The translations under genes and the position numbers were made by a program. Shown piece by piece: positions 1-64,000 of a DNA stretch of 64,000 nt. The notes under the pieces are model-generated. The model did no database searches. It had not been told where the DNA came from and saw only the letters and a list, made by a program, of their open reading frames with translations. Origin of the DNA: Aestuariivivens insulae (lineage in GTDB: Bacteria > Bacteroidota > Bacteroidia > Flavobacteriales > Flavobacteriaceae); contig NZ_JAKMCS010000006.1 in the NCBI RefSeq assembly GCF_022662195.1, positions 151,421 through 215,420 on the forward strand, in the 5' to 3' direction. The first letter of the stretch is position 1. The number at the start of each line of letters is the position of its first letter.

Positions 1-2
1 CC

Positions 3-2015
3 AATTCACCCATTACCCATTCGAATATTTCAAAAGAAGAACTAGAAAAACGGAATTTGGGACAAGACATCCCCATTTTGTTAAATTATTTACCCTCTGT
101 GGTGACGACCAGCGATGCAGGGGCAGGTATTGGTTATACAGGTATTCGTGTTCGCGGTACCGATGCTACCCGTGTTAATGTAACTATTAATGGTATTCCG
201 TATAATGATCCTGAAAGCCAAGGCACGTTTTGGGTGAATTTAGGCGATTTTGCCTCATCAACCCAGAGTTTGCAACTACAACGTGGTGTAGGAACATCTA
301 CTAATGGCTCCGGGGCATTTGGTGCTAGCTTGAACTTGTTAACCGATTCGTTCTCTGAAACAGCTTCCGCCGAAATATCGAATAGCTTTGGAAGTTATAA
401 TACACGCAAGCATACGGTGAAAATGAGTACAGGAGACATTTTGGGTGCTGAGCGTAGTCGAAGCATTGAGTTTTCTGGACGTTTTTCTAAAATTTATTCC
501 GATGGTTATGTAGATCGTGCTTTTACCGATTTAAAATCCTATTTCCTTCAAGGGGTATATAAAGACGATAACACCTTGATAAAGGCTTTGACCTTTGGAA
601 ATAAAGAATACACCTATCAATCTTGGTATGGTTTAACAGCAGAGCAACTAAAAGAAGACCGTCGCCAAAACCCATATACCTACGAAAATGAAACCGATAA
701 CTATTGGCAAGATCATTACCAATTGCATTGGAACGAACGCTTGGATAATCATTGGTCGACTAACTTAGGCTTAAACTATACAAAAGGGAAAGGCTATTTT
801 GAACAATATAAAGAGGGAGAATCGGCCGCAAGTTTTAATAATTTAATTGAAGAAGGATCGGATGTTATTGTGCGTCGTTGGTTAGACAACAATTTTTACG
901 TAGCTAATGCCAATGTGACCTATAAAAAAGATTACCTAGAAATAATTTCTGGGTTGTCTTACAGTAATTACATAGGAGATCATTTTGGAGAAGTGATTTG
1001 GGGAAGTGATTTGGCGCCAAATACATCCATTAGAGATCGTTATTATGATGGAGATGCCTCCAAAAATGACTTTAGTATATTTTCTAAGGCCACATTTAAG
1101 TTTGCAGAAAAGTTTACGGGCTATATCGATTTACAAGGACGCTTTGTAAGCTATAAAACCAATGGCATAAATTCAGATAGGGTACCTTTTGTGACCGATG
1201 CCAAATTTGATTTCTTCAATCCAAAAGTGGGGTTGACCTATAAGCATTGTGATGCCAATAGTTTTTATGTCTCTTATGCCAGGGCAAACCGAGAGCCTAA
1301 TCGCGACGATTTTAAAGCAGGGATAACAGAAAATGAAACCCTTAACGATATTGAGTTGGGATGGCGTTACCATACAGGTAAGGTGTCTGTAAACACCAAT
1401 GTGTACTATATGTTTTATCAAAACCAGTTAGTGTTAACGGGCGAATTGGATGATGTAGGTAGTCCCGTTAGAGTTAATGTAGATGAGAGTTATAGGTTGG
1501 GCGTAGAGGTCGACGCCAATATTAAGTTTTGTGATGTCTTTAATGCCTCTACTAATGTGGCTTTAAGTAGTAATAAGATAAAGGATTTTGGAGTTGCTGT
1601 TAATGGAGAGTATGTGAACTTAGGAGACACTAACATCTCATTTTCGCCAGAATTGATTATAGGCAATGCGCTTAATTTTAAACCAGTTGAAAATTTGCAA
1701 ATATCATTACTAAGTAAATATGTTGGCGAACAATATTTAGGAAACATTGATAATGATTTATCAAAGTTGGACAGTTACTTTGTAAATGACCTTAATATAG
1801 TTTATGAGATTAAACCAAATAGATTGTTCAAATCCATTGTGATTTCTGGATTGATAAATAATATATTCAATAAGGAATATGTATCTAATGGTTATTTCGG
1901 TTCATATGATTATGATGATCCTTCTAGTTCAACTGGAAAAACCACAGGCTATTATACGGGCTATTATCCACAGGCCACAACAAATTTTTTGGTTGGGGCG
2001 ACCTTGAAGTTTTAG
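3..2015 (+). CDS. TonB-dependent outer-membrane receptor (5' end outside window)
   Basis: This is the C-terminal part of a TonB-dependent receptor, an outer-membrane beta-barrel that imports a ligand such as a siderophore, vitamin or glycan using TonB energy. The reading frame is open from the first bases of the window, so the TTG at 57 is not the start and the true start lies upstream. The first visible part is the plug domain: the segment reading GQDIPILLNYLPSVV, then GIRVRGTDATRVNVTINGIP, then the QRGVGTSTNGSGAFG stretch. The rest is barrel strands with many aromatic residues, ending in a terminal Phe (GATLKF) as expected for Bam-dependent insertion. The ligand cannot be told from the sequence. 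A MITE-like repeat starts 12 bases after the stop. Confidence 0.93.
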   Translation, partial: NSPITHSNISKEELEKRNLGQDIPILLNYLPSVVTTSDAGAGIGYTGIRVRGTDATRVNVTINGIPYNDPESQGTFWVNLGDFASSTQSLQLQRGVGTSTNGSGAFGASLNLLTDSFSETASAEISNSFGSYNTRKHTVKMSTGDILGAERSRSIEFSGRFSKIYSDGYVDRAFTDLKSYFLQGVYKDDNTLIKALTFGNKEYTYQSWYGLTAEQLKEDRRQNPYTYENETDNYWQDHYQLHWNERLDNHWSTNLGLNYTKGKGYFEQYKEGESAASFNNLIEEGSDVIVRRWLDNNFYVANANVTYKKDYLEIISGLSYSNYIGDHFGEVIWGSDLAPNTSIRDRYYDGDASKNDFSIFSKATFKFAEKFTGYIDLQGRFVSYKTNGINSDRVPFVTDAKFDFFNPKVGLTYKHCDANSFYVSYARANREPNRDDFKAGITENETLNDIELGWRYHTGKVSVNTNVYYMFYQNQLVLTGELDDVGSPVRVNVDESYRLGVEVDANIKFCDVFNASTNVALSSNKIKDFGVAVNGEYVNLGDTNISFSPELIIGNALNFKPVENLQISLLSKYVGEQYLGNIDNDLSKLDSYFVNDLNIVYEIKPNRLFKSIVISGLINNIFNKEYVSNGYFGSYDYDDPSSSTGKTTGYYTGYYPQATTNFLVGATLKF

Positions 2016-2026
2016 GTATTTAATTA

Positions 2027-2232
2027 AAAACGACTGTCTAAAAAGTGATGAGTTTTGATCATTCAGAGCTGTAAGACTGAGCGCAGTCGAAGTCAAAGCG
2101 AACCTGCCTACGGGCGATCAGGGGATCTTATTTTGTTAATAATCTGCGGTTTGAGATTTTTAGAGATTCTTCATTTCACTTCGAGTACCTCAGTGATCAC
2201 ATTCAGAATGGCACTTTTTAGACAGTCGTTTT
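2027..2232. repeat. MITE-like element with 21-bp perfect terminal inverted repeats
   Basis: Positions 2027-2047 and 2212-2232 are exact reverse complements (core CGACTGTCTAAAAAGTG). The roughly 165 bases between them have no ORF. They include a GACTGAGCGCAGTCGAAGTC palindrome and a TTCGAGTACCTCA arm shared with other repeats in this window. The right end reaches into the stop codon of the leftward lipoprotein gene. It could be a non-autonomous mobile element or a structured bidirectional terminator. Confidence 0.7.
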
Positions 2233-2671
2233 AATCATTATAAACTCTAATAATAGAGCCCAAAACTTCAACTTTATAACGTATTAATGGGTAGTTTCCT
2301 GTTGTGCCTTCTCTCATAACGCCATTTAATATATCATAAGAATTACCATCATCACAATCACAGGTAGCTATTATGCCTTCCACACTAAGTTTAGAGCATG
2401 AACTTATCGCATGATTGGGATCTGTAATTTCAAAGGCGTTATAATTAGTCCCACCGGCATAATAAAGCACAAAACCGTTTATTCCGTAGGGGTTGTCAAC
2501 AACCACAAAATTACCTGGTAATTTTAATTTATTAAATTGAGGTAAATTGGTGTTTATTAAATCTCCAGTATCAAATTCGTAATTTGGTAGGTAAGGATTT
2601 TTAATTATATCGTTATTAGCACTACACCCAATTAAAAAAATAATACAAATAATATAAGCGAAAGATTTCAT
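2231..2671 (-). CDS. Rieske-like lipoprotein with degenerate cluster ligands
   Basis: A 146-residue lipoprotein: the signal peptide ends in the lipobox LIGC, with Cys16 as the lipidation site. The C-terminal half (about 55-145) has the outline of a Rieske fold: a first ligand-loop region near His87-Cys92, a second loop Cys104-Asp-Cys106-Asp-Asp-Gly, then a Tyr-Asp-x-x-x-Gly turn and a PLIRYKV strand. Canonical Rieske loops are CxH and CxxH; here the second histidine position is Asp, so a normal 2Fe-2S site is doubtful. The assignment rests on pattern only. It is transcribed towards the TonB receptor and its stop overlaps the end of the repeat at 2027-2232. Confidence 0.6.
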   Translation of the reverse strand: MKSFAYIICIIFLIGCSANNDIIKNPYLPNYEFDTGDLINTNLPQFNKLKLPGNFVVVDNPYGINGFVLYYAGGTNYNAFEITDPNHAISSCSKLSVEGIIATCDCDDGNSYDILNGVMREGTTGNYPLIRYKVEVLGSIIRVYND

Positions 2672-2788
2672 GTTCTATTTATAATGCGTTCTATATTAAA
2701 ACGCAAATTACAGTAAATATTTTGTATACTTCCTTAAAGCATTTTAATTTTCTGTAAATACCTGAAGTAAAGACCTTTTAGGTAGATA

Positions 2789-2819
2789 TTGAAAAAATAA
2801 CTAAAAATTTGTATTTTTG
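2789..2819 (+). promoter_or_regulatory. Predicted greA promoter
   Basis: TTG at 2789-2791 and TATTTTTG at 2812-2819 match the Bacteroidota sigma-ABfr -33/-7 elements with a 20-base spacer. This predicts a transcript start near 2825 and a 5' leader of about 100 nt before greA. Confidence 0.6.
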
Positions 2820-2824
2820 TATGG

Positions 2825-2903
2825 CAATCTCGTGTAAACGGGATTTTTTTGTATGCTGAACCCCTGTGCTAATAAAAGTTTAAGTAGGTTTCAGCATCTT
2901 TTT
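2825..2903 (+). promoter_or_regulatory. greA leader with two consecutive terminator-like hairpins
   Basis: Hairpin 1 pairs AATCTCG (2826-2832) with CGGGATT (2839-2845), followed by a T run to 2850. Hairpin 2 pairs ATGCTGAACC (2853-2862) with GGTTTCAGCAT (2887-2897, one bulge), followed by CTTTTT. Both lie between the predicted promoter and the greA start, so they could act as attenuators. GreA influences pausing and termination, which makes autoregulation plausible but inferred. Confidence 0.5.
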
Positions 2904-2924
2904 ATTAAATAAAACAATGACGTT

Positions 2925-3398
2925 ATGAGTAAAGTATCATATTACACAGCCGAAGGATTAAAAAAATTGAGAGATGAGTTAAACCATCTAAAGGATGTAG
3001 AGCGTCCAAAAGCATCTCAGGCAATTGCTGAAGCGAGAGATAAAGGGGATTTAAGTGAAAATGCCGAATACGATGCTGCTAAAGAAGCACAAGGGTTATT
3101 GGAAATGAAAATTTCTAAGATGGAAGAGACTTTGGCTAACGCTCGTTTAATAGATGAATCGCAGTTAGACACTTCAAAAGTATTGGTTTTGTCTAAAGTG
3201 AAGATAAAGAACCAAACCAATGGTATGGAAATGGTTTATACTTTAGTAGCCGAAAGTGAGGCCGACTTAGCCTCTGGTAAAATTTCGGTTAATTCTCCTA
3301 TTGGAAAAGGATTATTGGGTAAATCGGTTGGCGATGTGGCCGAAATTCAGGTGCCTAATGGTATTATGAAGTTCGATATTATTGAAATTTCCAGATAA
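2925..3398 (+). CDS. greA: Transcription elongation factor GreA
   Basis: A full-length GreA (157 residues). It rescues backtracked RNA polymerase by stimulating transcript cleavage. Residues 1-75 form the antiparallel coiled coil, and the loop DLSENAEY at 42-49 carries the acidic tip residues Asp42 and Glu45, which correspond to Asp41/Glu44 of Escherichia coli GreA. The C-terminal globular domain (about 80-157) includes the SPIGKGLLGK signature. It has its own predicted promoter and a structured leader, and a terminator follows at 3424-3474. Confidence 0.97.
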   Translation: MSKVSYYTAEGLKKLRDELNHLKDVERPKASQAIAEARDKGDLSENAEYDAAKEAQGLLEMKISKMEETLANARLIDESQLDTSKVLVLSKVKIKNQTNGMEMVYTLVAESEADLASGKISVNSPIGKGLLGKSVGDVAEIQVPNGIMKFDIIEISR

Positions 3399-3423
3399 CA
3401 ACTAACAAATAACATAATAATTG

Positions 3424-3474
3424 GATTCCTAATTTTTACTGAAAATCGATTCAGTTTTAATTAGGAATCTTTTT
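3424..3474 (+). terminator. Intrinsic terminator after greA
   Basis: GATTCCTAAT (3424-3433) pairs with ATTAGGAATC (3460-3469). The stem is extended internally by ACTGAA/TTCAGT and followed by TTTTTA. Confidence 0.75.
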
Positions 3475-3505
3475 ATATTTACAAGTACACTAAACCCTCA
3501 TTATT

Positions 3506-3895
3506 ATGGCTTCAATTTTCACTAAAATAGTTAACGGAGACATTCCTTGTTATAAAGTGGCAGAGACCGATGCGTTTTTGGCGTTTTTGGACGTTAACCC
3601 CAATAGTAAGGGGCATACACTCTGTATCCCAAAAAAGGAAGTGGATAAGATTTTCGACTTAGATGAGGAAACTTATAACGGATTGATGTCTTTCTCCAGA
3701 CAAGTCGCTATTGCTATAGAAAAGACCATTCCCTGCAAACGTGTTGGGGTGAGCGTTATTGGTTTGGAGGTGCCACATGTGCATGTGCATTTAATACCCT
3801 TGCACTCTATGGAAGATGCCCGCTTTACAACTAAGGCCAAGTTATCTTCAGAAGAATTTCAAGAGATTGCCAAAGCCATAAATGCAAATCTATAG
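3506..3895 (+). CDS. HIT-family nucleotide hydrolase/transferase
   Basis: A 129-residue HIT protein, likely a dinucleoside-polyphosphate or nucleoside-phosphoramidate hydrolase in the cytosol. The histidine triad H91-V-H93-V-H95-L-I-P is intact. The N-terminal IFTKIVNGDIPCYKV and the LDVNPNSKGHTLCIPK stretch are typical of the HinT branch. It lies just after greA, separated by a terminator, and ends six bases into the convergent neighbour. The substrate cannot be assigned. Confidence 0.93.
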   Translation: MASIFTKIVNGDIPCYKVAETDAFLAFLDVNPNSKGHTLCIPKKEVDKIFDLDEETYNGLMSFSRQVAIAIEKTIPCKRVGVSVIGLEVPHVHVHLIPLHSMEDARFTTKAKLSSEEFQEIAKAINANL

Positions 3896-4249
3896 TTTTT
3901 GGTAAAGCATTAAAGAAATTATTGAAACGAGTATCAAAAGTAATGTGGCAATCAGTATCCAAGAAGCCGTTTTTAACTTTACAGTTGCTTTTTTAGGTGT
4001 AAAAGCCTTTTTGTGATATTCGAAAACCTGCTCGATATCGTCTGTCCATTGCACTGGGTATATGGGGCTATTACAGGTTTTGCAAGCTAGCTCGTGTTTA
4101 ATTTCCCGGGTAATCGAGTTATAAAATTTGGTGTTTACTATACGCTGTTTAAAACTTAAGTACAGTCCGTCATTATTAAAACAAACAGGACAGTTGTTTT
4201 TTAAGGCAACTTCTTTAATGTGTATAAAATGATCCTGCATATTAAGCAC
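3890..4249 (-). CDS. Small zinc-ribbon-like membrane protein
   Basis: A 119-residue protein of unknown function. Two CxxC pairs, Cys20-Pro-Val-Cys23 and Cys56-Lys-Thr-Cys59, could bind one zinc ion in a ribbon. A single hydrophobic helix lies at about 93-116 near the C terminus, which would anchor it in the membrane with the ribbon in the cytoplasm. Its start overlaps the last 8 bases of the upstream histidine-kinase gene on the same strand, suggesting translational coupling and a role beside that kinase (inference). Met1 or Met4 could be the start. Confidence 0.65.
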   Translation of the reverse strand: MLNMQDHFIHIKEVALKNNCPVCFNNDGLYLSFKQRIVNTKFYNSITREIKHELACKTCNSPIYPVQWTDDIEQVFEYHKKAFTPKKATVKLKTASWILIATLLLILVSIISLMLYQKL

Positions 4250-5396
4250 GTTTTAAGGAAATCTGTATGGTTGAGCCCTTACCGATTTCAGAATGTAAAA
4301 CTTTTATTTTCCCATCATGGAAATCTTCAATAATACGCCTGGTGAGCGATAAACCTAGCCCCCATCCTCTTCTTTTGGTGGTATAGCCAGGTTCAAAAAT
4401 TTTACGAAAATCCTTCTTCAAAATCCCTTTTCCCGTATCTGTGACTTTTACTTTTACATTATCTTCAAGTTGTGAGATTTCAATAGTAAGGTTGCCCCTG
4501 CCTTTCATCGCATCGATAGCATTTTTTACCAGATTTTCGATGGCCCAGCTATAAAGCTGTTTGTTTAAATATACGGGAATTTCATCATCTGGGATTTTCA
4601 TTTCAAAATGTATAAGATTTGAAGATCGCGCTTTTAAGTAGTCGAAAGAATCTACAGTCTCTTCAATAATATCTACAATTTCAAGTGTTGGAACCGAACC
4701 TATCTTGCTAAAACGTTCGGTAATGGTTTGTAGACGGTCGATATCTTTTTCAATTTCGGTAATATAATTGGGGTTAACCTGTTCGGTTTTTAAAAGTTCG
4801 GCCCAACCAATTAAAGAAGATAACGGTGTGCCTATTTGATGAGCCGTTTCTTTGGCCATGCCCGACCACAACTTGTTTTGGCTTGCATTCTTGTTACTTC
4901 GGTAAAAGAAAAATATCACGGCACTAAACAAAATAATAATGAGCAATAAAGCTAAAGGGTAATATTTTAGTTTGTTTAGAAGCGGGGAATTACCGTAATA
5001 GATGGTCGATAAAACTTCGTCTTTATAAACTACTTGAATAGGCTCGTATTCATTTTTAAATTTAGAAATAAGTCGCTTTATGTATATGGAATCATTTGCC
5101 TTTTTTTCTTCAATGTTATTTGAGTCATAACTACCATCTTGACTCATAATAATCATGGGCGTGGTCTTGTTGCTCTGTAAAATTTCAATGGAAAGCTCGC
5201 CAATATCTTCATTAAGGTCGGTATTCTTACTCAATTCTTTTTGAGCTTTGGCCCAAATTTTCATTTTGGTCGTTTCTTCGGCCTTAAAATTTTGAAAGAA
5301 TACATAGGTGTTCCATAGAATTAGTGATACTAAAACAAAAGAGACTGCTATGATAAGCCAGCGAACTGTATTTTTGTATTCTGTAAAGATCATCAT
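4242..5396 (-). CDS. Membrane sensor histidine kinase
   Basis: A 384-residue histidine kinase. Transmembrane helices lie at about 12-34 and 144-165, with about 110 extracytoplasmic residues between them. The H-box is AHQIGTPLSS with phospho-acceptor His186, a variant of the usual HELRTPL seen in a Bacteroidota kinase group. The ATPase part shows the N-box NLVKNAIDAM, the G1 box DTGKGI and G2 GWGLGLSLTRRI. No HAMP or PAS domain is obvious. No response regulator lies beside it; the partner gene is the overlapping zinc-ribbon membrane protein. The signal is unknown. Confidence 0.9.
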   Translation of the reverse strand: MMIFTEYKNTVRWLIIAVSFVLVSLILWNTYVFFQNFKAEETTKMKIWAKAQKELSKNTDLNEDIGELSIEILQSNKTTPMIIMSQDGSYDSNNIEEKKANDSIYIKRLISKFKNEYEPIQVVYKDEVLSTIYYGNSPLLNKLKYYPLALLLIIILFSAVIFFFYRSNKNASQNKLWSGMAKETAHQIGTPLSSLIGWAELLKTEQVNPNYITEIEKDIDRLQTITERFSKIGSVPTLEIVDIIEETVDSFDYLKARSSNLIHFEMKIPDDEIPVYLNKQLYSWAIENLVKNAIDAMKGRGNLTIEISQLEDNVKVKVTDTGKGILKKDFRKIFEPGYTTKRRGWGLGLSLTRRIIEDFHDGKIKVLHSEIGKGSTIQISLKRA

Positions 5397-5513
5397 TGGT
5401 TGTTTAACATGTAATATAATGCAAATCTGTTAATATTATTGTGCAAGTTGTTAGTAAATCTGTTTTCAGTTAACTGGTAGATTGGTTACTTTTGTTGAAA
5501 TTCAAAATAATTA

Positions 5514-6383
5514 ATGACCTCTTTCGATCCAAAAGCATTAGCGACTAATATATTACAAGGTTATTTGCAGAGTGCTATAGCGCCTAGACCTATTGCTTTT
5601 GCCAGTACGATAGATGCAGAAGGCAACCCCAACCTATCGCCTTTTAGTTTTTTTAACGTATTTAGTGCCAACCCTCCAGTTTTGGTATTTTCGCCATCCC
5701 GTCGTGTTAGGGATAATACGGTAAAACATACACTGTTGAATATAGAAGAAACTAAGGAAGTGGTTATTAATGTGGTGAATTATGATATTGTTCATCAAAT
5801 GTCACTAAGTAGCACCGAATATGGCAAAGACATTAATGAGTTTGAAAAGGCTGGGTTGACCATGTTACAATCAGATGAGGTAAAACCTTTTAGGGTAGCC
5901 GAGTCGCCCGTACAGTTTGAATGCCAGGTGAATGATATTATTAAATTGGGTCAAGATGGCGGTGCTGGAAATTTAATTATATGTGAAGTGGTTAAATTCC
6001 ATATCAGTGATAAGGTGTTAAATAACGATGGAAGCATCAATCAAGAGAAGTTGGATTTGGTAGCTAGGGCAGGAGGCAGTTATTATAGTAGGGCAAAAAA
6101 TGGCTTTTTTGAAATTCCTAAGCCAATTAAAACATTAGGCTTAGGAGTAGATAATTTGCCAGATGCTATACGAAATAGTGAGGTCCTAACCGGAAACGAT
6201 TTGGGCATGTTGGCCAATGTAGAAAACTTGCCAACACAGGCTATGGTAAAAGCCTTTATAGAGGATAAGTTAGACAGATATCCCAATCTTAATGCATTAT
6301 CTGCTAATGAAAAGCACAAATTGGCACAAAACTATTTAAGCTATGGTGATGTAGAAAGTGCATGGCATATATTATTAAGTTAA
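5514..6383 (+). CDS. Flavin-reductase-like FMN-binding split-barrel protein
   Basis: A 289-residue protein with an N-terminal flavin-reductase-like domain (about 15-200). Typical stretches are APRPIAFASTIDAEGNPNLS, FSFFNVFSANPP and a later KLGQDGGAGNLIICEVV strand. Family members bind FMN and often reduce flavins or act as oxidoreductases. The C-terminal 85 residues (GLGVDNLPDAIRNSEVL onward) are an extension that I cannot assign. It is divergent from the kinase gene. The substrate is unknown. Confidence 0.85.
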   Translation: MTSFDPKALATNILQGYLQSAIAPRPIAFASTIDAEGNPNLSPFSFFNVFSANPPVLVFSPSRRVRDNTVKHTLLNIEETKEVVINVVNYDIVHQMSLSSTEYGKDINEFEKAGLTMLQSDEVKPFRVAESPVQFECQVNDIIKLGQDGGAGNLIICEVVKFHISDKVLNNDGSINQEKLDLVARAGGSYYSRAKNGFFEIPKPIKTLGLGVDNLPDAIRNSEVLTGNDLGMLANVENLPTQAMVKAFIEDKLDRYPNLNALSANEKHKLAQNYLSYGDVESAWHILLS

Positions 6384-6417
6384 AAAAAGAGTAAATAATT
6401 GATATAAATAAAAACTA

Positions 6418-6795
6418 ATGGAAGTTCAAGGAAGAATTAAAATGATTGGCGAAACCCAAACTTTTGGAGCAAATGGGTTTAGAAAAAGAGAAATAGTAAT
6501 CACTACTGATGAGCAATACCCACAACACATTATGGTAGAGTTTGTTCAAGATAAAACCGATTTGTTAAACAGTTACCAAGTGGGACAACAAGTGAAAATT
6601 AGTATTAATTTACGAGGTAGGGAATGGGTAAACCCCCAAGGTGAAACCAAATATTTCAATTCCATACAAGGATGGCGTATAGAAGCATTACAGGCAGAAG
6701 CAGCAGGCGATAATATACCTCCTGTGCCACCAGCAGATGCTTTTGAACCTGCGGGAGACTTAAAAGAAGACGATCACGACGATTTACCGTTTTAA
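6418..6795 (+). CDS. DUF3127 domain protein (OB-fold-like)
   Basis: A 125-residue protein of the DUF3127 family common in Bacteroidota. The core (1-90) starts MEVQGRIKMIGETQTFG and contains KREIVITTDEQYPQ and LRGREWVNPQGETKYFNSIQGW, a single-domain barrel that resembles a single-strand-binding fold. The C-terminal tail is acidic and ends DDLPF, very like the partner-binding tip of SSB proteins (Asp-x-Pro-Phe). A role in single-strand nucleic-acid binding is inferred; no function is established. Confidence 0.88.
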   Translation: MEVQGRIKMIGETQTFGANGFRKREIVITTDEQYPQHIMVEFVQDKTDLLNSYQVGQQVKISINLRGREWVNPQGETKYFNSIQGWRIEALQAEAAGDNIPPVPPADAFEPAGDLKEDDHDDLPF

Positions 6796-6812
6796 TAACA
6801 AATTGTTTGTTG

Positions 6813-6832
6813 CCCTGAGCACAGTCGAAGGG
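6813..6832. repeat. Short palindromic repeat of the CCCTGAG/TCGAAGGG class
   Basis: CCCTGAGCACAGTCGAAGGG, an imperfect palindrome of the same class as those at 2090, 15738, 20341 and 33943. It lies directly upstream of a terminator. Confidence 0.6.
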
Positions 6833-6841
6833 TGTTATAAA

Positions 6842-6876
6842 AAACCTTTCAGTATTATATTGAAAGGTTTTTTATT
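6842..6876 (+). terminator. Intrinsic terminator after the DUF3127 gene
   Basis: AACCTTTCA pairs with TGAAAGGTT around a short AT loop and is followed by a T-rich run. The aat start codon is only a few bases further on. Confidence 0.75.
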
Positions 6877-6884
6877 TTTATAAA

Positions 6885-7517
6885 ATGCATTATTTAACAA
6901 AAAAAATATGGTTCCCTTCTGTTGATAAGGCTACACCAGAAGGCCTATTGGCTATTGGTGGAGATTTATCGGCAGAGCGATTATTATTGGCCTATCAATC
7001 GGGGATTTTTCCATGGTTTAGTGAAGGCGAACCTATTTTATGGTGGTCGCCCGATCCGCGTTTTGTTTTGTTTCCCGAGAAACTTCGGGTTTCCAAAAGT
7101 ATGAGGCAAACACTACGTAAATGCAATTATGAAGTCACGATCAATAAATCGTTTAAAGAAGTTATAACCGAATGTTCTAAAACTGAAAGAATAGGTCAGG
7201 CAGGAACCTGGATTACCCAACATATGATAGATGCCTATGTAGAGTTACATGAAAAGGGTTATGCTAAATCGGTTGAAGTATGGAAAGAAAGTAGTTTGGT
7301 GGCTGGGCTCTATGGTGTCGACCTAGACAATGGTGTGTTTTGTGGTGAAAGTATGTTTACTAAAGAAAGTAATGCTAGTAAAGCAGGATTTATTACTTTT
7401 ATTCAAAACAGCAACTATAAATTAATAGATTGCCAAGTGTATACCAATCATTTAGAGAGCTTAGGGGCCGAAGATGTACCAAGAAGCTTGTTTTTAAAGT
7501 ATTTAAAAAATAAATAG
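6885..7517 (+). CDS. aat: Leucyl/phenylalanyl-tRNA--protein transferase
   Basis: A 210-residue L/F-transferase. It attaches Leu or Phe from charged tRNA to N-terminal Lys or Arg of proteins, making them N-degron substrates for ClpAP. Family signatures are GIFPWF (40-45), WWSPDPR (53-59), FCGESMF and the DCQVYTNHL...SLGA segment near the C terminus. The length fits the family. The next gene starts 2 bases after the stop, so they may be co-transcribed. Confidence 0.95.
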   Translation: MHYLTKKIWFPSVDKATPEGLLAIGGDLSAERLLLAYQSGIFPWFSEGEPILWWSPDPRFVLFPEKLRVSKSMRQTLRKCNYEVTINKSFKEVITECSKTERIGQAGTWITQHMIDAYVELHEKGYAKSVEVWKESSLVAGLYGVDLDNGVFCGESMFTKESNASKAGFITFIQNSNYKLIDCQVYTNHLESLGAEDVPRSLFLKYLKNK

Positions 7518-7519
7518 TT

Positions 7520-8626
7520 ATGATTCAAAAAATACATATTATTTGGGTTGTGGTTTTTATGACACTTAACGGATTTGCCCAAGAACCACCTTTAAAAATA
7601 GGTGTTGTAGGACTAAGTCATTCGCACGTTCACGGTATTTTAGGCGGGATGGATCGAAATGATATTGAGATAGTTGGCATTGTAGAGACCGATAAAGCGT
7701 TGGCCGAACGCTATTCAGAACTATATGGCTTTCCAATGACTATGGTATATAATACTATGGAGGAAATGATTGAGGCAGTACATCCAGAGGCTGTTACCGC
7801 TTTTGGATCCATTTATGAACATTTGCATGTGGTGGAAGTTTGTGCACCTAGAGGTGTTCATGTTATGGTAGAAAAACCCTTGGCCGTTAATTTAAAACAT
7901 GCCAAGAGAATGGCTCAATTGGCCAAAACCTATAAAATTCAGTTGCTTACCAATTATGAAACCACTTGGTATCCCACAAACCATAAGGCTTATGAGCTGT
8001 TAAAAGATAATCGTGTAGGAGCGCTAAGGAAAGTAATTGTAAGGGATGGACATAAAGGACCAAAAAAAATAGGTGTGAATAAAGAGTTTTTGGATTGGTT
8101 AACAGATCCTGTACTGAACGGTGGTGGGGCCATTACCGATTTTGGATGTTATGGAGCCAATCTGGTTACTTGGATGATGGATGGTAAAAAGCCCAGTACC
8201 GTTACTGCGGTAACACAACAACAGCAGCCAGAGAACAACCCCAATGTCGATGATGAAGCAACAATTATTTTAACTTACAACAATGTGAGTGCCATTATTC
8301 AAGCGTCATGGAATTGGCCTATAGGAAGGAAAGATATGGAAATCTATGGCGTCAATGGAGCTATATATGCAGATAATAAAAACGACTTAAGGGTTCATAT
8401 TTCCAAGGGATATAGCGATTTCGATTCAGAGTCGTATAAACTTGAAGAGCGAACCCCTCCGTTTAACGATCCGTTTGCTTTACTAAAGGCCGTAGTTCGC
8501 AATGAGGTAGAATTAAGCCCCTATGACTTAACATCCCTTGAAAACAATATGATTGTTGTGGAGGTTTTAGAAGCGGCTATAAAAAGTGCAAAATCTGGAA
8601 AAACGGTCAAGATTAAGAATAATTGA
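7520..8626 (+). CDS. Exported Gfo/Idh/MocA-family oxidoreductase
   Basis: A 368-residue NAD(P)-dependent oxidoreductase. A Sec-type signal peptide (about 1-21, cut near NGFAQ) precedes a Rossmann domain (LKIGVVGLSHSHVHGILGG). The family motif EKP lies at 118-120 with Lys119, followed by the C-terminal alpha/beta domain containing GGGAITDFGCYG. Substrates are usually sugars or sugar derivatives; this one cannot be assigned. The last 28 bases of the gene, including the stop, recur exactly at 10946-10973, beyond the two-gene insert downstream. Confidence 0.88.
   Translation: MIQKIHIIWVVVFMTLNGFAQEPPLKIGVVGLSHSHVHGILGGMDRNDIEIVGIVETDKALAERYSELYGFPMTMVYNTMEEMIEAVHPEAVTAFGSIYEHLHVVEVCAPRGVHVMVEKPLAVNLKHAKRMAQLAKTYKIQLLTNYETTWYPTNHKAYELLKDNRVGALRKVIVRDGHKGPKKIGVNKEFLDWLTDPVLNGGGAITDFGCYGANLVTWMMDGKKPSTVTAVTQQQQPENNPNVDDEATIILTYNNVSAIIQASWNWPIGRKDMEIYGVNGAIYADNKNDLRVHISKGYSDFDSESYKLEERTPPFNDPFALLKAVVRNEVELSPYDLTSLENNMIVVEVLEAAIKSAKSGKTVKIKNN
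8599..8626 (+). repeat. 28-bp direct repeat, left copy
   Basis: The bases ending in CAAGATTAAGAATAATTGA, which include the oxidoreductase stop codon, are identical to 10946-10973. The two copies bracket about 2.3 kb with two leftward genes. This looks like a duplication formed when that segment was inserted. Confidence 0.85.
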
Positions 8627-8690
8627 CAGCCAAATAAATAGTAAATAAGGCTTGTTTTTAGTTTAAATACTTGCTTTATTGTGTTTGAAA

Positions 8691-9776
8691 TTAAGGGGAG
8701 TAAATTTCAGGGTTTGGATAAAAAGCAGTAATGGCAAACCAATAACTTACTACCGATACAGCTGGGGTTAGCTGTTCTCCTGATCTTGGCCCCTCAATAG
8801 CATTACCAAAAACAGACCATTTATTTCCTTCGTTGTCTTTAAAAAAACCTTCAGAATTATTAAAGTCATAAGTGAATGTTAGGCTTGATTGTGTCTCACT
8901 TAAAACAAAGGCTTTAATAAGGTTTTCGTTTCCCACCAATAGATAATTTTTTCCATTAAAGTTATCACGTATAATGTTACCATTGGTGAAGCGGGTAAAT
9001 TGATAGATTTTGGATTTATCATTATTTATCAATGCATATATCCGTTCTTTATTAGGTAAAGCGTCATTAGTTATTGTTGGAGTAAAGATGAAATAAGAAT
9101 GATTCGTTTTATATGGTCCATAAGGATAAGTACTATAGTTTCTAGAGTACCCAGTATCTGTACTCAAAACTTTGGAATTAGGGTAAAGTGTTTTCCATGT
9201 TTTCCAATTGGTCTCTATAATATTAGTGAGAATAGGTTTGTCACCAATTAATGAACCATTTACGCACTCTAGTTTTAGTTGGGACCAATTACTGTCTGTG
9301 TTTCTATCGTATAGTATTAAATTTGCATTATAGAGCAAGCCCGAAACCCCAAAAGTTGTTTTAATGCCATTGGCTTCGCTTTTCCACCCAAACGCTGTGC
9401 CGGTTAAGGGACAGTAATTTAAGGTTAAGGCCTCGTTATTTGTTTCGTCATTCACAATTTCATGCCAATCTAAAATAGGATGGGGATAAGCTTTAACGGT
9501 ATTGCCGGTAATTGTTCCCACCACTAGGTCGTCATCATTTAAAAAATCGATTCTATTGACATCTAAAAATTGGGGGTTGTCTATAGATGGAATACCGTCT
9601 TTCCCCGGGCCACCGTCTTTAACATCTCTAAGAGGAATTGACCACTGCGACGTATTATTTGGATTGTCATTGTTGCTATTATCCTCACTGTTGTCTGGGA
9701 TTGTTTGATCACTAGCGCTAGTGCTGCAAGCCATTATTAATAGCAGGGATATCGTATGTATAACATTTCTTTTCAT
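8691..9776 (-). CDS. DUF3179 domain lipoprotein
   Basis: A 361-residue lipoprotein with lipobox LIMAC and Cys17. A low-complexity Asn/Asp/Ser linker (about 20-43) leads into the DUF3179 domain, which shows YCPLTGTAFGWKS and a GVSGLLYNANLILYDR segment. The function of the family is not established; members often sit near outer-membrane or electron-transfer proteins. It is 6 bases downstream of the barrel-like gene at 9783-10751, so the two look like an operon. Both lie inside the segment bounded by the 28-bp direct repeats. Confidence 0.85.
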   Translation of the reverse strand: MKRNVIHTISLLLIMACSTSASDQTIPDNSEDNSNNDNPNNTSQWSIPLRDVKDGGPGKDGIPSIDNPQFLDVNRIDFLNDDDLVVGTITGNTVKAYPHPILDWHEIVNDETNNEALTLNYCPLTGTAFGWKSEANGIKTTFGVSGLLYNANLILYDRNTDSNWSQLKLECVNGSLIGDKPILTNIIETNWKTWKTLYPNSKVLSTDTGYSRNYSTYPYGPYKTNHSYFIFTPTITNDALPNKERIYALINNDKSKIYQFTRFTNGNIIRDNFNGKNYLLVGNENLIKAFVLSETQSSLTFTYDFNNSEGFFKDNEGNKWSVFGNAIEGPRSGEQLTPAVSVVSYWFAITAFYPNPEIYSP

Positions 9777-9782
9777 AGCATT

Positions 9783-10751
9783 CTAGTTTATATTTATAGC
9801 TTCTGTTTTTTTATGAATGTTTATGAGTAAACCACTTGTAATCCTATAAGTAGGAGTTAGTTGTGTGCCATCTACATTGCTGTAAATGGGAAGTTCTGCT
9901 TTTGTAGAAAAAGAAATAGTAGGGGTTATATTTATGGAGAAATTAGGAATAATAAAAAGCCAATTACCCCCTGTGTTGTCCAAATTAAAGCCATTAATTT
10001 TATCTTGTCTGGCATTACGATATTTAAAAGAAACACTTGGATTAGTAATGGTTTTTAATAAGGGAAACTGATCTGAAAAACTTAAAAATGATTGGAATTC
10101 TTCTCCAAATTGATAGGTAGAATCGCCTAAGTATGAATTGTTGGTGCCAGTATCTCGGTAAATAAGCCTTGAAGAGATTGTTAGTGAAGGTCTGAAATTG
10201 AAGTTTTTTGAGGTAGTAAACCAATAAATAAGATCCCATGCATTACTTCCAGGTTGTAAATCGGCATTTAAAGTTATCCCGTCACTATTTTTTTGGGTTG
10301 AGGAGCCTAAAGGAATTTTAGTGCCTATCCCCAAAGCTAAATGGCTATTTTCACCTATCGCATTTTTAAAATTATATTTTAATAGAAAAATGGCATCACC
10401 AATTCCTGTAGTTTGATCTAAATTTTCATTATCGAATTGAGTTATTTTTCTACGTTGATTAACCCACGTAAATAATCCTTCGGCCGATAAATTGTTGGTT
10501 ATGGCATAGCCAATGTTCAATAAAATGGAGTGTGTTATTCGTAGTCGTGAATTATCATCTAATTTTTTCGATTCAAAATTAAGTGTGTTTAAATAATTGT
10601 AATCGTAATTTAATGCGAGTTGTAATGTTCCTTTGTCTGTAGTTTCCAAACCAATGCTATTTGATAAGGGAATACCCCCCGAACAACAAGTTTGGGCATT
10701 AGTTTGTAGACAAGCTAAGTATATAAGAATGAAAGAATACTTAAGATCCAT
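9783..10751 (-). CDS. Putative outer-membrane beta-barrel protein
   Basis: A 322-residue protein with a signal peptide (about 1-19) and a mature start near TCCSGGIPLSNSIG. The rest has alternating hydrophobic strands with glycine and aromatic residues (for example GIGDAIFLLKYNF, LALGIGTKIPLGSS), like the Phenol_MetA_deg or transporter-type barrels of Bacteroidota. The Cys-Cys pair right after the signal peptide is unusual. It is the first gene of the leftward pair with the DUF3179 lipoprotein. The role is unknown. Confidence 0.65.
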   Translation of the reverse strand: MDLKYSFILIYLACLQTNAQTCCSGGIPLSNSIGLETTDKGTLQLALNYDYNYLNTLNFESKKLDDNSRLRITHSILLNIGYAITNNLSAEGLFTWVNQRRKITQFDNENLDQTTGIGDAIFLLKYNFKNAIGENSHLALGIGTKIPLGSSTQKNSDGITLNADLQPGSNAWDLIYWFTTSKNFNFRPSLTISSRLIYRDTGTNNSYLGDSTYQFGEEFQSFLSFSDQFPLLKTITNPSVSFKYRNARQDKINGFNLDNTGGNWLFIIPNFSINITPTISFSTKAELPIYSNVDGTQLTPTYRITSGLLINIHKKTEAININ

Positions 10752-10945
10752 GTCAATAGATTGAATTATAATGCTTTAAGAGTCGTTTAGGGAAGGGAGC
10801 CCTTACTAACTTTAACATTAGTAATAATAGTTTATATTGTATTGATCTATACTAAATGAACTTGGCTAATGAAATGTGTGGTATTACTTTTAGTAGTAAT
10901 AAAATATAGAAAGATATATACACCGCTTTAAAAGTAAAATTTAAA

Positions 10946-10973
10946 AAAAACGGTCAAGATTAAGAATAATTGA
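10946..10973 (+). repeat. 28-bp direct repeat, right copy
   Basis: Exact copy of 8599-8626. It sits 5 bases before the stop codon of the convergent tag gene. Without the insert, the oxidoreductase and tag genes would be convergent neighbours about 5 bases apart. Confidence 0.85.
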
Positions 10974-10978
10974 AAAGG

Positions 10979-11545
10979 TTAAACCTCATGGTACCTAAAA
11001 CAGTTGACCTCATGATCATTGACCATTCCTGTGGCTTGCATATGGGCATAAACAACCGTAGAACCAACAAATTTAAAACCGCGTTTTTTTAAATCTTTAC
11101 TTAAAGCGTCAGATATTGGTGAAGTTGCAGGGACATCTTTTAAAGAAGGCCATGTATTCTTAATAGGTTTATCATCTACAAAAGCCCAAATATATTTGCT
11201 AAAACTACCAAACTCCTCTTGGATCTTTATAAATGCTTGGGCGTTGGTAATGGTTGCATTTACCTTTAGCTTATTCCTAATAATACCAGCATCCTGCAAT
11301 AGCGCATCAATTTTATCTTGCTTGTAATTTGCTATTTTCTTGTAGTCAAAATTATCAAAAGCCTTTCTAAAGTTTTCGCGTTTCCTTAAGATGGTAATCC
11401 AACTTAAACCGGCCTGGAAAGTTTCTAAAATTAGAAATTCAAATAGTGTATCATCATCGTACACGGGTACTCCCCATTCAGTATCATGATACGCTTCGTA
11501 TAAAGGGTCGCCTATACACCAGTTGCATTTTTTTATTGTAGCCAT
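10979..11545 (-). CDS. tag: DNA-3-methyladenine glycosylase I
   Basis: Removes 3-methyladenine from alkylated DNA in base-excision repair. I chose the ATG at 11545 (MATIKKCNWC), giving 188 residues; a longer in-frame reading to 11578 adds residues not seen in the family. The zinc ligands are visible: Cys7 and His20 at the N terminus and His/Cys in NDHEVNCF at the C terminus. The substrate-pocket segment YHDTEWGVPVYDDDTLFE and the FQAGLSW helix are typical. Confidence 0.95.
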   Translation of the reverse strand: MATIKKCNWCIGDPLYEAYHDTEWGVPVYDDDTLFEFLILETFQAGLSWITILRKRENFRKAFDNFDYKKIANYKQDKIDALLQDAGIIRNKLKVNATITNAQAFIKIQEEFGSFSKYIWAFVDDKPIKNTWPSLKDVPATSPISDALSKDLKKRGFKFVGSTVVYAHMQATGMVNDHEVNCFRYHEV

Positions 11546-11651
11546 AATGTTTTGGGTTCTAGAATTGAAGCATGACAAAAGTCATTTTTATTGCTTAAGC
11601 AAGATACTAATTTTGGGACTTGAATTCATGTGTTATCAAAAAATATATCTT

Positions 11652-12269
11652 ATGAAGACCTTAATAGAAGATAGCTTGCAACAGAGCATGTCGTATCCCG
11701 AATACAGGAGTTTGGTAGCAGCATTAGCAGCCGAAGGAAGAACAACAGGTTTGGAAAAAAACCAAGAAAGGATTGATTTTACCAAGCTTAATGCGAAACG
11801 CATGAAACGGTGGGACAAGACCATTAAGGTCTCGGAGCAGGTACAAAAAAAGATTGCAACATTTAACCATCGTGTTATCTGGTTAGTTATAGCCGAAAGC
11901 TGGTGCGGAGATGGCGCACACATGTTGCCTGCTTTAAACAAGATAGCATCTTTAAATGATAGTATCGACTTACGCGTAGTCCTTCGAGACGACAACCCAA
12001 AACTTATGGATGCCTTTTTAACAGGTGGAGCAAGGGCGATTCCAAAATTGATTATGATAGATGAAGAGTCCAGAAAAGTTCTAGCAACCTATGGGCCAAG
12101 ACCTACAGAGGCGACCAATTATGTAAGTCGGTTTTTAAATATGTATGGTAAATTAACACCCGATTTTAAAAAAGACCTCCAACATTGGTATAATAAAAAT
12201 AAAGGACAGAATATTATAGAAGATGTAGCCGATATATTATGCGATCTAGAGCCTAATGTTTGCCAATAA
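11652..12269 (+). CDS. Thioredoxin-like protein (Thioredoxin_9 type) with a single active-site Cys
   Basis: A 205-residue thioredoxin-fold protein starting MKTLIEDSLQQSMSYPEY; the ATG at 11652 is preferred over upstream frame extension. The active-site region is ESWCGDGAH, so the resolving Cys of the usual CxxC is a Gly and only the first Cys remains. The cis-Pro region is GARAIPKLIMID. It could be a monothiol reductant or a structural relative. Its 3' end overlaps the convergent TonB-like gene by 17 bases. Confidence 0.82.
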   Translation: MKTLIEDSLQQSMSYPEYRSLVAALAAEGRTTGLEKNQERIDFTKLNAKRMKRWDKTIKVSEQVQKKIATFNHRVIWLVIAESWCGDGAHMLPALNKIASLNDSIDLRVVLRDDNPKLMDAFLTGGARAIPKLIMIDEESRKVLATYGPRPTEATNYVSRFLNMYGKLTPDFKKDLQHWYNKNKGQNIIEDVADILCDLEPNVCQ

Positions 12270-12969
12270 AATAAAACGTTATAGAGCCCAGTTGTGAAGC
12301 CTTCGAAGGGTCTTCACTAAAAGTGGACTGTTTGGCATATTCTAGGGCATGCCCCTTTAAACATTCGTTAGAGGAGTTTGAACTTGAATTGATATAAACA
12401 TCCGTAACATCTCCTTTAGCATTAACCGTTATGTTAACTACAATTTTACCATCCACTTCGCAAAGATAGACTGGAATAGGAATGTATACCTTAGAGCGGT
12501 CTTTTAATGAAAAACTAATGGTGCTTTTCGAATTATTGCCATCTTCCTGCTGTTTTTTTAAAAGGTCGCTTACTTTACTGAATTTAGAAAGCTCTTCATC
12601 CTTCAATTTAGAATCTTCAGCGTCCTCATAACGTTTAGAAGCGGTATTAGGGCCTTCAACAGAACTACTGGTTTTAGGGACGTAATCTTCAGGTGGGGCT
12701 ATAGGTTTATAGGCTTGGGCGAACTGTTTGCTTTGTTGGGTTTCATTAAAAGCTTGATTGGTTTCGGCTTTGGTGGCATTTAGTTTTTCCAGAGCTTCCA
12801 AAATTTTAAGTTCTTCTTCGGTAGGTTCTTCTTCCGGTTCAACCATATAGTAACTCTCGGAAATGAATTCGCTATGTTTTTTTAGGCTGAAATTGAAAAC
12901 GGAAAGTACAACAGTCCCCGACATTAGGAACGTGATAAGTAGGGCTTTATGTTGATCTGTTAGGCGCAA
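12253..12969 (-). CDS. TonB-like energy-transducer-type protein
   Basis: A 238-residue protein with a single N-terminal membrane helix (about 8-28). A long charged and Pro/Glu-rich linker (40-150, EPEEEPTEEELKILEALEK region) follows, then a C-terminal domain (about 165-238) resembling the TonB C terminus (VDGKIVVNITVNAKGDVTDV). It probably spans the periplasm. No ExbB/ExbD is nearby, so a true energy-transducing role is not shown. Confidence 0.65.
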   Translation of the reverse strand: MRLTDQHKALLITFLMSGTVVLSVFNFSLKKHSEFISESYYMVEPEEEPTEEELKILEALEKLNATKAETNQAFNETQQSKQFAQAYKPIAPPEDYVPKTSSSVEGPNTASKRYEDAEDSKLKDEELSKFSKVSDLLKKQQEDGNNSKSTISFSLKDRSKVYIPIPVYLCEVDGKIVVNITVNAKGDVTDVYINSSSNSSNECLKGHALEYAKQSTFSEDPSKASQLGSITFYFIGKH

Positions 12970-13023
12970 ATCGTATGGTATTTATATGTGTTGGTTAGTA
13001 CAATATACGCAAAATAAAGCAAT

Positions 13024-13716
13024 TTAGTTCTTAAGGTTTTCTATAAACTTTTCAATAGATGTCGCGTCATCTACTTTAAAATCGCCTATTTTAGTGCGTC
13101 TTAGAGCCGATAAATGGGCGCCAGATTGCAAAGCTTTGCCAAAATCGTTAGCCAAAGACCTAATGTAAGTGCCTTTGCTGCACACGACTCTAAAATCAGC
13201 TTGTAACCCCTCTATTTTAGTGATTTCAAATGCTGAAATATTTACCGTTCGCGGTTTAATCTCTACTTGTTCCCCGGCCCTTGCAAATTCATATAAGCGT
13301 TTACCGTCTTTTTTAACAGCTGAAAATACTGGAGGAAATTGTTCAATATCCCCAATAAACCCTTTTGTGGTTTCATGGATGAGTTCTTCAGTAATATGTG
13401 CTGTAGGGAAGGTGGCGTCAATTTCGGTCTCCAGATCGAAAGAAGGGGTGGAACTTCCTAGGGTAAAAGTTCCCGTGTATTCTTTAGTTTGGGCTTGGAA
13501 CGTTTCAATTTGTTTGGTCATTTTACCGGTGCATATAACCAAAAGACCAGTGGCTAAAGGATCTAACGTGCCAGCATGGCCTACCTTTATTTTTTTTAGT
13601 TTGAAAGCCCGTTTAATTTCCCAGCGCAATTTGTTAACCGCTTGAAAAGAAGTCCAATTTAAAGGCTTATCGATAAGCAATACTTGTCCTGAAAGGTAAT
13701 CGTCTTTTGTAAGCAT
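13024..13716 (-). CDS. truB: tRNA pseudouridine(55) synthase TruB
   Basis: Converts U55 to pseudouridine in the T-loop of tRNAs. The catalytic motif GHAGTLDPLATGLL carries Asp52, and the N-terminal motif I reads LLIDKPLNWTSF. KGTYIRSLANDFG is the C-terminal family motif. At 230 residues it lacks a long PUA tail, as usual in Bacteroidota. It starts 2 bases after uppP ends, so uppP-truB form an operon. Confidence 0.96.
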   Translation of the reverse strand: MLTKDDYLSGQVLLIDKPLNWTSFQAVNKLRWEIKRAFKLKKIKVGHAGTLDPLATGLLVICTGKMTKQIETFQAQTKEYTGTFTLGSSTPSFDLETEIDATFPTAHITEELIHETTKGFIGDIEQFPPVFSAVKKDGKRLYEFARAGEQVEIKPRTVNISAFEITKIEGLQADFRVVCSKGTYIRSLANDFGKALQSGAHLSALRRTKIGDFKVDDATSIEKFIENLKN

Positions 13717-13718
13717 AA

Positions 13719-14519
13719 CTAATTAAAAATAGAAACCCCAATAGCAATTAAGCCTATAATAACACAATAAATGGCAAAATAGCTCAACTTGCTTTTTTTT
13801 ACCAAGGTAATCATCCATGTACAAGCAAAAAGACCAGCTATAAAGGCGGCTATAAATCCAATGGAGAGTGCTGTGAAATTTTGACTTTCAGCAGAAATGT
13901 CCCCGCTTAAAATGTCCTTGGCAATTTTACCAAAAATGAGCGGAACCACCATTAAAAATGAAAAACGGGCGGCTTTGGTTTTATCGTTTCCTAATAGTAC
14001 CGAGGTTGAAATGGTAGCGCCAGAACGTGAAATACCGGGCAACATAGCAATGGCTTGCGAAATACCAATAATAAAAGCATTGTTATAGGAAACAGGCTTG
14101 CTGGTGTTTTTGGCTTTATCGGCCAAAAAGAGGAGTAAGGCCGTAATGATAAGCATACAGCCAACAAGTAAAACATTACTGCCAAAAAGTTGCTCCAATT
14201 GTTCCTCGAAAAATAGACCTACAATAACGGCAGGTATCATGGATATTGCAATTTTAACGATGAATTGCAAATCGGCATTCCATTTGAAACTTAGGGCACC
14301 TTTTATGAGCTCTAAAATATCTTTTCTAAATACCACTATGGTACTTAAAGCTGTTGCAAAGTGAAGGACAACAGTAAAAAGTAAGCTTTCTTCTGGCACA
14401 GAGTGGTCGCCTAAAATGGCTTTTCCTAGTTCTAAATGGCCGCTTGATGAAACAGGTAAAAATTCGGTAAGCCCTTGAATAATGCCTAAAATGATTGAGT
14501 CAATGATATCCATGGGCAC
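13719..14519 (-). CDS. uppP: Undecaprenyl-diphosphatase
   Basis: An integral membrane enzyme (266 residues) that recycles undecaprenyl pyrophosphate to the lipid carrier used for peptidoglycan and polysaccharide export. Signatures are GLTEFLPVSSSGHLEL near the N terminus and LPGISRSGATIS in the second conserved region. About eight hydrophobic helices are visible. Met1 and Met3 are both possible starts. It is directly followed by truB. Confidence 0.96.
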   Translation of the reverse strand: MPMDIIDSIILGIIQGLTEFLPVSSSGHLELGKAILGDHSVPEESLLFTVVLHFATALSTIVVFRKDILELIKGALSFKWNADLQFIVKIAISMIPAVIVGLFFEEQLEQLFGSNVLLVGCMLIITALLLFLADKAKNTSKPVSYNNAFIIGISQAIAMLPGISRSGATISTSVLLGNDKTKAARFSFLMVVPLIFGKIAKDILSGDISAESQNFTALSIGFIAAFIAGLFACTWMITLVKKSKLSYFAIYCVIIGLIAIGVSIFN

Positions 14520-14593
14520 AAAAGTATTAAAATAGAGATATTAAACGATAGTCATATTTAACTTATATTATAAAAGCATGTATTTTTACTGAA

Positions 14594-15718
14594 ATGAAGA
14601 TTGTACTGGCGCCAGATAAATTTAAAGGAACATTAACAGGGTTTCAATTTTGCGACGCGGTTAAGGCAGGTATACTAACTGTTAACCCAGAGGCAAGCTT
14701 GGTGCAACTACCTCTTGCCGATGGTGGCGATGGTACTATAGATGTGGTTAATTATTACTTAAAAGGAAAGCATGTACAGGTAGAAGTAAGCAATCCATTT
14801 TTTAAACCCATTAAAGCCTCTTATTTATATTCTGAAGTACAACAAATGGCATTCATAGAAATGGCTGAAGCTTCAGGGGTTAAACTTTTAAGACCAGAGC
14901 AATTAGACTGTAAAAAAGCCACGACTTTGGGGACGGGCGAATTGATACGGGATGCAATAGACCGTGGTGCTAAACAAATCCTTTTAGGTATTGGGGGAAG
15001 TGCCACTAACGACTGTGGTATTGGTATGGCTACGGCTTTAGGCTATCGCTTTTTGGATAAACATAATCAGGAAGTGAAGCCTATAGGGGCCAATTTATCA
15101 CACATTGAAACGATTGACGCCACTAAAGTGCATCCCAGATTACATACGGTTAGTTTTAAAATTGCTTGTGATGTTACCAACCCGTTATATGGCAAACAGG
15201 GTGCGGCTTATGTCTATGCGAAGCAAAAAGGGGCTTCTTTTAATGATATTAAAATGTTGGATGATGGTTTGCAACGGTTTTCCAAAGTATTGAAAACGGT
15301 GTTTGGGATAGATTCCCAAAGGGTTGAAGGAGCTGGAGCGGCCGGAGGTATGGGCATGGCTTCAAAGGTATTCTTAAAAGGGGAGTTACAATCTGGAATT
15401 GAATTAATAAAGGAATTGGCAAATTTTGAAGCGCATATCACCAATGCCGACTGGATCATTACTGGTGAAGGTCTGTTGGATGTTCAAACCCTTTCGGGAA
15501 AAACAATTTGGGGCGTAACGCCTGCTGTAAAAACAAAACAATGTAAAGTAGCTGCTTTATGTGGAGCAATAGATTTAAACGAAGACGCACTTAAAAATTT
15601 AGGAATCGACTATGCCGATGCGGTTATGAATCATGCTGAAAATTTAGAAGATGCCATGCAAAATAGCCAGGCCTATGTTTATAAAATGGCAAAAATTTTT
15701 GCAGAAAAAATAATGTAA
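14594..15718 (+). CDS. Glycerate kinase
   Basis: A 374-residue GlxK/GarK-type glycerate kinase, phosphorylating D-glycerate for entry into glycolysis. It begins MKIVLAPDKFKGTLTG. It has the phosphate-binding LLGIGGSATNDCGIGMA segment (about 130-146), GAGAAGGMG and DWIITGEGLLDVQTLSGK. It stands alone on the plus strand between two leftward genes and is followed by a palindromic repeat. Whether it makes 2- or 3-phosphoglycerate cannot be told here. Confidence 0.94.
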   Translation: MKIVLAPDKFKGTLTGFQFCDAVKAGILTVNPEASLVQLPLADGGDGTIDVVNYYLKGKHVQVEVSNPFFKPIKASYLYSEVQQMAFIEMAEASGVKLLRPEQLDCKKATTLGTGELIRDAIDRGAKQILLGIGGSATNDCGIGMATALGYRFLDKHNQEVKPIGANLSHIETIDATKVHPRLHTVSFKIACDVTNPLYGKQGAAYVYAKQKGASFNDIKMLDDGLQRFSKVLKTVFGIDSQRVEGAGAAGGMGMASKVFLKGELQSGIELIKELANFEAHITNADWIITGEGLLDVQTLSGKTIWGVTPAVKTKQCKVAALCGAIDLNEDALKNLGIDYADAVMNHAENLEDAMQNSQAYVYKMAKIFAEKIM

Positions 15719-15723
15719 TTGTC

Positions 15724-15767
15724 ATTCCTGCGCGTTGCCCTGAGCTTGTTGAAGGGAAGGCAGGAAT
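15724..15767. repeat. Nested palindromic repeat
   Basis: The outer arms ATTCCTGC (15724-15731) and GCAGGAAT (15760-15767) enclose an inner CCCTGAGCTTGTTGAAGGG palindrome. Both halves are classes seen elsewhere in this window (33207; 6813). Confidence 0.65.
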
Positions 15768-15805
15768 CCACTTGAAAATAACTAAGTGTTAGAAATGATA
15801 AGGAA

Positions 15806-16060
15806 CTATTTCTTATCCGGATTCAAAAGAATAGCATAAACCTGAATGGCAAACCCAATAAGCACTAAAGTAGGTGCCAACCGAATACGTCTCCAAGAGA
15901 AAATATCAGGATTAAAAACATTGGGGTCGTCACTACCGCCACCAGCCATTAAAATAAATCCAAGGGCAATACAGGCTAAACCAATAAACATAAACTTGTA
16001 GTTTTTTTTGCCAAATACAAAAGCTGGTTTTGCGTTTTCTTTTCGTTTTTGTTCTCCCAT
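15806..16060 (-). CDS. DUF3098 small membrane protein
   Basis: An 84-residue protein with two hydrophobic helices (about 27-44 and 60-78) separated by a short DDPNVFNPDIFSWRR loop; this is the DUF3098 pattern of Bacteroidota. The N-terminal 20 residues are basic. It lies about 110 bases downstream of ftsX on the same strand, an order often kept in this phylum, so a link to cell division or envelope assembly is inferred. Confidence 0.85.
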   Translation of the reverse strand: MGEQKRKENAKPAFVFGKKNYKFMFIGLACIALGFILMAGGGSDDPNVFNPDIFSWRRIRLAPTLVLIGFAIQVYAILLNPDKK

Positions 16061-16171
16061 AATGTTTTAACTAATAGTGCAAAATAACAGATTTATTTAA
16101 AATAGCGGTGTTAATGATGTTATAATATTTGAAAAATGAATTTTTGAGTCACGGGGTATTCACACCAATAA

Positions 16172-17050
16172 CTAATAATAAAGCTCATCCGTTTTTAAAT
16201 TCAAAAAGCGTTGTGTGGCAAAATGGGTACTCACCCAAGTAATAATAACGCCCAAAACAAATATTAAAGCAAATAAGAACCCTATAAGCAACGGATTGTT
16301 CAATAATCCTAAATCGGTAAAAGTTCTGTTGAGGTAGTAAAGCACAATGGCCATGCCTGCTAAAGCTAAAACGGCTCCAATAATACCCAAACGCACACTT
16401 TTCCAAACAAACGGCCTACGAATAAACTGCTTGGTAGCCCCAACCATTTGCATGGTTTTAATGGTAAATCGTTTGGAATACACGGCCAACCGGATGGAGC
16501 TGTTTATTAATAATACGGCTATTAAGGTAAAAATGCCACTAATGACCAATACCCAAAAACTAATTTTCTTAACGTTATCGTTCATTAGGTTTACCAAATC
16601 ATTGTCATAAGACACCTCGTCAACAAAGTTTTTAGTTAAAGCTTCCGTTGAAATTTTTTCAAGGTGTTCCGAAGTTACAAAATCGGCTTTTAAATGTATG
16701 TCTATAGAGTTCTGTAAGGGGTTGTAACCCACAAAATCCATAAAGTCCTCACCGTTTTCGGCTTTCATAAATTCGGCAGCTTGCTCTTTGGAAACGTATT
16801 CGGTGGATTTTACATAATCGGCCATGGCTAAACTTTTTTCCAGCTGATTGATCTCAACCTCTTTGGCCGAATCCTTCAAATAAATGGTAAGCACCACCTG
16901 TTCTTTAAAATGATTGGATACTTTTTTGGCATTAAGTACCAACATGCCCAATAGGCCTAATAAAAACAATACCAAAGCAATACTTAGTACCACTGAAAAA
17001 TAGGAAGAAATAAGTCGGCGTTTTTGGTGCTTTTCAAAAGATGAACTCAT
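16172..17050 (-). CDS. ftsX: Cell division protein FtsX (ABC-type permease)
   Basis: A 292-residue FtsX. It forms the membrane part of FtsEX, which signals to septal peptidoglycan hydrolases. An N-terminal helix (about 18-38) is followed by an extracytoplasmic domain with KDSAKEVEINQLEKSL and the YVSKEQAAEFM motif. Three more helices follow (about 172-190, 222-244, 262-282), and a conserved GATKQFIRRPF loop lies between them. ftsE is not adjacent. Confidence 0.94.
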   Translation of the reverse strand: MSSSFEKHQKRRLISSYFSVVLSIALVLFLLGLLGMLVLNAKKVSNHFKEQVVLTIYLKDSAKEVEINQLEKSLAMADYVKSTEYVSKEQAAEFMKAENGEDFMDFVGYNPLQNSIDIHLKADFVTSEHLEKISTEALTKNFVDEVSYDNDLVNLMNDNVKKISFWVLVISGIFTLIAVLLINSSIRLAVYSKRFTIKTMQMVGATKQFIRRPFVWKSVRLGIIGAVLALAGMAIVLYYLNRTFTDLGLLNNPLLIGFLFALIFVLGVIITWVSTHFATQRFLNLKTDELYY

Positions 17051-17303
17051 GCCATGATCGATTTAAGATGTAAAAATAATAAAGTATATCTAATCTCTTA
17101 TATAAACCAGAACATATCTGTTTTAGTATGTACACGACAAATTTTATCCTTTGGTAAAAGATTGATGGGATTGATGGTGATTGAAAGGATAGCATATAGT
17201 TAACCATTAAAAATTTACGAAGTTAGATTAACTGAATACTTAATACTGAGACTAGCCGCAGAATAGTAAAACCCCGCAAAAGTGATTGGAGCGGCAGCTT
17301 TTA

Positions 17304-17452
17304 GCCCCACCTAACCTCCCCAAAGTGGAGGAACTCTTACTCAAACGTATTAAAGAATTTTTCGAAACCAACTATCCACAAGGCAAAGCCTCGAAGAATT
17401 CTTCTCGATTAAAACCAAGAAACCCCTCCCCTTCGGGGAGGCTGGGAGGGGC
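17304..17452. repeat. Composite inverted-repeat element in the ftsX-permease gap
   Basis: Positions 17304-17325 and 17431-17452 are 22-base imperfect inverted repeats (18 of 22 pair), built on CCTCCCC/GGGGAGG. The right arm is itself a hairpin (CCTCCCCTTCGGGGAGG). Inside, AGAATTTTTCGA near 17353 pairs with TCGAAGAATTCT. An open frame across it (17286-17558) looks like a by-product of the repeat. The rest of the 484-base gap (17051-17303, 17453-17534) shows nothing I can assign. Confidence 0.55.
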
Positions 17453-17534
17453 AACGGTGGCTTTGCCATTTGCCCAAAAAACATTTGCAAAACTAATATG
17501 CGACGCACGTCTATTTTTAGTATGGAATATGTTT

Positions 17535-18440
17535 TTATTTTGGTTTCTTGCTAATTAAATACACACCAAAAACCACCAAAAGGCAACTTGCTATCTTAAT
17601 AAGGTCTATGTCCTGTTGGTACTGGCTATGGTTTAAAACAAAAGCATAAATGCTTACAAGTATAAAATTGATGGCTGGCTGTAGATAAATATAACTGCTA
17701 TTTACCGACGGCGATACAAAATTTAGGGCATATACATTAAACAAGTAGGCGAAAAAGGTGGTGAATACAACCACATAGCCAATGGTTAAGTAGGTGCTAA
17801 GGGTAAAGGCACTAAAATTGGTATTTAAAAAGTCGGGTAGGCCAAAGGGAAGCATAAATATAAAACCGAATAAAAACACCCAACTAATTATGGTTATGGC
17901 ACTGTACTTTTTCATAAGGGGCTTTACAATAACCAGATAGGCGCCATAGCTACAGGCATTTAAAAAAATGCATAGATTTCCCAAAAAAGAACTCGTACCT
18001 CCTGCATTATTCCCATAAACAATTAATAGAACAGCTCCAATAGAACCTATGCCAATGCCTAAAAGTTTGTTTTTGGTAAAGCGTTCTTTTAACAAAAAGA
18101 AACTGAATACCAATACCAAAACAGGAACAATGGTCATGATTATGGAAGCATCAACAGGTGAGGTTAAGTTAATACCATGAAAAAACAATAGTTGGTTGGC
18201 AGCAGCACCAAGCAACCCACAAAGGATTAGTCGAGGCCAATCGGTTTTGCTAATTTTTTCCTTGGCAAAGGCTTGTTTCAATAGCCAAAACAGTATTGTG
18301 GCACAGATCAATCGGATGAAAACAAAAGCCGAAGGGCCTATTTTATGGGGCATAATACCTTTGGCTACAATATAGTTAATACCATAGATAAGGTTGGCGC
18401 CAAGTAAGGCTAGATGTGCTTTTAAAATATTGCTGTTCAA
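17535..18440 (-). CDS. EamA/DMT-superfamily permease
   Basis: A 301-residue integral membrane protein with ten predicted helices in two EamA repeats (about 8-140 and 155-298). Typical features are the conserved Pro at VVPVLVLVFSFF and the LLKERF motif that ends the first repeat. It probably exports a small metabolite or amino acid; the substrate is unknown. It is divergent from leuS. Confidence 0.9.
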   Translation of the reverse strand: MNSNILKAHLALLGANLIYGINYIVAKGIMPHKIGPSAFVFIRLICATILFWLLKQAFAKEKISKTDWPRLILCGLLGAAANQLLFFHGINLTSPVDASIIMTIVPVLVLVFSFFLLKERFTKNKLLGIGIGSIGAVLLIVYGNNAGGTSSFLGNLCIFLNACSYGAYLVIVKPLMKKYSAITIISWVFLFGFIFMLPFGLPDFLNTNFSAFTLSTYLTIGYVVVFTTFFAYLFNVYALNFVSPSVNSSYIYLQPAINFILVSIYAFVLNHSQYQQDIDLIKIASCLLVVFGVYLISKKPK

Positions 18441-18568
18441 GGCTAGGTTTTATGATGTTTTTAAAAAGTTTGACAAAAGTAAATTTATTATTCCACAAAA
18501 ATGAATTTTAATGGGAAGAGCCTCAGGATTTATTATAAGTAAAGGTTTTTCAGTTGGTTAATAAACTG

Positions 18569-18576
18569 TAAATTTG
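18569..18576 (+). promoter_or_regulatory. Predicted -7 element upstream of leuS
   Basis: TAAATTTG fits TAnnTTTG. No well-spaced TTG is present, so the -33 is weak. The transcript would carry the palindromic repeat at 18591-18662 in its leader. Confidence 0.4.
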
Positions 18577-18590
18577 CAACTTTAAAAATC

Positions 18591-18662
18591 GTCATTCCGA
18601 GGAGTGAAACGACGTGGTAATCTTTTTAATTAGCAGATTGCTTCACTTTGTTCGCAATGACG
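18591..18662. repeat. Palindromic repeat in the leuS leader
   Basis: The left arm begins GTCATTCCGAGGAGTGAAAC and the right arm ends TTGTTCGCAATGAC; they pair imperfectly. It is the same class as the element that starts right after leuS (21734) and resembles the segment inside leuS at 19564. Confidence 0.7.
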
Positions 18663-18690
18663 TTAATATTTTTAAGATTTTAGAGTAAAG

Positions 18691-21600
18691 ATGAGATACG
18701 ATTTCAATACAATCGAAAGAAAGTGGCAAGATTATTGGGCCAAAAACCAAACTTTTAAAGCCGAAAACCATAGCGATAAACCCAAATACTATGTGTTGGA
18801 TATGTTCCCTTACCCAAGTGGTGCCGGGCTACATGTTGGACATCCGTTAGGGTATATTGCCTCCGATATTTATGCGCGTTACAAACGTCATCAAGGCTTT
18901 AATGTGTTGCACCCACAGGGGTATGATAGTTTTGGTTTGCCAGCCGAACAGTATGCCATTCAAACGGGGCAGCATCCTGCAATTACAACCGAAGAGAATA
19001 TAAAAACCTACCGTCGTCAGTTAGACCAAATCGGGTTTTCGTTCGATTGGTCTCGTGAGGTACGTACGTCGGATCCTAAATATTATAAATGGACGCAGTG
19101 GATTTTTATCCAATTGTTCAATTCGTGGTATAATAATGATGCCAATAAAGCTGAAGACATTTCAGAATTAGTAAAAATATTTGAAGCGGAAGGCAATGCC
19201 AATGTCAACGCTGCTAGCGATGATGCTATTGAAATTTTTACTGCGGAAGATTGGAACAGTTTTTCTTCGGAAAAGCAACAAGAGATTTTATTACAATATA
19301 GATTAACCTATTTAGCTGAAACCGAAGTAAACTGGTGTCCGGCTTTGGGAACGGTTTTGGCCAATGACGAAATTGTTAATGGCGTATCGGAACGTGGTGG
19401 ACATCCCGTTATCCGAAAGAAAATGACCCAGTGGAGTATGCGTATTTCGGCTTATGCCGAACGTTTACTTCAAGGCCTGGAAACCATAGACTGGACCGAT
19501 TCGCTTAAGGAAAGTCAGCGCAATTGGATAGGTAAGTCGGTTGGAGCTTCGGTTATTTTTCCTGTCATTCCGACAGAGCGAAGCGGCGAGGAATCTCATG
19601 AAATATCTGTTTTTACTACACGCCCTGATACCATTTTCGGTGTGAGTTTTATGACCCTTGCACCAGAACACGAATTGGTATCACTAATAACCACACCTGA
19701 GCAAAAAGCCGAGGTCGACGCTTATGTCGAAGCCACAGCAAAACGTAGCGAACGCGATAGGATGGCCGATGTAAAAACCATTACAGGAGCGTTTACAGGG
19801 GCTTATGCCGAGCATCCATTTACCAAGGAACCCATTCCAATTTGGATAGGTGATTATGTGTTGGCAGGTTACGGTACCGGAGCAGTGATGTCTGTACCAT
19901 GTGGTGACCAACGCGATTACGATTTTGCGAAGCATTTTAATATTCCCATTCCTAATATTTTTGAAGGTGTTGATATTTCTGAAGAAGCCTTTGCAGATAA
20001 GGACAATACCGTAATTGCCAATAGCGATTTTCTTAATGGCCTAAACTATAAAAAGGCTACCAAAAAGATAATTGAGGAACTGGAAAAGTTGGGTCTAGGT
20101 GAAGGGAAGACCAATTACAGGTTACGCGATGCGGTGTTTAGTCGTCAGCGTTATTGGGGCGAACCATTTCCGGTATATTATGTCAATGGCATGCCGCAAA
20201 TGATAGATGCACAATATTTACCTATTACCTTGCCCGAAGTTGAAAAGTATCTCCCTACCGAAACGGGCGAACCACCACTGGGCAATGCCACGGTTTGGGC
20301 TTGGGATACCAAAAACAATAAAGTAGTATCCAACGACTTGGTGACTGAGGCTCCCGAAGTCACCGGTGAGAATCAAGTCGCTTCGAGTACCTCAGCGACC
20401 ACAGATAATGGCATCTACCCATTAGAGTTAAACACTATGCCAGGATGGGCGGGAAGCTCGCAATATTTTAATCGTTATATGGATCCGCATAATGAGGATG
20501 AAATCTTCTCGCAAGAGGCCATTAACTATTGGCAGCAGGTGGACTTGTACATAGGCGGTAGCGAGCATGCCACTGGGCATTTGTTGTATTCTAGATTCTG
20601 GCAAAAATTTATGTTCGATAAAGGTTTGGTGCCTTACGACGAGTTCGCCAAAAAACTGATTAATCAAGGGATGATTTTGGGGACGAGTGCGTTTGTAAGA
20701 AGATTAGATGGTGTTTATTTTGAAGATGATAAAGGAGTAATGAAAGGAGCATATAATGTTAGTTCAAATATTTATTTATCAGAAGGGAGAGTTTCAAATC
20801 AAGCATTTTTGAAAGAATTGCTTCTAAATCTAAAAGAAGAAAATCCAAAAATCACTAATGAAAAGGTTTTCGATAATTTAGATAAGAATTATAAAATATG
20901 TTTGCGAAAAGGAATTCATGCCGATGTGTCTTTTGTAAACGCTTCAGATGAATTGGATATTGAAGCTTTTAAAAACTGGCAACCAGAGTTTAAGGATGCA
21001 GAGTTTATCTGTGAAGAAGATGGAACATTTAAAGTAAGTCGCGAAGTCGAAAAAATGTCCAAATCCAAATACAACGTCGTCAATCCGGATAATATCTGCG
21101 AGCAATATGGTGCCGACAGTTTACGTTTGTATGAAATGTTCTTAGGGCCATTAGAGCAATACAAACCTTGGAACACAGCGGGAATCACAGGTGTACACTC
21201 CTTCCTTAAGAAGTTATGGAAGCTGTATAACGACGATAATGGTCTTAAAGTAAACGATGAAGAGCCGTCAAAGGATAGTTTAAAAACTTTGCATAAAACC
21301 ATTAAAAAGGTTCAGGAAGATATCGAGAATTTTTCGTTCAATACGTCGGTATCCACTTTTATGATTGCCGTAAATGAGCTAACCGCTCAAAAGTGTATTT
21401 CTAAAGAGATTTTAGAACCCCTTTTAATTTTAATTTCACCCTATGCACCTCACATTGCCGAGGAATTATGGAGTCAGTTAGGACATCAAGAGTCTATTGC
21501 AATGGCGCCATTTCCCCAGTTTGATGAAAAGCATTTGGTAGAAAGCAGCAAGAATTACCCCATTTCATTTAACGGAAAAATGCGTTTTACTATGGAATTG

Positions 21601-21732
21601 CCGTTAGATATGGGTAAAGACGATATTGAAAAAGCAGTGTTGGCAAACGAAAAGACCCAAGAACAGTTACAAGGGCGTACCCCTAAAAAGGTGATTGTGG
21701 TTCCTGGGAAGATTGTGAATATAGTAGGTTAA
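18691..21732 (+). CDS. leuS: Leucyl-tRNA synthetase with in-frame repeat insertions
   Basis: Charges tRNA-Leu. At 1013 residues it is long for the family. The class I signatures are HVGH (48-51) and KMSKS (788-792). The editing (CP1) domain has FTTRPDTIFGV and GTGAVMSVPCGDQRDYDF. The Bacteroidota-type insert before KMSKS (about 670-780) is present. Two stretches look like palindromic repeat DNA translated in frame: residues 292-303 (VIPTERSGEESH) in an editing-domain strand-loop, and residues 551-570 between WAWDTKNNKVVSNDL and YPLELNTMPGWAGSS. Repeats of related classes flank the gene on both sides. The active-site motifs are intact, so the enzyme should be functional. Confidence 0.96.
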   Translation: MRYDFNTIERKWQDYWAKNQTFKAENHSDKPKYYVLDMFPYPSGAGLHVGHPLGYIASDIYARYKRHQGFNVLHPQGYDSFGLPAEQYAIQTGQHPAITTEENIKTYRRQLDQIGFSFDWSREVRTSDPKYYKWTQWIFIQLFNSWYNNDANKAEDISELVKIFEAEGNANVNAASDDAIEIFTAEDWNSFSSEKQQEILLQYRLTYLAETEVNWCPALGTVLANDEIVNGVSERGGHPVIRKKMTQWSMRISAYAERLLQGLETIDWTDSLKESQRNWIGKSVGASVIFPVIPTERSGEESHEISVFTTRPDTIFGVSFMTLAPEHELVSLITTPEQKAEVDAYVEATAKRSERDRMADVKTITGAFTGAYAEHPFTKEPIPIWIGDYVLAGYGTGAVMSVPCGDQRDYDFAKHFNIPIPNIFEGVDISEEAFADKDNTVIANSDFLNGLNYKKATKKIIEELEKLGLGEGKTNYRLRDAVFSRQRYWGEPFPVYYVNGMPQMIDAQYLPITLPEVEKYLPTETGEPPLGNATVWAWDTKNNKVVSNDLVTEAPEVTGENQVASSTSATTDNGIYPLELNTMPGWAGSSQYFNRYMDPHNEDEIFSQEAINYWQQVDLYIGGSEHATGHLLYSRFWQKFMFDKGLVPYDEFAKKLINQGMILGTSAFVRRLDGVYFEDDKGVMKGAYNVSSNIYLSEGRVSNQAFLKELLLNLKEENPKITNEKVFDNLDKNYKICLRKGIHADVSFVNASDELDIEAFKNWQPEFKDAEFICEEDGTFKVSREVEKMSKSKYNVVNPDNICEQYGADSLRLYEMFLGPLEQYKPWNTAGITGVHSFLKKLWKLYNDDNGLKVNDEEPSKDSLKTLHKTIKKVQEDIENFSFNTSVSTFMIAVNELTAQKCISKEILEPLLILISPYAPHIAEELWSQLGHQESIAMAPFPQFDEKHLVESSKNYPISFNGKMRFTMELPLDMGKDDIEKAVLANEKTQEQLQGRTPKKVIVVPGKIVNIVG
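19564..19599 (+). repeat. Interspersed repeat segment inside leuS
   Basis: The 36 bases start GTCATTCCGACAGAGCGAAG and end AGGAATCTCAT. They read like the intergenic repeat class at 18591 and 21734 (GTCATT-C-GAGG...AATCT). They encode residues 292-303 in frame. Confidence 0.6.
20341..20400 (+). repeat. Double-hairpin palindromic repeat inside leuS
   Basis: Two adjacent hairpins, GTGAC...GTCAC (20341-20363) and GTCGCT...AGCGAC (20377-20399), have loops that are near complements (TGAGGCTCCCGAA against TTCGAGTACCTCA). This is the layout of the intergenic element at 33943-34020. It is translated in frame as residues 551-570. Confidence 0.7.
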
Positions 21733-21733
21733 T

Positions 21734-21833
21734 GTCATTACGAGGAAGGAACGACCGAAGTAATCTGTATAATTGAAAGTTTAATTCGTGAGATTGCTTT
21801 ATCCAGACGTTTGCAGTCTGGATTCGCAATGAC
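21734..21833. repeat. Palindromic repeat immediately after leuS
   Basis: It begins GTCATTACGAGGAAGGAACG two bases after the leuS stop and ends GGATTCGCAATGAC. It contains an inner hairpin CCAGAC/GTCTGG (21803-21821). It is a relative of the element at 18591-18662. Confidence 0.7.
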
Positions 21834-21854
21834 ATTCATAAAAAAAAAGAAATC

Positions 21855-22160
21855 ATGAAAAAATGGATTTTAATAGTAGCGTTAATTGTAATGGCCTCAT
21901 GCGCTAACCAAGAAAAAAAGCAAACCGTAGAACTGTCATATGGGCAATGCCAGTTTGGGATGACCTCTCAAGATGGTTGTGATTTAGCGGTTAGAATAGA
22001 TGGAAAATCATACTTTGTAGATGGTGCTCATATCGACGATTTTGGGGATGCCCATGATGAGGGAACGGGATTTTGCGAAGTGATTAGAAAAGCCGAAGTT
22101 AAAGGTGAATTAGTTGACCATCGGTTTAAGGTGAGTTCGGTGAAGTTATTGGAAGAATAA
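21855..22160 (+). CDS. Small DUF6370-type lipoprotein
   Basis: A 101-residue lipoprotein with lipobox VMASC (Cys about 16). The mature part has GQCQFGMTSQDGCDLAVRIDGKSYFVDG and FCEVIRKAEVKGEL, with a Cys pattern (CQF, GCD, FCE) that could hold a metal or disulphide. It matches the DUF6370 pattern from memory; no function is known. It lies 9 bases before the SemiSWEET gene, so the two are likely co-transcribed. Confidence 0.7.
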   Translation: MKKWILIVALIVMASCANQEKKQTVELSYGQCQFGMTSQDGCDLAVRIDGKSYFVDGAHIDDFGDAHDEGTGFCEVIRKAEVKGELVDHRFKVSSVKLLEE

Positions 22161-22169
22161 TTTATCATA

Positions 22170-22424
22170 ATGGAAATCATTGGTTTTGTTGCCGCCGTAT
22201 TAACCACGGCTGCCTTTCTGCCGCAAGTATATAAAACCTGGAAAACCAAGGATGTGTCCAGTTTGTCCTTGCCCATGTTACTTATGTTTTTTGTTGGTAT
22301 AGTGGGTTGGTTGGTTTATGGGTTTTTAAAACAAAGTCCGTCCATGATTTTTGCCAATACCATAACTATAGTCTCTTCGTTTTTGCTGGTCTATTTTAAA
22401 ATTAAATACGGTAAAAATAATTAG
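22170..22424 (+). CDS. SemiSWEET-type (PQ-loop) sugar transporter
   Basis: An 84-residue membrane protein with three helices. It carries the PQ-loop (AAFLPQVYKTWKTKDVSSLS) followed by LPMLLMFFVGIVGWLVYG, the pattern of bacterial SemiSWEETs, which work as dimers to move small sugars. The asparagine expected in helix 3 may be the one in FANTITIVSS. The substrate is not known. Confidence 0.9.
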   Translation: MEIIGFVAAVLTTAAFLPQVYKTWKTKDVSSLSLPMLLMFFVGIVGWLVYGFLKQSPSMIFANTITIVSSFLLVYFKIKYGKNN

Positions 22425-22500
22425 GACTGACAAAATTTCTTAACTTTTATTTGGCTTATTTTTTGCTGTTCAAAAGGTATATTTACAAAAAAATTAAATC

Positions 22501-23196
22501 ATGATAGGATATTATATATTAATTGGGGCTATAGCCTTAGTAAGTTGGGCTGTAAGTAACACCTTAAAACGTAAATTCGAAAAGTACTCTAAGGTACAAT
22601 TGCGTAATGGTATGAGCGGTCGTGAGATTGCCGAAAAGATGTTGGCAGATCATGGTATTTATGATGTGGAGGTGATTTCTACACCAGGCCAGTTAACAGA
22701 CCATTACAACCCTAAAAATAAGACTGTTAATTTAAGTGAAGCCGTATATAACCAGCGTAATGCGGCGGCAGCAGCTGTTGCAGCACACGAATGTGGTCAT
22801 GCCGTACAACATGCCCAAGCCTACCAGTGGTTGCAGATGCGTTCTGCTTTAGTACCTGTGGTAAGTGTGTCGTCTGGAATGTCGCAGTGGTTAATTATTG
22901 GAGGTTTGGTACTCGGTGGAGCTGCAGGAATGGGCTTAGGCTGGTGGGTAGCTGCTTTAGGTGTGGTTCTTATGGGGTTTGCGACTTTGTTTAGTTTTAT
23001 CACCTTACCTGTAGAATACGATGCCAGTAACCGTGCCTTAGCATGGTTAAAGAACAAGAACATGGTGTCGCAACAAGAATATGAAGGTTCTCAAGATGCC
23101 TTAAAATGGGCGGCTAGAACCTATTTAGTAGCTGCTATTGGTGCTTTGGCCAATTTACTGTACTGGGCACTTCAAGTCTTTGGAGGTAGAGACTAG
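22501..23196 (+). CDS. Membrane zinc metallopeptidase (YugP/Zn_peptidase_2 type)
   Basis: A 231-residue integral membrane protease. Helix 1 lies at about 3-18. The zinc motif is HECGH within AAAVAAHECGHAVQHAQ (about residues 91-107). Two to three hydrophobic helices follow (125-165 and 205-225), with a conserved LPVEYDASNRALAWL segment. The family is common in Bacteroidota and Firmicutes; the substrate is unknown. Confidence 0.9.
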   Translation: MIGYYILIGAIALVSWAVSNTLKRKFEKYSKVQLRNGMSGREIAEKMLADHGIYDVEVISTPGQLTDHYNPKNKTVNLSEAVYNQRNAAAAAVAAHECGHAVQHAQAYQWLQMRSALVPVVSVSSGMSQWLIIGGLVLGGAAGMGLGWWVAALGVVLMGFATLFSFITLPVEYDASNRALAWLKNKNMVSQQEYEGSQDALKWAARTYLVAAIGALANLLYWALQVFGGRD

Positions 23197-23242
23197 TTGT
23201 TTTGACAAGTTAGGGGTAAACAAAAAACATGTACTTAAATTG

Positions 23243-23271
23243 TTGATTGATAATATGATTTAGTATTTTTG
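23243..23271 (+). promoter_or_regulatory. Predicted promoter of the toxin-antitoxin pair
   Basis: TTG at 23243-23245 and TATTTTTG at 23264-23271 with an 18-base spacer. The expected transcript start is only a few bases before the ATG at 23281/23287, so the mRNA would be nearly leaderless. Confidence 0.6.
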
Positions 23272-23286
23272 ATAAAACAGATGATT

Positions 23287-23514
23287 ATGAGGACAATCCA
23301 TTTAAATATACCTGATAATGTTGATTTGAAAGATCATGATTTTTCAATGATAATTGCTGCTAAGTTATATGAGGATGCTAAGCTGTCTGCCGGACAGGCT
23401 GCAGAGGTTGCTGGATTGTCAAAAAGGGCATTTATTGAAATACTAGGGAAATATGGGGTTTCAATTTTTAGCTCATCGATTTCTGATTTACATTCCGATA
23501 TAGCAAATGCCTAA
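23287..23514 (+). CDS. UPF0175-family antitoxin
   Basis: About 75 residues starting MRTIHLNIPDNV; ATG 23281 is a second candidate start, and the TTG at 23269 falls inside the promoter. The UPF0175 pattern is clear: a ribbon-like N-terminal strand, AAKLYEDAKLSAGQAAEVAGLSKRAF as a helix-turn-helix-like core, then GKYGVSIF. Such proteins pair with DUF3368 PIN-type toxins. It overlaps the downstream toxin gene by 8 bases, typical for toxin-antitoxin operons. Confidence 0.85.
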   Translation: MRTIHLNIPDNVDLKDHDFSMIIAAKLYEDAKLSAGQAAEVAGLSKRAFIEILGKYGVSIFSSSISDLHSDIANA

Positions 23515-23962
23515 GGTTGTTATTTCAGATGCGAGTACTTTGATAATTTTTCATAAGATTGATGAGTTTGATCTTTTGCATAAAGTTTATGGAGAATTGG
23601 TTACTACTCCTAAGGTTGCAGAAGAATTTGGAGAAGAATTACCAAAATGGATTAAGCTTAAATCTGTTTCAGATAAAAAATATCAAGATTTTTTAGAGAC
23701 ACTAGTCGATTCTGGAGAAGCAAGTGCGATAGCATTGGCAGTTGAGTATGACGATGTTTTACTTTTACTTGATGATTTAAAAGCAAGAAAGCTGGCGATT
23801 CAATTGAAATTTAAAATTACCGGCACTCTTGGAGTTATTCATAAAGCAAAACAAATGTCGATTATTGAAAAGGTAAAGCCATTGGTCGATAAATTATTGT
23901 TGACAAATTTTCGAATAGCTGATAACGTTATAGCTGAAATTTTAAAATTAAACGATGAATAG
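23507..23962 (+). CDS. DUF3368 PIN-like toxin
   Basis: A 151-residue PIN-fold protein, a likely ribonuclease toxin. The acidic cluster is visible: Asp in VISDASTLI, Glu in DSGEASAIALA and Asp in LLLDDLKARKLA, the order seen in PIN/VapC-like enzymes. The C terminus is KQMSIIEKVKPLVDKL...FRIADNVIAEIL. It is encoded right after, and overlapping, the UPF0175 antitoxin. RNA target unknown. Confidence 0.85.
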   Translation: MPKVVISDASTLIIFHKIDEFDLLHKVYGELVTTPKVAEEFGEELPKWIKLKSVSDKKYQDFLETLVDSGEASAIALAVEYDDVLLLLDDLKARKLAIQLKFKITGTLGVIHKAKQMSIIEKVKPLVDKLLLTNFRIADNVIAEILKLNDE

Positions 23963-24061
23963 GTTGATAGATAACCTTTAAAGTCGAAATTTCTCATATA
24001 TTGTGGTACGTACTTAGTATTCTAATGTCACGCGATTAGAAACTAAATAAAATAGATATAT

Positions 24062-24093
24062 AAAGCTCTGAAATTTTTCAGGGCTTTTTTGTT
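24062..24093 (+). terminator. Intrinsic terminator after the toxin-antitoxin pair
   Basis: AAGCTCTGAA pairs with TTCAGGGCTT (one G-U) and is followed by TTTTT. It isolates the pair from the MutS-like gene. Confidence 0.75.
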
Positions 24094-24118
24094 TCTTTAC
24101 CCAACAATACTATAAGAA

Positions 24119-25891
24119 ATGAACAACCCGCAAGACTATTATAAAGAACATTCGACATTATACCAAGCTGAAGCACAGCGATTGTACAAGACAATGACGC
24201 GCTATAGTTTATACAGGCTTACCGTATTTTTAATAACGGTTTTTGGTATCTATTTTACCTTTCAGCAGTGGCAAGTGTCACTCTTTATAGGTGTGATTGG
24301 CGCTTTGGTTTTTATGGTGTTGCTTTCAAAGTATACCGATGTGAAACGGTCACACCGTTTTAATAAAGCTTTGGTTAACATTAATGAAGAAGAACTAAAA
24401 ATAGCTTCGGGCGATTTTTACGATCGTGATAAAGGCTTGCAGTTTCAAGATCCCAGTCATTTTTATAGTTTGGATATCGATTTGTTTGGTCGTGGTTCTT
24501 TTTTTCAGTTTATCAATCGAACAACTATCGCCGAGGGTACCGAGCAATTGGCCAATGCCTTAAAGGCGAACCACATTGAAGGTATTGAGCAGCGGCAGGA
24601 AGCTATTAAAGAGTTAAGTGAAAAACCTAAATGGCGACAGTACTATTCTGCAACATCACATTTGGTCGAAGTTGAAACACGGGCAACAAGCATTATAAAT
24701 TGGCTTAAAAGCTACCAACCGTTTTTATCCAAAACCATGGCATGGTTGCCTGTTGTGTTTGGAATACTTTCAGTAATCATTATAGTGCTTACAGCTTTAA
24801 ACCTTATGCCCAATGCCCTTTTTGTGGGGTATTGGTTGTTTGTTGGATTGGGCTTTGTTGGTCGTTATTTAAAAAAAATAAATGTATTGTCTGCTAATGC
24901 CGATAAGATAAGGGATACGTTCAGGCAATATGCTTTGTTGTTGGATTTAATAGAAAAGGAAACCTTTACCTCGGGATTATTAAAAGAAAAGCAACAGCAA
25001 ATACAATTAGTAAAGGAACAGGCATCACATATATTCAAAAAATTATCGAAAGCCTTGGATGCTTTGGATAATAGGAACAATCTTATTGGAGCTATTTTTG
25101 GTAACGGCTACTTTCTAATCGATTTAAAAAACAGCTATGCCATTGAACAGTGGATAAAGCAATATGCCCATAAGGTTGAAGATTGGTTTGAAGTGGTGTC
25201 GTTTTTCGACGCCTATAATACCTTGGGGAATTATGTTTATAATCATCCAGAGTTTGTTTTTCCAAACATTAAATATGATGGCATAGTTATAAAAGCCACA
25301 GATTTAGGACATCCATTATTGAACAAAACCAAACGGGTTGATAGTAACTTAAATATTGAAAATGAGCAATTCTTTATTGTAACTGGAGCCAATATGGCAG
25401 GTAAGAGTACTTTTTTGCGTACCGTTTCCTTGCATATTGTTATGGCCAATGCAGGGTTGCCCGTTTGTGCAAAATCAAGCGCATATTCACCAGTGAAATT
25501 AATTACCAGTATGCGAACTACAGATTCCCTAACGGATGACAGTTCGTATTTCTTTTCAGAATTAACCCGATTGAAATATATTGTAGATGCCATTGCAAAG
25601 GAACCTTACTTTATTGTACTGGATGAAATTTTAAAAGGAACCAACAGCACCGATAAAGCGATAGGCTCGCGTAAGTTTGTTGAAAAATTGGTAGCCTCTA
25701 ACGCAACGGGTATTATAGCGACACACGATTTAAGTTTGTGTGAGATTGAAGAGGAGTTGGAAGATGTGAAAAATTATTATTTTGATGCTGAAATTATTAA
25801 TGACGAACTTCATTTTGACTATAAACTGAAACAAGGGATCTGCCAAAATATGAATGCTTCCTTTTTGCTTAAAAAGATGAACATCGTTTAA
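24119..25891 (+). CDS. Membrane-anchored MutS-family ATPase
   Basis: A 590-residue MutS homologue that lacks the mismatch-recognition domain I. Two N-terminal helices (about 31-47 and 53-70) and two central helices (about 208-250) predict membrane attachment. A short core region leads to the MutS domain V ATPase. Walker A is GANMAGKST (about 422-430), Walker B is FIVLDEILKGTNSTD (about 495-509), and the switch His lies in IATHDLSLCEIEEEL. It probably is not a mismatch-repair protein; the role is unknown. The next gene starts 11 bases later. Confidence 0.88.
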   Translation: MNNPQDYYKEHSTLYQAEAQRLYKTMTRYSLYRLTVFLITVFGIYFTFQQWQVSLFIGVIGALVFMVLLSKYTDVKRSHRFNKALVNINEEELKIASGDFYDRDKGLQFQDPSHFYSLDIDLFGRGSFFQFINRTTIAEGTEQLANALKANHIEGIEQRQEAIKELSEKPKWRQYYSATSHLVEVETRATSIINWLKSYQPFLSKTMAWLPVVFGILSVIIIVLTALNLMPNALFVGYWLFVGLGFVGRYLKKINVLSANADKIRDTFRQYALLLDLIEKETFTSGLLKEKQQQIQLVKEQASHIFKKLSKALDALDNRNNLIGAIFGNGYFLIDLKNSYAIEQWIKQYAHKVEDWFEVVSFFDAYNTLGNYVYNHPEFVFPNIKYDGIVIKATDLGHPLLNKTKRVDSNLNIENEQFFIVTGANMAGKSTFLRTVSLHIVMANAGLPVCAKSSAYSPVKLITSMRTTDSLTDDSSYFFSELTRLKYIVDAIAKEPYFIVLDEILKGTNSTDKAIGSRKFVEKLVASNATGIIATHDLSLCEIEEELEDVKNYYFDAEIINDELHFDYKLKQGICQNMNASFLLKKMNIV

Positions 25892-25902
25892 AATACCATG
25901 CT

Positions 25903-27126
25903 TTGAATTCAAAAGATCAATACGATATTGCTGTTGTGGGAGGCGGTATAGTTGGCGTTGCTTCGGCGTATAAAATCCAATTAAAACACCCACATTTAAA
26001 AATTGTTCTTATTGAAAAGGAAGCGCGTTTGGCGGCACATCAAACGGGACATAATTCTGGTGTTATCCATTCCGGACTGTATTATAAACCGGGTTCGGCT
26101 AAAGCTAAAAACTGTGTTGATGGTAGAAAACAGTTAGTCGACTTTGCCAAAAAATACAAGATAAAGCATGAAGTTTGTGGAAAAGTGGTTGCTGCTGTTA
26201 ATGAAGCCGAATTACCGTATTTAGATCGTATTTTTGAAAACGGCAAAGCCAATAATACCGAGGGCATTGAAAAAATAAATGCCAGTCAATTACGGGAGAT
26301 TGAGCCTTATGTGGAAAGTATTGGAGGTATTTGGGTGCCTTGCACCGGAATTATTGATTTTGTAGGGACAACGAATAAGCTGGCCGAATTAATAATGGCA
26401 ATGCAGCCTAAAAGTAAAATAATATTAGGAGAAAAAGTTGAAGCTTGCGAGCATATGGCTGAAGGGGCTTTGGTGGTGACTTCAAAAAATAAATATACCG
26501 TAAAGTACATTATTTTTTGTGGAGGCTTGCATTCAGATCGATTGGCAAAACAAGATTATATTAATCTAAAAGAACGGATAGTGGGCTTTAGGGGCGATTA
26601 TTATAACTTATCCGAAGCTGCCAAAACAAAAGTTAAAAAATTAATCTATCCAGTGCCCAATCCTGCCTTTCCGTTTTTAGGCGTGCATTTTACCAGAATG
26701 ATTAATGGCGATGTAGAGTGTGGGCCCAATGCCGTATTAACGTTTAAGCGAGAAGGCTATGGTAAAACAGATTTCAATATAAAGGATACCCTAAATGCTT
26801 TGTCGTATTCTGGAACATGGAATCTGCTATTTAAACATACTGATTTTGCCATTAACGAATACCTAAGAGCATTTTCTAAAAAGCGATTTTTAAGAACGTT
26901 ACAACGCTTGATACCTTCATTAGCTATGCAGGATATAGAGCCAGCTAGGGCTGGAGTTAGAGCGATGTTGTTAAAGGAAGATGGTACTATGCAGGACGAT
27001 TTTAAAATTGTACATCATAATAGAAGCTTGCATGTGCTCAATGCGCCATCGCCAGCTGCCACTGCATGTCTGGCCATTGGAGATACGATATGCGATATGG
27101 CAAGAACTTATTTTAATTTGGATTAA
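25903..27126 (+). CDS. lhgO: L-2-hydroxyglutarate oxidase
   Basis: A 407-residue FAD enzyme that oxidises the side-product L-2-hydroxyglutarate to 2-oxoglutarate, feeding electrons to the membrane quinone pool. The dinucleotide fold YDIAVVGGGIVGVASAY is at the N terminus. HQTGHNSGVIHSGLYYKPGS is the LhgO signature, and PARAGVRA lies near the C terminus. I accept the TTG start at 25903, because the nearby ATG at 25898 runs into a stop at once. It is followed by two more metabolite-salvage genes. Confidence 0.93.
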   Translation: MNSKDQYDIAVVGGGIVGVASAYKIQLKHPHLKIVLIEKEARLAAHQTGHNSGVIHSGLYYKPGSAKAKNCVDGRKQLVDFAKKYKIKHEVCGKVVAAVNEAELPYLDRIFENGKANNTEGIEKINASQLREIEPYVESIGGIWVPCTGIIDFVGTTNKLAELIMAMQPKSKIILGEKVEACEHMAEGALVVTSKNKYTVKYIIFCGGLHSDRLAKQDYINLKERIVGFRGDYYNLSEAAKTKVKKLIYPVPNPAFPFLGVHFTRMINGDVECGPNAVLTFKREGYGKTDFNIKDTLNALSYSGTWNLLFKHTDFAINEYLRAFSKKRFLRTLQRLIPSLAMQDIEPARAGVRAMLLKEDGTMQDDFKIVHHNRSLHVLNAPSPAATACLAIGDTICDMARTYFNLD

Positions 27127-27275
27127 TATTTTTTTGTTGAATAATACAGGGAAAACACTTAGTCCAGGAGTATAAAAACTTGGCTAACATCCTGTTTATA
27201 AAATCCAATAAAATTCTAATAAGAAGAACCTATATACAAGAATTACTTGTTAAATTAGGGGGTAGATTTTATTTA

Positions 27276-28418
27276 ATGCAACACACCTCTAAACTTCCAG
27301 ATGTAAAAACCACCATTTTTTCTATAATGAGTGGATTGGCAAAGACACATAATGCAATTAACCTGTCCCAAGGGTTTCCCGATTTTGAGAGCGATAAAAC
27401 GCTTACCGATTTAGTCTGTAAAGCCATGAACTCGGGGTATAACCAGTATGCACCTATGTATGGGAATTTAGAGCTTCGTCAAGCCATTGCCAAAAAAATA
27501 GAATTACTATATAATACAAGTTATCATCCAGACAATGAAATTACCGTTACGGCAGGAGCCACGCAAGCCATCTTTACTGTAATCAATACGTTTATAAGAG
27601 AAGGAGATGAGGTCATTATTTTCAAACCGGCTTACGATAGTTATGAACCTGCAGTAAAACTAAATGGAGGTACTCCAATAGCGATACAATTAGAAGCGCC
27701 TTTTTTTGGGGTTGATTGGGATTTGGTAAGGCAAAAGATAAGCTCGCGTACCAAAATGATTATTGTTAACACACCACACAATCCATTGGGGACGGTATTT
27801 TCGAAAGCAGATATGTTGCAACTGCAGGACTTGACCAAAAATACCGATATTATTGTATTGAGTGACGAGGTGTATGAGCATATGATTTATGATGGCGAAC
27901 AACATCAAAGTGCCTGTTTATTTCCCGATTTAAAAAAGCGGAGTTTTGTTGTGGCATCCTTCTGTAAAACCTTTCACAATACAGGGTGGCGCATTGGCTA
28001 TTGTTGTGCGCCAAAGGAGCTTATGGATTTGTTTATGCAAGTGCACCAGTTTAATGTGTTTTGCGTGCACCATCCTACCCAAAAGGGCATTGCCGATTAT
28101 ATGCAAGAGCCTAAGCATTATTTAGAGCTATCAGCATTCTATCAACAGAAAAGGGATTTGTTCCTGAATTTGATTAAGGATTCCCGGTTTAAGTTTAAGC
28201 CATCAAAAGGAACCTATTTTCAGGTACTGGATTATTCAGCAATTACCGATGAATATGATGTCGATTTTGCCAAGCGTTTAACGGTAGAATCAGGTATAGC
28301 CTCTATTCCTCTGTCTGTATTTAACACCAATAATATAGACCATAAAGTACTCAGGTTTTGCTTTGCTAAAAAGGACGATACCTTAAAGCGGGCAGCAGAT
28401 ATTTTAAATACCATTTAA
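27276..28418 (+). CDS. Methionine/glutamine-type aminotransferase
   Basis: A class I/II PLP aminotransferase (380 residues from the ATG at 27276; an upstream in-frame extension from 27180 is not family-like). The Schiff-base Lys is Lys231 in FCKTFHNTGWRIG, and NTPHNPLG and SDEVYEHM are the cofactor-binding motifs. It resembles the YbdL/kynurenine-aminotransferase group that transaminates 2-oxo-4-methylthiobutanoate to methionine using glutamine. The adjacent omega-amidase gene (3 bases away) fits this: it would remove the 2-oxoglutaramate by-product. Confidence 0.9.
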   Translation: MQHTSKLPDVKTTIFSIMSGLAKTHNAINLSQGFPDFESDKTLTDLVCKAMNSGYNQYAPMYGNLELRQAIAKKIELLYNTSYHPDNEITVTAGATQAIFTVINTFIREGDEVIIFKPAYDSYEPAVKLNGGTPIAIQLEAPFFGVDWDLVRQKISSRTKMIIVNTPHNPLGTVFSKADMLQLQDLTKNTDIIVLSDEVYEHMIYDGEQHQSACLFPDLKKRSFVVASFCKTFHNTGWRIGYCCAPKELMDLFMQVHQFNVFCVHHPTQKGIADYMQEPKHYLELSAFYQQKRDLFLNLIKDSRFKFKPSKGTYFQVLDYSAITDEYDVDFAKRLTVESGIASIPLSVFNTNNIDHKVLRFCFAKKDDTLKRAADILNTI

Positions 28419-28420
28419 CC

Positions 28421-29200
28421 ATGCAAGACGAATTAAAAGTAGCCTGTATTCAATCCAGTTTGGTTTGGGAGAATCCAAAGAAAAACAGAAAGCATTTTTC
28501 AGAAAGAATTAAGGAAATAACCCAGGAAGTAGATGTTATTGTACTTCCAGAAATGTTTACCACGGGATTTACTATGAATGCTTCAAAAGTAGCCGAAACC
28601 ATGGATGGGGAAACGGTAGCTTGGATGCAGAAAAAAGCACAGAAAGCCCAAGCGGCCATAGTGGGCAGTATGGTTGTTGTAGAAGGAAACAAGTTTTATA
28701 ACCGTTTGCTTTTTGTGGAACCCTCTGGTGATGTCAAGTGCTACGATAAGCGGCATACCTTTACCTTGGCCCATGAAGATAAAGTTTTTACTGCAGGGAC
28801 TAAAAAGCTTATTATAGACTACAAAGGCTGGAAAATTTGTCCGTTAATCTGTTACGATTTACGTTTTCCTGTTTGGGCTAGAAATGTTGAAGATTACGAG
28901 GTGTTGCTTTATGTGGCCAATTGGCCTAAACCTAGAATTTTAGCTTGGGATACCTTGTTAAAGGCTAGAGCTATAGAAAATATGTGTTATTGCATAGGTG
29001 TAAACCGTATAGGTATTGATGAGGCGCAGAATGAATATTGTGGTAATACAGCAGTATATGATGTGCTTGGAAATGCCATTACACCTATAAAGCCAAACAG
29101 GGAACATATTGAAATAGCTGTTTTAGAGAAACGGCATATTAGCTTTTACAGAAATAAGTTAAAGTTTTTAGACGATAGGGATGATTTTGCTATTAATTAA
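28421..29200 (+). CDS. Omega-amidase (nitrilase superfamily, YafV-like)
   Basis: A 259-residue carbon-nitrogen hydrolase. The catalytic triad is visible: Glu44 (LPEMFTTGF), Lys110 (CYDKRHTF) and Cys144 (PLICYDLRFP). The YDKRH motif marks the omega-amidase group, which hydrolyses 2-oxoglutaramate to 2-oxoglutarate and ammonia. It starts 3 bases after the aminotransferase, so the pair would make transamination from glutamine effectively irreversible. Its 3' end overlaps the convergent lipoprotein gene by 8 bases. Confidence 0.93.
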   Translation: MQDELKVACIQSSLVWENPKKNRKHFSERIKEITQEVDVIVLPEMFTTGFTMNASKVAETMDGETVAWMQKKAQKAQAAIVGSMVVVEGNKFYNRLLFVEPSGDVKCYDKRHTFTLAHEDKVFTAGTKKLIIDYKGWKICPLICYDLRFPVWARNVEDYEVLLYVANWPKPRILAWDTLLKARAIENMCYCIGVNRIGIDEAQNEYCGNTAVYDVLGNAITPIKPNREHIEIAVLEKRHISFYRNKLKFLDDRDDFAIN

Positions 29201-30797
29201 ATGTTAGTGTTTCTATGATATCAAAATTTGAGCGCATATCATCAGACATTTCAAAATGACTCACACGTTCGGGCTGTAACTTTTCAAGGTAATTACCCGT
29301 GTCATACTTTTTATTGCCATTGGCATCATGAATGACCCTAATTAAATACTTGCCTGGGTTTAAATTTAAAAAGTCTAAAGGTTTGGCTTCTGTAGTGTAC
29401 TGTTCTGCTTTCACGTCTCCTTTACTATCAGTTAATTGAACTATGGCAGGATATTTTGCATTTGCCATTATAATGCGCAAATTACCAAAGTCGGAAACTT
29501 TTTTGGTGCTAACCGTATAGTTTAATGAGTCGTTGGTTTTACCAAAAAAGCCTGTAAAGGTTTCAGGTAGTACTTGAATACGGTATTTATTGTCTTCAAC
29601 CTTTTCAAAGTTTAACTCATAAGCGTTGTTTAAAGTATCAAGCTTAGCTGTGAACGCAACATTTATAGAGTCTTTGTCGAGTATGCTAATTTTGGTTTCG
29701 TCAAAGGTTGTAAAAGGTGTAGAACCATAAATTTTAAAAGGTTCATCATAAGTAATGGTTCCTGATGGATAGGACGAAACGGTTAAAGTATCCCGTTTTT
29801 GTTCACTAATTCTAACTGTATAGTCTTTTTCAAAATCTAAATGAGAAACCTTAAAGATAAGAGAATCTACTTCCAGCCTCGGTTTATACCAATAGTAAAG
29901 CGAATCGGTTTTCTGGTCTTTTGTAATGCGGTAATCAAAATCGTTGGGTACTTCAGATAGCAGTTCAATACCCATACCCTTGTAATCGCCTTCAAAGCCA
30001 AAAACTATTTTTTCTCCAGATAGCAACCGCGGTTTGCTGGCACGAAAGTCCAGTTCTTCTTTAAATAGCTTGAGGTTGTAAACCGAATCTGTGGGAACGT
30101 TTATAAAGCTTTTATAAAAACCTATTTTATCAGTTTTTTGTTGAAATTTATTGTCGTCGTTATTATCTTTTAAAGCGACTAATAAATATTTTCCTTCCTT
30201 AATATTTTCAATAGTAAAGGTGGTTACACTATCTAAGGTATTAGTAATATATTTTGGAACCTCTTTATAGATAATGGAATCGTGGAACGTTGAATCGACT
30301 TCATAGAGCCCTACATTTACAAAGGTTTCCGTTTCTTTATCTATGGCGTCGCTAATGGAACCTTTAACGGTTAAGGAATCAATATAACTGCCGGTTGAAA
30401 AGACATAGCGGTAATAGGAAAACGGATTGCCCTCGTTGTTGTCCTGTATACTATTTCCAAAATTAAAGGCGTAGGTGGTATTAGGTTGAAGGGTGTCATA
30501 AATTTTAATGGAAATATATTTACTGGCACCTCCCAAAGGTTTTATTTCGGGTTGGGTTTTCATTGGGGGCGAGATGATCAATTGCTTCTGAATATCCTTA
30601 AGCTTAATATACTCATCAAAATAGATAACAATTTCGTCGCTGTTAAAGTTGATCGAAAAATTCTCAGGTTCAGACTTAATAATTACAGGAGGCGTTTCAT
30701 CTTTGGGGCCACCGCCAGGAGTGCCTTTATTGGCACAATTAATAAAAATAAGGCTTATAAAAATTAATAAAACAATGTTAGAAAGTGCTTTATGCAT
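29193..30797 (-). CDS. Ig-like-domain (Ig_5) lipoprotein
   Basis: A 534-residue lipoprotein with lipobox FINC (Cys about 21), followed by NKGTPGGGPKDETPP. The N-terminal Ig-like domain (about 35-135) has ETPPVIIKSEPENFSINF and IVIYFDEYIKLKD, the Bacteroidota Ig_5 pattern. Several beta-sandwich-like stretches follow, and a C-terminal HDANGNKKYDTGNYL segment resembles a calcium-loop or SdrD_B-like motif. It is likely a surface or periplasmic protein; function unknown. Confidence 0.82.
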   Translation of the reverse strand: MHKALSNIVLLIFISLIFINCANKGTPGGGPKDETPPVIIKSEPENFSINFNSDEIVIYFDEYIKLKDIQKQLIISPPMKTQPEIKPLGGASKYISIKIYDTLQPNTTYAFNFGNSIQDNNEGNPFSYYRYVFSTGSYIDSLTVKGSISDAIDKETETFVNVGLYEVDSTFHDSIIYKEVPKYITNTLDSVTTFTIENIKEGKYLLVALKDNNDDNKFQQKTDKIGFYKSFINVPTDSVYNLKLFKEELDFRASKPRLLSGEKIVFGFEGDYKGMGIELLSEVPNDFDYRITKDQKTDSLYYWYKPRLEVDSLIFKVSHLDFEKDYTVRISEQKRDTLTVSSYPSGTITYDEPFKIYGSTPFTTFDETKISILDKDSINVAFTAKLDTLNNAYELNFEKVEDNKYRIQVLPETFTGFFGKTNDSLNYTVSTKKVSDFGNLRIIMANAKYPAIVQLTDSKGDVKAEQYTTEAKPLDFLNLNPGKYLIRVIHDANGNKKYDTGNYLEKLQPERVSHFEMSDDMRSNFDIIETLTFN

Positions 30798-30856
30798 GGG
30801 GTGTTTTAAATTTTAGCAAAAGTACATGAATTTTATAAATATAACGTATATCAATT

Positions 30857-31546
30857 TTATGCTATTGCCATACAGGCAATACTTATTTTAATATTTTCGG
30901 CTTGGTTTAAAACCTTTATACAGGCTTCCATTGTTGCGCCAGTTGTTATTATATCATCTACCAATAATATGTGTTTGTTATTTATTGAAGCTAGGTTGTT
31001 AACGGTAAAAAGCGTACTGTTATCCTGCCAACGGGCAAATCGTTTTTGGGTAACCTGAGATTTGGTATTGGTTACTTTTAAAAGGACATCGTCTTTATAA
31101 TTGGCATGCAGTTGTTTCGCAATTTGCTGGCCAAACTTAGCCACTTGGTTGTAGCCCCTCTGTTTTAATTTCTTTTTATGTAAGGGTACGGGAATAACAA
31201 TATCAATTGTATTATAATGCTCCAAGGTTTTAAGTTCGCCGCCAAGCCAATTGCCTAAAGCGAAACCTATATTTTCATACCCTTTGTATTTTAGACCATG
31301 AATAAGCTGCTGTACAGCTCCTTTTTTCTCAAACCTAAAAAGTGCTGTGCCTTGTTCTATTTGAGCTCTTCCATAAAGTGCTTTGACGACTGTATCATTA
31401 TTGTTAAAATGAAAATTGGTGACCGGTAAATTATGTCTGCAAGAGGTGCATATGGTATTTTGATTGTCTTCCAATACATTAAGACAAGCATAACAAATTT
31501 TAGGAAAAAATAAATTCACTAAGGGTTTAAACATGTTTAAAAGCAA
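30857..31546 (-). CDS. ComF-family phosphoribosyltransferase-like protein
   Basis: A 229-residue ComF homologue, linked in naturally competent bacteria to DNA uptake. The N-terminal zinc finger has Cys18, Cys21, Cys33 and Cys36. The C-terminal phosphoribosyltransferase fold has DIVIPVPLHKKKLKQRGYNQ and the PRPP-binding loop ILLVDDIITTGAT. It is divergent from glyS. Confidence 0.92.
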   Translation of the reverse strand: MLLNMFKPLVNLFFPKICYACLNVLEDNQNTICTSCRHNLPVTNFHFNNNDTVVKALYGRAQIEQGTALFRFEKKGAVQQLIHGLKYKGYENIGFALGNWLGGELKTLEHYNTIDIVIPVPLHKKKLKQRGYNQVAKFGQQIAKQLHANYKDDVLLKVTNTKSQVTQKRFARWQDNSTLFTVNNLASINNKHILLVDDIITTGATMEACIKVLNQAENIKISIACMAIA

Positions 31547-31650
31547 GGGGCAATTAGTATAAATTAATCAGAAACATACGAATATAAATATTTATTAGTG
31601 AATTTGTTGCAAATTTTGTTTGAGAAGGCTCTTAGTTCACGGCGGTTTTT

Positions 31651-31658
31651 TATTTTTG
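31651..31658 (+). promoter_or_regulatory. Predicted -7 element of glyS
   Basis: TATTTTTG ends only 5 bases before the chosen ATG at 31664, so transcription would begin at or very near the start codon (leaderless). The -33 is not clear. Confidence 0.4.
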
Positions 31659-31663
31659 CACCT

Positions 31664-33205
31664 ATGGCAAATCAAGACGATACATTTAAGAGAGTAATCT
31701 CCCATGCTAAGGAATATGGGTACGTATTCCAGAGCAGTGAAATATACGATGGACTGAGCGCAGTTTACGATTACGCGCAAAATGGAGCTGAATTAAAGAA
31801 AAATATCCGTGACTATTGGTGGAAGGCCATGGTACAAATGAACGAAAACATTGTGGGGATTGATGCGGCTATTTTTATGCATCCAACCACTTGGAAGGCT
31901 TCGGGGCATGTTGATGCATTTAACGATCCTTTAATTGATAATAAAGACTCAAAAAAACGCTATCGAGCCGATGTTTTAATTGAAGACTATTGTGCCAAGA
32001 TAGAAGCTAAAATAGATAAGGAAGTAGCTAAAGCAACAAAACGTTTTGGTGAAGCCTTCAATAAAGAAGAATTTGTGTCTACCAACCCTAGGGTTTTAGC
32101 TTACCAAGAAAAGATAAATGCTACGTTGTCGCGTATGGCGAAGTCTTTGGAAAAGGAGGATTTAGCCGATGTAAAAGCGCTTATTGAAGAACTCGATATT
32201 GCCGACCCGTTAACGGGCAGTAAAAACTGGACCGATGTCAAGCAGTTCAACTTGATGTTTGGGACTAAACTAGGAGCTTCAGCCGATAATGCGATGGATT
32301 TATACTTGCGTCCTGAAACGGCACAAGGTATTTTTGTTAACTTTTTGAATGTTCAAAAAACAGGACGTTTAAAAATTCCATTTGGTATTGCACAAACTGG
32401 AAAGGCCTTTAGAAATGAAATTGTAGCCCGACAGTTTATCTTTAGGATGCGTGAGTTCGAACAAATGGAAATGCAGTTCTTTATTAAACCAGGAACGCAG
32501 CAAGAATGGTATGAGCATTGGAAGGAAACCCGATTAAAATGGCATTTGTCCTTAGGGATGGGGGAGGATAACTATCGTTTCCACGACCATGAAAAGTTAG
32601 CACATTATGCAGATGCTGCTGCCGATATTGAATTTAAATTCCCATTTGGATTTAAGGAATTGGAGGGTATCCATTCACGTACCGATTTCGATTTGAGTCA
32701 GCATGAAAAGTATTCAGGTAAAAAATTGCAGTATTTCGATCCAGAGGAAAATAAAAGCTATGTGCCTTATGTGTTGGAAACTTCCATTGGATTAGACCGA
32801 ATGTTTTTGGCGGTATTCTCCAATTCGTTACAAGAAGAGGAATTGGAAAATGGAACTACCCGTACCGTTTTAAAATTACCAAGTGTATTGGCGCCTATAA
32901 AAGCAGCTGTATTGCCATTGGTGAAAAAAGACGGATTACCAGATATTGCAAGACAAATAGTAAATGATTTAAAATGGGATTTCAATGTCGTCTATGATGA
33001 AAAGGATGCTGTTGGACGTCGTTATAGAAGACAGGATGCCAACGGAACCCCATTTTGTATTACCGTAGACCATGATACGTTGGAAGATAATACTGTTACT
33101 ATTCGCCATAGGGATTCCATGGAACAACAACGTGTTAAGATAGAAGATTTACGCGAGATTATAAAGAAAGAAGTAGATGTACGTAATTGGTTGATGAAGA
33201 TGTAA
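31664..33205 (+). CDS. glyS: Glycyl-tRNA synthetase (dimeric type)
   Basis: A class II synthetase, 513 residues from the ATG at 31664; the frame is open to 31598, but the added residues do not look like the family. It has the catalytic-domain segments NLMFGTKLGASADNAMDLYLRPETAQGIFVNFLN (motif 2 region FRNEIVARQFIFRMREFEQMEMQFF) and motif 3 near TSIGLDRMFLAVF, plus a C-terminal anticodon-binding domain (about 400-513). This is the eukaryote/archaea-like alpha2 type typical of Bacteroidota. Confidence 0.96.
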   Translation: MANQDDTFKRVISHAKEYGYVFQSSEIYDGLSAVYDYAQNGAELKKNIRDYWWKAMVQMNENIVGIDAAIFMHPTTWKASGHVDAFNDPLIDNKDSKKRYRADVLIEDYCAKIEAKIDKEVAKATKRFGEAFNKEEFVSTNPRVLAYQEKINATLSRMAKSLEKEDLADVKALIEELDIADPLTGSKNWTDVKQFNLMFGTKLGASADNAMDLYLRPETAQGIFVNFLNVQKTGRLKIPFGIAQTGKAFRNEIVARQFIFRMREFEQMEMQFFIKPGTQQEWYEHWKETRLKWHLSLGMGEDNYRFHDHEKLAHYADAAADIEFKFPFGFKELEGIHSRTDFDLSQHEKYSGKKLQYFDPEENKSYVPYVLETSIGLDRMFLAVFSNSLQEEELENGTTRTVLKLPSVLAPIKAAVLPLVKKDGLPDIARQIVNDLKWDFNVVYDEKDAVGRRYRRQDANGTPFCITVDHDTLEDNTVTIRHRDSMEQQRVKIEDLREIIKKEVDVRNWLMKM

Positions 33206-33206
33206 T

Positions 33207-33226
33207 ATTCCTGCGTAAGCAGGAAT
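33207..33226. repeat. Palindromic repeat after glyS
   Basis: ATTCCTGC, GTAA loop, GCAGGAAT. Same arms as the outer part of the repeat at 15724-15767. Confidence 0.6.
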
Positions 33227-33237
33227 CTCAAAAAAAT

Positions 33238-33268
33238 AATCCCGAGTATTTTTTGCTTGGGATTTTTT
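33238..33268 (+). terminator. Intrinsic terminator after glyS
   Basis: AATCCCGAG pairs with CTTGGGATT (one G-U) and is followed by TTTTT. Confidence 0.75.
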
Positions 33269-33305
33269 TATGAATAAAACATAGATTTAAAAATCAATGT
33301 AAATC

Positions 33306-33773
33306 CTAAATCTTAACTTGTCTATCAATATCCTGATTTAAAGAGATAAAAGATTCTGTTCTGGAGACTCCAGTTATGTCTTGTAGTTTGTTTAATAATA
33401 ACATTAAATGGTCGTTGTTTTTGCAAAGCACTTTTAAAAACACATTCCAATGCCCTGTAGTGTAATGGCATTCCAATACCTCCGGAATACGCTTTAATAA
33501 CTTAATAATGGTTGGGGCATCTCCTTCTTTGTCAAAATACATGCCTATAAAAGCAGAAGTAGTAAAGCCTAATGCTTCAGGGTTAACTATAAGTTTTGAG
33601 CCCGAAATAAGCTTGGCCTTTTCTAGTTTTCTTAACCTTTGGTGAATAGCAGCACCTGAGATACCAACATGTCTGGCGACCTCTAAAATGGGAGTTCGGG
33701 CATCTTCCATTAGCATACGCAGTATTTTTTTATCGATACCGTCTATGGTAAAGGTTTTGGGTTTTCGTCTCAT
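33306..33773 (-). CDS. Lrp/AsnC-family transcriptional regulator
   Basis: A 155-residue regulator. The N-terminal winged helix-turn-helix (about 10-65) reads IDKKILRMLMEDARTPILEV and ISGAAIHQRLRKLEKAKLI. The C-terminal RAM effector domain (about 75-150) contains VLECHYTTGHWNVFLKVLC. Such proteins usually sense amino acids. It lies 256 bases downstream of the saccharopine-dehydrogenase-type gene on the same strand, which suggests lysine or related amino-acid control (inference). Confidence 0.93.
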   Translation of the reverse strand: MRRKPKTFTIDGIDKKILRMLMEDARTPILEVARHVGISGAAIHQRLRKLEKAKLISGSKLIVNPEALGFTTSAFIGMYFDKEGDAPTIIKLLKRIPEVLECHYTTGHWNVFLKVLCKNNDHLMLLLNKLQDITGVSRTESFISLNQDIDRQVKI

Positions 33774-33942
33774 AATTGTTTTAATTTAAAAGATAAAAGT
33801 ATGGATTTACTTTTAAATTGAAACCCTATAGCATGTTGCAGATAAATGCTTTGATAAAAGTAGAGGTGTTGGGTGATATGGGTATTGCCGAAGTATTCTT
33901 GAAGGCATCCAATGAATAGGATTTCGAATATTTTTTGAGCAC

Positions 33943-34020
33943 GGTGCCTGAGGTTCTCGAAGGCACCTTACGATATTATAGGTATTTTTGATTTTGGTGC
34001 CTTCGAGAACCTCAGGCACC
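33943..34020. repeat. Large palindrome with 25-bp perfect arms
   Basis: 33943-33967 and 33996-34020 are exact reverse complements around a 28-base spacer. Each arm is itself a hairpin (GGTGCC...GGCACC) with the loop core TGAGGTTCTCGAA or TTCGAGAACCTCA. It is the clean version of the element translated inside leuS at 20341-20400. It ends 9 bases from the stop of the leftward dehydrogenase gene. The rest of the gap (33774-33942) shows no supported gene. Confidence 0.8.
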
Positions 34021-34029
34021 AAAAAAATC

Positions 34030-35394
34030 TTAATTGTTTAAAGGGTTATAGCCTAAATAGTGTACTTCTTTTTCATTAAATATGATACCAAAGTCTTTGA
34101 GTTCACTTAAAATAGGCTCATAAATTTCTTTGGTAATGGGTATCTGTACGCCAGGTGTTGTAATTTGTCCGTTTAAAATGGCCAAGGTAGCCATGGCTAC
34201 GGGTAAGCCCACAGTTTTTGCCATGGCGGTATAGGTTTGGTTTTCGCCCAAAACAACCATATTGGAATCTATTTGATGTTTTTTGCCATGGAGTTCGTAA
34301 CCAAATTTATGGTACATCACAATCATGTCTTTATCATCTTCGGCAAGGGTCCATTTATCCATGAGTATTTTTTGAAGTATTTGCGCTGGTGTAGCGTTCT
34401 TTAAGCCCACTTTTTTGTTGGCATTAAAAATATCGAGCTCTTCAAGCTTTTCCCATACAATATCATCCTGGTCTATTTTTAAGGCATATCTTAGTTTCAA
34501 CTCTACCGAATCGGTATGATGGTAGGGTAGAAAAGCATTGATGAAATCACGATAACTCATGTTTTCACTATCTTCAATAGTATAGCTGTCGTCGGTCATG
34601 CCAAGACTAACAAAGATGTTCCATGCCCTGCAAAATCCTACGCGTCGCATAGTGCCCCGATATAGTGTTTTTATATTGTCCAAACCGTAAGCACTTTGGT
34701 ATTTTAAGGAATCCCTGTTTGCGTATGCTTCAAACCTGCCAAAGCCATCAATATCTAAAAATTCGGTGCGTCTAAATAACCTGTGGTAAGGAATGTATTT
34801 ATAAGTGCCTTCCTGTAAAAATTTGGCAGCTCCCCCTTGTCCGGCAAGAACAACGTTTCTTGGATTCCATGTAAATTTATAGTGCCATAAATTGTTATCA
34901 CTTTCAGGAGAAACCAATCCGCCAGTAAACGATTCAAATAAAATGATGGTTCCGCCTTTATCCCTTATGCCATCCAGAACTTTCATGGCACTCATATGGT
35001 CTATCCCTGGGTCTACACCAATTTCGTTCATGAGTATTAGGTTATTGGTTTTGGCATCATGATCTAGAGCTTGCATTTCAGGACTAACATAAGAGGCCGT
35101 TACCATGTGTTTTTTATAGCGAATACAATCTTTGGCAACATTTATATGGAAACGTGCCGGGAGCATAGATACTACTATATCGGTATTCTTTATGGCTTTG
35201 GTTCTAGAGTTGTCGTCAAAAATATCTAGGGTTATGGCAGTAGCATTAGGATGGTTATCCAAAAGCTTCTTGGTGTTTTCGGTATTTAGGTCTCCAACGG
35301 TTATAAATAAGTCTTCTTCCACCGATTTTTCCAATAAGTACTTTAAAAGGTATGAGGCAGACTTTCCAGAACCAATCACTAAAATCTTTCGCAT
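34030..35394 (-). CDS. Saccharopine dehydrogenase-family reductase
   Basis: A 454-residue protein of the LYS9/saccharopine-reductase family. The N-terminal Rossmann fold reads ILVIGSGKSASYLLKYLLE. Conserved segments are NEIGVDPGIDHMSAMKVLD and ESFTGGLVSPES, followed by a large C-terminal domain. Related proteins make or break saccharopine in lysine metabolism; in Bacteroidota the role is usually lysine degradation or is unproven. An Lrp-type regulator follows on the same strand. Confidence 0.88.
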   Translation of the reverse strand: MRKILVIGSGKSASYLLKYLLEKSVEEDLFITVGDLNTENTKKLLDNHPNATAITLDIFDDNSRTKAIKNTDIVVSMLPARFHINVAKDCIRYKKHMVTASYVSPEMQALDHDAKTNNLILMNEIGVDPGIDHMSAMKVLDGIRDKGGTIILFESFTGGLVSPESDNNLWHYKFTWNPRNVVLAGQGGAAKFLQEGTYKYIPYHRLFRRTEFLDIDGFGRFEAYANRDSLKYQSAYGLDNIKTLYRGTMRRVGFCRAWNIFVSLGMTDDSYTIEDSENMSYRDFINAFLPYHHTDSVELKLRYALKIDQDDIVWEKLEELDIFNANKKVGLKNATPAQILQKILMDKWTLAEDDKDMIVMYHKFGYELHGKKHQIDSNMVVLGENQTYTAMAKTVGLPVAMATLAILNGQITTPGVQIPITKEIYEPILSELKDFGIIFNEKEVHYLGYNPLNN

Positions 35395-35501
35395 ATTAAG
35401 TTATGTTGATTAATTTTGTTTATGCTAACAAAAGTAGGTTGATTACTTTTGTGTTTGCGAATTTAATAAAAAATAGTAGTGATTATTAAGAATAATTAAA
35501 A

Positions 35502-35897
35502 ATGAATAGAAGATTATTGATAGTGGCTGGTATATTGGGAGTTACAAGTGTGATTTTTGGTGCATTTGGTGCGCATGCATTAAAAGAACTAATTACTGTA
35601 GAAGCCCAACAGACTTTCGAAACAGGGGTACGCTACCAAATGTACCATGCTTTATTGTTATTGTTTGTAGGGCATAGTGTATTGATTTCAGAAAAAACAA
35701 AAAAGTGGGTGCTATACCTTGTTGTTTTTGGCGTGTTGTTTTTTTCGGGATCTATTTATGGTTTGGCAACAGATACATTAACAACATTCAATTTCAAGTC
35801 TATTGCTTTGATAACTCCTGTAGGAGGTCTTCTGTTAATTTTAAGTTGGCTTTCTATAATTAGGGATTTGTTAAAAAAGAACACTAAAAACGATTGA
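35502..35897 (+). CDS. DUF423 membrane protein
   Basis: A 131-residue protein with four helices (about 6-26, 46-63, 70-88, 98-118). The DUF423 signature is GAFGAHALKELITVEAQQTFETGVRYQMYHALLLL. Function unknown; it is widespread in bacteria. It stands between the dehydrogenase (divergent) and pckA. Confidence 0.92.
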   Translation: MNRRLLIVAGILGVTSVIFGAFGAHALKELITVEAQQTFETGVRYQMYHALLLLFVGHSVLISEKTKKWVLYLVVFGVLFFSGSIYGLATDTLTTFNFKSIALITPVGGLLLILSWLSIIRDLLKKNTKND

Positions 35898-35926
35898 AAA
35901 TAATAAAAGCTTTAAAATAATTGTTA

Positions 35927-35934
35927 TAATTTTG
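35927..35934 (+). promoter_or_regulatory. Predicted -7 element of pckA
   Basis: TAATTTTG matches TAnnTTTG 26 bases before the pckA ATG. A TTG at the proper spacing is absent. Confidence 0.4.
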
Positions 35935-35960
35935 CCTAGTTAACAATTTTAAAGCGTATT

Positions 35961-37577
35961 ATGGAAAATTACGGCTCGATTACGAAAACGATTTCGTTAG
36001 CGAACTATGGCATTAAAAATGCTAAAATTAATTATCAGTTATCACCTGAGCAGTTACATGACATTGCCATTGCAAAAGGACAGGGTGTAGAAGCCTCCTC
36101 TGGAGCCTTGGCTGTAAATACAGGTGAGTTTACAGGACGTTCTCCTAAAGACCGATTTATCGTTAAAGACGATATTACCAAAGACAAGGTTTGGTGGGGC
36201 GATATTAATATTCCTTTCGATCCTGAAACGTTTGATAAACTTTATGATAAGGTTACAGATTACCTTTCTAACAAAGAACTTTTTGTAAGGGATAGTTATG
36301 CTTGTGCGGACAACAATTACCGATTGAATATTCGCGTAATAAACGAATACCCTTGGAGTAACCAGTTTGCCTATAATATGTTTTTAAGGCCTATCGAAGC
36401 TGAATTGGATGGCTTTTCTCCAGAGTGGACGGTTATTAATGCGCCAGGTTTTATGGCCAATCCGGAAGAAGATGGAACCCGCCAACATAATTTTGCCATT
36501 TTAAATTTCACAAAAAAAATAGCATTAATTGGAGGTACAGGTTATACCGGTGAGATTAAAAAAGGTATTTTTTCGGCATTAAATTTTATTCTTCCCGTAT
36601 TTAAGGATACTTTACCCATGCACTGTAGTGCCAATGTAGGTAAGGATGGTGATACGGCAATATTTTTTGGTTTATCGGGTACTGGAAAGACAACATTGTC
36701 TACCGATGCTAATAGAAGTTTAATAGGAGATGATGAACACGGTTGGACCAAAGAAAATACCATTTTTAATTTTGAGGGCGGGTGCTACGCAAAAGTCATT
36801 AATTTATCAAGAGATAATGAACCCGAAATTTTTGATGCCATTAAAAAGGGGGCTATTTTAGAAAATGTTGTTCTTGATGAAGCAGGGCATGTAGATTTTA
36901 AGGATACTTCAATTACGCAAAACACACGGGTTAGTTACCCTCTATATCATATTGAAAACATTCAAACGCCTTCCATAGGGAAAAATCCAAAGAACATATT
37001 CTTTTTAACGGCCGATGCTTTTGGGGTTATACCACCAATATCCAAATTAACACCAAGTCAAGCAGCCTATCATTTTATTTCTGGTTACACAGCAAAAGTA
37101 GCAGGTACAGAAGCAGGTGTGGTTGAGCCAGTGCCATCCTTTTCGGCTTGTTTTGGAGCGCCCTTTATGCCTTTGCACCCTGCAAAATATGCCGAAATGT
37201 TAAGTAAAAAGATGATAGAGGCAGGAGTTAATGTATGGTTGATCAACACGGGATGGACCGGAGGTCCCTACGGGGTTGGGAAACGTATGGAATTAAAATA
37301 TACCCGAGCTATGATCAATGCCGTATTGAACGGTGATTTAGGCTTGTACAATTACGACGATTACCATATACACTCTGTGTTTGGTGTTGCACAACCCAGA
37401 ACATGCCCAGGAGTACCAACCAGTGTTTTAAGTCCACGTGCCACATGGAACGATGATGAAGCCTATTATACAATGGCATTTAAATTAACCAATGCGTTTC
37501 GAGAAAACTTTAAAAAGTTTGAAGCCCATTGTAGCGAGGAAATCCGTCGTGGAGGGCCACAGCGGTATGCGTTTTAA
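35961..37577 (+). CDS. pckA: Phosphoenolpyruvate carboxykinase (ATP)
   Basis: Converts oxaloacetate and ATP to phosphoenolpyruvate, the entry to gluconeogenesis. It has 538 residues, the family norm. The P-loop is GLSGTGKTTLSTD (237-249, Lys243). Also present are FTGRSPKDRFIVKD near the N terminus, the metal/PEP-site SANVGKDGD and IGDDEHGW. A strong terminator follows. Confidence 0.97.
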   Translation: MENYGSITKTISLANYGIKNAKINYQLSPEQLHDIAIAKGQGVEASSGALAVNTGEFTGRSPKDRFIVKDDITKDKVWWGDINIPFDPETFDKLYDKVTDYLSNKELFVRDSYACADNNYRLNIRVINEYPWSNQFAYNMFLRPIEAELDGFSPEWTVINAPGFMANPEEDGTRQHNFAILNFTKKIALIGGTGYTGEIKKGIFSALNFILPVFKDTLPMHCSANVGKDGDTAIFFGLSGTGKTTLSTDANRSLIGDDEHGWTKENTIFNFEGGCYAKVINLSRDNEPEIFDAIKKGAILENVVLDEAGHVDFKDTSITQNTRVSYPLYHIENIQTPSIGKNPKNIFFLTADAFGVIPPISKLTPSQAAYHFISGYTAKVAGTEAGVVEPVPSFSACFGAPFMPLHPAKYAEMLSKKMIEAGVNVWLINTGWTGGPYGVGKRMELKYTRAMINAVLNGDLGLYNYDDYHIHSVFGVAQPRTCPGVPTSVLSPRATWNDDEAYYTMAFKLTNAFRENFKKFEAHCSEEIRRGGPQRYAF

Positions 37578-37582
37578 AACAA

Positions 37583-37613
37583 AAAGGGATGATTTTTAAA
37601 TCATCCCTTTTTT
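37583..37613. terminator. Bidirectional terminator between pckA and hemD
   Basis: AAAGGGATGA pairs with TCATCCCTTT and has T-rich flanks on both strands. It serves the convergent genes. Confidence 0.8.
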
Positions 37614-37635
37614 GTTTTCTTTATATAAAAAGGCG

Positions 37636-38385
37636 TTATTTCCTCTTGTTAACTTCTTCAATATATTTTTCCAAAGCCATGGTCATAGAAGGGGTTTCAG
37701 GTGTTGGTGCAGCAATATCTACACGTAATCCACGTTCTTTTACAGCTTTAATTGTTGTATTTCCAAATACGGCAATACGTGTGTCATTCTGCTTGAAATC
37801 CGGGAAGTTTTGAAACAACGATTCAATTCCAGATGGGCTAAAAAATACCAAAACATCATAATACACATTAGCCAAGTCAGATAAGTCACTAACAACCGTT
37901 TTGTAAAACGTGGCTTGCTTCCAGTTTACGCCTAGAGCATCTAAAGTTTCAGGAACTTCTGGCTTTACCTTATCTGTATTAGGTAATAGGAATTTTTCGT
38001 CCTTATATTTTTTAATTAATGGAGAAAGTTCAGAAAACGTACGTTTTCCAACATATATTTTGCGCTTTCTGTAGACTACGTACTTTTGCAGATAATAGGC
38101 AACAGCTTCAGACTGGCAGAAATACTTCATAGAGTCTGGTACCTTAAAGCGCATTTCCTCGGCAACCCTAAAAAAATGATCTACAGCATTTCTACTTGTT
38201 AAAATAATAGCAGTATAATTGTTTAAATCTACTTTTTGCTGTCTTACTTCTTTGGCAGGAACACCTTCAACATGTATAAAGGGCCTAAAGTCTATTTTTA
38301 CTTTTTGCTTTTCTATTAAATCGAAGTATGGAGAATTCTCTATTTTTGGTTCTGGTTGGGACACCAAAATCGTTTTCACTTTCAT
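37636..38385 (-). CDS. hemD: Uroporphyrinogen-III synthase
   Basis: A 249-residue HemD-family protein, cyclising hydroxymethylbilane to uroporphyrinogen III for haem and sirohaem. The two-domain pattern shows YTAIILTSRNAVDHFF in the first half and VLVFFSPSGIESLFQNFP followed by RIAVFGNTTIKAVKERGLRVDI in the second. The family is poorly conserved, but these segments are characteristic. It lies 24 bases downstream of the DUF4271 gene. Confidence 0.88.
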   Translation of the reverse strand: MKVKTILVSQPEPKIENSPYFDLIEKQKVKIDFRPFIHVEGVPAKEVRQQKVDLNNYTAIILTSRNAVDHFFRVAEEMRFKVPDSMKYFCQSEAVAYYLQKYVVYRKRKIYVGKRTFSELSPLIKKYKDEKFLLPNTDKVKPEVPETLDALGVNWKQATFYKTVVSDLSDLANVYYDVLVFFSPSGIESLFQNFPDFKQNDTRIAVFGNTTIKAVKERGLRVDIAAPTPETPSMTMALEKYIEEVNKRK

Positions 38386-38409
38386 AGGCGCAAGTAGTTT
38401 GTTCTTTTC

Positions 38410-39057
38410 TTAGTTTAAAATAAAGACCTTATATAAAATAATATAGGGTGCTATTTCAAGTGCGCAAAGATACAAAATAAAATAGAAAAAATTGTTTTTT
38501 ATTAAACTTTGGTGTCTTTTAAATGAAGTAATTAATCCAGTAATATTTACTAGAAACAATAGTCCAAGCATGATATTGAATAGCATTGCAGAAGACTTGA
38601 AGCTATAAATTAGAAAAGCATTGATTGGTAGTAATAAAAGGCCTAAGTAGTTTTTATAGGTTATTTTCTGAAAGAGGTAAGCGTCTATTAAACTATCAAT
38701 TTCAAACAGACTACCAATTAAGCGTTCTATTAAAACCTTTATAAGGAAAAATGAACCTAGGCCAACAGTGATTTTAAACAGCGCATTTATAGAAGTATAA
38801 TCGACACCATTAAAAAACTTAAGGGCCAAAACAGCAAAAATGGAGGCAGATATGATTAAATTCACAAATAAAAGCGCATCAAATTTGTCTAAAAATTTCT
38901 GCTCTCGAGAATAAATATTAAGGTATTTAGAATTTGTAAATACATAAATAAAATCGCTAAAACGGTTGGAAGACACCAATTTAGCTGCAGCCACCATAAG
39001 TAAACAGGTAACTAATAATATAGTAAACAGTTCATTTGAAGGTACTTCGCGAATCAT
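38410..39057 (-). CDS. DUF4271 membrane protein
   Basis: A 215-residue protein with about six hydrophobic helices. The family pattern is FSDFIYVFTNSKYLNIYSREQKFLD near the N terminus. Function unknown. In Bacteroidota it is often directly upstream of hemD, as here (gap 24 bases), so the two are probably one operon. Confidence 0.85.
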   Translation of the reverse strand: MIREVPSNELFTILLVTCLLMVAAAKLVSSNRFSDFIYVFTNSKYLNIYSREQKFLDKFDALLFVNLIISASIFAVLALKFFNGVDYTSINALFKITVGLGSFFLIKVLIERLIGSLFEIDSLIDAYLFQKITYKNYLGLLLLPINAFLIYSFKSSAMLFNIMLGLLFLVNITGLITSFKRHQSLIKNNFFYFILYLCALEIAPYIILYKVFILN

Positions 39058-39166
39058 GCGATAAAATTATTATAATTATTCAATACCAATTTAATTATTA
39101 AGGAATATTTAAAATAAATAAAAAGTGAATACCTTACATTTGTTAAAAATTTTCAGAATAATATAG

Positions 39167-39892
39167 TTGATGCAAAATAGTATTGTCATCATTCCAACAT
39201 ATAACGAGATAGAAAACATAGGGCCTATAGTAAAGGCTGTGTTTTCCCAATCAGATGCCATACACCTTTTAGTGGTAGATGATAATTCGCCAGATTTAAC
39301 GGCATTAAAGGTAAAGGAGTTACAGAAAGAATTTCCGGACCGCCTGTTTTTAGAGTCCCGAAGCGAAAAGTCTGGTTTGGGAACCGCATATATACATGGG
39401 TTTAAATGGTGTTTAAATAGGGATTATAACTATATTTTTGAAATGGATGCCGATTTTTCACATAATCCAGATGATCTAATAAGGCTTTATAAAGCATGTC
39501 ATGTTGAAGGTGCAGATTTGGCCATTGGTTCACGGTATATTACAGGGGTTAATGTGGTTAATTGGCCTATGAGTAGGGTACTCATGTCTTATTTGGCTTC
39601 GAAGTATGTAAGAGTCATTACGGGCATGAAAATACACGATACCACAGCCGGTTTTGTATGTTACAAAAGGAGGGTGTTGGAAACATTAAATTTAGACACA
39701 ATTAAGTTTATAGGCTATGCGTTTCAAATAGAAATGAAGTTTAAAGCCTATTTAAAAAAGTTCAAAATAATTGAAGTGCCGGTTATTTTTACCGATAGGA
39801 CCAAAGGAGAATCAAAATTAAGTTCGGGTATTATATCTGAAGCTATTTTTGGAGTTATTTCAATGAAAATTAAAAGTTTATTTAAAAAGTAA
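39167..39892 (+). CDS. Polyprenol monophosphomannose synthase-like glycosyltransferase
   Basis: A 241-residue GT2-family enzyme of the DPM1 type, transferring a sugar (typically mannose) to a polyprenyl phosphate at the membrane. It has VIIPTYNEIENI, VDDNSPDLT, the DxD-type metal motif in MDADFSHNP, and DTTAGFVCYKRRVLE. It is followed 7 bases later by a dihydroorotase gene; the pairing is a familiar flavobacterial order. Confidence 0.92.
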   Translation: MMQNSIVIIPTYNEIENIGPIVKAVFSQSDAIHLLVVDDNSPDLTALKVKELQKEFPDRLFLESRSEKSGLGTAYIHGFKWCLNRDYNYIFEMDADFSHNPDDLIRLYKACHVEGADLAIGSRYITGVNVVNWPMSRVLMSYLASKYVRVITGMKIHDTTAGFVCYKRRVLETLNLDTIKFIGYAFQIEMKFKAYLKKFKIIEVPVIFTDRTKGESKLSSGIISEAIFGVISMKIKSLFKK

Positions 39893-39899
39893 ACCGTTT

Positions 39900-41246
39900 A
39901 TGAGTGAGAGGACAACGTTGATAAAAAATGCAAGAATTGTAAACGAAGGCACCATTTTTAATGGTGATGTTTTAATAAAGGGCGAATATATAGCCCAAAT
40001 AGATGATTCCATAAGTGCTAAATCATCAGATGTTGTGGTTATAGATGCCGAAGGTAAGCTATTAATGCCTGGTGCTGTTGACGACCAGGTGCATTTTAGG
40101 GAGCCTGGCTTAACACATAAGGCCAATATTGCTTCGGAATCTAAGGCCGCTATTGCAGGTGGAATAACCTCGTTTATAGAGATGCCTAATACCAAACCAC
40201 AAGCTACCACCATTGAAAAGTTGGAGGATAAGTTTGAGATTGCATCTAAAACGTCGTTTGCCAATTATTCGTTTATGTTTGGAGGGACTAACGATAACTT
40301 GGATGAAATTTTAAAAGTAGATACCAAAACGGTAGCGGGGTTAAAATTGTTTTTAGGCTCCTCTACAGGAAACATGTTGGTAGACAATCCAGAAGTGCTG
40401 GAAAACATATTTAAAAGTACCGATATGCTCATATCTGTACATTGCGAAGATGAAGCAACCATAAAGCAGAATCTCCAAGAGCATATTGATAAGTATGGCG
40501 ACGACATCCCTATAAGTAAGCACCCCATTATAAGAAGTGAGGAGGCTTGCTATTTGTCGTCTTCAAAAGCGATCGCATTAGCGAAGAAGACAGGGGCGAG
40601 ATTACATGTGTTCCATTTGTCTACAGGAAAGGAAACCAATCTGTTTACTAATAAAATACCGTTAAAGGATAAAAAAATCACGGCAGAAGTATGTGTGCAC
40701 CACTTGTGGTTTAGCGATGAAGATTACGATAAAAAAGGCACCTTGATCAAGTGGAATCCAGCAGTGAAGACCTCGAAGGATAGAGCACAGCTCTTAGAGG
40801 CTTTGTTGGACGATAGAATAGATGTGATAGCTACAGACCATGCCCCACATACCCTAAAGGAAAAACAAAATAATTATACCAAAGCACCATCTGGTGGGCC
40901 GTTGGTGCAACATGCCTTACCGGCTATTTTGGAAATGTACCATAGAGAGAAGATTTCTATAGAAAAAGTTGTAGAAAAAATGTGCCATAATCCAGCTATA
41001 TTGTTTCAAATTGAAAAAAGAGGCTTTATAAAAGAAGGTTATTTTGCCGATTTGGTTTTGGTGGATTTAAACAATCCGTGGACGGTTAATAAGGAAAATA
41101 TTTTATACAAATGCGGATGGTCTCCCTTTGAAGGGACAACCTTTAAGTCAAGAATAACCCATACCTTTTTAAATGGTAGTTTGGTCTATAATAACTTTAA
41201 GTTCTCCAAGGATAGTGCGGCAAAACGATTAACTTTTAACCGATGA
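39900..41246 (+). CDS. pyrC: Dihydroorotase-type amidohydrolase
   Basis: A 448-residue zinc amidohydrolase. The first metal site is normally HxR in DDQVHFREPG, where a single His is seen (Gln-Val-His-Phe-Arg). Other family segments are GGITSFIEMPNTKP, LHVFHLSTGKE and IATDHAPHT with the catalytic Asp. This is the class I (PyrC/AllB-like) type, most likely pyrimidine synthesis; allantoinase-like use is less likely. It overlaps the following lipoprotein gene by 4 bases. Confidence 0.88.
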   Translation: MSERTTLIKNARIVNEGTIFNGDVLIKGEYIAQIDDSISAKSSDVVVIDAEGKLLMPGAVDDQVHFREPGLTHKANIASESKAAIAGGITSFIEMPNTKPQATTIEKLEDKFEIASKTSFANYSFMFGGTNDNLDEILKVDTKTVAGLKLFLGSSTGNMLVDNPEVLENIFKSTDMLISVHCEDEATIKQNLQEHIDKYGDDIPISKHPIIRSEEACYLSSSKAIALAKKTGARLHVFHLSTGKETNLFTNKIPLKDKKITAEVCVHHLWFSDEDYDKKGTLIKWNPAVKTSKDRAQLLEALLDDRIDVIATDHAPHTLKEKQNNYTKAPSGGPLVQHALPAILEMYHREKISIEKVVEKMCHNPAILFQIEKRGFIKEGYFADLVLVDLNNPWTVNKENILYKCGWSPFEGTTFKSRITHTFLNGSLVYNNFKFSKDSAAKRLTFNR

Positions 41247-41848
41247 TGATACAGCGTTTTTCCTTACTTTGTCTTGTAGCAGTGCTTGTTTTAGGTTGTT
41301 ATGGCCTTAAAGGTCCTGAAAAACCTGAAAATTTAATTTCTAAGGACAACATGGTCAATATTTTAATAGATATTAGATTGGTGTCGGCTGCTACAGGAGC
41401 TAATAAAAGAACATTAGAAAGTAAAGTAGCCAATAAGGAAGCATATATTTTTAATAAATACAATATCGATAGTTTACAATTTGCCTTAAGCAATGAATAC
41501 TATGCCTATCATGTTGATGATTACGATGATATTTATACGAGAGTAAAGGATAGCTTAGAAAAGTTAAAAACGTTTTATAAGGATTTAGAAACTAAAGAAC
41601 TCGAGGAAAAGAAAAAACAAGACTCCTTACAGGCACTGATTAAAAAGGATAGTCTTAAGTTGAATAGAAAGTTAGATTCTATTAGGCGAGTTATGAAAAA
41701 AGATACTTTGGGGCTAAGGCAAATATTAGATTCGGTAAGGGCAGCCCATAAAGCCATTAGACCTATTCTTAAAAAAGATTCACTAACAGAAATAAAGCTC
41801 CAAGAACAACTTATTCCACCTGTTTCAGATAATGTTGTCCAAGATTAG
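41243..41848 (+). CDS. DUF4296 lipoprotein with repetitive coiled-coil tail
   Basis: A 201-residue lipoprotein (lipobox LVLGC). The DUF4296 domain (about 27-120) begins PEKPENLISKDNMVNILIDI. After it comes a charged helical tail (about 120-185) in which DSL/DSI/DTL/DSV triplets recur roughly every 10-15 residues (KKQDSLQ, KKDSLKL, KLDSIRR, KKDTLGL, ILDSVRA, KKDSLTE), a coiled-coil-like repeat. Translation is coupled to pyrC. The last 38 bases overlap the convergent epimerase gene. Function unknown. Confidence 0.8.
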   Translation: MMIQRFSLLCLVAVLVLGCYGLKGPEKPENLISKDNMVNILIDIRLVSAATGANKRTLESKVANKEAYIFNKYNIDSLQFALSNEYYAYHVDDYDDIYTRVKDSLEKLKTFYKDLETKELEEKKKQDSLQALIKKDSLKLNRKLDSIRRVMKKDTLGLRQILDSVRAAHKAIRPILKKDSLTEIKLQEQLIPPVSDNVVQD

Positions 41849-42821
41849 TAATGGTTTTATCTATAGGTTTAAAGCTGTAGTTTAAGGTCTTTTCTATTTT
41901 ATCACTACTAAAATGTTTTTCCTTTTGAAGCACTTTAGCAATGTGCTTAGTGAGCCTTCGTGGCTTTCCAGTTAGTTTTTGGCTTAGCCAATCCAATCGC
42001 CAAACAATACCCAACATTAAATCTGTAGCCATTTTTTTTGGAGGGGTTTGGTTAACGGAAACCGATAAACTTTGCAGAAAACGTTTGTAAGGCCAATTTT
42101 CGGCAACCAAAATAAAGCGTTCGTTATGTATGTCGCTTTGCATTAAGCGCATCATAATAGAGATAACATCTGTTACATCTACAAGTGCAATAGTACCCTT
42201 AGTATAAAAGCTAATGTTGTTATGTGCACGTTTAAACAAACTCCCACTGCCATTGTGCCAAATACCTGAACCTAAAATAACACCAGGGTTTACTATTACC
42301 GCATGCAATCCTTCTTGGGTGCCCCGCCATACCTCCATTTCGGCGCCATATTTTGTAATGCCATAAATGCTGTTGTCCCCTTCTGGGTTCCAATGGGTGT
42401 CTTCGGTTATGGGGCTTCCGTTAGTTGTTGTTCCCAATGTTGAAATAGAACTAACATAGCACAGTTTTTTAATTTTGTTATCAATACAAAGGTTAACAAT
42501 ATTGGCAGTGCCTTCAATATTTGTTCTGCGTAAAAGATAATATTTACTTGGTTCAAACGATACAAACGCAGCGCAGTGATAGACATAAGTAACGGCCTCG
42601 AAAGCTTTGGACAGGGAGGGAATATCTAGTAAATCGGCTTTAATCCAGTTTATTTTTTGATATAAATTACCATAATTACTGGTGTAAGAAGAAAAAACTT
42701 GTTTAACGTTTATAAGGCTGCTTTCATTTCGGTATATAGCTTTAACGGGCGTGTTATTTTCAACAAGCCTATAAAGTAAATGGGCGCCAACCAATCCCGT
42801 ACCACCAGTGACTAAAATCAT
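41811..42821 (-). CDS. NAD-dependent epimerase/dehydratase-family protein
   Basis: A 336-residue extended SDR protein. The cofactor motif MILVTGGTGLVGAHLLYRL is at the N terminus, YHCAAFVSF is the second Rossmann strand, and the YxxxK pair is in SIYGITKYGAEME. The upstream catalytic serines are in YVSSISTLGTT. It may act on a nucleotide sugar, flavonoid-like alcohol or sterol-type substrate; the context does not decide. Confidence 0.88.
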   Translation of the reverse strand: MILVTGGTGLVGAHLLYRLVENNTPVKAIYRNESSLINVKQVFSSYTSNYGNLYQKINWIKADLLDIPSLSKAFEAVTYVYHCAAFVSFEPSKYYLLRRTNIEGTANIVNLCIDNKIKKLCYVSSISTLGTTTNGSPITEDTHWNPEGDNSIYGITKYGAEMEVWRGTQEGLHAVIVNPGVILGSGIWHNGSGSLFKRAHNNISFYTKGTIALVDVTDVISIMMRLMQSDIHNERFILVAENWPYKRFLQSLSVSVNQTPPKKMATDLMLGIVWRLDWLSQKLTGKPRRLTKHIAKVLQKEKHFSSDKIEKTLNYSFKPIDKTITNLGQHYLKQVE

Positions 42822-42874
42822 GCAACTAATGTAAAGAAATATTAAGAATACACGAGTAATTATAAGTGTATTTT

Positions 42875-42882
42875 TATCTTTG
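42875..42882 (+). promoter_or_regulatory. Predicted -7 element of tyrS
   Basis: TATCTTTG matches TAnnTTTG 29 bases upstream of the tyrS ATG. Confidence 0.4.
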
Positions 42883-42911
42883 CGCTAGTTTATTAAAAAT
42901 TAGAAATTATA

Positions 42912-44204
42912 ATGAAGAATTTTGTTGAAGAGTTAACTTGGAGAGGTATGGTGCATACCGTTATGCCTGGAGCAGAAGAGCATTTAATGGAAGGTATACG
43001 TAGTGCATATGTGGGGTTCGATCCAACAGCAGATTCTTTACATATTGGAAACCTGGTGCCTATTATGTTGTTGGCGCATTACCAGCGATGCGGGCATAAG
43101 CCCATTGCATTGGTTGGTGGTGCTACAGGTATGATTGGTGACCCATCGGGGAAATCGAATGAACGTAACTTGTTGGACGAAAAAACACTGCGTCATAACC
43201 AAGAAGCCATAAAAAAACAATTAGCCCATTTTCTGGATTTTAAAAGCGATGTCGAAAATGCTGCCGTTTTAGTGAATAATTACGATTGGATGAAAGACAT
43301 TTCGTTTTTGGACTTTATTCGCGATGTGGGTAAGCATATTACCGTAAACTATATGATGGCCAAAGATTCTGTGAAGAATAGAATTTCTTCTGAAGCTTCA
43401 GAAGGAATGAGCTTTACAGAGTTTACCTATCAGTTGGTGCAAGGTTACGATTTTCTTCACCTTTACAGAGATATTGACTGTACCTTGCAAATGGGCGGCA
43501 GCGATCAATGGGGTAACATCACTACAGGTACAGAATTGATTAGGCGTATTGGTAACGGTAAAGGTTTTGCGATTACTTGTCCGTTAATCACAAAATCCGA
43601 TGGTTCTAAATTTGGGAAGTCCGAGGGTGGCAATGTATGGTTAGATGCCAATAGGACCTCACCATATAAGTTCTATCAATATTGGTTGAACTCAAGCGAT
43701 GAAGATGCCGAAAAGTATATTAAAATCTTTACCTTTTTAAAAGAGGAAGAGGTGAATGCCTTAATACAAGAACACCAAGAAGCACCACATTTACGAGTGC
43801 TCCAAAAGCGTTTAGCCGAAGAGATTACCACTATGGTGCATTCTAAGGCCGATTTAGATAACGCGATAAAAGCTAGTAATATTTTATTTGGAAAATCGAC
43901 CAGCGATGATTTAAAGCAGTTGAATGAACAAACCTTTTTAGATGTTTTTGATGGCGTGCCACAAACTGAAATTGCTCTAGATGATATTGACAACGGACTG
44001 GATATTATTGCCGCTTTAGCTGAAAAAGGAGGATTTCTAAAGTCGAATGGCGAAGCACGTCGTGCTTTAAAAGAAAATTCCATCTCAGTAAATAAAGAAA
44101 AAGTAAATGAAGGCTATTCTATTTCTACAGACGACTTGATCAATAATAAGTTTGTGCTTTTACAGCGCGGGAAGAAGAATTACTTTGTACTGACCGTAAA
44201 ATAA
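42912..44204 (+). CDS. tyrS: Tyrosyl-tRNA synthetase
   Basis: A class I synthetase of 430 residues. The adenylate-site motif HIGN is in [14 protein letters not shown] and the KMSKS-like loop is KFGKSEGG. The tyrosine pocket shows [26 protein letters not shown]-terminal S4-like RNA-binding domain (about 360-430) follows, with [20 protein letters not shown] terminator follows directly. Confidence 0.97.
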
Positions 44205-44206
44205 CA

Positions 44207-44242
44207 AAAGCCTCGATTTAACTTGAAATCGAGGCTTTTTTT
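44207..44242 (+). terminator. Intrinsic terminator after tyrS
   Basis: AAGCCTCGATTT pairs with AAATCGAGGCTT, followed by a T run. Confidence 0.85.
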
Positions 44243-44332
44243 AACCAACCAATTAACTTAACTAAAAAACTTTTCTTTTTCTTAGCTATAGCTTTGACGT
44301 ACAGATGTTTTAAACCTTACAAAAAAGATTGT

Positions 44333-44779
44333 TTATTTTTTAAATTTTATGGTTTTCCAATTTTTGTTGGCTTGTTCCAATAAGTTAGCTTCGTTATTTT
44401 TATTCCATAACTCGAGTGTATTAGTGCCCCAGGCATTATAAAATAAATACAGTTTATGGTCTATAATTTTAAAAGCTCGTGGGTTTATAGAAACTTTTTG
44501 GCCTTTTAAAGCAATAGCATAAGCACAATAGCCTCCATATTGCGGGATGTATTGTTCTGGGGCTTTATTGAAGGTTATAAGGTTCTCATTAGAAGAGAAT
44601 TTATAGTTCACACCATCAAACGTTGTCACAAATTCCTTTTTGCCCTCTTTTGGAGTGTTGTTAAAATAGGAAACCACATCGTAGCCATTGGCGGCATATC
44701 CTTTTTTTAGATTATAATCTGGTGTTTGTGAGAAGGTATGTAGGCTTACCAGTATAAACAAATAACACAGTGGCTTCAT
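44333..44779 (-). CDS. YHS-domain secreted protein
   Basis: A 148-residue protein with a signal peptide (about 1-17, LHTFSQ) and one YHS domain (about 25-110). Visible segments are AANGYDVVSYFNNTPKEGKKEF and the APEQYIPQYGGYCAYAIALG-like core. YHS domains bind metals, often copper-related; here no Cys cluster apart from the GGYCAYA cysteine is seen. Function unknown. Confidence 0.88.
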   Translation of the reverse strand: MKPLCYLFILVSLHTFSQTPDYNLKKGYAANGYDVVSYFNNTPKEGKKEFVTTFDGVNYKFSSNENLITFNKAPEQYIPQYGGYCAYAIALKGQKVSINPRAFKIIDHKLYLFYNAWGTNTLELWNKNNEANLLEQANKNWKTIKFKK

Positions 44780-44836
44780 AAAAAAACGTTTTATGATAGG
44801 TCGAAACGTATTTTATACCTTACAGAAAAAAGGGGC

Positions 44837-45817
44837 TTAAAGCACCATTAAATTGCACCCTCTAATGTCAGAATTATCAAAGCGTCCAATAACTTCAAAA
44901 GTTCCATTTTGATAAACACAACCTAAATCTTGAGTAGCGATAAAGGCACAGGAATTAATATTGGCAAGGTCTATAATATTAATACCACCAGTTTTTCCAT
45001 ATCCTTGAACGGTTAGTGCGTCTTCGGTGTCCCGTGTTAACACCTGCATCCAGGGAGGACAACTAAAAAGGCCTTGCCCTTTGGAGTAGGCCTGACTTAA
45101 CAGTTCGGTCATGCCATATTCACTATGTATGGCATTCACACCAAACCCTTTTTGTAGTCTATCGTGTAGTTCGATCCTTATCAACTCTTTTCGTCTACCT
45201 TTCATGCCACCCGTTTCCATAACTATGGTATGCTCTAAATTAAACTGATGCTGCTCAACCAAATCCAATAACGCAAACGAGACGCCTATAAGCAATACCT
45301 TTTTACCATTGGTATCTAATGTTGTTAAGGTATCTTTAAGTTCGTTAAGGTCATTCAAATAGAAACCACTTTCAGGGTGATTGGATCGTTTAATAAGGTT
45401 ATCGACCATATAGATCAAGGAAGACCCTTCGCGTTCCAGGTACGATGGTAGCAAGGCCAAAACAACATAGTCTTCAATGTTTCCATAAAACTTTTGGAAG
45501 CCTTTAGAGAAACTTTGGGTGTATATATCCAGATTGGTTACATAGTGTTTACTGGTACTGCTTCCTGTTGTGCCAGAACTTGTAAATGTGGCTTCAATGT
45601 TTGCTTCAGAACTTAAAACAGGATGGGATTTAAAAAACTGAATAGGTAAAAAAGGGATGTCTTTTACCGAAGTTATCTCGCTGGGGTGTTTGTAAAGTAA
45701 GTCGCAAAACGACCGATAGACCCTATTGTTTTCAAACTGAAACTTAAAAACCTTAAGAGCCAAGTTTTCAAATTCGGTTTGGGTTTTAATATTAAAAATA
45801 GTGTTAGAGTCTATCAT
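44837..45817 (-). CDS. LuxE/PaaK-type acyl-protein synthetase
   Basis: A 326-residue adenylate-forming enzyme of the LuxE type. The ATP-binding loop TSSGTTGSS is at about 79-87. LxxxGVSFALLDLV, METGGMKGRRKELIR and YGMTELLSQAYS are the further family motifs. LuxE activates a fatty acid and ties it to a protein Cys. No luxC/D/A/B partners are present; in Bacteroidota stand-alone LuxE homologues are common and their role is unproven. Confidence 0.88.
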   Translation of the reverse strand: MIDSNTIFNIKTQTEFENLALKVFKFQFENNRVYRSFCDLLYKHPSEITSVKDIPFLPIQFFKSHPVLSSEANIEATFTSSGTTGSSTSKHYVTNLDIYTQSFSKGFQKFYGNIEDYVVLALLPSYLEREGSSLIYMVDNLIKRSNHPESGFYLNDLNELKDTLTTLDTNGKKVLLIGVSFALLDLVEQHQFNLEHTIVMETGGMKGRRKELIRIELHDRLQKGFGVNAIHSEYGMTELLSQAYSKGQGLFSCPPWMQVLTRDTEDALTVQGYGKTGGINIIDLANINSCAFIATQDLGCVYQNGTFEVIGRFDNSDIRGCNLMVL

Positions 45818-45857
45818 ATAATAATACGGAATATTAAGAAGACAAAAGTATATAAAA

Positions 45858-45885
45858 TAAAAAAAGCGTTACTAATGGTAACGCT
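45858..45885 (-). terminator. Intrinsic terminator of the leftward T9SS-cargo gene
   Basis: AGCGTTAC (45865-45872) pairs with GTAACGCT (45878-45885). On the minus strand the stem is followed by a T run (the A run at 45858-45864). Confidence 0.8.
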
Positions 45886-45906
45886 CTAATATTTATGGCA
45901 ATGCTA

Positions 45907-46713
45907 TTAACGAATAATTAATTTTGAAGTTGCAACAGCTCCCTCTTGGGACACTTTTATTAAGTAGATGCCTTTTTTTAAGTAGGAGACATTTAATTTG
46001 TTGTTGCTAATGGTTTGCTTTATCACTTGCTTTCCTAACAGATCAATTATTATAATATCCATTAGTGAACTGCTATTACTGGAAATGGTTACAAAGTCAA
46101 GAGTAGTTGGGTTAGGGTATATGCTAAAACCCCGTATTTTGTGTTGTTTGGAGGAAAGGGTAGGGCCCTGTGTAAAATCCCCAGGGGTATCATCGCTAAC
46201 CGTTACCCAGGCCATTGAAGTTTCGTCGTATTCCAATGAATAGCCCACTGGAGTGTTGGTGGGTTCAGATACGCCTATATCAACAGAGGGCAAGGTCGCT
46301 GCTGGTCCGTCAGTGGCAGTGAAGGTACCTTCGTAACTTAAAAATTGGACGTTTGAACTTCCGGTTTTAGACAGGCATAGCCCGTCGGGAGAGCCGTTTT
46401 GAAAGTTTACTGAAGGGGTAACGGCTATAGCGCCAACGCCAGACATAGATTCATTGTCAATAGTACCAGTTAGAGGAATGGTTTTGTATGATTGCGAATT
46501 TCCTCCATTATACAAGGTTATTGTATAACTTGATAAATCTGTGCCAGCTGGACCGGCAATTTCAATAAACTCGCCAACATCACCACCGTCATTATCGTAA
46601 TGGAATTCATTAATGTAAACGTCATCAACGGTACCCGAGATTCCTACATTGGTTTGGCTCCAAGATAGAGAAGCCACAATAAGAGTTAACGCAAAGAAGT
46701 TAAGTTTTTTCAT
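45907..46713 (-). CDS. Lamin-tail-like secreted protein with T9SS type A sorting domain
   Basis: About 268 residues from the ATG at 46713 (MKKLNFFALTLIVASLSWSQ, a signal peptide); the frame is open to 46767 but that extension lacks signal-peptide character. The N-terminal part (about 30-150) resembles a lamin-tail domain (VYINEFHYDNDGGDVGEFIE). The last ~75 residues (FSIYPNPTTLDFVTISSN ... YLIKVSQEGAVATSKLIIR) form a type A C-terminal sorting domain, which directs export through the type IX secretion system to the surface or medium. Confidence 0.88.
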   Translation of the reverse strand: MKKLNFFALTLIVASLSWSQTNVGISGTVDDVYINEFHYDNDGGDVGEFIEIAGPAGTDLSSYTITLYNGGNSQSYKTIPLTGTIDNESMSGVGAIAVTPSVNFQNGSPDGLCLSKTGSSNVQFLSYEGTFTATDGPAATLPSVDIGVSEPTNTPVGYSLEYDETSMAWVTVSDDTPGDFTQGPTLSSKQHKIRGFSIYPNPTTLDFVTISSNSSSLMDIIIIDLLGKQVIKQTISNNKLNVSYLKKGIYLIKVSQEGAVATSKLIIR

Positions 46714-46764
46714 AATGATAATAGATTTAGGAATCTTAAATATAAGATACTTCTTACGTGTAAG

Positions 46765-46797
46765 CAAAAAAACAGCTTCATTAAGCTGTTTTTTTAC
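46765..46797 (-). terminator. Intrinsic terminator of the small T9SS gene
   Basis: AACAGCTT pairs with AAGCTGTT around a short loop and has A/T tracts on both sides. It ends the 46816-47142 transcript on the minus strand. Confidence 0.8.
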
Positions 46798-46815
46798 AAT
46801 AAATTAACATTATGT

Positions 46816-47142
46816 TTACTTAATCACTAGTTTTCGTGTTTCCGTGATGTTATTTTCGATGATTTTCAAGAAATAAACGCCTGTTGCCAATTTCGATATG
46901 TTTAACTCCTTACCTGTAATTGTAGTGGCATATACTTTCTTTCCAATAGCATTAAAAAACTCAATTTGTTTGGTCATATTACGCTTGGTGGTAATATAAA
47001 TAACTTGCCTATTGCTATTTACGGGGTTTGGGTAAATGGAAAGTTGTTCTATTTTTTGATGCGGTGCATCCTGTGCGAAAACTTGGGGAGCATTCGCAAA
47101 AAGTAAAACAAAGAAAAAGGTCAAAACGTAGTTTTTTGCCAT
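46816..47142 (-). CDS. Minimal T9SS sorting-domain protein
   Basis: A 108-residue protein that is almost only a signal peptide (about 1-23, NAPQVFAQ) plus a type A sorting domain (about 30-108, LSIYPNPVNSNRQVIYI ... TGVYFLKIIENNITETRKLVIK). There is no room for another cargo domain. Such mini-proteins are common in Flavobacteriaceae. They could be small surface-displayed peptides or remnants of larger cargo. Confidence 0.85.
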   Translation of the reverse strand: MAKNYVLTFFFVLLFANAPQVFAQDAPHQKIEQLSIYPNPVNSNRQVIYITTKRNMTKQIEFFNAIGKKVYATTITGKELNISKLATGVYFLKIIENNITETRKLVIK

Positions 47143-47344
47143 AGTAGGATTTTTATATGTTAAATTTAATAAATAATATCAAAAGTTGTACCAATTAATT
47201 GTTAAAGATTTTATCATTTTAACGAAAGGTTAAACTAATGTAACTTGTGTGTTACCTTTTTGTTATATGTCTTTTAATTTTTATAAGTTTATGGCAATAG
47301 TTTTACCTTTACCTTTTTAAGAATGACATCTAATTGCTTTTAGA

Positions 47345-48022
47345 ATGGATAAAACAGACATAAAAATATTATTGGTAGATGATGAACCGGACATTTTGGA
47401 AATCGTTGGGTATAATCTATCTAGTGAGGGATATCAAATCATTACTGCTGAAAATGGAGTGGAAGCAGTTAAAAGAGCCAAAAAGGAACAGCCTCATTTA
47501 ATTATACTGGATGTGATGATGCCAGAAATGGATGGTATTGAAGCTTGTGAACAAATAAGAAAGCTCCCAAATTTAAAAGACACGATCATTACTTTTTTAA
47601 CGGCAAGGGGTGAAGACTACTCGCAAGTGGCTGGTTTTGATGCTGGAGCCGACGATTATATTACCAAACCAATTAAGCCTAAAGTATTAATAAGCAAAGT
47701 AAAAGCATTATTAAGACGTTTTAAGGAAGACAACAACGAAAATCTTAAAATTGGGGATTTAGTTATAGACAGGGAAGAGTATAAAATTAGTTTAAAAGGA
47801 GAGGAAATTATATTGCCTAGAAAAGAGTTTGAATTGTTATCTTTGTTAACCTCGAAGCCAGGGAAGGTTTTTAAACGAGACGAAATTTTAGATAAAGTAT
47901 GGGGTAACGAGGTTGTTGTTGGTGGTAGAACTATAGATGTCCATATTAGAAAACTTAGGGAAAAAATAGGAGACGATAGTTTTAAAACAGTAAAAGGAGT
48001 TGGGTATAAGTTTGTAGACTAA
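47345..48022 (+). CDS. PhoB/OmpR-family response regulator
   Basis: A 225-residue response regulator. The receiver domain (1-120) has the acidic pocket VDDEP and phospho-acceptor Asp56 in LIILDVMMPEMDG; the conserved Lys is in DDYITKPIKP. The C-terminal winged helix (about 130-225) has LPRKEFELLSLLTSKPGKVFKRDEIL and RTIDVHIRKLREKIG. Its stop overlaps the start of the partner kinase by one base. Direct-repeat-like TAAC/TAAA units lie upstream at 47220-47244. Confidence 0.95.
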   Translation: MDKTDIKILLVDDEPDILEIVGYNLSSEGYQIITAENGVEAVKRAKKEQPHLIILDVMMPEMDGIEACEQIRKLPNLKDTIITFLTARGEDYSQVAGFDAGADDYITKPIKPKVLISKVKALLRRFKEDNNENLKIGDLVIDREEYKISLKGEEIILPRKEFELLSLLTSKPGKVFKRDEILDKVWGNEVVVGGRTIDVHIRKLREKIGDDSFKTVKGVGYKFVD

Positions 48023-49068
48023 TGCAAGTTAAATTAAAAAAACCATATCGATTTTCTGCGAAAACGTCGCTTTATATAGCACTATTCTTAACACTCGCAA
48101 CGAGTGTTTTTTTATATTGTTTTTTTGAAATGAATTGGGTTTTGCTAGGCTTTCTTTTAGTGGTAAGCTATATACTGTCCTTTGCCTTTATTCAGTTGCG
48201 TATAGAACGATTAATTTACAGGCGTGTTAAGCAGATTTATGATGACTTAACGCTTTTAGAGTCGGTTAAATTAAATAGAGGAGCCATTACTACAGATATG
48301 AGTACCCTAACCAAGGAAATTGATAAATTTGCTAGGGACAAAAAGCTAGAAATAGAAACACTTAAGGTAAGGGAACAATATAGAAAAGAGTTTTTTGGTA
48401 ATGTATCCCACGAACTAAAAACACCTTTATTTACTGTACAAGGTTATATTTTAACGCTTTTGGATGGTGCTATTAACGATGGAAATGTAAGGGATAAATA
48501 CCTAAAGCGTGCTAGTAAAGGTGTGGAACGTTTAATATATATCGTTAAGGATTTAGACATGATCACTAAACTTGAGATAGGTGATTTAAGTTTAAATATG
48601 CAGGCCTTCGATATTGTGGAGCTTGTAAGGAATGTGTTCGAGATGTTCGAAATGCGAGCCAGTAAGAAGAAGATAACCTTAACCTTCGATGCGGATTATA
48701 AAAAACCTATTTTAGTCAATGCCGATAAGGAGCGAATCCAACAAGTGTTGACCAACCTTATAGTTAATTCCATAAAATATGGGAACGAAAAGGGTACCAC
48801 CGAGGTTAGCATTGAAAATCTAATAAAAAATAAGGTCATTGTCCGTGTAACCGACAATGGTGAAGGCATCTCTAAAAGCCATTTGCCACGTCTTTTCGAA
48901 AGGTTTTATCGTGTGGATAAAAGTGGTGCGCGTAGTGAAGGTGGATCAGGTTTGGGCTTGTCTATAGTAAAACATATTATTGAAGCGCACAATGAAAAAA
49001 TTTATGTGGAAAGTGAATATGGAGTTGGAAGCGAATTTTCATTTACTTTAGAAAAGGTCTCCGAATAG
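48022..49068 (+). CDS. PhoR-like sensor histidine kinase
   Basis: A 348-residue kinase paired with the upstream regulator (overlap ATG/TAA). Two close N-terminal helices (about 13-34 and 38-58) leave almost no periplasmic loop, so it may sense membrane state or a partner. The HisKA H-box is FFGNVSHELKTPLF with His130. The ATPase part has NLIVNSIKYG, DNGEGI and SGLGLSIVKHI. There is no PAS domain. Its 3' end overlaps the convergent glycosyltransferase-like gene by 21 bases. Confidence 0.94.
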   Translation: MQVKLKKPYRFSAKTSLYIALFLTLATSVFLYCFFEMNWVLLGFLLVVSYILSFAFIQLRIERLIYRRVKQIYDDLTLLESVKLNRGAITTDMSTLTKEIDKFARDKKLEIETLKVREQYRKEFFGNVSHELKTPLFTVQGYILTLLDGAINDGNVRDKYLKRASKGVERLIYIVKDLDMITKLEIGDLSLNMQAFDIVELVRNVFEMFEMRASKKKITLTFDADYKKPILVNADKERIQQVLTNLIVNSIKYGNEKGTTEVSIENLIKNKVIVRVTDNGEGISKSHLPRLFERFYRVDKSGARSEGGSGLGLSIVKHIIEAHNEKIYVESEYGVGSEFSFTLEKVSE

Positions 49069-50097
49069 CGCTTTAAAATTATTTTCAAAGCCTTTAAAAC
49101 TAAGTCCTATAAAAGAGTCGATTGTATTAAGTTTGTCTAAAGTAAAAGCTGTTTGGCTACAGCTAGGGACTAAGCCATCTTCGGTAAGACGTTTGGCCAG
49201 GTACTCCTGTTCAAACTGCCCAGGGGTAGGAATAAAAAAAGCTTTTTTACCTAATTTGGACAAATCCATAATGGTGGTGTATCCCGATCTGGAAAGGACT
49301 AAAGCACTCTCGTTAATGGTCTTTTCCAATAACTGGGACGTCATAAAATTATAAACCGTAAGATGTCCCATAATCTGAATGTTCTGTTCTTTTTCCACTA
49401 GGCCTTTAACAAAAACAACTTTACCTGTATAGTGCTTTAATTCCTCCAGCAACTTTTCTTCAAGTAGGGTGCGTTGAGGTTCCGGTCCAGAAAGCAAAAC
49501 CAATAAGTCATTTTTAATGTTACATTCCTGTTGGGAAAACCTGCTTAATGGGCCAATATATTTTGTAGGGATTTCAAAGGCATTGGTGTGACCCAAAGTA
49601 CCACTTAAATTTGGGGTGTCTTCAACGTCGGGAACCCAACATTCATCAAATTGCTGTATGAATTTTTGATGTATTTTAGTGCTTAGTTTAGTAGTGCTTC
49701 CGCTTAGAACATTTAGTTGATGGGTTATAAAAACCGATGGCACTGTTTTACTATAAACCCCAAGTCGGTTATCTGAAATAATACCAGAAATATTAAGCCC
49801 CTCAACAATAGCCTGAGCTGCTTTTTTTTCTGCTTTAATGGCCCATAAAAGCTTAGGAGTGCTTTTTATAAGCTTCCATTTAAAATGTTTTCTATTCTTG
49901 GCATAAGTGACGTTGTAAGGAGGTAATGCAACAGAGGCGATTTTGGGGAATTCCTTTTGCAACAAGGTTAAAGCTACGCCATCACTAGCAATTATGGGCT
50001 CGTAGCCATTACTAATAAGGGCATTGATTATAGGAATACACCTAGTGGCATGACCCAATCCCCAATTTAAGGGGGCAACTAAAATTCTTTTGCTCAT
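49048..50097 (-). CDS. Glycosyltransferase-like protein (MurG-related fold)
   Basis: A 349-residue GT-B-like protein of the Glyco_trans_1_3 type. The N-terminal segment LVAPLNWGLGHATRCIPI is typical; the C-terminal half has LVLLSGPEPQRTLLEEKL and a nucleotide-sugar-site-like SALVLSRSGYTTIMDLSKLGKK. The donor and acceptor are unknown. It is followed upstream (50098-50300) by stacked palindromic repeats. Confidence 0.8.
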   Translation of the reverse strand: MSKRILVAPLNWGLGHATRCIPIINALISNGYEPIIASDGVALTLLQKEFPKIASVALPPYNVTYAKNRKHFKWKLIKSTPKLLWAIKAEKKAAQAIVEGLNISGIISDNRLGVYSKTVPSVFITHQLNVLSGSTTKLSTKIHQKFIQQFDECWVPDVEDTPNLSGTLGHTNAFEIPTKYIGPLSRFSQQECNIKNDLLVLLSGPEPQRTLLEEKLLEELKHYTGKVVFVKGLVEKEQNIQIMGHLTVYNFMTSQLLEKTINESALVLSRSGYTTIMDLSKLGKKAFFIPTPGQFEQEYLAKRLTEDGLVPSCSQTAFTLDKLNTIDSFIGLSFKGFENNFKALFGDLF

Positions 50098-50116
50098 TAT
50101 AAAGGTTTGGGCGTGT

Positions 50117-50160
50117 CCCCAAATTCATTTGGGGTCGGGCCTGCCTGCCGGCAGGCAGGC
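50117..50160. repeat. Stacked palindromes between the glycosyltransferase gene and trmB
   Basis: CCCCAAATTCATTTGGGG (50117-50134, 8-base perfect stem) is followed 4 bases later by a 22-base perfect palindrome (50139-50160, half-site GCCTGCCTGCC). Both would extrude as hairpins. No ORF of note covers the 203-base gap. Confidence 0.65.
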
Positions 50161-50300
50161 TTTCACAAGTCGCTCTCAAAGTGGAGCTCCAACAATTGTT
50201 CAATCCCTCACGCAATTTTCAATTAAATTCAAAGATAAGCATATAAGCACTTTCACATATTTCCTTAATTTTACCAAATAATTAAATTACAGAAACTTCA

Positions 50301-50975
50301 GTGGGTAGTAAAAATAAGCTAAAACGATTTAAGGAAAATGAAACGTTTGATAATGTGTTTCAACCAACACGGGATGAATTGGTTAACCAAGAATATCCTT
50401 TAAAGGGCCATTGGCGAAGTGCTTTTTTTAAAAACGACAATCCGTTGGTTTTGGAGTTGGGTTGTGGTAAAGGAGAATACTCCGTGGCATTGGCACAAAA
50501 ATACCCAGACAAAAATTTTATAGGTATCGATATTAAAGGCGCCCGTTTTTGGAGAGGAGCCAAAACTGCTGTTGAAGAACAAATTTCTAATGTGGCTTTT
50601 TTACGAACCCAAATAGAGCTTATTGAGCATGCGTTTGCCAAAAATGAAGTAGACGAAATCTGGATAACCTTTCCAGACCCGCAAATAAAATATAAGCGCA
50701 CTAAACACCGATTAACCAATGCCCAGTTTTTAGAGAGGTATAAAGCCATATTAAAACCAGAGGGTATCGTTAATTTAAAAACCGATAGCGAATTCATGCA
50801 TGGGTATACGTTGGGTTTGTTACATGGAGCAGGGCATGAGGTACTTTATGCCAATCATGATGTCTATAAACAAGAAGGAAGTCCAGAAGAAGTAACGGGA
50901 ATCCAAACGTTTTATGAAATGCAATATTTAGAGCAACAAAAACCAATTACCTATATTAGATTTAAAATCAAGTAA
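50301..50975 (+). CDS. trmB: tRNA (guanine-N7-)-methyltransferase
   Basis: A 224-residue TrmB that methylates G46 of tRNA with S-adenosylmethionine. Motif I is LELGCGKGEYSVALAQKYP. The catalytic region is DEIWITFPDPQIKYKRTKHRL. The GTG at 50301 is used as start because no in-frame ATG lies before the conserved part. The LysE-type gene starts 2 bases after the stop. Confidence 0.95.
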   Translation: MGSKNKLKRFKENETFDNVFQPTRDELVNQEYPLKGHWRSAFFKNDNPLVLELGCGKGEYSVALAQKYPDKNFIGIDIKGARFWRGAKTAVEEQISNVAFLRTQIELIEHAFAKNEVDEIWITFPDPQIKYKRTKHRLTNAQFLERYKAILKPEGIVNLKTDSEFMHGYTLGLLHGAGHEVLYANHDVYKQEGSPEEVTGIQTFYEMQYLEQQKPITYIRFKIK

Positions 50976-50977
50976 AA

Positions 50978-51613
50978 TTGGATATTACATTTATTTTTTT
51001 TCTGGGTTTAATTATAGCGTTTATAGGGGTCGTTCCACCTGGTTTGTTAAACATGAGTGCTGCTAAAATAAGTCTTAAAGAAGGGCACGCAAGAGGGATT
51101 ATGTTTTCCATAGGGGCTTGTGTGACCGTTTTTGCGCAAACCTATATAGCGGCCATTTTTGCTAGGTACCTAAGTAAACATACCGAAGTTGTTGAAATTT
51201 TACAGCGGGTAGCTTTTGTGGTTTTTGTGCTAATAACCATTTATTACTTGTTCATAGCAAAGTCTAAACCTAAGCAAGATATAGAGCCTAAAGTAAGAAG
51301 TAAGCACAGTCGGTTTTTCCACGGTGTGTTTTTGTCTGCAATAAATATGTTTCCTATTCCTTTTCAGGCTTATATGACTGTTACTTTAGCATCGGTTGGT
51401 TGGTTGGCTTTCGATACCATAAGTATCATATCTTATGTTTCTGGAGCAGCAATGGGTAGTTTCGTAATGTTGTACATGTATATTTTTTTCTTTGATAAAA
51501 TTAAGAGCAAGTCGTTTACGTCCCAAAAAAATATGAACTATCTTATAGGTGGTATTACAGGAGTAATTTCAATTTTTACGCTAATCAATATCATTAAAGA
51601 TTTAAGTTCGTGA
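50978..51613 (+). CDS. LysE-family amino-acid exporter
   Basis: A 211-residue membrane protein with six helices. The N terminus has FIGVVPPGLLNMSAAKISLKEGHARGIMFSIGAC, the LysE/RhtB signature. It starts at TTG 50978, 2 bases after trmB, and overlaps the next gene by 4 bases, so the three are one operon. The exported substrate (amino acid or other small molecule) is unknown. Confidence 0.9.
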   Translation: MDITFIFFLGLIIAFIGVVPPGLLNMSAAKISLKEGHARGIMFSIGACVTVFAQTYIAAIFARYLSKHTEVVEILQRVAFVVFVLITIYYLFIAKSKPKQDIEPKVRSKHSRFFHGVFLSAINMFPIPFQAYMTVTLASVGWLAFDTISIISYVSGAAMGSFVMLYMYIFFFDKIKSKSFTSQKNMNYLIGGITGVISIFTLINIIKDLSS

Positions 51614-51939
51614 AGCGGGATACTTTAAATTTTTTCGACAAAGTTTATGAGGTTGCCAAGCTAATCCCTTACGGCAGGGTAACCAGCTATGGGGCAATCG
51701 CTAAATATCTAGGAGCGGCGAGAAGTGCCCGTATGGTAGGTTATGCTATGAATGGGTCTTCGGGTAAAGATGTGCCGGCACACCGTGTAGTTAATAGAAA
51801 AGGGTTGCTTACGGGCAAACATCATTTTGATGGCACCAATTTAATGCAACAATTGTTGGAAAGCGAAGGTGTGCAAGTTATAGAAAACCAAATTCAAAAT
51901 TTCGAAAAAGTGTTTTGGGATCCTGCTAAGGAATTGTAA
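51610..51939 (+). CDS. Alkyltransferase-like protein (ATL)
   Basis: A 109-residue MGMT/Ada C-terminal-domain homologue. The active-site motif is PAHRV (Pro56-Ala57-His58-Arg59), with Ala in place of the catalytic Cys, which marks ATL proteins. They bind alkylated guanine without repairing it and recruit nucleotide-excision repair. The arginine-finger region is SARMVGYA (Arg41). It starts at GTG 51610, inside the end of the LysE-type gene. Confidence 0.92.
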   Translation: MKRDTLNFFDKVYEVAKLIPYGRVTSYGAIAKYLGAARSARMVGYAMNGSSGKDVPAHRVVNRKGLLTGKHHFDGTNLMQQLLESEGVQVIENQIQNFEKVFWDPAKEL

Positions 51940-52023
51940 TTGTTTCCAAGATTTTTTAAAATTACAAATACTTAAATTGGTAAAACTTATAGCTTAAGTA
52001 TTAAGTCTTCCAGCTTTATTAGT

Positions 52024-52031
52024 TATATTTG
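52024..52031 (+). promoter_or_regulatory. Predicted -7 element of mrp
   Basis: TATATTTG matches TAnnTTTG 27 bases before the mrp ATG. The -33 is weak. Confidence 0.4.
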
Positions 52032-52058
52032 CACTTTAGAATGATTCTTAATAAAACA

Positions 52059-53195
52059 ATGAAACTGAATAAATTAGAGATATTAAAGGCATTGGAGACC
52101 ATTACGGTACCTGGCGAAGGGCAGAATATGGTGGAGAGCGGTGCAGTAAAAAATGTGGTTGTTTTTGGAGACGAAGTTGTGGTGGACATTACCATAAAGA
52201 ACCCAAGTTTGCAAGCTAAAAAACGCACGGAAGTCGATATTTTAAAAACCATTCACGACCAGGTTTACGAAAAAGCTAAAATCACGGTAAATGTAAAGGT
52301 AGAAGCGCCAGAGCAACCAAAAGCTAATGTTATTAAAGGGAAACCTATACCGGGTATTCAAAATATTATAGCTGTGGCATCGGGTAAAGGTGGTGTTGGT
52401 AAATCTACAGTAACAGCAAATGTGGCCGTTACCCTTGCTAAAATGGGTTTTAAAGTAGGAGTTTTAGATGCCGATATTTATGGGCCTTCTATGCCTATTA
52501 TGTTCGATGTTGAAGCCGAACGCCCATTGGCTGTAAATGTTGATGGTAAATCCAAAATGAAGCCTATTGAGAATTATGGTGTAAAGATGTTATCCATTGG
52601 ATTTTTTACACAACCAAACCAAGCTGTAGTTTGGCGTGGGCCTATGGCAGCTAAAGCATTAAACCAAATGATATTCGATGCGCATTGGGGAGAACTTGAC
52701 TTCTTATTATTGGATTTGCCGCCAGGTACAGGCGATATCCATTTAAGTATCATGCAGTCACTTCCCATCACCGGGGCTGTAGTAGTAAGTACACCCCAAA
52801 ATGTAGCGTTGGCCGATGCTAAAAAAGGAGTCGCCATGTTTCAGCAGGAAAGTATTAGTGTGCCTGTTTTAGGGATCATTGAAAATATGGCTTATTTTAC
52901 ACCAGAGGAATTGCCAGATAACAAATATTATATTTTTGGCAAGGAAGGTGCTAAAAATTTGGCAGAGGATTTAGAAGTGCCATTTTTAGGCGAAATACCT
53001 TTGGTGCAAAGTATTAGGGAGGCTGGCGATGTTGGTCGTCCCGCAGCATTGCAAACGGCTACAGCATCAGAGCAGGCCTTTGAAACATTAACTAAAAATG
53101 TAGTACAGGAAGTGGTAAGGCGCAATGATAATTTGCCGCCTACCGAAGCTATAAAAATAACAACAATGGCTGGATGTTCGGCAGTTAAAAAATAA
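52059..53195 (+). CDS. mrp: Mrp/NBP35-family iron-sulfur cluster carrier ATPase
   Basis: A P-loop NTPase that binds and hands on Fe-S clusters. The ATG at 52059 (MKLNKLEILKALETI) gives 378 residues; an earlier in-frame start within the promoter is rejected. An N-terminal MIP18/DUF59 domain (about 5-80) precedes the ATPase, whose deviant Walker A is GKGGVGKST (109-117). PGTGDIHLSIMQ and the C-terminal MAGCSAVKK region follow. The nifU-like gene starts 2 bases later, supporting a joint Fe-S role. Confidence 0.95.
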   Translation: MKLNKLEILKALETITVPGEGQNMVESGAVKNVVVFGDEVVVDITIKNPSLQAKKRTEVDILKTIHDQVYEKAKITVNVKVEAPEQPKANVIKGKPIPGIQNIIAVASGKGGVGKSTVTANVAVTLAKMGFKVGVLDADIYGPSMPIMFDVEAERPLAVNVDGKSKMKPIENYGVKMLSIGFFTQPNQAVVWRGPMAAKALNQMIFDAHWGELDFLLLDLPPGTGDIHLSIMQSLPITGAVVVSTPQNVALADAKKGVAMFQQESISVPVLGIIENMAYFTPEELPDNKYYIFGKEGAKNLAEDLEVPFLGEIPLVQSIREAGDVGRPAALQTATASEQAFETLTKNVVQEVVRRNDNLPPTEAIKITTMAGCSAVKK

Positions 53196-53197
53196 AT

Positions 53198-53443
53198 ATG
53201 ACTACAGAAGAACTAAAATTGAATGTCGAAAAAGCCCTAGACGAAATCCGCCCTTTTTTACAAAGTGATGGCGGGGATATTTCATTATTGTCTATCGAAG
53301 ACGATAAATTAGTTAGGGTACAACTACAAGGCGCTTGCGTAGGCTGTAATGTTAACCAGATGACCTTAAGGTCTGGTGTGGAAATGACCATAAAGAAGTA
53401 TGCGCCTCAAATAGAGCAGGTTATCAATATTGTAGAAGCGTAA
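53198..53443 (+). CDS. NifU C-terminal-domain (Nfu-type) iron-sulfur scaffold
   Basis: An 81-residue protein that is a single NifU/Nfu domain. The cluster-binding CxxC is Cys47-Val-Gly-Cys50 in LQGACVGC. The N terminus has DEIRPFLQSDGGDISLLSI, the family signature. It is directly downstream of mrp, which suggests Nfu-to-Mrp (or reverse) cluster transfer. Confidence 0.95.
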   Translation: MTTEELKLNVEKALDEIRPFLQSDGGDISLLSIEDDKLVRVQLQGACVGCNVNQMTLRSGVEMTIKKYAPQIEQVINIVEA

Positions 53444-53537
53444 AAAAAGCTTTCTGAAAAGTAACTTATCTTGTTATTCAGATGGTCGTTTTATGTTTTA
53501 ATTGAAATTGGTAAGACCACTATATTGCTTTAATATA

Positions 53538-53570
53538 AAACCCCACAGGTTTTCAAAACCTGTGGGGTTT
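53538..53570. terminator. Near-perfect palindromic terminator, nifU-like/oxidoreductase
   Basis: Sixteen-base arms (AAACCCCACAGGTTTT and its complement) meet around a single C. The genes on both sides converge here, so it likely stops transcripts from both directions. The sequence may also be a copy of an interspersed repeat. Confidence 0.75.
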
Positions 53571-53622
53571 ATAGTTTTAACTTATTGTAAACGTTTATGT
53601 ATTCTAAGTTTATTTTAGAAGA

Positions 53623-54969
53623 TTAAAGTTTAGGTTCCCATCCCGGTTCATAAGTACGTGACCATAATTTCATGGCATCGCGATCAAAGATACGGCCAGT
53701 GGTTTCATCAACATCAAACGATTTTCCTATGCGAGAAGCTATGTTAGCATAATGTGTCATTGCCTGACTTATAGCACCTTGAAGAATAGGGGAGTTTAAT
53801 CTTTCTTTACCTCGAATGGTTTCAAAAAAGTTAACGGCATGACGTGTTGACAAATTACCGCCACCACCAAGAGCAATACCACTTTCCTTACTTTCAGATT
53901 GGCTGTCTTTAATGAGTTTTCCTTTCAGATCAAATAAACTATAACCACTGCGGTCTATAAATACAGAGCCATTCGAGCCATGTATAATGGTGCCACGCCC
54001 TTTGCCGTATTTGTTGTAGTTGTTTCTACTTTGACAATCCCATTGTATAAAGCGATTATTGGAAAATCTAAAGGTGGCTTCCATGGTGTCGTACATTTCC
54101 CAGCCATCATCTTTGTAATGATATTTTCCGGATAGCACGTTAACATGTTCGGGGTATTTTACATCTAAGGCCCAACGTGCTATGTCAAGCTCATGTGTGG
54201 CGTTATTTCCCATTTCGGCAGTACCGTAATCCCATCCGTACCAATGCCAGTTATAGTCCCATGTATCATCTGTATAGGCTCTACGTGGTGCGGGTCCTTG
54301 GAACAGGTCCCAATCTAAACCTTCCGGGGGAGCTGTTTGTGTTTGTTTAGGGACTTCACCTCGGCTATTTACATAAAAAGCAATGGCTTTGTACACATCA
54401 CCTATAACGCCGTTGTGAATGTCTTTTATGATTTCGGTGGTTTCTAGGGACGAACGTTGTTGATTTCCCATTTGAACCACTTTGTTGTACTTTTCTTGAG
54501 CAGCAACGACCAATTCATTTTCATGACCGTTATGGCTACAAGGTTTTTCTAAATATACATGTTTTCCAGCCTGCATTGCCATTATGGCTCCTGGGGTGTG
54601 CCAATGGTCGGGTGTAGCGTTGAAAACGGCATCAACATCTTTGTCTTCCAAAACCTTGCGAATGTCGTTTTCCAGAGTCGGTTTATTTTTAATGTGCTTA
54701 GCGACATAAGTGGCCGCTTTTTCCCTTTGGCTTTTCATAACATCACATAAATAGAGTAAACGAACGTTGCTTTCTTTTAATGCGATTGGTTCAATATACG
54801 CGCCATAACGTCTACCCAAGCCTTGAATGGCTACATTAATACGATCGTTGGCTCCTACTATGTTGGAGTAACTCTTTGCAGACATGGCATTAATACTATG
54901 GCTAAATGTTAGACCCACAGCACCTGCCGCTGTTTTCTTTATAAAATCTCTTCTATTTGTACTCATCAC
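53623..54969 (-). CDS. Tat-exported Gfo/Idh/MocA oxidoreductase
   Basis: A 448-residue NAD(P)-dependent oxidoreductase with a twin-arginine signal (TNRRDFIKK at 4-12, then AAGAVGLTFS), so it should be folded with its cofactor and exported. The Rossmann domain begins near RINVAIQGLGRRYGAY and the EKP motif is in YLEKPCSHNGHE. The C-terminal part has NNATHELDIARWAL. It lies 3 bases downstream of the DUF1080 gene. Such pairs oxidise the C3 hydroxyl of sugars or glycosides so that a DUF1080 enzyme can split the 3-keto product (known for related Bacteroidota pairs; inferred here). Confidence 0.9.
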   Translation of the reverse strand: MMSTNRRDFIKKTAAGAVGLTFSHSINAMSAKSYSNIVGANDRINVAIQGLGRRYGAYIEPIALKESNVRLLYLCDVMKSQREKAATYVAKHIKNKPTLENDIRKVLEDKDVDAVFNATPDHWHTPGAIMAMQAGKHVYLEKPCSHNGHENELVVAAQEKYNKVVQMGNQQRSSLETTEIIKDIHNGVIGDVYKAIAFYVNSRGEVPKQTQTAPPEGLDWDLFQGPAPRRAYTDDTWDYNWHWYGWDYGTAEMGNNATHELDIARWALDVKYPEHVNVLSGKYHYKDDGWEMYDTMEATFRFSNNRFIQWDCQSRNNYNKYGKGRGTIIHGSNGSVFIDRSGYSLFDLKGKLIKDSQSESKESGIALGGGGNLSTRHAVNFFETIRGKERLNSPILQGAISQAMTHYANIASRIGKSFDVDETTGRIFDRDAMKLWSRTYEPGWEPKL

Positions 54970-54972
54970 TAA

Positions 54973-56361
54973 TTAGTTTTTGTCGTTGTTAATTGGACGT
55001 ATTTTTATATTTCTGAAGGATACTAAATCACCATGGTCCTGTAGTAGGATATGGCCCTTTTCAGCTTCCCCAAAATTGGGCCATTTGGCATATTTACTTT
55101 CTTTAACCAATTGTCGGTAAGCATCACTTTTACGTTCATATTCCAATACCTTCATGCCATTTAACCAATGTTCTACATGGTTGTTTTTAGAAACAATTCT
55201 CGCGGTATTCCATGATCCTATTGGATTAACAGGCTTATTGGGGTCGGCTTTAATTAAATCGTAAAGCGAAGCTATGGTTCTGCTGCCTTCATGGTTCCCC
55301 AGTTTAGCATCAGGATGCTTGGCATCATCAAGGATTTGAAATTCCAATCCAATGGCAGAGCCAGTTCCTTTATTAAGTTCGGTATCCACATAGTATTTAA
55401 TGCCGCTATTGGCGCCTTCGGTAATTTTAAAATCTACTTTTAGTTCAAAATCACCGTAAAGAACTTCGGTTACAATATCGCCTCCTGCATTGGACTCTTC
55501 ACCACCAGAGGACAAAACCGTTAACTCACCATTCTCTATCTTCCATCCTTTTTCAGGAAATGTTTCTAGCTTGGCACCACGCCATCCGTTAGTCGTTTTG
55601 CCATCCCAAAGCAGTTGCCAGCCATTTTTTTCTTCATCGGCAGTTAAACTGTTCTTAGTGTATTTAGGGGTAATGGTTGTTGGCGTGCTATATTTTTCAA
55701 CCTCGGTGGTTATTATTTTTACATTTTTCCACATAACTTGGGTTCCATTTTTTTCGGTATCCTTTCCTATACCATGTACTTGCAAGCCTATAAAACCACT
55801 GGCTGTTTTATCGTCTATTAGGTAAGCGGCAGGAACGTCATTAATCCATGTTTTAAGAGTGTCTCCAATGGCCTCAATTCTGTATTTGTTCCAGTCGTTT
55901 TGTTTGAACGCTTTTTGAGCGGCTGGATTCTCAGTTAATGGGTATAACCAACCTCTTCTCGCTTCATCATAAATACCACAACTCCAGGCTCTCTCTGAAG
56001 GGTCAATTTCTATTTGATAACCATGAACCCTGCCATTTAGATAGGAAGGAAGGCTATTGCTGCGTATTTGAATTCCTGAGTTTAATTTTGGATCTACTTT
56101 GTATTCAAGTTCAAGGATAAAATCGCCATACATTTTATCGGAACATAAAAAGGTGTTAGGGGTGTTAAGTGTAGATGTACCTACAATAGCATTGTCCTTA
56201 ACTTCATAGGTTGCTTGACCTCCTTTAGTATGCCATCCATTAAGGGTCTTACCATCGAATAAGTCGACCCAGGGCTCGGATGTTTTCTTGGATTCGTTGC
56301 AACTTGTAAGTAATAGAACTGCAATTAACGAAAAGAATCCTGTGATTTTAAGTTGTTTCAT
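54973..56361 (-). CDS. Double DUF1080 (3-keto-glycoside-active) lipoprotein
   Basis: A 462-residue lipoprotein (lipobox LTSC, Cys21) with two DUF1080 domains, at about 29-215 ([30 protein letters not shown]) and 245-457 ([38 protein letters not shown]). DUF1080 proteins have a concanavalin-like fold; studied members act on 3-keto-glycosides. Which of the two copies is catalytic cannot be told. Translation is close-coupled with the Tat oxidoreductase downstream. A LacI-type operator lies 73 bases upstream of the start codon. Confidence 0.88.
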
Positions 56362-56433
56362 GTTGATGTTGTTTTAGTTTGAATATTCTAGTTTGTGTTT
56401 AGTTATATTTTTAAAGGGTTATCGATAAATAAA

Positions 56434-56447
56434 CGTGTACGTACACG
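56434..56447. promoter_or_regulatory. LacI-type operator upstream of the DUF1080 gene
   Basis: CGTGTACGTACACG is a 14-bp perfect palindrome. On the minus strand a -7-like TATTTTCG (56453-56446) runs into it, so bound repressor would cover the transcript start of the leftward pair. It matches the site at 57627-57640 at 12 of 14 positions. Confidence 0.75.
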
Positions 56448-56480
56448 AAAATAAAAAATATTTGATGATTAAGTTGATTT

Positions 56481-57521
56481 CTAGTTAAAATTTACATTCT
56501 CTTTGGTTAGTATTTCTATGGGTGAAAATATCTTTTGCTCGGGAGCTTTCTTTTCTATTAAATAATCGCTCATTAAAATAATCGATTTGTAACCTTGGTC
56601 GAATGGTTTTTGTGAGATTAGAAAAGACACTTTGTCTTCCTCCAGACATTTAATGTTTTGGTCTGTGCCATCAAAGCCTATTAAGGCCAGTTTTTTGCTG
56701 GAGATTGCAGACAGGCAATAGGCAAAAGTTGAGATACGGCTACTGGGTACATAGATGCCATTAATGGAAGGGGTGTCTTTTAATATTTTTTTTAGTTTTT
56801 GCTTTAATCGTTCGGTGTTCCTTAAATCAATAATGTTTGCAATGGTACTGCTAATCGATATATTTTTGTTGATGAAATAATCGTTAAAACCATGTATGCG
56901 TTCGGAAATGGCATAATGGTTGTCGGCATTTAACCTAGTATGTATAATGAGGACAGAGCAGTTGTCCTTTAGGCACAAATGCATTAGCTTGCCAGCTAAA
57001 AGCCCACCTTTAAAGGCATTTTGCCCAATAAAGGATATGTTGTTAAAGCCTTCAAGGTCAACATTTATAAATAGATAAGGAATGTTTTTTTTCTCTAATA
57101 TTTTTGTGATTTGTGTGGTTTCTTTTTTAAATATTGGAGCAATGACAACCCCATCTGGTTCAGATGCTATTAAAGTACCAAAAGTATTTATGTATGAAGC
57201 GGCATCGAATTGGTCAAAGCTAAAATTTTCAACAGTGACACCAAACTTTTCGACATTTTCCTGTGCGTTTTGTGTACCCATCAAAGGAGCTTTCCAAAAG
57301 GTGTTTTCCTCATCATATTGAGGGAGTAAGGTGGCAATTTTAAGTTTTTTGTTAAGTGCCAATGAGCTGGCAATCTTATTGGTCTTAAAATTGTACTTTT
57401 TTATAATGGCATTAACCTTTTCGGCTGTCTTTTTTGAAACCCCATCACGTTTGTGGAGAACCCTATCTACGGTTCCGGCTGAAACGCCAGCTTCTTTAGC
57501 TATGTCATTTATGGTAATCAT
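56481..57521 (-). CDS. LacI-family transcriptional regulator of the uronate locus
   Basis: A 346-residue regulator. The N-terminal helix-turn-helix and hinge (1-60) read TINDIAKEAGVSAGTVDRVL and NFKTNKIASSLA. The rest is a periplasmic-binding-protein-like effector domain (about 60-340, LKIATLLPQYDEEN, GVVIAPIFKKE, LALIGFDGTDQN). It is placed between the two operons that carry matching operators, so it is the likely repressor of both. The divergent promoter region (57522-57669) holds one operator, which could also allow autoregulation. The effector is probably a uronate or an early catabolite (inference). Confidence 0.92.
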   Translation of the reverse strand: MITINDIAKEAGVSAGTVDRVLHKRDGVSKKTAEKVNAIIKKYNFKTNKIASSLALNKKLKIATLLPQYDEENTFWKAPLMGTQNAQENVEKFGVTVENFSFDQFDAASYINTFGTLIASEPDGVVIAPIFKKETTQITKILEKKNIPYLFINVDLEGFNNISFIGQNAFKGGLLAGKLMHLCLKDNCSVLIIHTRLNADNHYAISERIHGFNDYFINKNISISSTIANIIDLRNTERLKQKLKKILKDTPSINGIYVPSSRISTFAYCLSAISSKKLALIGFDGTDQNIKCLEEDKVSFLISQKPFDQGYKSIILMSDYLIEKKAPEQKIFSPIEILTKENVNFN

Positions 57522-57594
57522 TCGTACTTAATTAACAATGTTGGCAACTTTCGTAGCATGATATGTCTTAAGGACTTTACGAATCAATGGTAAA

Positions 57595-57626
57595 TTGTAG
57601 TAAAATCATTTTTTATACTATATTTG
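57595..57626 (+). promoter_or_regulatory. Predicted promoter of the uronate operon
   Basis: TTG at 57595-57597 and TATATTTG at 57619-57626, with a 21-base spacer, match the Bacteroidota consensus. The expected start of transcription falls inside the operator that follows. Confidence 0.65.
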
Positions 57627-57640
57627 CGTGTGCGAACACG
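57627..57640. promoter_or_regulatory. LacI-type operator upstream of the uronate operon
   Basis: CGTGTGCGAACACG, an imperfect palindrome (12 of 14 positions shared with 56434-56447), abuts the -7 element. The placement over the transcript start is classic for a repressor. A GTG at 57628 inside it is therefore not the start of the next gene. Confidence 0.75.
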
Positions 57641-57669
57641 AAACAAAAATACAAATAAACAAAAAAATA

Positions 57670-58485
57670 ATGAATTCACTTTTTAATATTAAGGATCATG
57701 TCATTTTAGTTACGGGCGCTTGTGGCGTGTTGGGAGGAAGTATTGCCGAGTATTTATTGAAAAAAGAAGCCATAGTAGTGCTTTTGCATTATAAAGAAGA
57801 CCCTTTAGTGGCAGCAGTAGAAGATTTAAAACACAAAGGATATCGTGCAGACGGATTTGTTTGTAATGTGTTGGATGAAAATAGTTTAAGGGCTACATGC
57901 GAGCAAATTGTATCAAAGTACCAAAGGATAGATGTGCTTATCAATGCAGCAGGTGGTAACAGGCCAGGGGCGACCATTGGAGAAGATCAAACCATATTTG
58001 ATCTGAAAATGGAGGATTTCAAGGCTGTTACCGATTTAAATTTAAACGGAACGGTGATCCCTTCAATCGTTTTTGGTGAAGTCATGGCCAAACAAAAGAA
58101 GGGGGTTATTATAAATTATTCGTCAATGGCTGTAGATCGTGCTATAACTAGGGTGGCTGGATATTCTGCAGCAAAAGCAGCCATGGAGAACTTTACCCGT
58201 TGGATGGCTGTTGAGATGGCTACAAAGTACGGTGATGGTATTAGGGTGAATGCTATAGCGCCCGGGTTTTTTATCGGTAATCAAAACAGGCGTTTGCTAA
58301 CCAATGAAGATGGTTCCTATACACAACGGGGTAACGATATTGTACGGAATACACCAATGAAACGCTTTGGTGAAGCAGATGAATTGCATGGCGCTGTTCA
58401 ATTTTTGTGTAGTGAGGCCTCTAAATTTATAACCGGGGCTGTTATACCAATAGATGGAGGATTTAGTGCTTTTAGTGGGGTTTAA
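57670..58485 (+). CDS. SDR oxidoreductase, likely D-mannonate/fructuronate oxidoreductase
   Basis: A 271-residue short-chain dehydrogenase (ATG at 57670, MNSLFNIKDHVILVTGA). The cofactor motif is TGACGVLGGS, the active-site Ser is in NYSSMAVD, and the YxxxK motif is YSAAKAA. The context (next to uxuA and uxaC) points to reduction of D-fructuronate to D-mannonate, the step done by an SDR (UxuB/YjmF) in Bacillus subtilis; no classical long-chain UxuB is present. First gene of the operon, directly behind operator and promoter. Confidence 0.88.
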   Translation: MNSLFNIKDHVILVTGACGVLGGSIAEYLLKKEAIVVLLHYKEDPLVAAVEDLKHKGYRADGFVCNVLDENSLRATCEQIVSKYQRIDVLINAAGGNRPGATIGEDQTIFDLKMEDFKAVTDLNLNGTVIPSIVFGEVMAKQKKGVIINYSSMAVDRAITRVAGYSAAKAAMENFTRWMAVEMATKYGDGIRVNAIAPGFFIGNQNRRLLTNEDGSYTQRGNDIVRNTPMKRFGEADELHGAVQFLCSEASKFITGAVIPIDGGFSAFSGV

Positions 58486-58502
58486 TTAATTATTGAAAAA
58501 GA

Positions 58503-59666
58503 ATGAAAGAGACTTTTAGGTGGTATGGTGTAAAGGATACCGTAAGTTTATCTGATATCAAACAAGCAGGAACAACAGGTGTGGTAACTGCATTACATCA
58601 TATACAAAATGGTGAGATCTGGGAAATAGATGAAATCTTAAAGGTGAAACGTGCTGTAGAGGATGCGGGGTTAGAATGGTCTTTTATTGAAAGTATTCCC
58701 ATTCATGAAAGCATAAAACTAAGAAAGGGAGATTATTTACAACGTATTGAAAACTATAAGCAAAGTATCATCAATGTAGCCCAATGTGGTATTAAGCATG
58801 TGTGTTATAATTTTATGCCTGTGCTGGATTGGACCAGAACGCATCTGTTTTGGGAGTTGGAGGATGGGAGTACAGCTTTGCGTTTTGATAAGGTAGATAT
58901 GGCTGTTTTTGAATGTCATATTATAGCATTAAATGGAAGTGAGGAAGCATATTCCGAAGAAGTTCTAAAAAAAGCAGAAGAACGGTTTTCCAAAATGACG
59001 CCAGAGGAAAAACAGCGACTGGAAGATGGCGTGTTAAAAGGCTTGCCAGGTACAGTAGACGATCTTACGATTCCAGAATTTAAAGAAATGATCGCGCAAT
59101 ACGATGGTGTTACGCATCAAGATTTAAAAGCAAATTTATCTTACTTTTTAAATCAGGTAATACCAGTGGCCGAAGCACATGGCGTTAAAATGGCCATTCA
59201 TCCAGATGATCCACCTTTCGATATTATGGGCTTGCCCAGGATTATAAAATCGGAAAAGGACTTAGAGGATTTGGTGAATTTTATTGATAGCCCTTCCAAC
59301 GGCATCACATTTTGTACGGGCTCATTAGGGGCCAATCCAGAAAATGACCTTCCTGCTATGATTGAGAAATTTGGAGATCGAATCCATTTTCTGCATTTAC
59401 GTAACGTAAAGCGCGAAAGTGATGGAAGTTTTTATGAAGATAACCATTTGGAAGGTTCATCCGATATGTATGATATTGTCAAAGCGGTTCTAAAACTAGA
59501 AAAACGCAGAGGTGTGTCATTACCAATGCGACCGGATCATGGACATCAAATGCTTGACGATTTGAAAAAGGATACCATACCCGGTTACTCCGCTATAGGA
59601 AGATTACGCGGTCTTGCAGAAATACGCGGATTGGCATTGGGAATTAAAAGGAGTTTAGATCTGTAG
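58503..59666 (+). CDS. uxuA: Mannonate dehydratase
   Basis: A 387-residue UxuA. It dehydrates D-mannonate to 2-keto-3-deoxygluconate. The N terminus KETFRWYGVKDTVSLSDIKQAG and the WSFIESIPIHESIKL stretch are typical. Metal-site regions are CYNFMPVLDWTRT, MAIHPDDPPF and FLHLRNVKRE, and MRPDHGHQMLDD lies near the C terminus. It starts 17 bases after the SDR gene. Confidence 0.97.
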   Translation: MKETFRWYGVKDTVSLSDIKQAGTTGVVTALHHIQNGEIWEIDEILKVKRAVEDAGLEWSFIESIPIHESIKLRKGDYLQRIENYKQSIINVAQCGIKHVCYNFMPVLDWTRTHLFWELEDGSTALRFDKVDMAVFECHIIALNGSEEAYSEEVLKKAEERFSKMTPEEKQRLEDGVLKGLPGTVDDLTIPEFKEMIAQYDGVTHQDLKANLSYFLNQVIPVAEAHGVKMAIHPDDPPFDIMGLPRIIKSEKDLEDLVNFIDSPSNGITFCTGSLGANPENDLPAMIEKFGDRIHFLHLRNVKRESDGSFYEDNHLEGSSDMYDIVKAVLKLEKRRGVSLPMRPDHGHQMLDDLKKDTIPGYSAIGRLRGLAEIRGLALGIKRSLDL

Positions 59667-59699
59667 CCCAAAACTAAAAAGAACCATAAATAACAATAA

Positions 59700-61112
59700 A
59701 TGGCCCAAATAAATTCAAACGCTTTTATAACTGATAATTTTTTGTTGCAATCCAAGGAGGCCGAGGTGTTATATCACCAGTATGCTAAGGATATGCCTAT
59801 TATAGATTACCATAACCATTTATCGGCTAAGGAAATTGCAGAAGATAAACCTATAGGCAATATCACTAAGGCTTGGTTGGCTGGCGATCATTATAAATGG
59901 CGGGCTATGAGAGCGAATGGTGTTGAAGAAACCTTTATTACCGGACCGGCATCTTTGGACGAGAAATTCCTAAAATGGGCAGAAACGGTGCCTTATACGC
60001 TTCGAAATCCTTTGTTCCATTGGACACAGTTAGAATTGAAGCGCTACTTCGGTATCGATGCTATTTTACAATTGGATACCGCTAAGGAAATTTATGAAAA
60101 GGCAAATGCAGTTTTGGCATCCAAAACACCAGCGCAATTATTGAAAGATATGAATGTTGAATTGGTCTGTACTACAGATGATCCATCCGATACATTAGAA
60201 TATCACAAACAAATAGCTAAAGGCAATTTTTTTACAAAAGTGTTGCCTACATTCCGTCCCGATGAATTGTTTTTTATTGGCCAGTCTAGATATGTAAGCT
60301 ATTTAAAAAAGCTGGAAGCCTGCGTGGCATTTTCCATAGATAGTCTTTCAGATTTATTAAAAGCCATTGATAGCCGGATAGCTTATTTTCATGACCATGG
60401 TTGTCGATTGAGTGATTATGGAATTGGGGATGCTATTGATTTTATTGAAGCAACAGAGGGCGAAGTTACCGCTGTTTTTGATAAGTTTTTAAAGGGAGTA
60501 ACATTATCTAATACTGAAGTTAATAAATATAGAAGTTATTTGTTGTTGCACTTAGGAAAGCAATACCACAAAAGAAATTGGGTGCAACAATACCATTTGG
60601 GAGCTTTAAGAGATAATAATAGTCGATTGAAAGAACAGGTTGGAGCCGATGTTGGATGCGATTCTATTGCAGACTACCCTTGGGCCACAGCAATGTCCAG
60701 GTTGTTCAATGCGTTGGATGCTACAGACCAATTGGCAAAAACTGTTACCTATAATTTAAATCCATCACAAAATGAAGTCTTTGCAACCATGATGGGGAAT
60801 TTTAGTGAAGGCGGTGTGCCTGGAAAAATGCAATGGGGCTCCGGTTGGTGGTTTTTAGACCAGAAAGACGGGATCGAAAAGCAATTAAACACTTTGTCCA
60901 ATATGGGTCTATTAAGCAGATTTGTAGGGATGTTAACCGATAGCCGAAGCTTTCTGTCCTTCCCAAGACACGAGTATTTCAGGCGTATATTATGTAATTT
61001 GATTGCTGAAGATATAAACAAAAGGTTAGTGCCAAATGATATGGTATTTTTAGGAAAAATGATACAGGATATTTGTTACAATAATGCGGTAAACTATTTT
61101 GAATTCAATTAG
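59700..61112 (+). CDS. uxaC: Glucuronate (uronate) isomerase
   Basis: A 470-residue UxaC. It isomerises D-glucuronate to D-fructuronate (and galacturonate to tagaturonate). The zinc-site motif is in DYHNHLSAKEIAEDKPIGN. Conserved segments are TTDDPSDTLEYHK, PTFRPDE and GMLTDSRSFLSFPRHEYFRR. Together with the SDR and UxuA it completes glucuronate to 2-keto-3-deoxygluconate; the kinase and aldolase steps (kdgK, kdgA) are not in the window and may lie downstream. Confidence 0.97.
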   Translation: MAQINSNAFITDNFLLQSKEAEVLYHQYAKDMPIIDYHNHLSAKEIAEDKPIGNITKAWLAGDHYKWRAMRANGVEETFITGPASLDEKFLKWAETVPYTLRNPLFHWTQLELKRYFGIDAILQLDTAKEIYEKANAVLASKTPAQLLKDMNVELVCTTDDPSDTLEYHKQIAKGNFFTKVLPTFRPDELFFIGQSRYVSYLKKLEACVAFSIDSLSDLLKAIDSRIAYFHDHGCRLSDYGIGDAIDFIEATEGEVTAVFDKFLKGVTLSNTEVNKYRSYLLLHLGKQYHKRNWVQQYHLGALRDNNSRLKEQVGADVGCDSIADYPWATAMSRLFNALDATDQLAKTVTYNLNPSQNEVFATMMGNFSEGGVPGKMQWGSGWWFLDQKDGIEKQLNTLSNMGLLSRFVGMLTDSRSFLSFPRHEYFRRILCNLIAEDINKRLVPNDMVFLGKMIQDICYNNAVNYFEFN

Positions 61113-61113
61113 T

Positions 61114-62091
61114 ATGATACGATATAAAGCACTAATTATAACAGTTCTCTTATTTGGCCTTTGGTCCTGTAAAAAGGAATCGGGAACAAAAATGATGTAT
61201 TTGGCCCATAGTTTACCACAAACACACCCTGTTCATAAAGGTATTTTAAAGTTTCAGGAAGCACTGCACAAGAAGTCGGATGGAAAACTGAAAGTTAAGA
61301 TTTTTCCAGATGGTCAATTAGGATCCGAACGGGAAGTGCTGGAGTTGCTACAAATAGGAAGTGTGGCCATTACTAAAGTAAGTGCTGCGACCTTGTCTAA
61401 TTTTGTGCCGGAATATAATGTGCTAGGCATTCCCTATTTATTTCGGGATAAAGCACATCAGTTTGGTGTGTTGGAAGGGCCAATAGGAAAGTCGATCTTG
61501 GAAAAAGGAAGTAAATTCTGGTTACGGGGCTTGTGTTATTACGATGCAGGGAGCCGGAGTTTTTATACCAAGGATAAAGCCATACGAACCCCCGAGGATT
61601 TAAAGGGATTAAAGATACGGGTAATGAACAATCAAATGGCCATTAATATGGTTAATGCCTTGGGAGGATCGGCGACACCATTAGCCTATGGCGAGTTATA
61701 TACGGCTATACAACAAGGTGTTGTTGATGGGGCGGAAAACAATCCGCCTTCTTTTGTGTCTTCCAATCATTATGAAGTAAGTAAATACTATACTCTAGAT
61801 CAGCATTCGGCGGTGCCAGATGTACTCATTATGGGGACGAAATATTGGGATAAATTATCAGATGAAGAAAAGCAATGGGTGGAAGCGGCAGCGGCAGAAT
61901 CTTCAGAGGCACAGAAACAATATTGGAATGAATCTGTTGCCGAATCCATGCAAAAAGCAAAAGATAATGGTGTTGAAATCATTATTCCCGATAAATCATT
62001 GTTTGCCGAACAATCGAAATCTGTTTTGGAAACCTTCGAAAAGGAATACCCCGATATGGCAGATCTAGTACATCAAATAAAAGCACAATAA
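61114..62091 (+). CDS. dctP: TRAP transporter solute-binding lipoprotein DctP
   Basis: A 325-residue TRAP-type binding protein (ATG at 61114, one base after the uxaC stop). The signal peptide ends in LWSC, so it is a membrane-anchored lipoprotein and not a free periplasmic protein. It has the family segment SLPQTHPVHKGILKFQE and the carboxylate-binding Arg region GLKIRVMNNQMAINMVNALGG, followed by ELYTAIQQGVVDGAENNP. The context predicts a uronate ligand. Confidence 0.95.
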   Translation: MIRYKALIITVLLFGLWSCKKESGTKMMYLAHSLPQTHPVHKGILKFQEALHKKSDGKLKVKIFPDGQLGSEREVLELLQIGSVAITKVSAATLSNFVPEYNVLGIPYLFRDKAHQFGVLEGPIGKSILEKGSKFWLRGLCYYDAGSRSFYTKDKAIRTPEDLKGLKIRVMNNQMAINMVNALGGSATPLAYGELYTAIQQGVVDGAENNPPSFVSSNHYEVSKYYTLDQHSAVPDVLIMGTKYWDKLSDEEKQWVEAAAAESSEAQKQYWNESVAESMQKAKDNGVEIIIPDKSLFAEQSKSVLETFEKEYPDMADLVHQIKAQ

Positions 62092-62093
62092 CT

Positions 62094-62585
62094 ATGAAGC
62101 AAATAGATTCGTTATTCAATAAGATAAATCGCCTAATCGAAGTTTTCCTGATTGGTATTTTTGGTCTTTTGGTGGTAGATGTATTGTGGCAGGTTTTTTC
62201 ACGCTATATTCTAAAGGCTTCATTTTCGTGGACTGAAGAGTTGGCAAGGTTTTCCCTAATTTGGCTGTCCATTCTTGGAGCTGCTTATTTAAATGCAAAG
62301 CGAGCGCATTTGTCAATGGATTTTGTATATCAAAAGCTTTCAGAAAAAAATAGAAAGAAAGTACTGCTCATTGTTGAAGTGCTCATTTTTTTATTTGCTG
62401 CAATTGTTATGTTAGGAGGAGGCATTAACCTGGTGTATATTACATTGCACCTCGACCAACTTTCAGGAACTTTACAGGTGCCCTTGGGCTATGTTTATGC
62501 TGTTTTGCCCTTTAGCGGATTTCTAATTATGTGTTTTTCAATATATCACATGTCAAAAATTTATACGAACCAACTAGTCGATTAA
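62094..62585 (+). CDS. dctQ: TRAP transporter small membrane subunit DctQ
   Basis: A 163-residue protein with four helices (about 15-33, 52-68, 88-108, 130-150). SFSWTEELARFSLIWLSILGAAY is the DctQ signature. It works with DctM. It starts 2 bases after dctP and ends 2 bases before dctM. Confidence 0.95.
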   Translation: MKQIDSLFNKINRLIEVFLIGIFGLLVVDVLWQVFSRYILKASFSWTEELARFSLIWLSILGAAYLNAKRAHLSMDFVYQKLSEKNRKKVLLIVEVLIFLFAAIVMLGGGINLVYITLHLDQLSGTLQVPLGYVYAVLPFSGFLIMCFSIYHMSKIYTNQLVD

Positions 62586-62587
62586 TT

Positions 62588-63892
62588 ATGAGCATTGAAG
62601 TTATAAGTATATTAGTTCTGTTTTTAAGCTTTTTTGTACTACTGCTGCTAAAGGTGCCAGTAGCTTATAGTATTGGGATTTCAACCACTATTAGCCTATT
62701 GTTAAATATAGATCGATTGCCGGGGTTAACTACCATTGCACAACGCATGACGACTGGGATTGATAGCTTTGCATTGCTGGCCATTCCGTTTTTTGTGTTG
62801 GCTGGTGAGATAATGAAACGCGGTGGGATAGCTAACAGACTTATAAATTTTGCAAAATCGCTGGTGTCAAGTCTGCCAGGTGGTTTGGCTTATGTGAATA
62901 TATTAGCCTCTATGTTGTTTGGAGCCATTTCAGGGTCGGCGCTGGCAGCGACTTCTGCCATAGGAAGTATTATGACCGATAGAATGGAGGAAGAAGGTTT
63001 GCCAAGATCTTTTAGCGCATCGGTAAACATCACCTCTTCAACAACAGGCTTATTGATACCGCCGAGTAATATTTTAATTGTTTTCGCTCTGGCAAGTGGC
63101 GGCTCGGCATCGGTTGCGGCATTGTTTATTGCGGGATATTTGCCGGGAATTTTATTAGGCCTTGCGCTAATGGGCTATGTTGCGTTTGTTGCCATAAAAA
63201 GAGATTTTGTAAAGGGAACACGAGCCAGTTTTTCTGAAGTTTGGGGGTATTTTAGTAAGGCCTTATTTAGTTTATTGCTGCTGGTAGTGGTTGTAGGAGG
63301 AATAGTGGCCGGAATTTTTACAGCTACCGAAGCGTCTGTTATTGCTGTTTTGTATGCCGCCGTTTTAGCATTGATTTATGGTGATGTGAGCACTAAAGAT
63401 TTTCCGGATATTTTGCTTACAAGTGCCAAAACTACGGCGGTGGTTATGTTTTTAATATGCACCTCTATGGCCATGTCCTGGTTGTTTTCTTTTGAAAGCA
63501 TACCAGAATTAATGAGTAACTTCCTATTAAGTCAGTTTAGTAACAAGTTTGCCATATTTTTAGTAATAAATATAGTGTTATTGGTAGTGGGAACTTTTAT
63601 GGACATGACCCCAGCAGTGCTAATATTTACCCCAATTTTCTTGCCAGTTGTAGTAGCATTGGGGATGGAGCCTGTGCACTTTGGAATTGTAATGGTACTT
63701 AATCTCTGCATTGGTTTGTGTACGCCTCCTGTTGGAACTATTCTCTTTGTAGGAAGTGGTATTGCCAATATATCGGTTACTCAAGTTATAAAACCGTTGA
63801 TTCCTTTTTTAATAATTATGGTCATTGTATTGTTGTTGATAACCTTTATTCCTGAAATATCCCTGTTTTTACCACGATTGTTTGACCTATAA
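62588..63892 (+). CDS. dctM: TRAP transporter large membrane subunit DctM
   Basis: A 434-residue permease with about twelve helices (ATG at 62588; an earlier in-frame start at 62531 lies inside dctQ). Conserved parts are PFFVLAGEIMKRGGIANRLI, FGAISGSALAATSAIGS, STTGLLIPPSNILIVFA and LVVGTFMDMTPAVLIFTPI. It couples uronate uptake to the sodium or proton gradient. Last gene in the window; the following 108 bases to 64000 show no feature. Confidence 0.95.
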   Translation: MSIEVISILVLFLSFFVLLLLKVPVAYSIGISTTISLLLNIDRLPGLTTIAQRMTTGIDSFALLAIPFFVLAGEIMKRGGIANRLINFAKSLVSSLPGGLAYVNILASMLFGAISGSALAATSAIGSIMTDRMEEEGLPRSFSASVNITSSTTGLLIPPSNILIVFALASGGSASVAALFIAGYLPGILLGLALMGYVAFVAIKRDFVKGTRASFSEVWGYFSKALFSLLLLVVVVGGIVAGIFTATEASVIAVLYAAVLALIYGDVSTKDFPDILLTSAKTTAVVMFLICTSMAMSWLFSFESIPELMSNFLLSQFSNKFAIFLVINIVLLVVGTFMDMTPAVLIFTPIFLPVVVALGMEPVHFGIVMVLNLCIGLCTPPVGTILFVGSGIANISVTQVIKPLIPFLIIMVIVLLLITFIPEISLFLPRLFDL

Positions 63893-64000
63893 GTGTAACA
63901 AGTAGTAATTAATAGTTATTAGGATTTGATTATTGATGTTAAAATCTTAATTGGTTATTAATTTCACCTCTTTTAAAAAAGCATATAAGTTATTTGCTGT

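Follow-up and report, generated by a model that had tools for sequence, protein, structure and literature searches.

How a double hairpin came to be translated within leuS, an essential gene, of this marine bacterium is the question that this locus raises. An earlier note on the DNA had proposed that an interspersed palindromic repeat inserted in frame into the gene for leucyl-tRNA synthetase (LeuRS). We followed up this proposal by computational analysis of the window (the whole stretch of 64,000 nucleotides), the genome from which it comes, and the LeuRS proteins of relatives. Coordinates are collected in Table 1.

Table 1. Window coordinates of leuS and of the repeat elements discussed in the text.
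Feature	Position	Strand	Description
5-base-loop sister core in TonB-dependent receptor ORF	448-463	+	translated frame AERSRS
CGTC-type REP	18635-18661	-	~30 bp 5' of the leuS start codon; 0 in 100 shuffles
leuS, leucyl-tRNA synthetase, host gene	18691-21732	+	ORF of 1013 aa; NCBIfam leuS_bact (TIGR00396), E 2.6e-270
REP-like stretch at site A of leuS, also translated	19564-19596	+	residues 292-302; TGTC-headed type
Hairpin 1	20340-20364	+	GGTGACT-GAGGCTCCCGA-AGTCACC; core CTGAGGCTCCCGAAG at 20345-20359, 1 mismatch; 7-bp outer arms
Putative in-frame insert, LeuRS site B	20341-20403	+	63 nt, 21 codons, VTEAPEVTGENQVASSTSATT; from comparison with 101 other scored LeuRS
Hairpin 2	20376-20400	-	AGTCGCT-TCGAGTACCTC-AGCGACC; core CTGAGGTACTCGAAG at 20381-20395, exact, - strand
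Intergenic double hairpin, same design as that in leuS	33943-34020	.	cores at 33948-33962 (+) and 34001-34015 (-)

Residues 551 to 570 of LeuRS are the translated double hairpin, codon for codon as the earlier note had claimed. The two hairpins face opposite ways with a short spacer between them, which confirms the double-hairpin observation. Their outer arms are 6 to 7 bp long around the GAG/CGA positions, and the stem count varies with the reading of these positions. Judged from the loops of relatives, about 2 native residues would have been lost at site B, giving a net gain of 19 amino acids over a 12-residue loop. DNA folding returned both hairpins (z = -1.94; 9 of 200 shuffles as good), and RNA folding paired the two repeat units with each other (z = -2.44; 7 of 200 shuffles as good); these scores are real, not extreme. 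A repeat scan at default settings reported zero inverted repeats within leuS.

The gene carries a second translated REP-like stretch at site A. A genome search with the pattern used, allowing 3 mismatches, gave zero further copies of this element. The editing domain (PF13603) was matched at residues 277 to 465, and loop A lies at its start. An AlphaFold model of LeuRS was poor (mean pLDDT, 64.6; pTM, 0.45), and we used it solely for the pLDDT of residues 554 to 570, which was <50, and for the placement of site A, which in this poor model falls between two strands.

The repeat is interspersed, as the earlier note held. Its 4-base-loop core, CTGAGNNNNTCGAAG, had 62 exact copies in the 4.23-Mb genome (reversed-pattern control, 0), and a 5-base-loop sister core, CTGAGNNNNNTCGAAG, had 59 (control, 0). 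A CGTC-type REP gave 16 genome matches within 2 mismatches (control, 0); eight of these were packed into ~1 kb at G000:C33:176063-177073. Within the window, where 2 mismatches were allowed, there were 11 core matches compared with 6.35 expected, and 3 of 100 shuffles reached 11; this window-only excess is weak, and the whole-genome count is decisive. The likeness to the intergenic palindrome of the window, another claim of the earlier note, held as well, with the core present there twice in opposite orientations. Elsewhere in the window, a 5-loop core (2077-2092) and an opposed 4-loop core (2179-2193) are separated by ~90 bp, and another 5-loop core lies at 6815-6830.

Copies of the repeat differ in ways that keep the hairpin. 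The first outer arm pair was a standard pair in 30 of 31, 27 of 31, and 59 of 59 copies of three subfamilies (expected, 17.9, 14.0, and 35.6), with 4 to 5 pair types in use; arm positions further from the core paired less consistently. Because the arm pairs beside the core covary, the hairpin is preserved despite changes of letter. An inverted partner (≤2 mismatches) lay within 110 nt of 13 of the 62 cores, compared with 31 of 600 random positions. Of these partners, 9 stood 36 to 53 nt away, every one of them in the CTGAGG subfamily, which includes the leuS dimer. Same-direction arrays at 77 to 78 nt accounted for 8 of the 62 cores, and 41 were neither arrayed nor inverted-partnered. Among CTGAGG copies, 1 of 31 had the motif [TC]GT[CT] within the 10 nt preceding the core; in the two sister subfamilies, the motif lay near the core in 19 of 31 and 16 of 59.

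We placed 135 cores relative to ORFs (all 62 4-loop cores, all 59 5-loop cores, and 14 of the 16 CGTC-type matches). Nine lay deep in long ORFs, one more lay at the joint of fused genes, and 12 others were either close to the beginning of an ORF of ≥100 aa or within a short ORF of at least that length. Long ORFs thus hold few members of the family, the usual situation for REPs. Translated copies use several frames (LSVVEG, AERSRS, SLREPQ, and ASSTSA), which argues that the propagated unit is DNA, not peptide. The fused genes form one 422-aa ORF (L009:581-1849, G000 contig C11) that joins a GIY-YIG protein to a GYDIA-family GHMP kinase, with a TGAG hairpin at the joint.

The genome listing also yielded copies inside ORFs other than leuS, which the earlier note had suggested looking for. 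purL carries the dimer (TEALEVPEGAGNMEASRTSA) at one loop; a second loop holds a CGTC REP together with a single hairpin. At the first of these loops, 19 of 27 other full-length PurL rows were short, and 8 of 27 (L168 to L175) had extra residues of other sequence; the dimer insert itself was found in 0 of the 27, and among the 30 rows, L195 and L196 were unaligned there. In an M3 oligopeptidase, VLSVVEGA stands shortly before the conserved LLTFNEVTTLFHEFGH, and these 8 extra residues were absent from 29 of 29 other rows. The corresponding DNA has 24 bases more than that of relatives, with no target duplication of >2 bases. In-frame insertions absent from orthologues were therefore found in three genes: leuS, purL, and the M3 oligopeptidase gene. 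A long ORF with a GatB-AspS linker (L227) contains a translated core. IcmF (L210) was considered as a clean insertion and rejected; a translated CGTC core is present, but the loop is too variable to call.

We compared the two LeuRS loops among relatives, defining loop A as residues 291 to 306 (short if ≤11 aa) and loop B as residues 547 to 577 (short if ≤12 aa). The set comprised 110 sequences, namely, the best 30 loci of 60 genomes (all 60 of which matched, this genome included) and the best 80 of 593 matches from named genome records; removal of 3 duplicates left 107. Within this sample of best matches, loop B was scored in 102 of the 107, as 5 rows did not fit the loop pattern, and it was short in 87 and long in 15. 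Loop A was short in 61 of 107 and long in 46. Relatives from other genera have a short loop B (e.g., VSNDLIDNKTVF; 12 aa compared with 31 here), so the gap that the earlier note expected is present in them. The three same-genus genomes that were searched, on the other hand, have longer B loops with sequence unlike this one, and because these loops are also long, the nearest sisters offer no empty site B. Separately, the LeuRS of one same-genus genome (G003) and that of Aestuariivivens sediminicola (L034 and L065) are identical over the last 700 residues, loop stretches excluded, which probably makes Aestuariivivens the genus of the window.

The 15 long B loops differ from one another in sequence, and many are other REP types. 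Long loops contained TGTC/CGTC REPs, VTLSAVEGS-type hairpins, and GATGCTGAA hairpins, and in another species (L097), loop A holds the dimer type found here at loop B. MLKQVQHD-type hairpins are present in leuS of relatives and had 0 copies in this genome within 2 mismatches. Repeat patterns recognized 29 of the 46 long A loops and 11 of the 15 long B loops; of the unmatched ones (17 and 4), some are palindromic by eye and some are not. The motif [TC]GTC was present at site A in 19 of 46 long loops compared with 2 of 61 short ones (Fisher, 8e-7), suggesting that the loop A element brings its own head. On a quick LeuRS tree built without the loop residues, in which 31 of 104 inner branches were weakly supported, at least 34 state changes were needed for loop A and at least 11 for loop B, counts that do not separate gain from loss.

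A scan for a generic REP core in 105 leuS genes (of the 107; two long-branch rows were also left out) found 28 places, 24 of them at loops A and B, against 5 in a codon-shuffled control. Loop A accounted for 17 of them, spread over 14 genes, and loop B for 7 in 6 genes; the other 4 lay outside both loops. An earlier scan, with two added patterns taken from inserts at these loops themselves, assigned 36 of its 40 cores to the two loops (control, 3). Pattern-free hairpins with a stem of ≥8 numbered 68, of which loop A held 8 and loop B held 6, the remaining 54 being elsewhere (shuffled control, 90). They are enriched for the length of the A and B loops, with no hotspot of hairpins at large. The recurrent LeuRS hotspot for REP cores is the notable part of the finding, and the LeuRS loop seems to be a spot at which landing repeats are tolerated; a novel type of system is not indicated. 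Two Allomuricauda species (L110 and L125) have a REP core at a third leuS place, near residue 851.

The explanation that we favor, and consider probable, is that the 63 bases are a REPIN-like nonautonomous palindromic repeat unit that entered leuS as DNA and is tolerated in a loop. In such a unit, a short spacer would separate two REP-type hairpins that point in opposite directions. The hairpins could form in single-stranded DNA, and movement may have passed through such a hairpin intermediate. The insert would have been kept because it comprises whole codons, has no stop, and sits in a loop, and it would persist as ~20 extra, probably inert residues that we take to be translated and neutral; copies that broke genes were presumably lost. 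Loops A and B are likely exposed and permissive, and in the Flavobacteriaceae different REP families recur at both. The short loops in other genera, the interspersed copies, and the copies in other ORFs support the in-frame insertion reading of the earlier note. Several points count against our explanation. Movement was not observed, and the Y1_Tnp search yielded no mobilizer. The structure model is poor. Some long loops match no repeat pattern (17 of 46 at A and 4 of 15 at B), and the hotspot seen for REP cores is less evident for pattern-free hairpins. Finally, the motif G[IV][YF] ends loop B in all 15 carriers but in 0 of 87 noncarriers, which would not be expected from simple independent insertion.

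This motif suggests shared ancestry, exchange, or structural need, and it favors the idea that insert-bearing leuS alleles spread between species by recombination, in which case the patchwork on the tree would reflect exchange plus element replacement with few true insertions. The lack of a second copy of the site A element in this genome and the differing B sequences of same-genus genomes also fit that idea. We nevertheless consider it unlikely. In a test of local similarity between carriers along leuS, one sliding segment just upstream of B (start, 520) had the second-highest carrier-pair similarity, at 0.49 (mean, 0.03; standard deviation, 0.26), but the remaining segments around A and B showed no such excess. 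Moreover, carriers adjoin noncarriers in well-supported pairs, such as L073 and L102, which differ in loop A. Lateral transfer of insert-bearing leuS segments was not adopted, the similarity test being mostly negative with one raised segment upstream of B.

REP cores cluster at two loops of this essential gene, and loop A lies at the start of the editing domain. These features could instead indicate selection, with REPs domesticated such that the peptide tunes LeuRS or an mRNA hairpin regulates leuS. We regard this as very improbable, since the inserts are unlike in sequence and occur in several frames and lengths, the loops are short in most relatives compared, and inserts occur in unrelated proteins too. 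That an ordinary length-variable loop is palindromic by chance, with no mobile element, might draw on the moderate fold z-scores, the long loops of relatives that match no repeat, and the finding that hairpins at large are no rarer elsewhere in leuS than shuffles predict, but it has almost nothing left to it, being already contradicted by the exact copies across the genome (with controls of zero), the same design in purL and at 33943, and the M3 oligopeptidase insertion.

Returning to a tolerated, REPIN-like unit as the preferred explanation, we also considered a stronger version, in which leuS of the Flavobacteriaceae is a landing pad where different REP families repeatedly insert and replace one another like cassettes at two loops, at a rate well above that in other genes. 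We offer this version tentatively and somewhat doubt it; under it, the protein would perhaps be permissive, and so would the DNA, with a TGTC-like target at loop A.

Our search for a transposase covered the Y1_Tnp family and found no mobilizer for the leuS repeat. This genome has one Y1_Tnp frame, which is fused to HemF, and a remnant interrupted by four stops. The fused frame scored 58.6 bits against the REP_Tyr_transpos cutoff of 80. The palindromes flanking it belong to another family, and the upstream one contains a 5-loop core; no cores of the leuS subfamily were seen beside the frame. In this fusion, a single ORF (L062:1477-3000, G000 contig C28) encodes both an IS200/RAYT-like transposase and HemF, the oxygen-dependent coproporphyrinogen oxidase, with a palindrome-encoded linker (DLQGFENIVG...LQGLKDLVG) between them. 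Across genomes, the same search gave no Y1_Tnp match in G001 (18 cores) or G008 (20 cores), three in G040 (54 cores), and fourteen in G009 (11 cores). A link between this transposase family and the repeat was not accepted. The 54 exact 4-loop cores of G040, which belongs to another family of the same order, are near the count in this genome.

The leuS repeats bear on the way in which REPs lacking a known transposase move, if they still do. The leuS genes of more than 10 named genera (among the best 80 of 593) have alignable insertions of several REP types, and they offer comparable junctions and turnover, so that target preference and a mobilizer become testable. The repeats also show that short hairpins add residues to core enzymes (LeuRS, PurL, and an oligopeptidase) outside Rickettsia.

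Several known systems resemble the one described here. CGTC and GTAG REPs, including copies inside ORFs, have been described (Di Nocera 2013, PMC3733652), and the part of that paper available to us reports three other species with translated REPs inside tRNA synthetases, the occurrence of CGTC REPs in Bacteroidetes (with G. forsetii named as CGTC positive), and the identity of the Rickettsia elements RPE-4 and RPE-6 as CGTC REPs; the same part reports no transposase link for CGTC REPs. Since RPE-4 and RPE-6 are CGTC REPs, and CGTC REPs are known in this phylum, translated REPs are less unexpected here than the earlier note held when it called the event unfamiliar in Flavobacteriaceae. CGTC-tagged REPs (stem, 8 to 9 bp; loop, 4 to 5 bases) share with the leuS repeats short hairpins with 4- to 5-base loops, frequent opposed pairs, some translated copies, and occurrence in Bacteroidetes. 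They differ in their unpaired CGTC/TGTC/CCTC head, since the leuS dimer subfamily lacks a CGTC/TGTC head in all but 1 of 31 copies.

REPINs, as presented in the portion of Bertels and Rainey (2011, PMC3116915) available to us, likewise consist of two inverted REPs with a short spacer and are likely a mobile unit; the leuS dimer has this arrangement. REPINs are extragenic and tied to RAYT genes, whereas the repeat described here has no clear RAYT link in the Y1_Tnp search. The Rickettsia palindromic elements, to which the earlier note had likened the leuS repeat, are comparable in behavior, as both insert palindromic DNA in frame into unrelated genes (PMC10969869); the leuS subfamily is mostly without a CGTC-like head, and the inserts here are 24 to 63 nt compared with ~150 bp, the size given in the part of that source at hand. 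In Xanthomonas recB, as here, different REPs occur near one site, in two species (PMC3733652), whereas leuS has two sites with recognized REP types in more than 10 named genera (among the best 80 of 593). In the literature searched, some of it available only in part, we found neither REPs described within flavobacterial LeuRS nor any mention of a LeuRS hotspot. Relative to that literature, translated REPs are already known, and the family-wide double hotspot in LeuRS was not found there.
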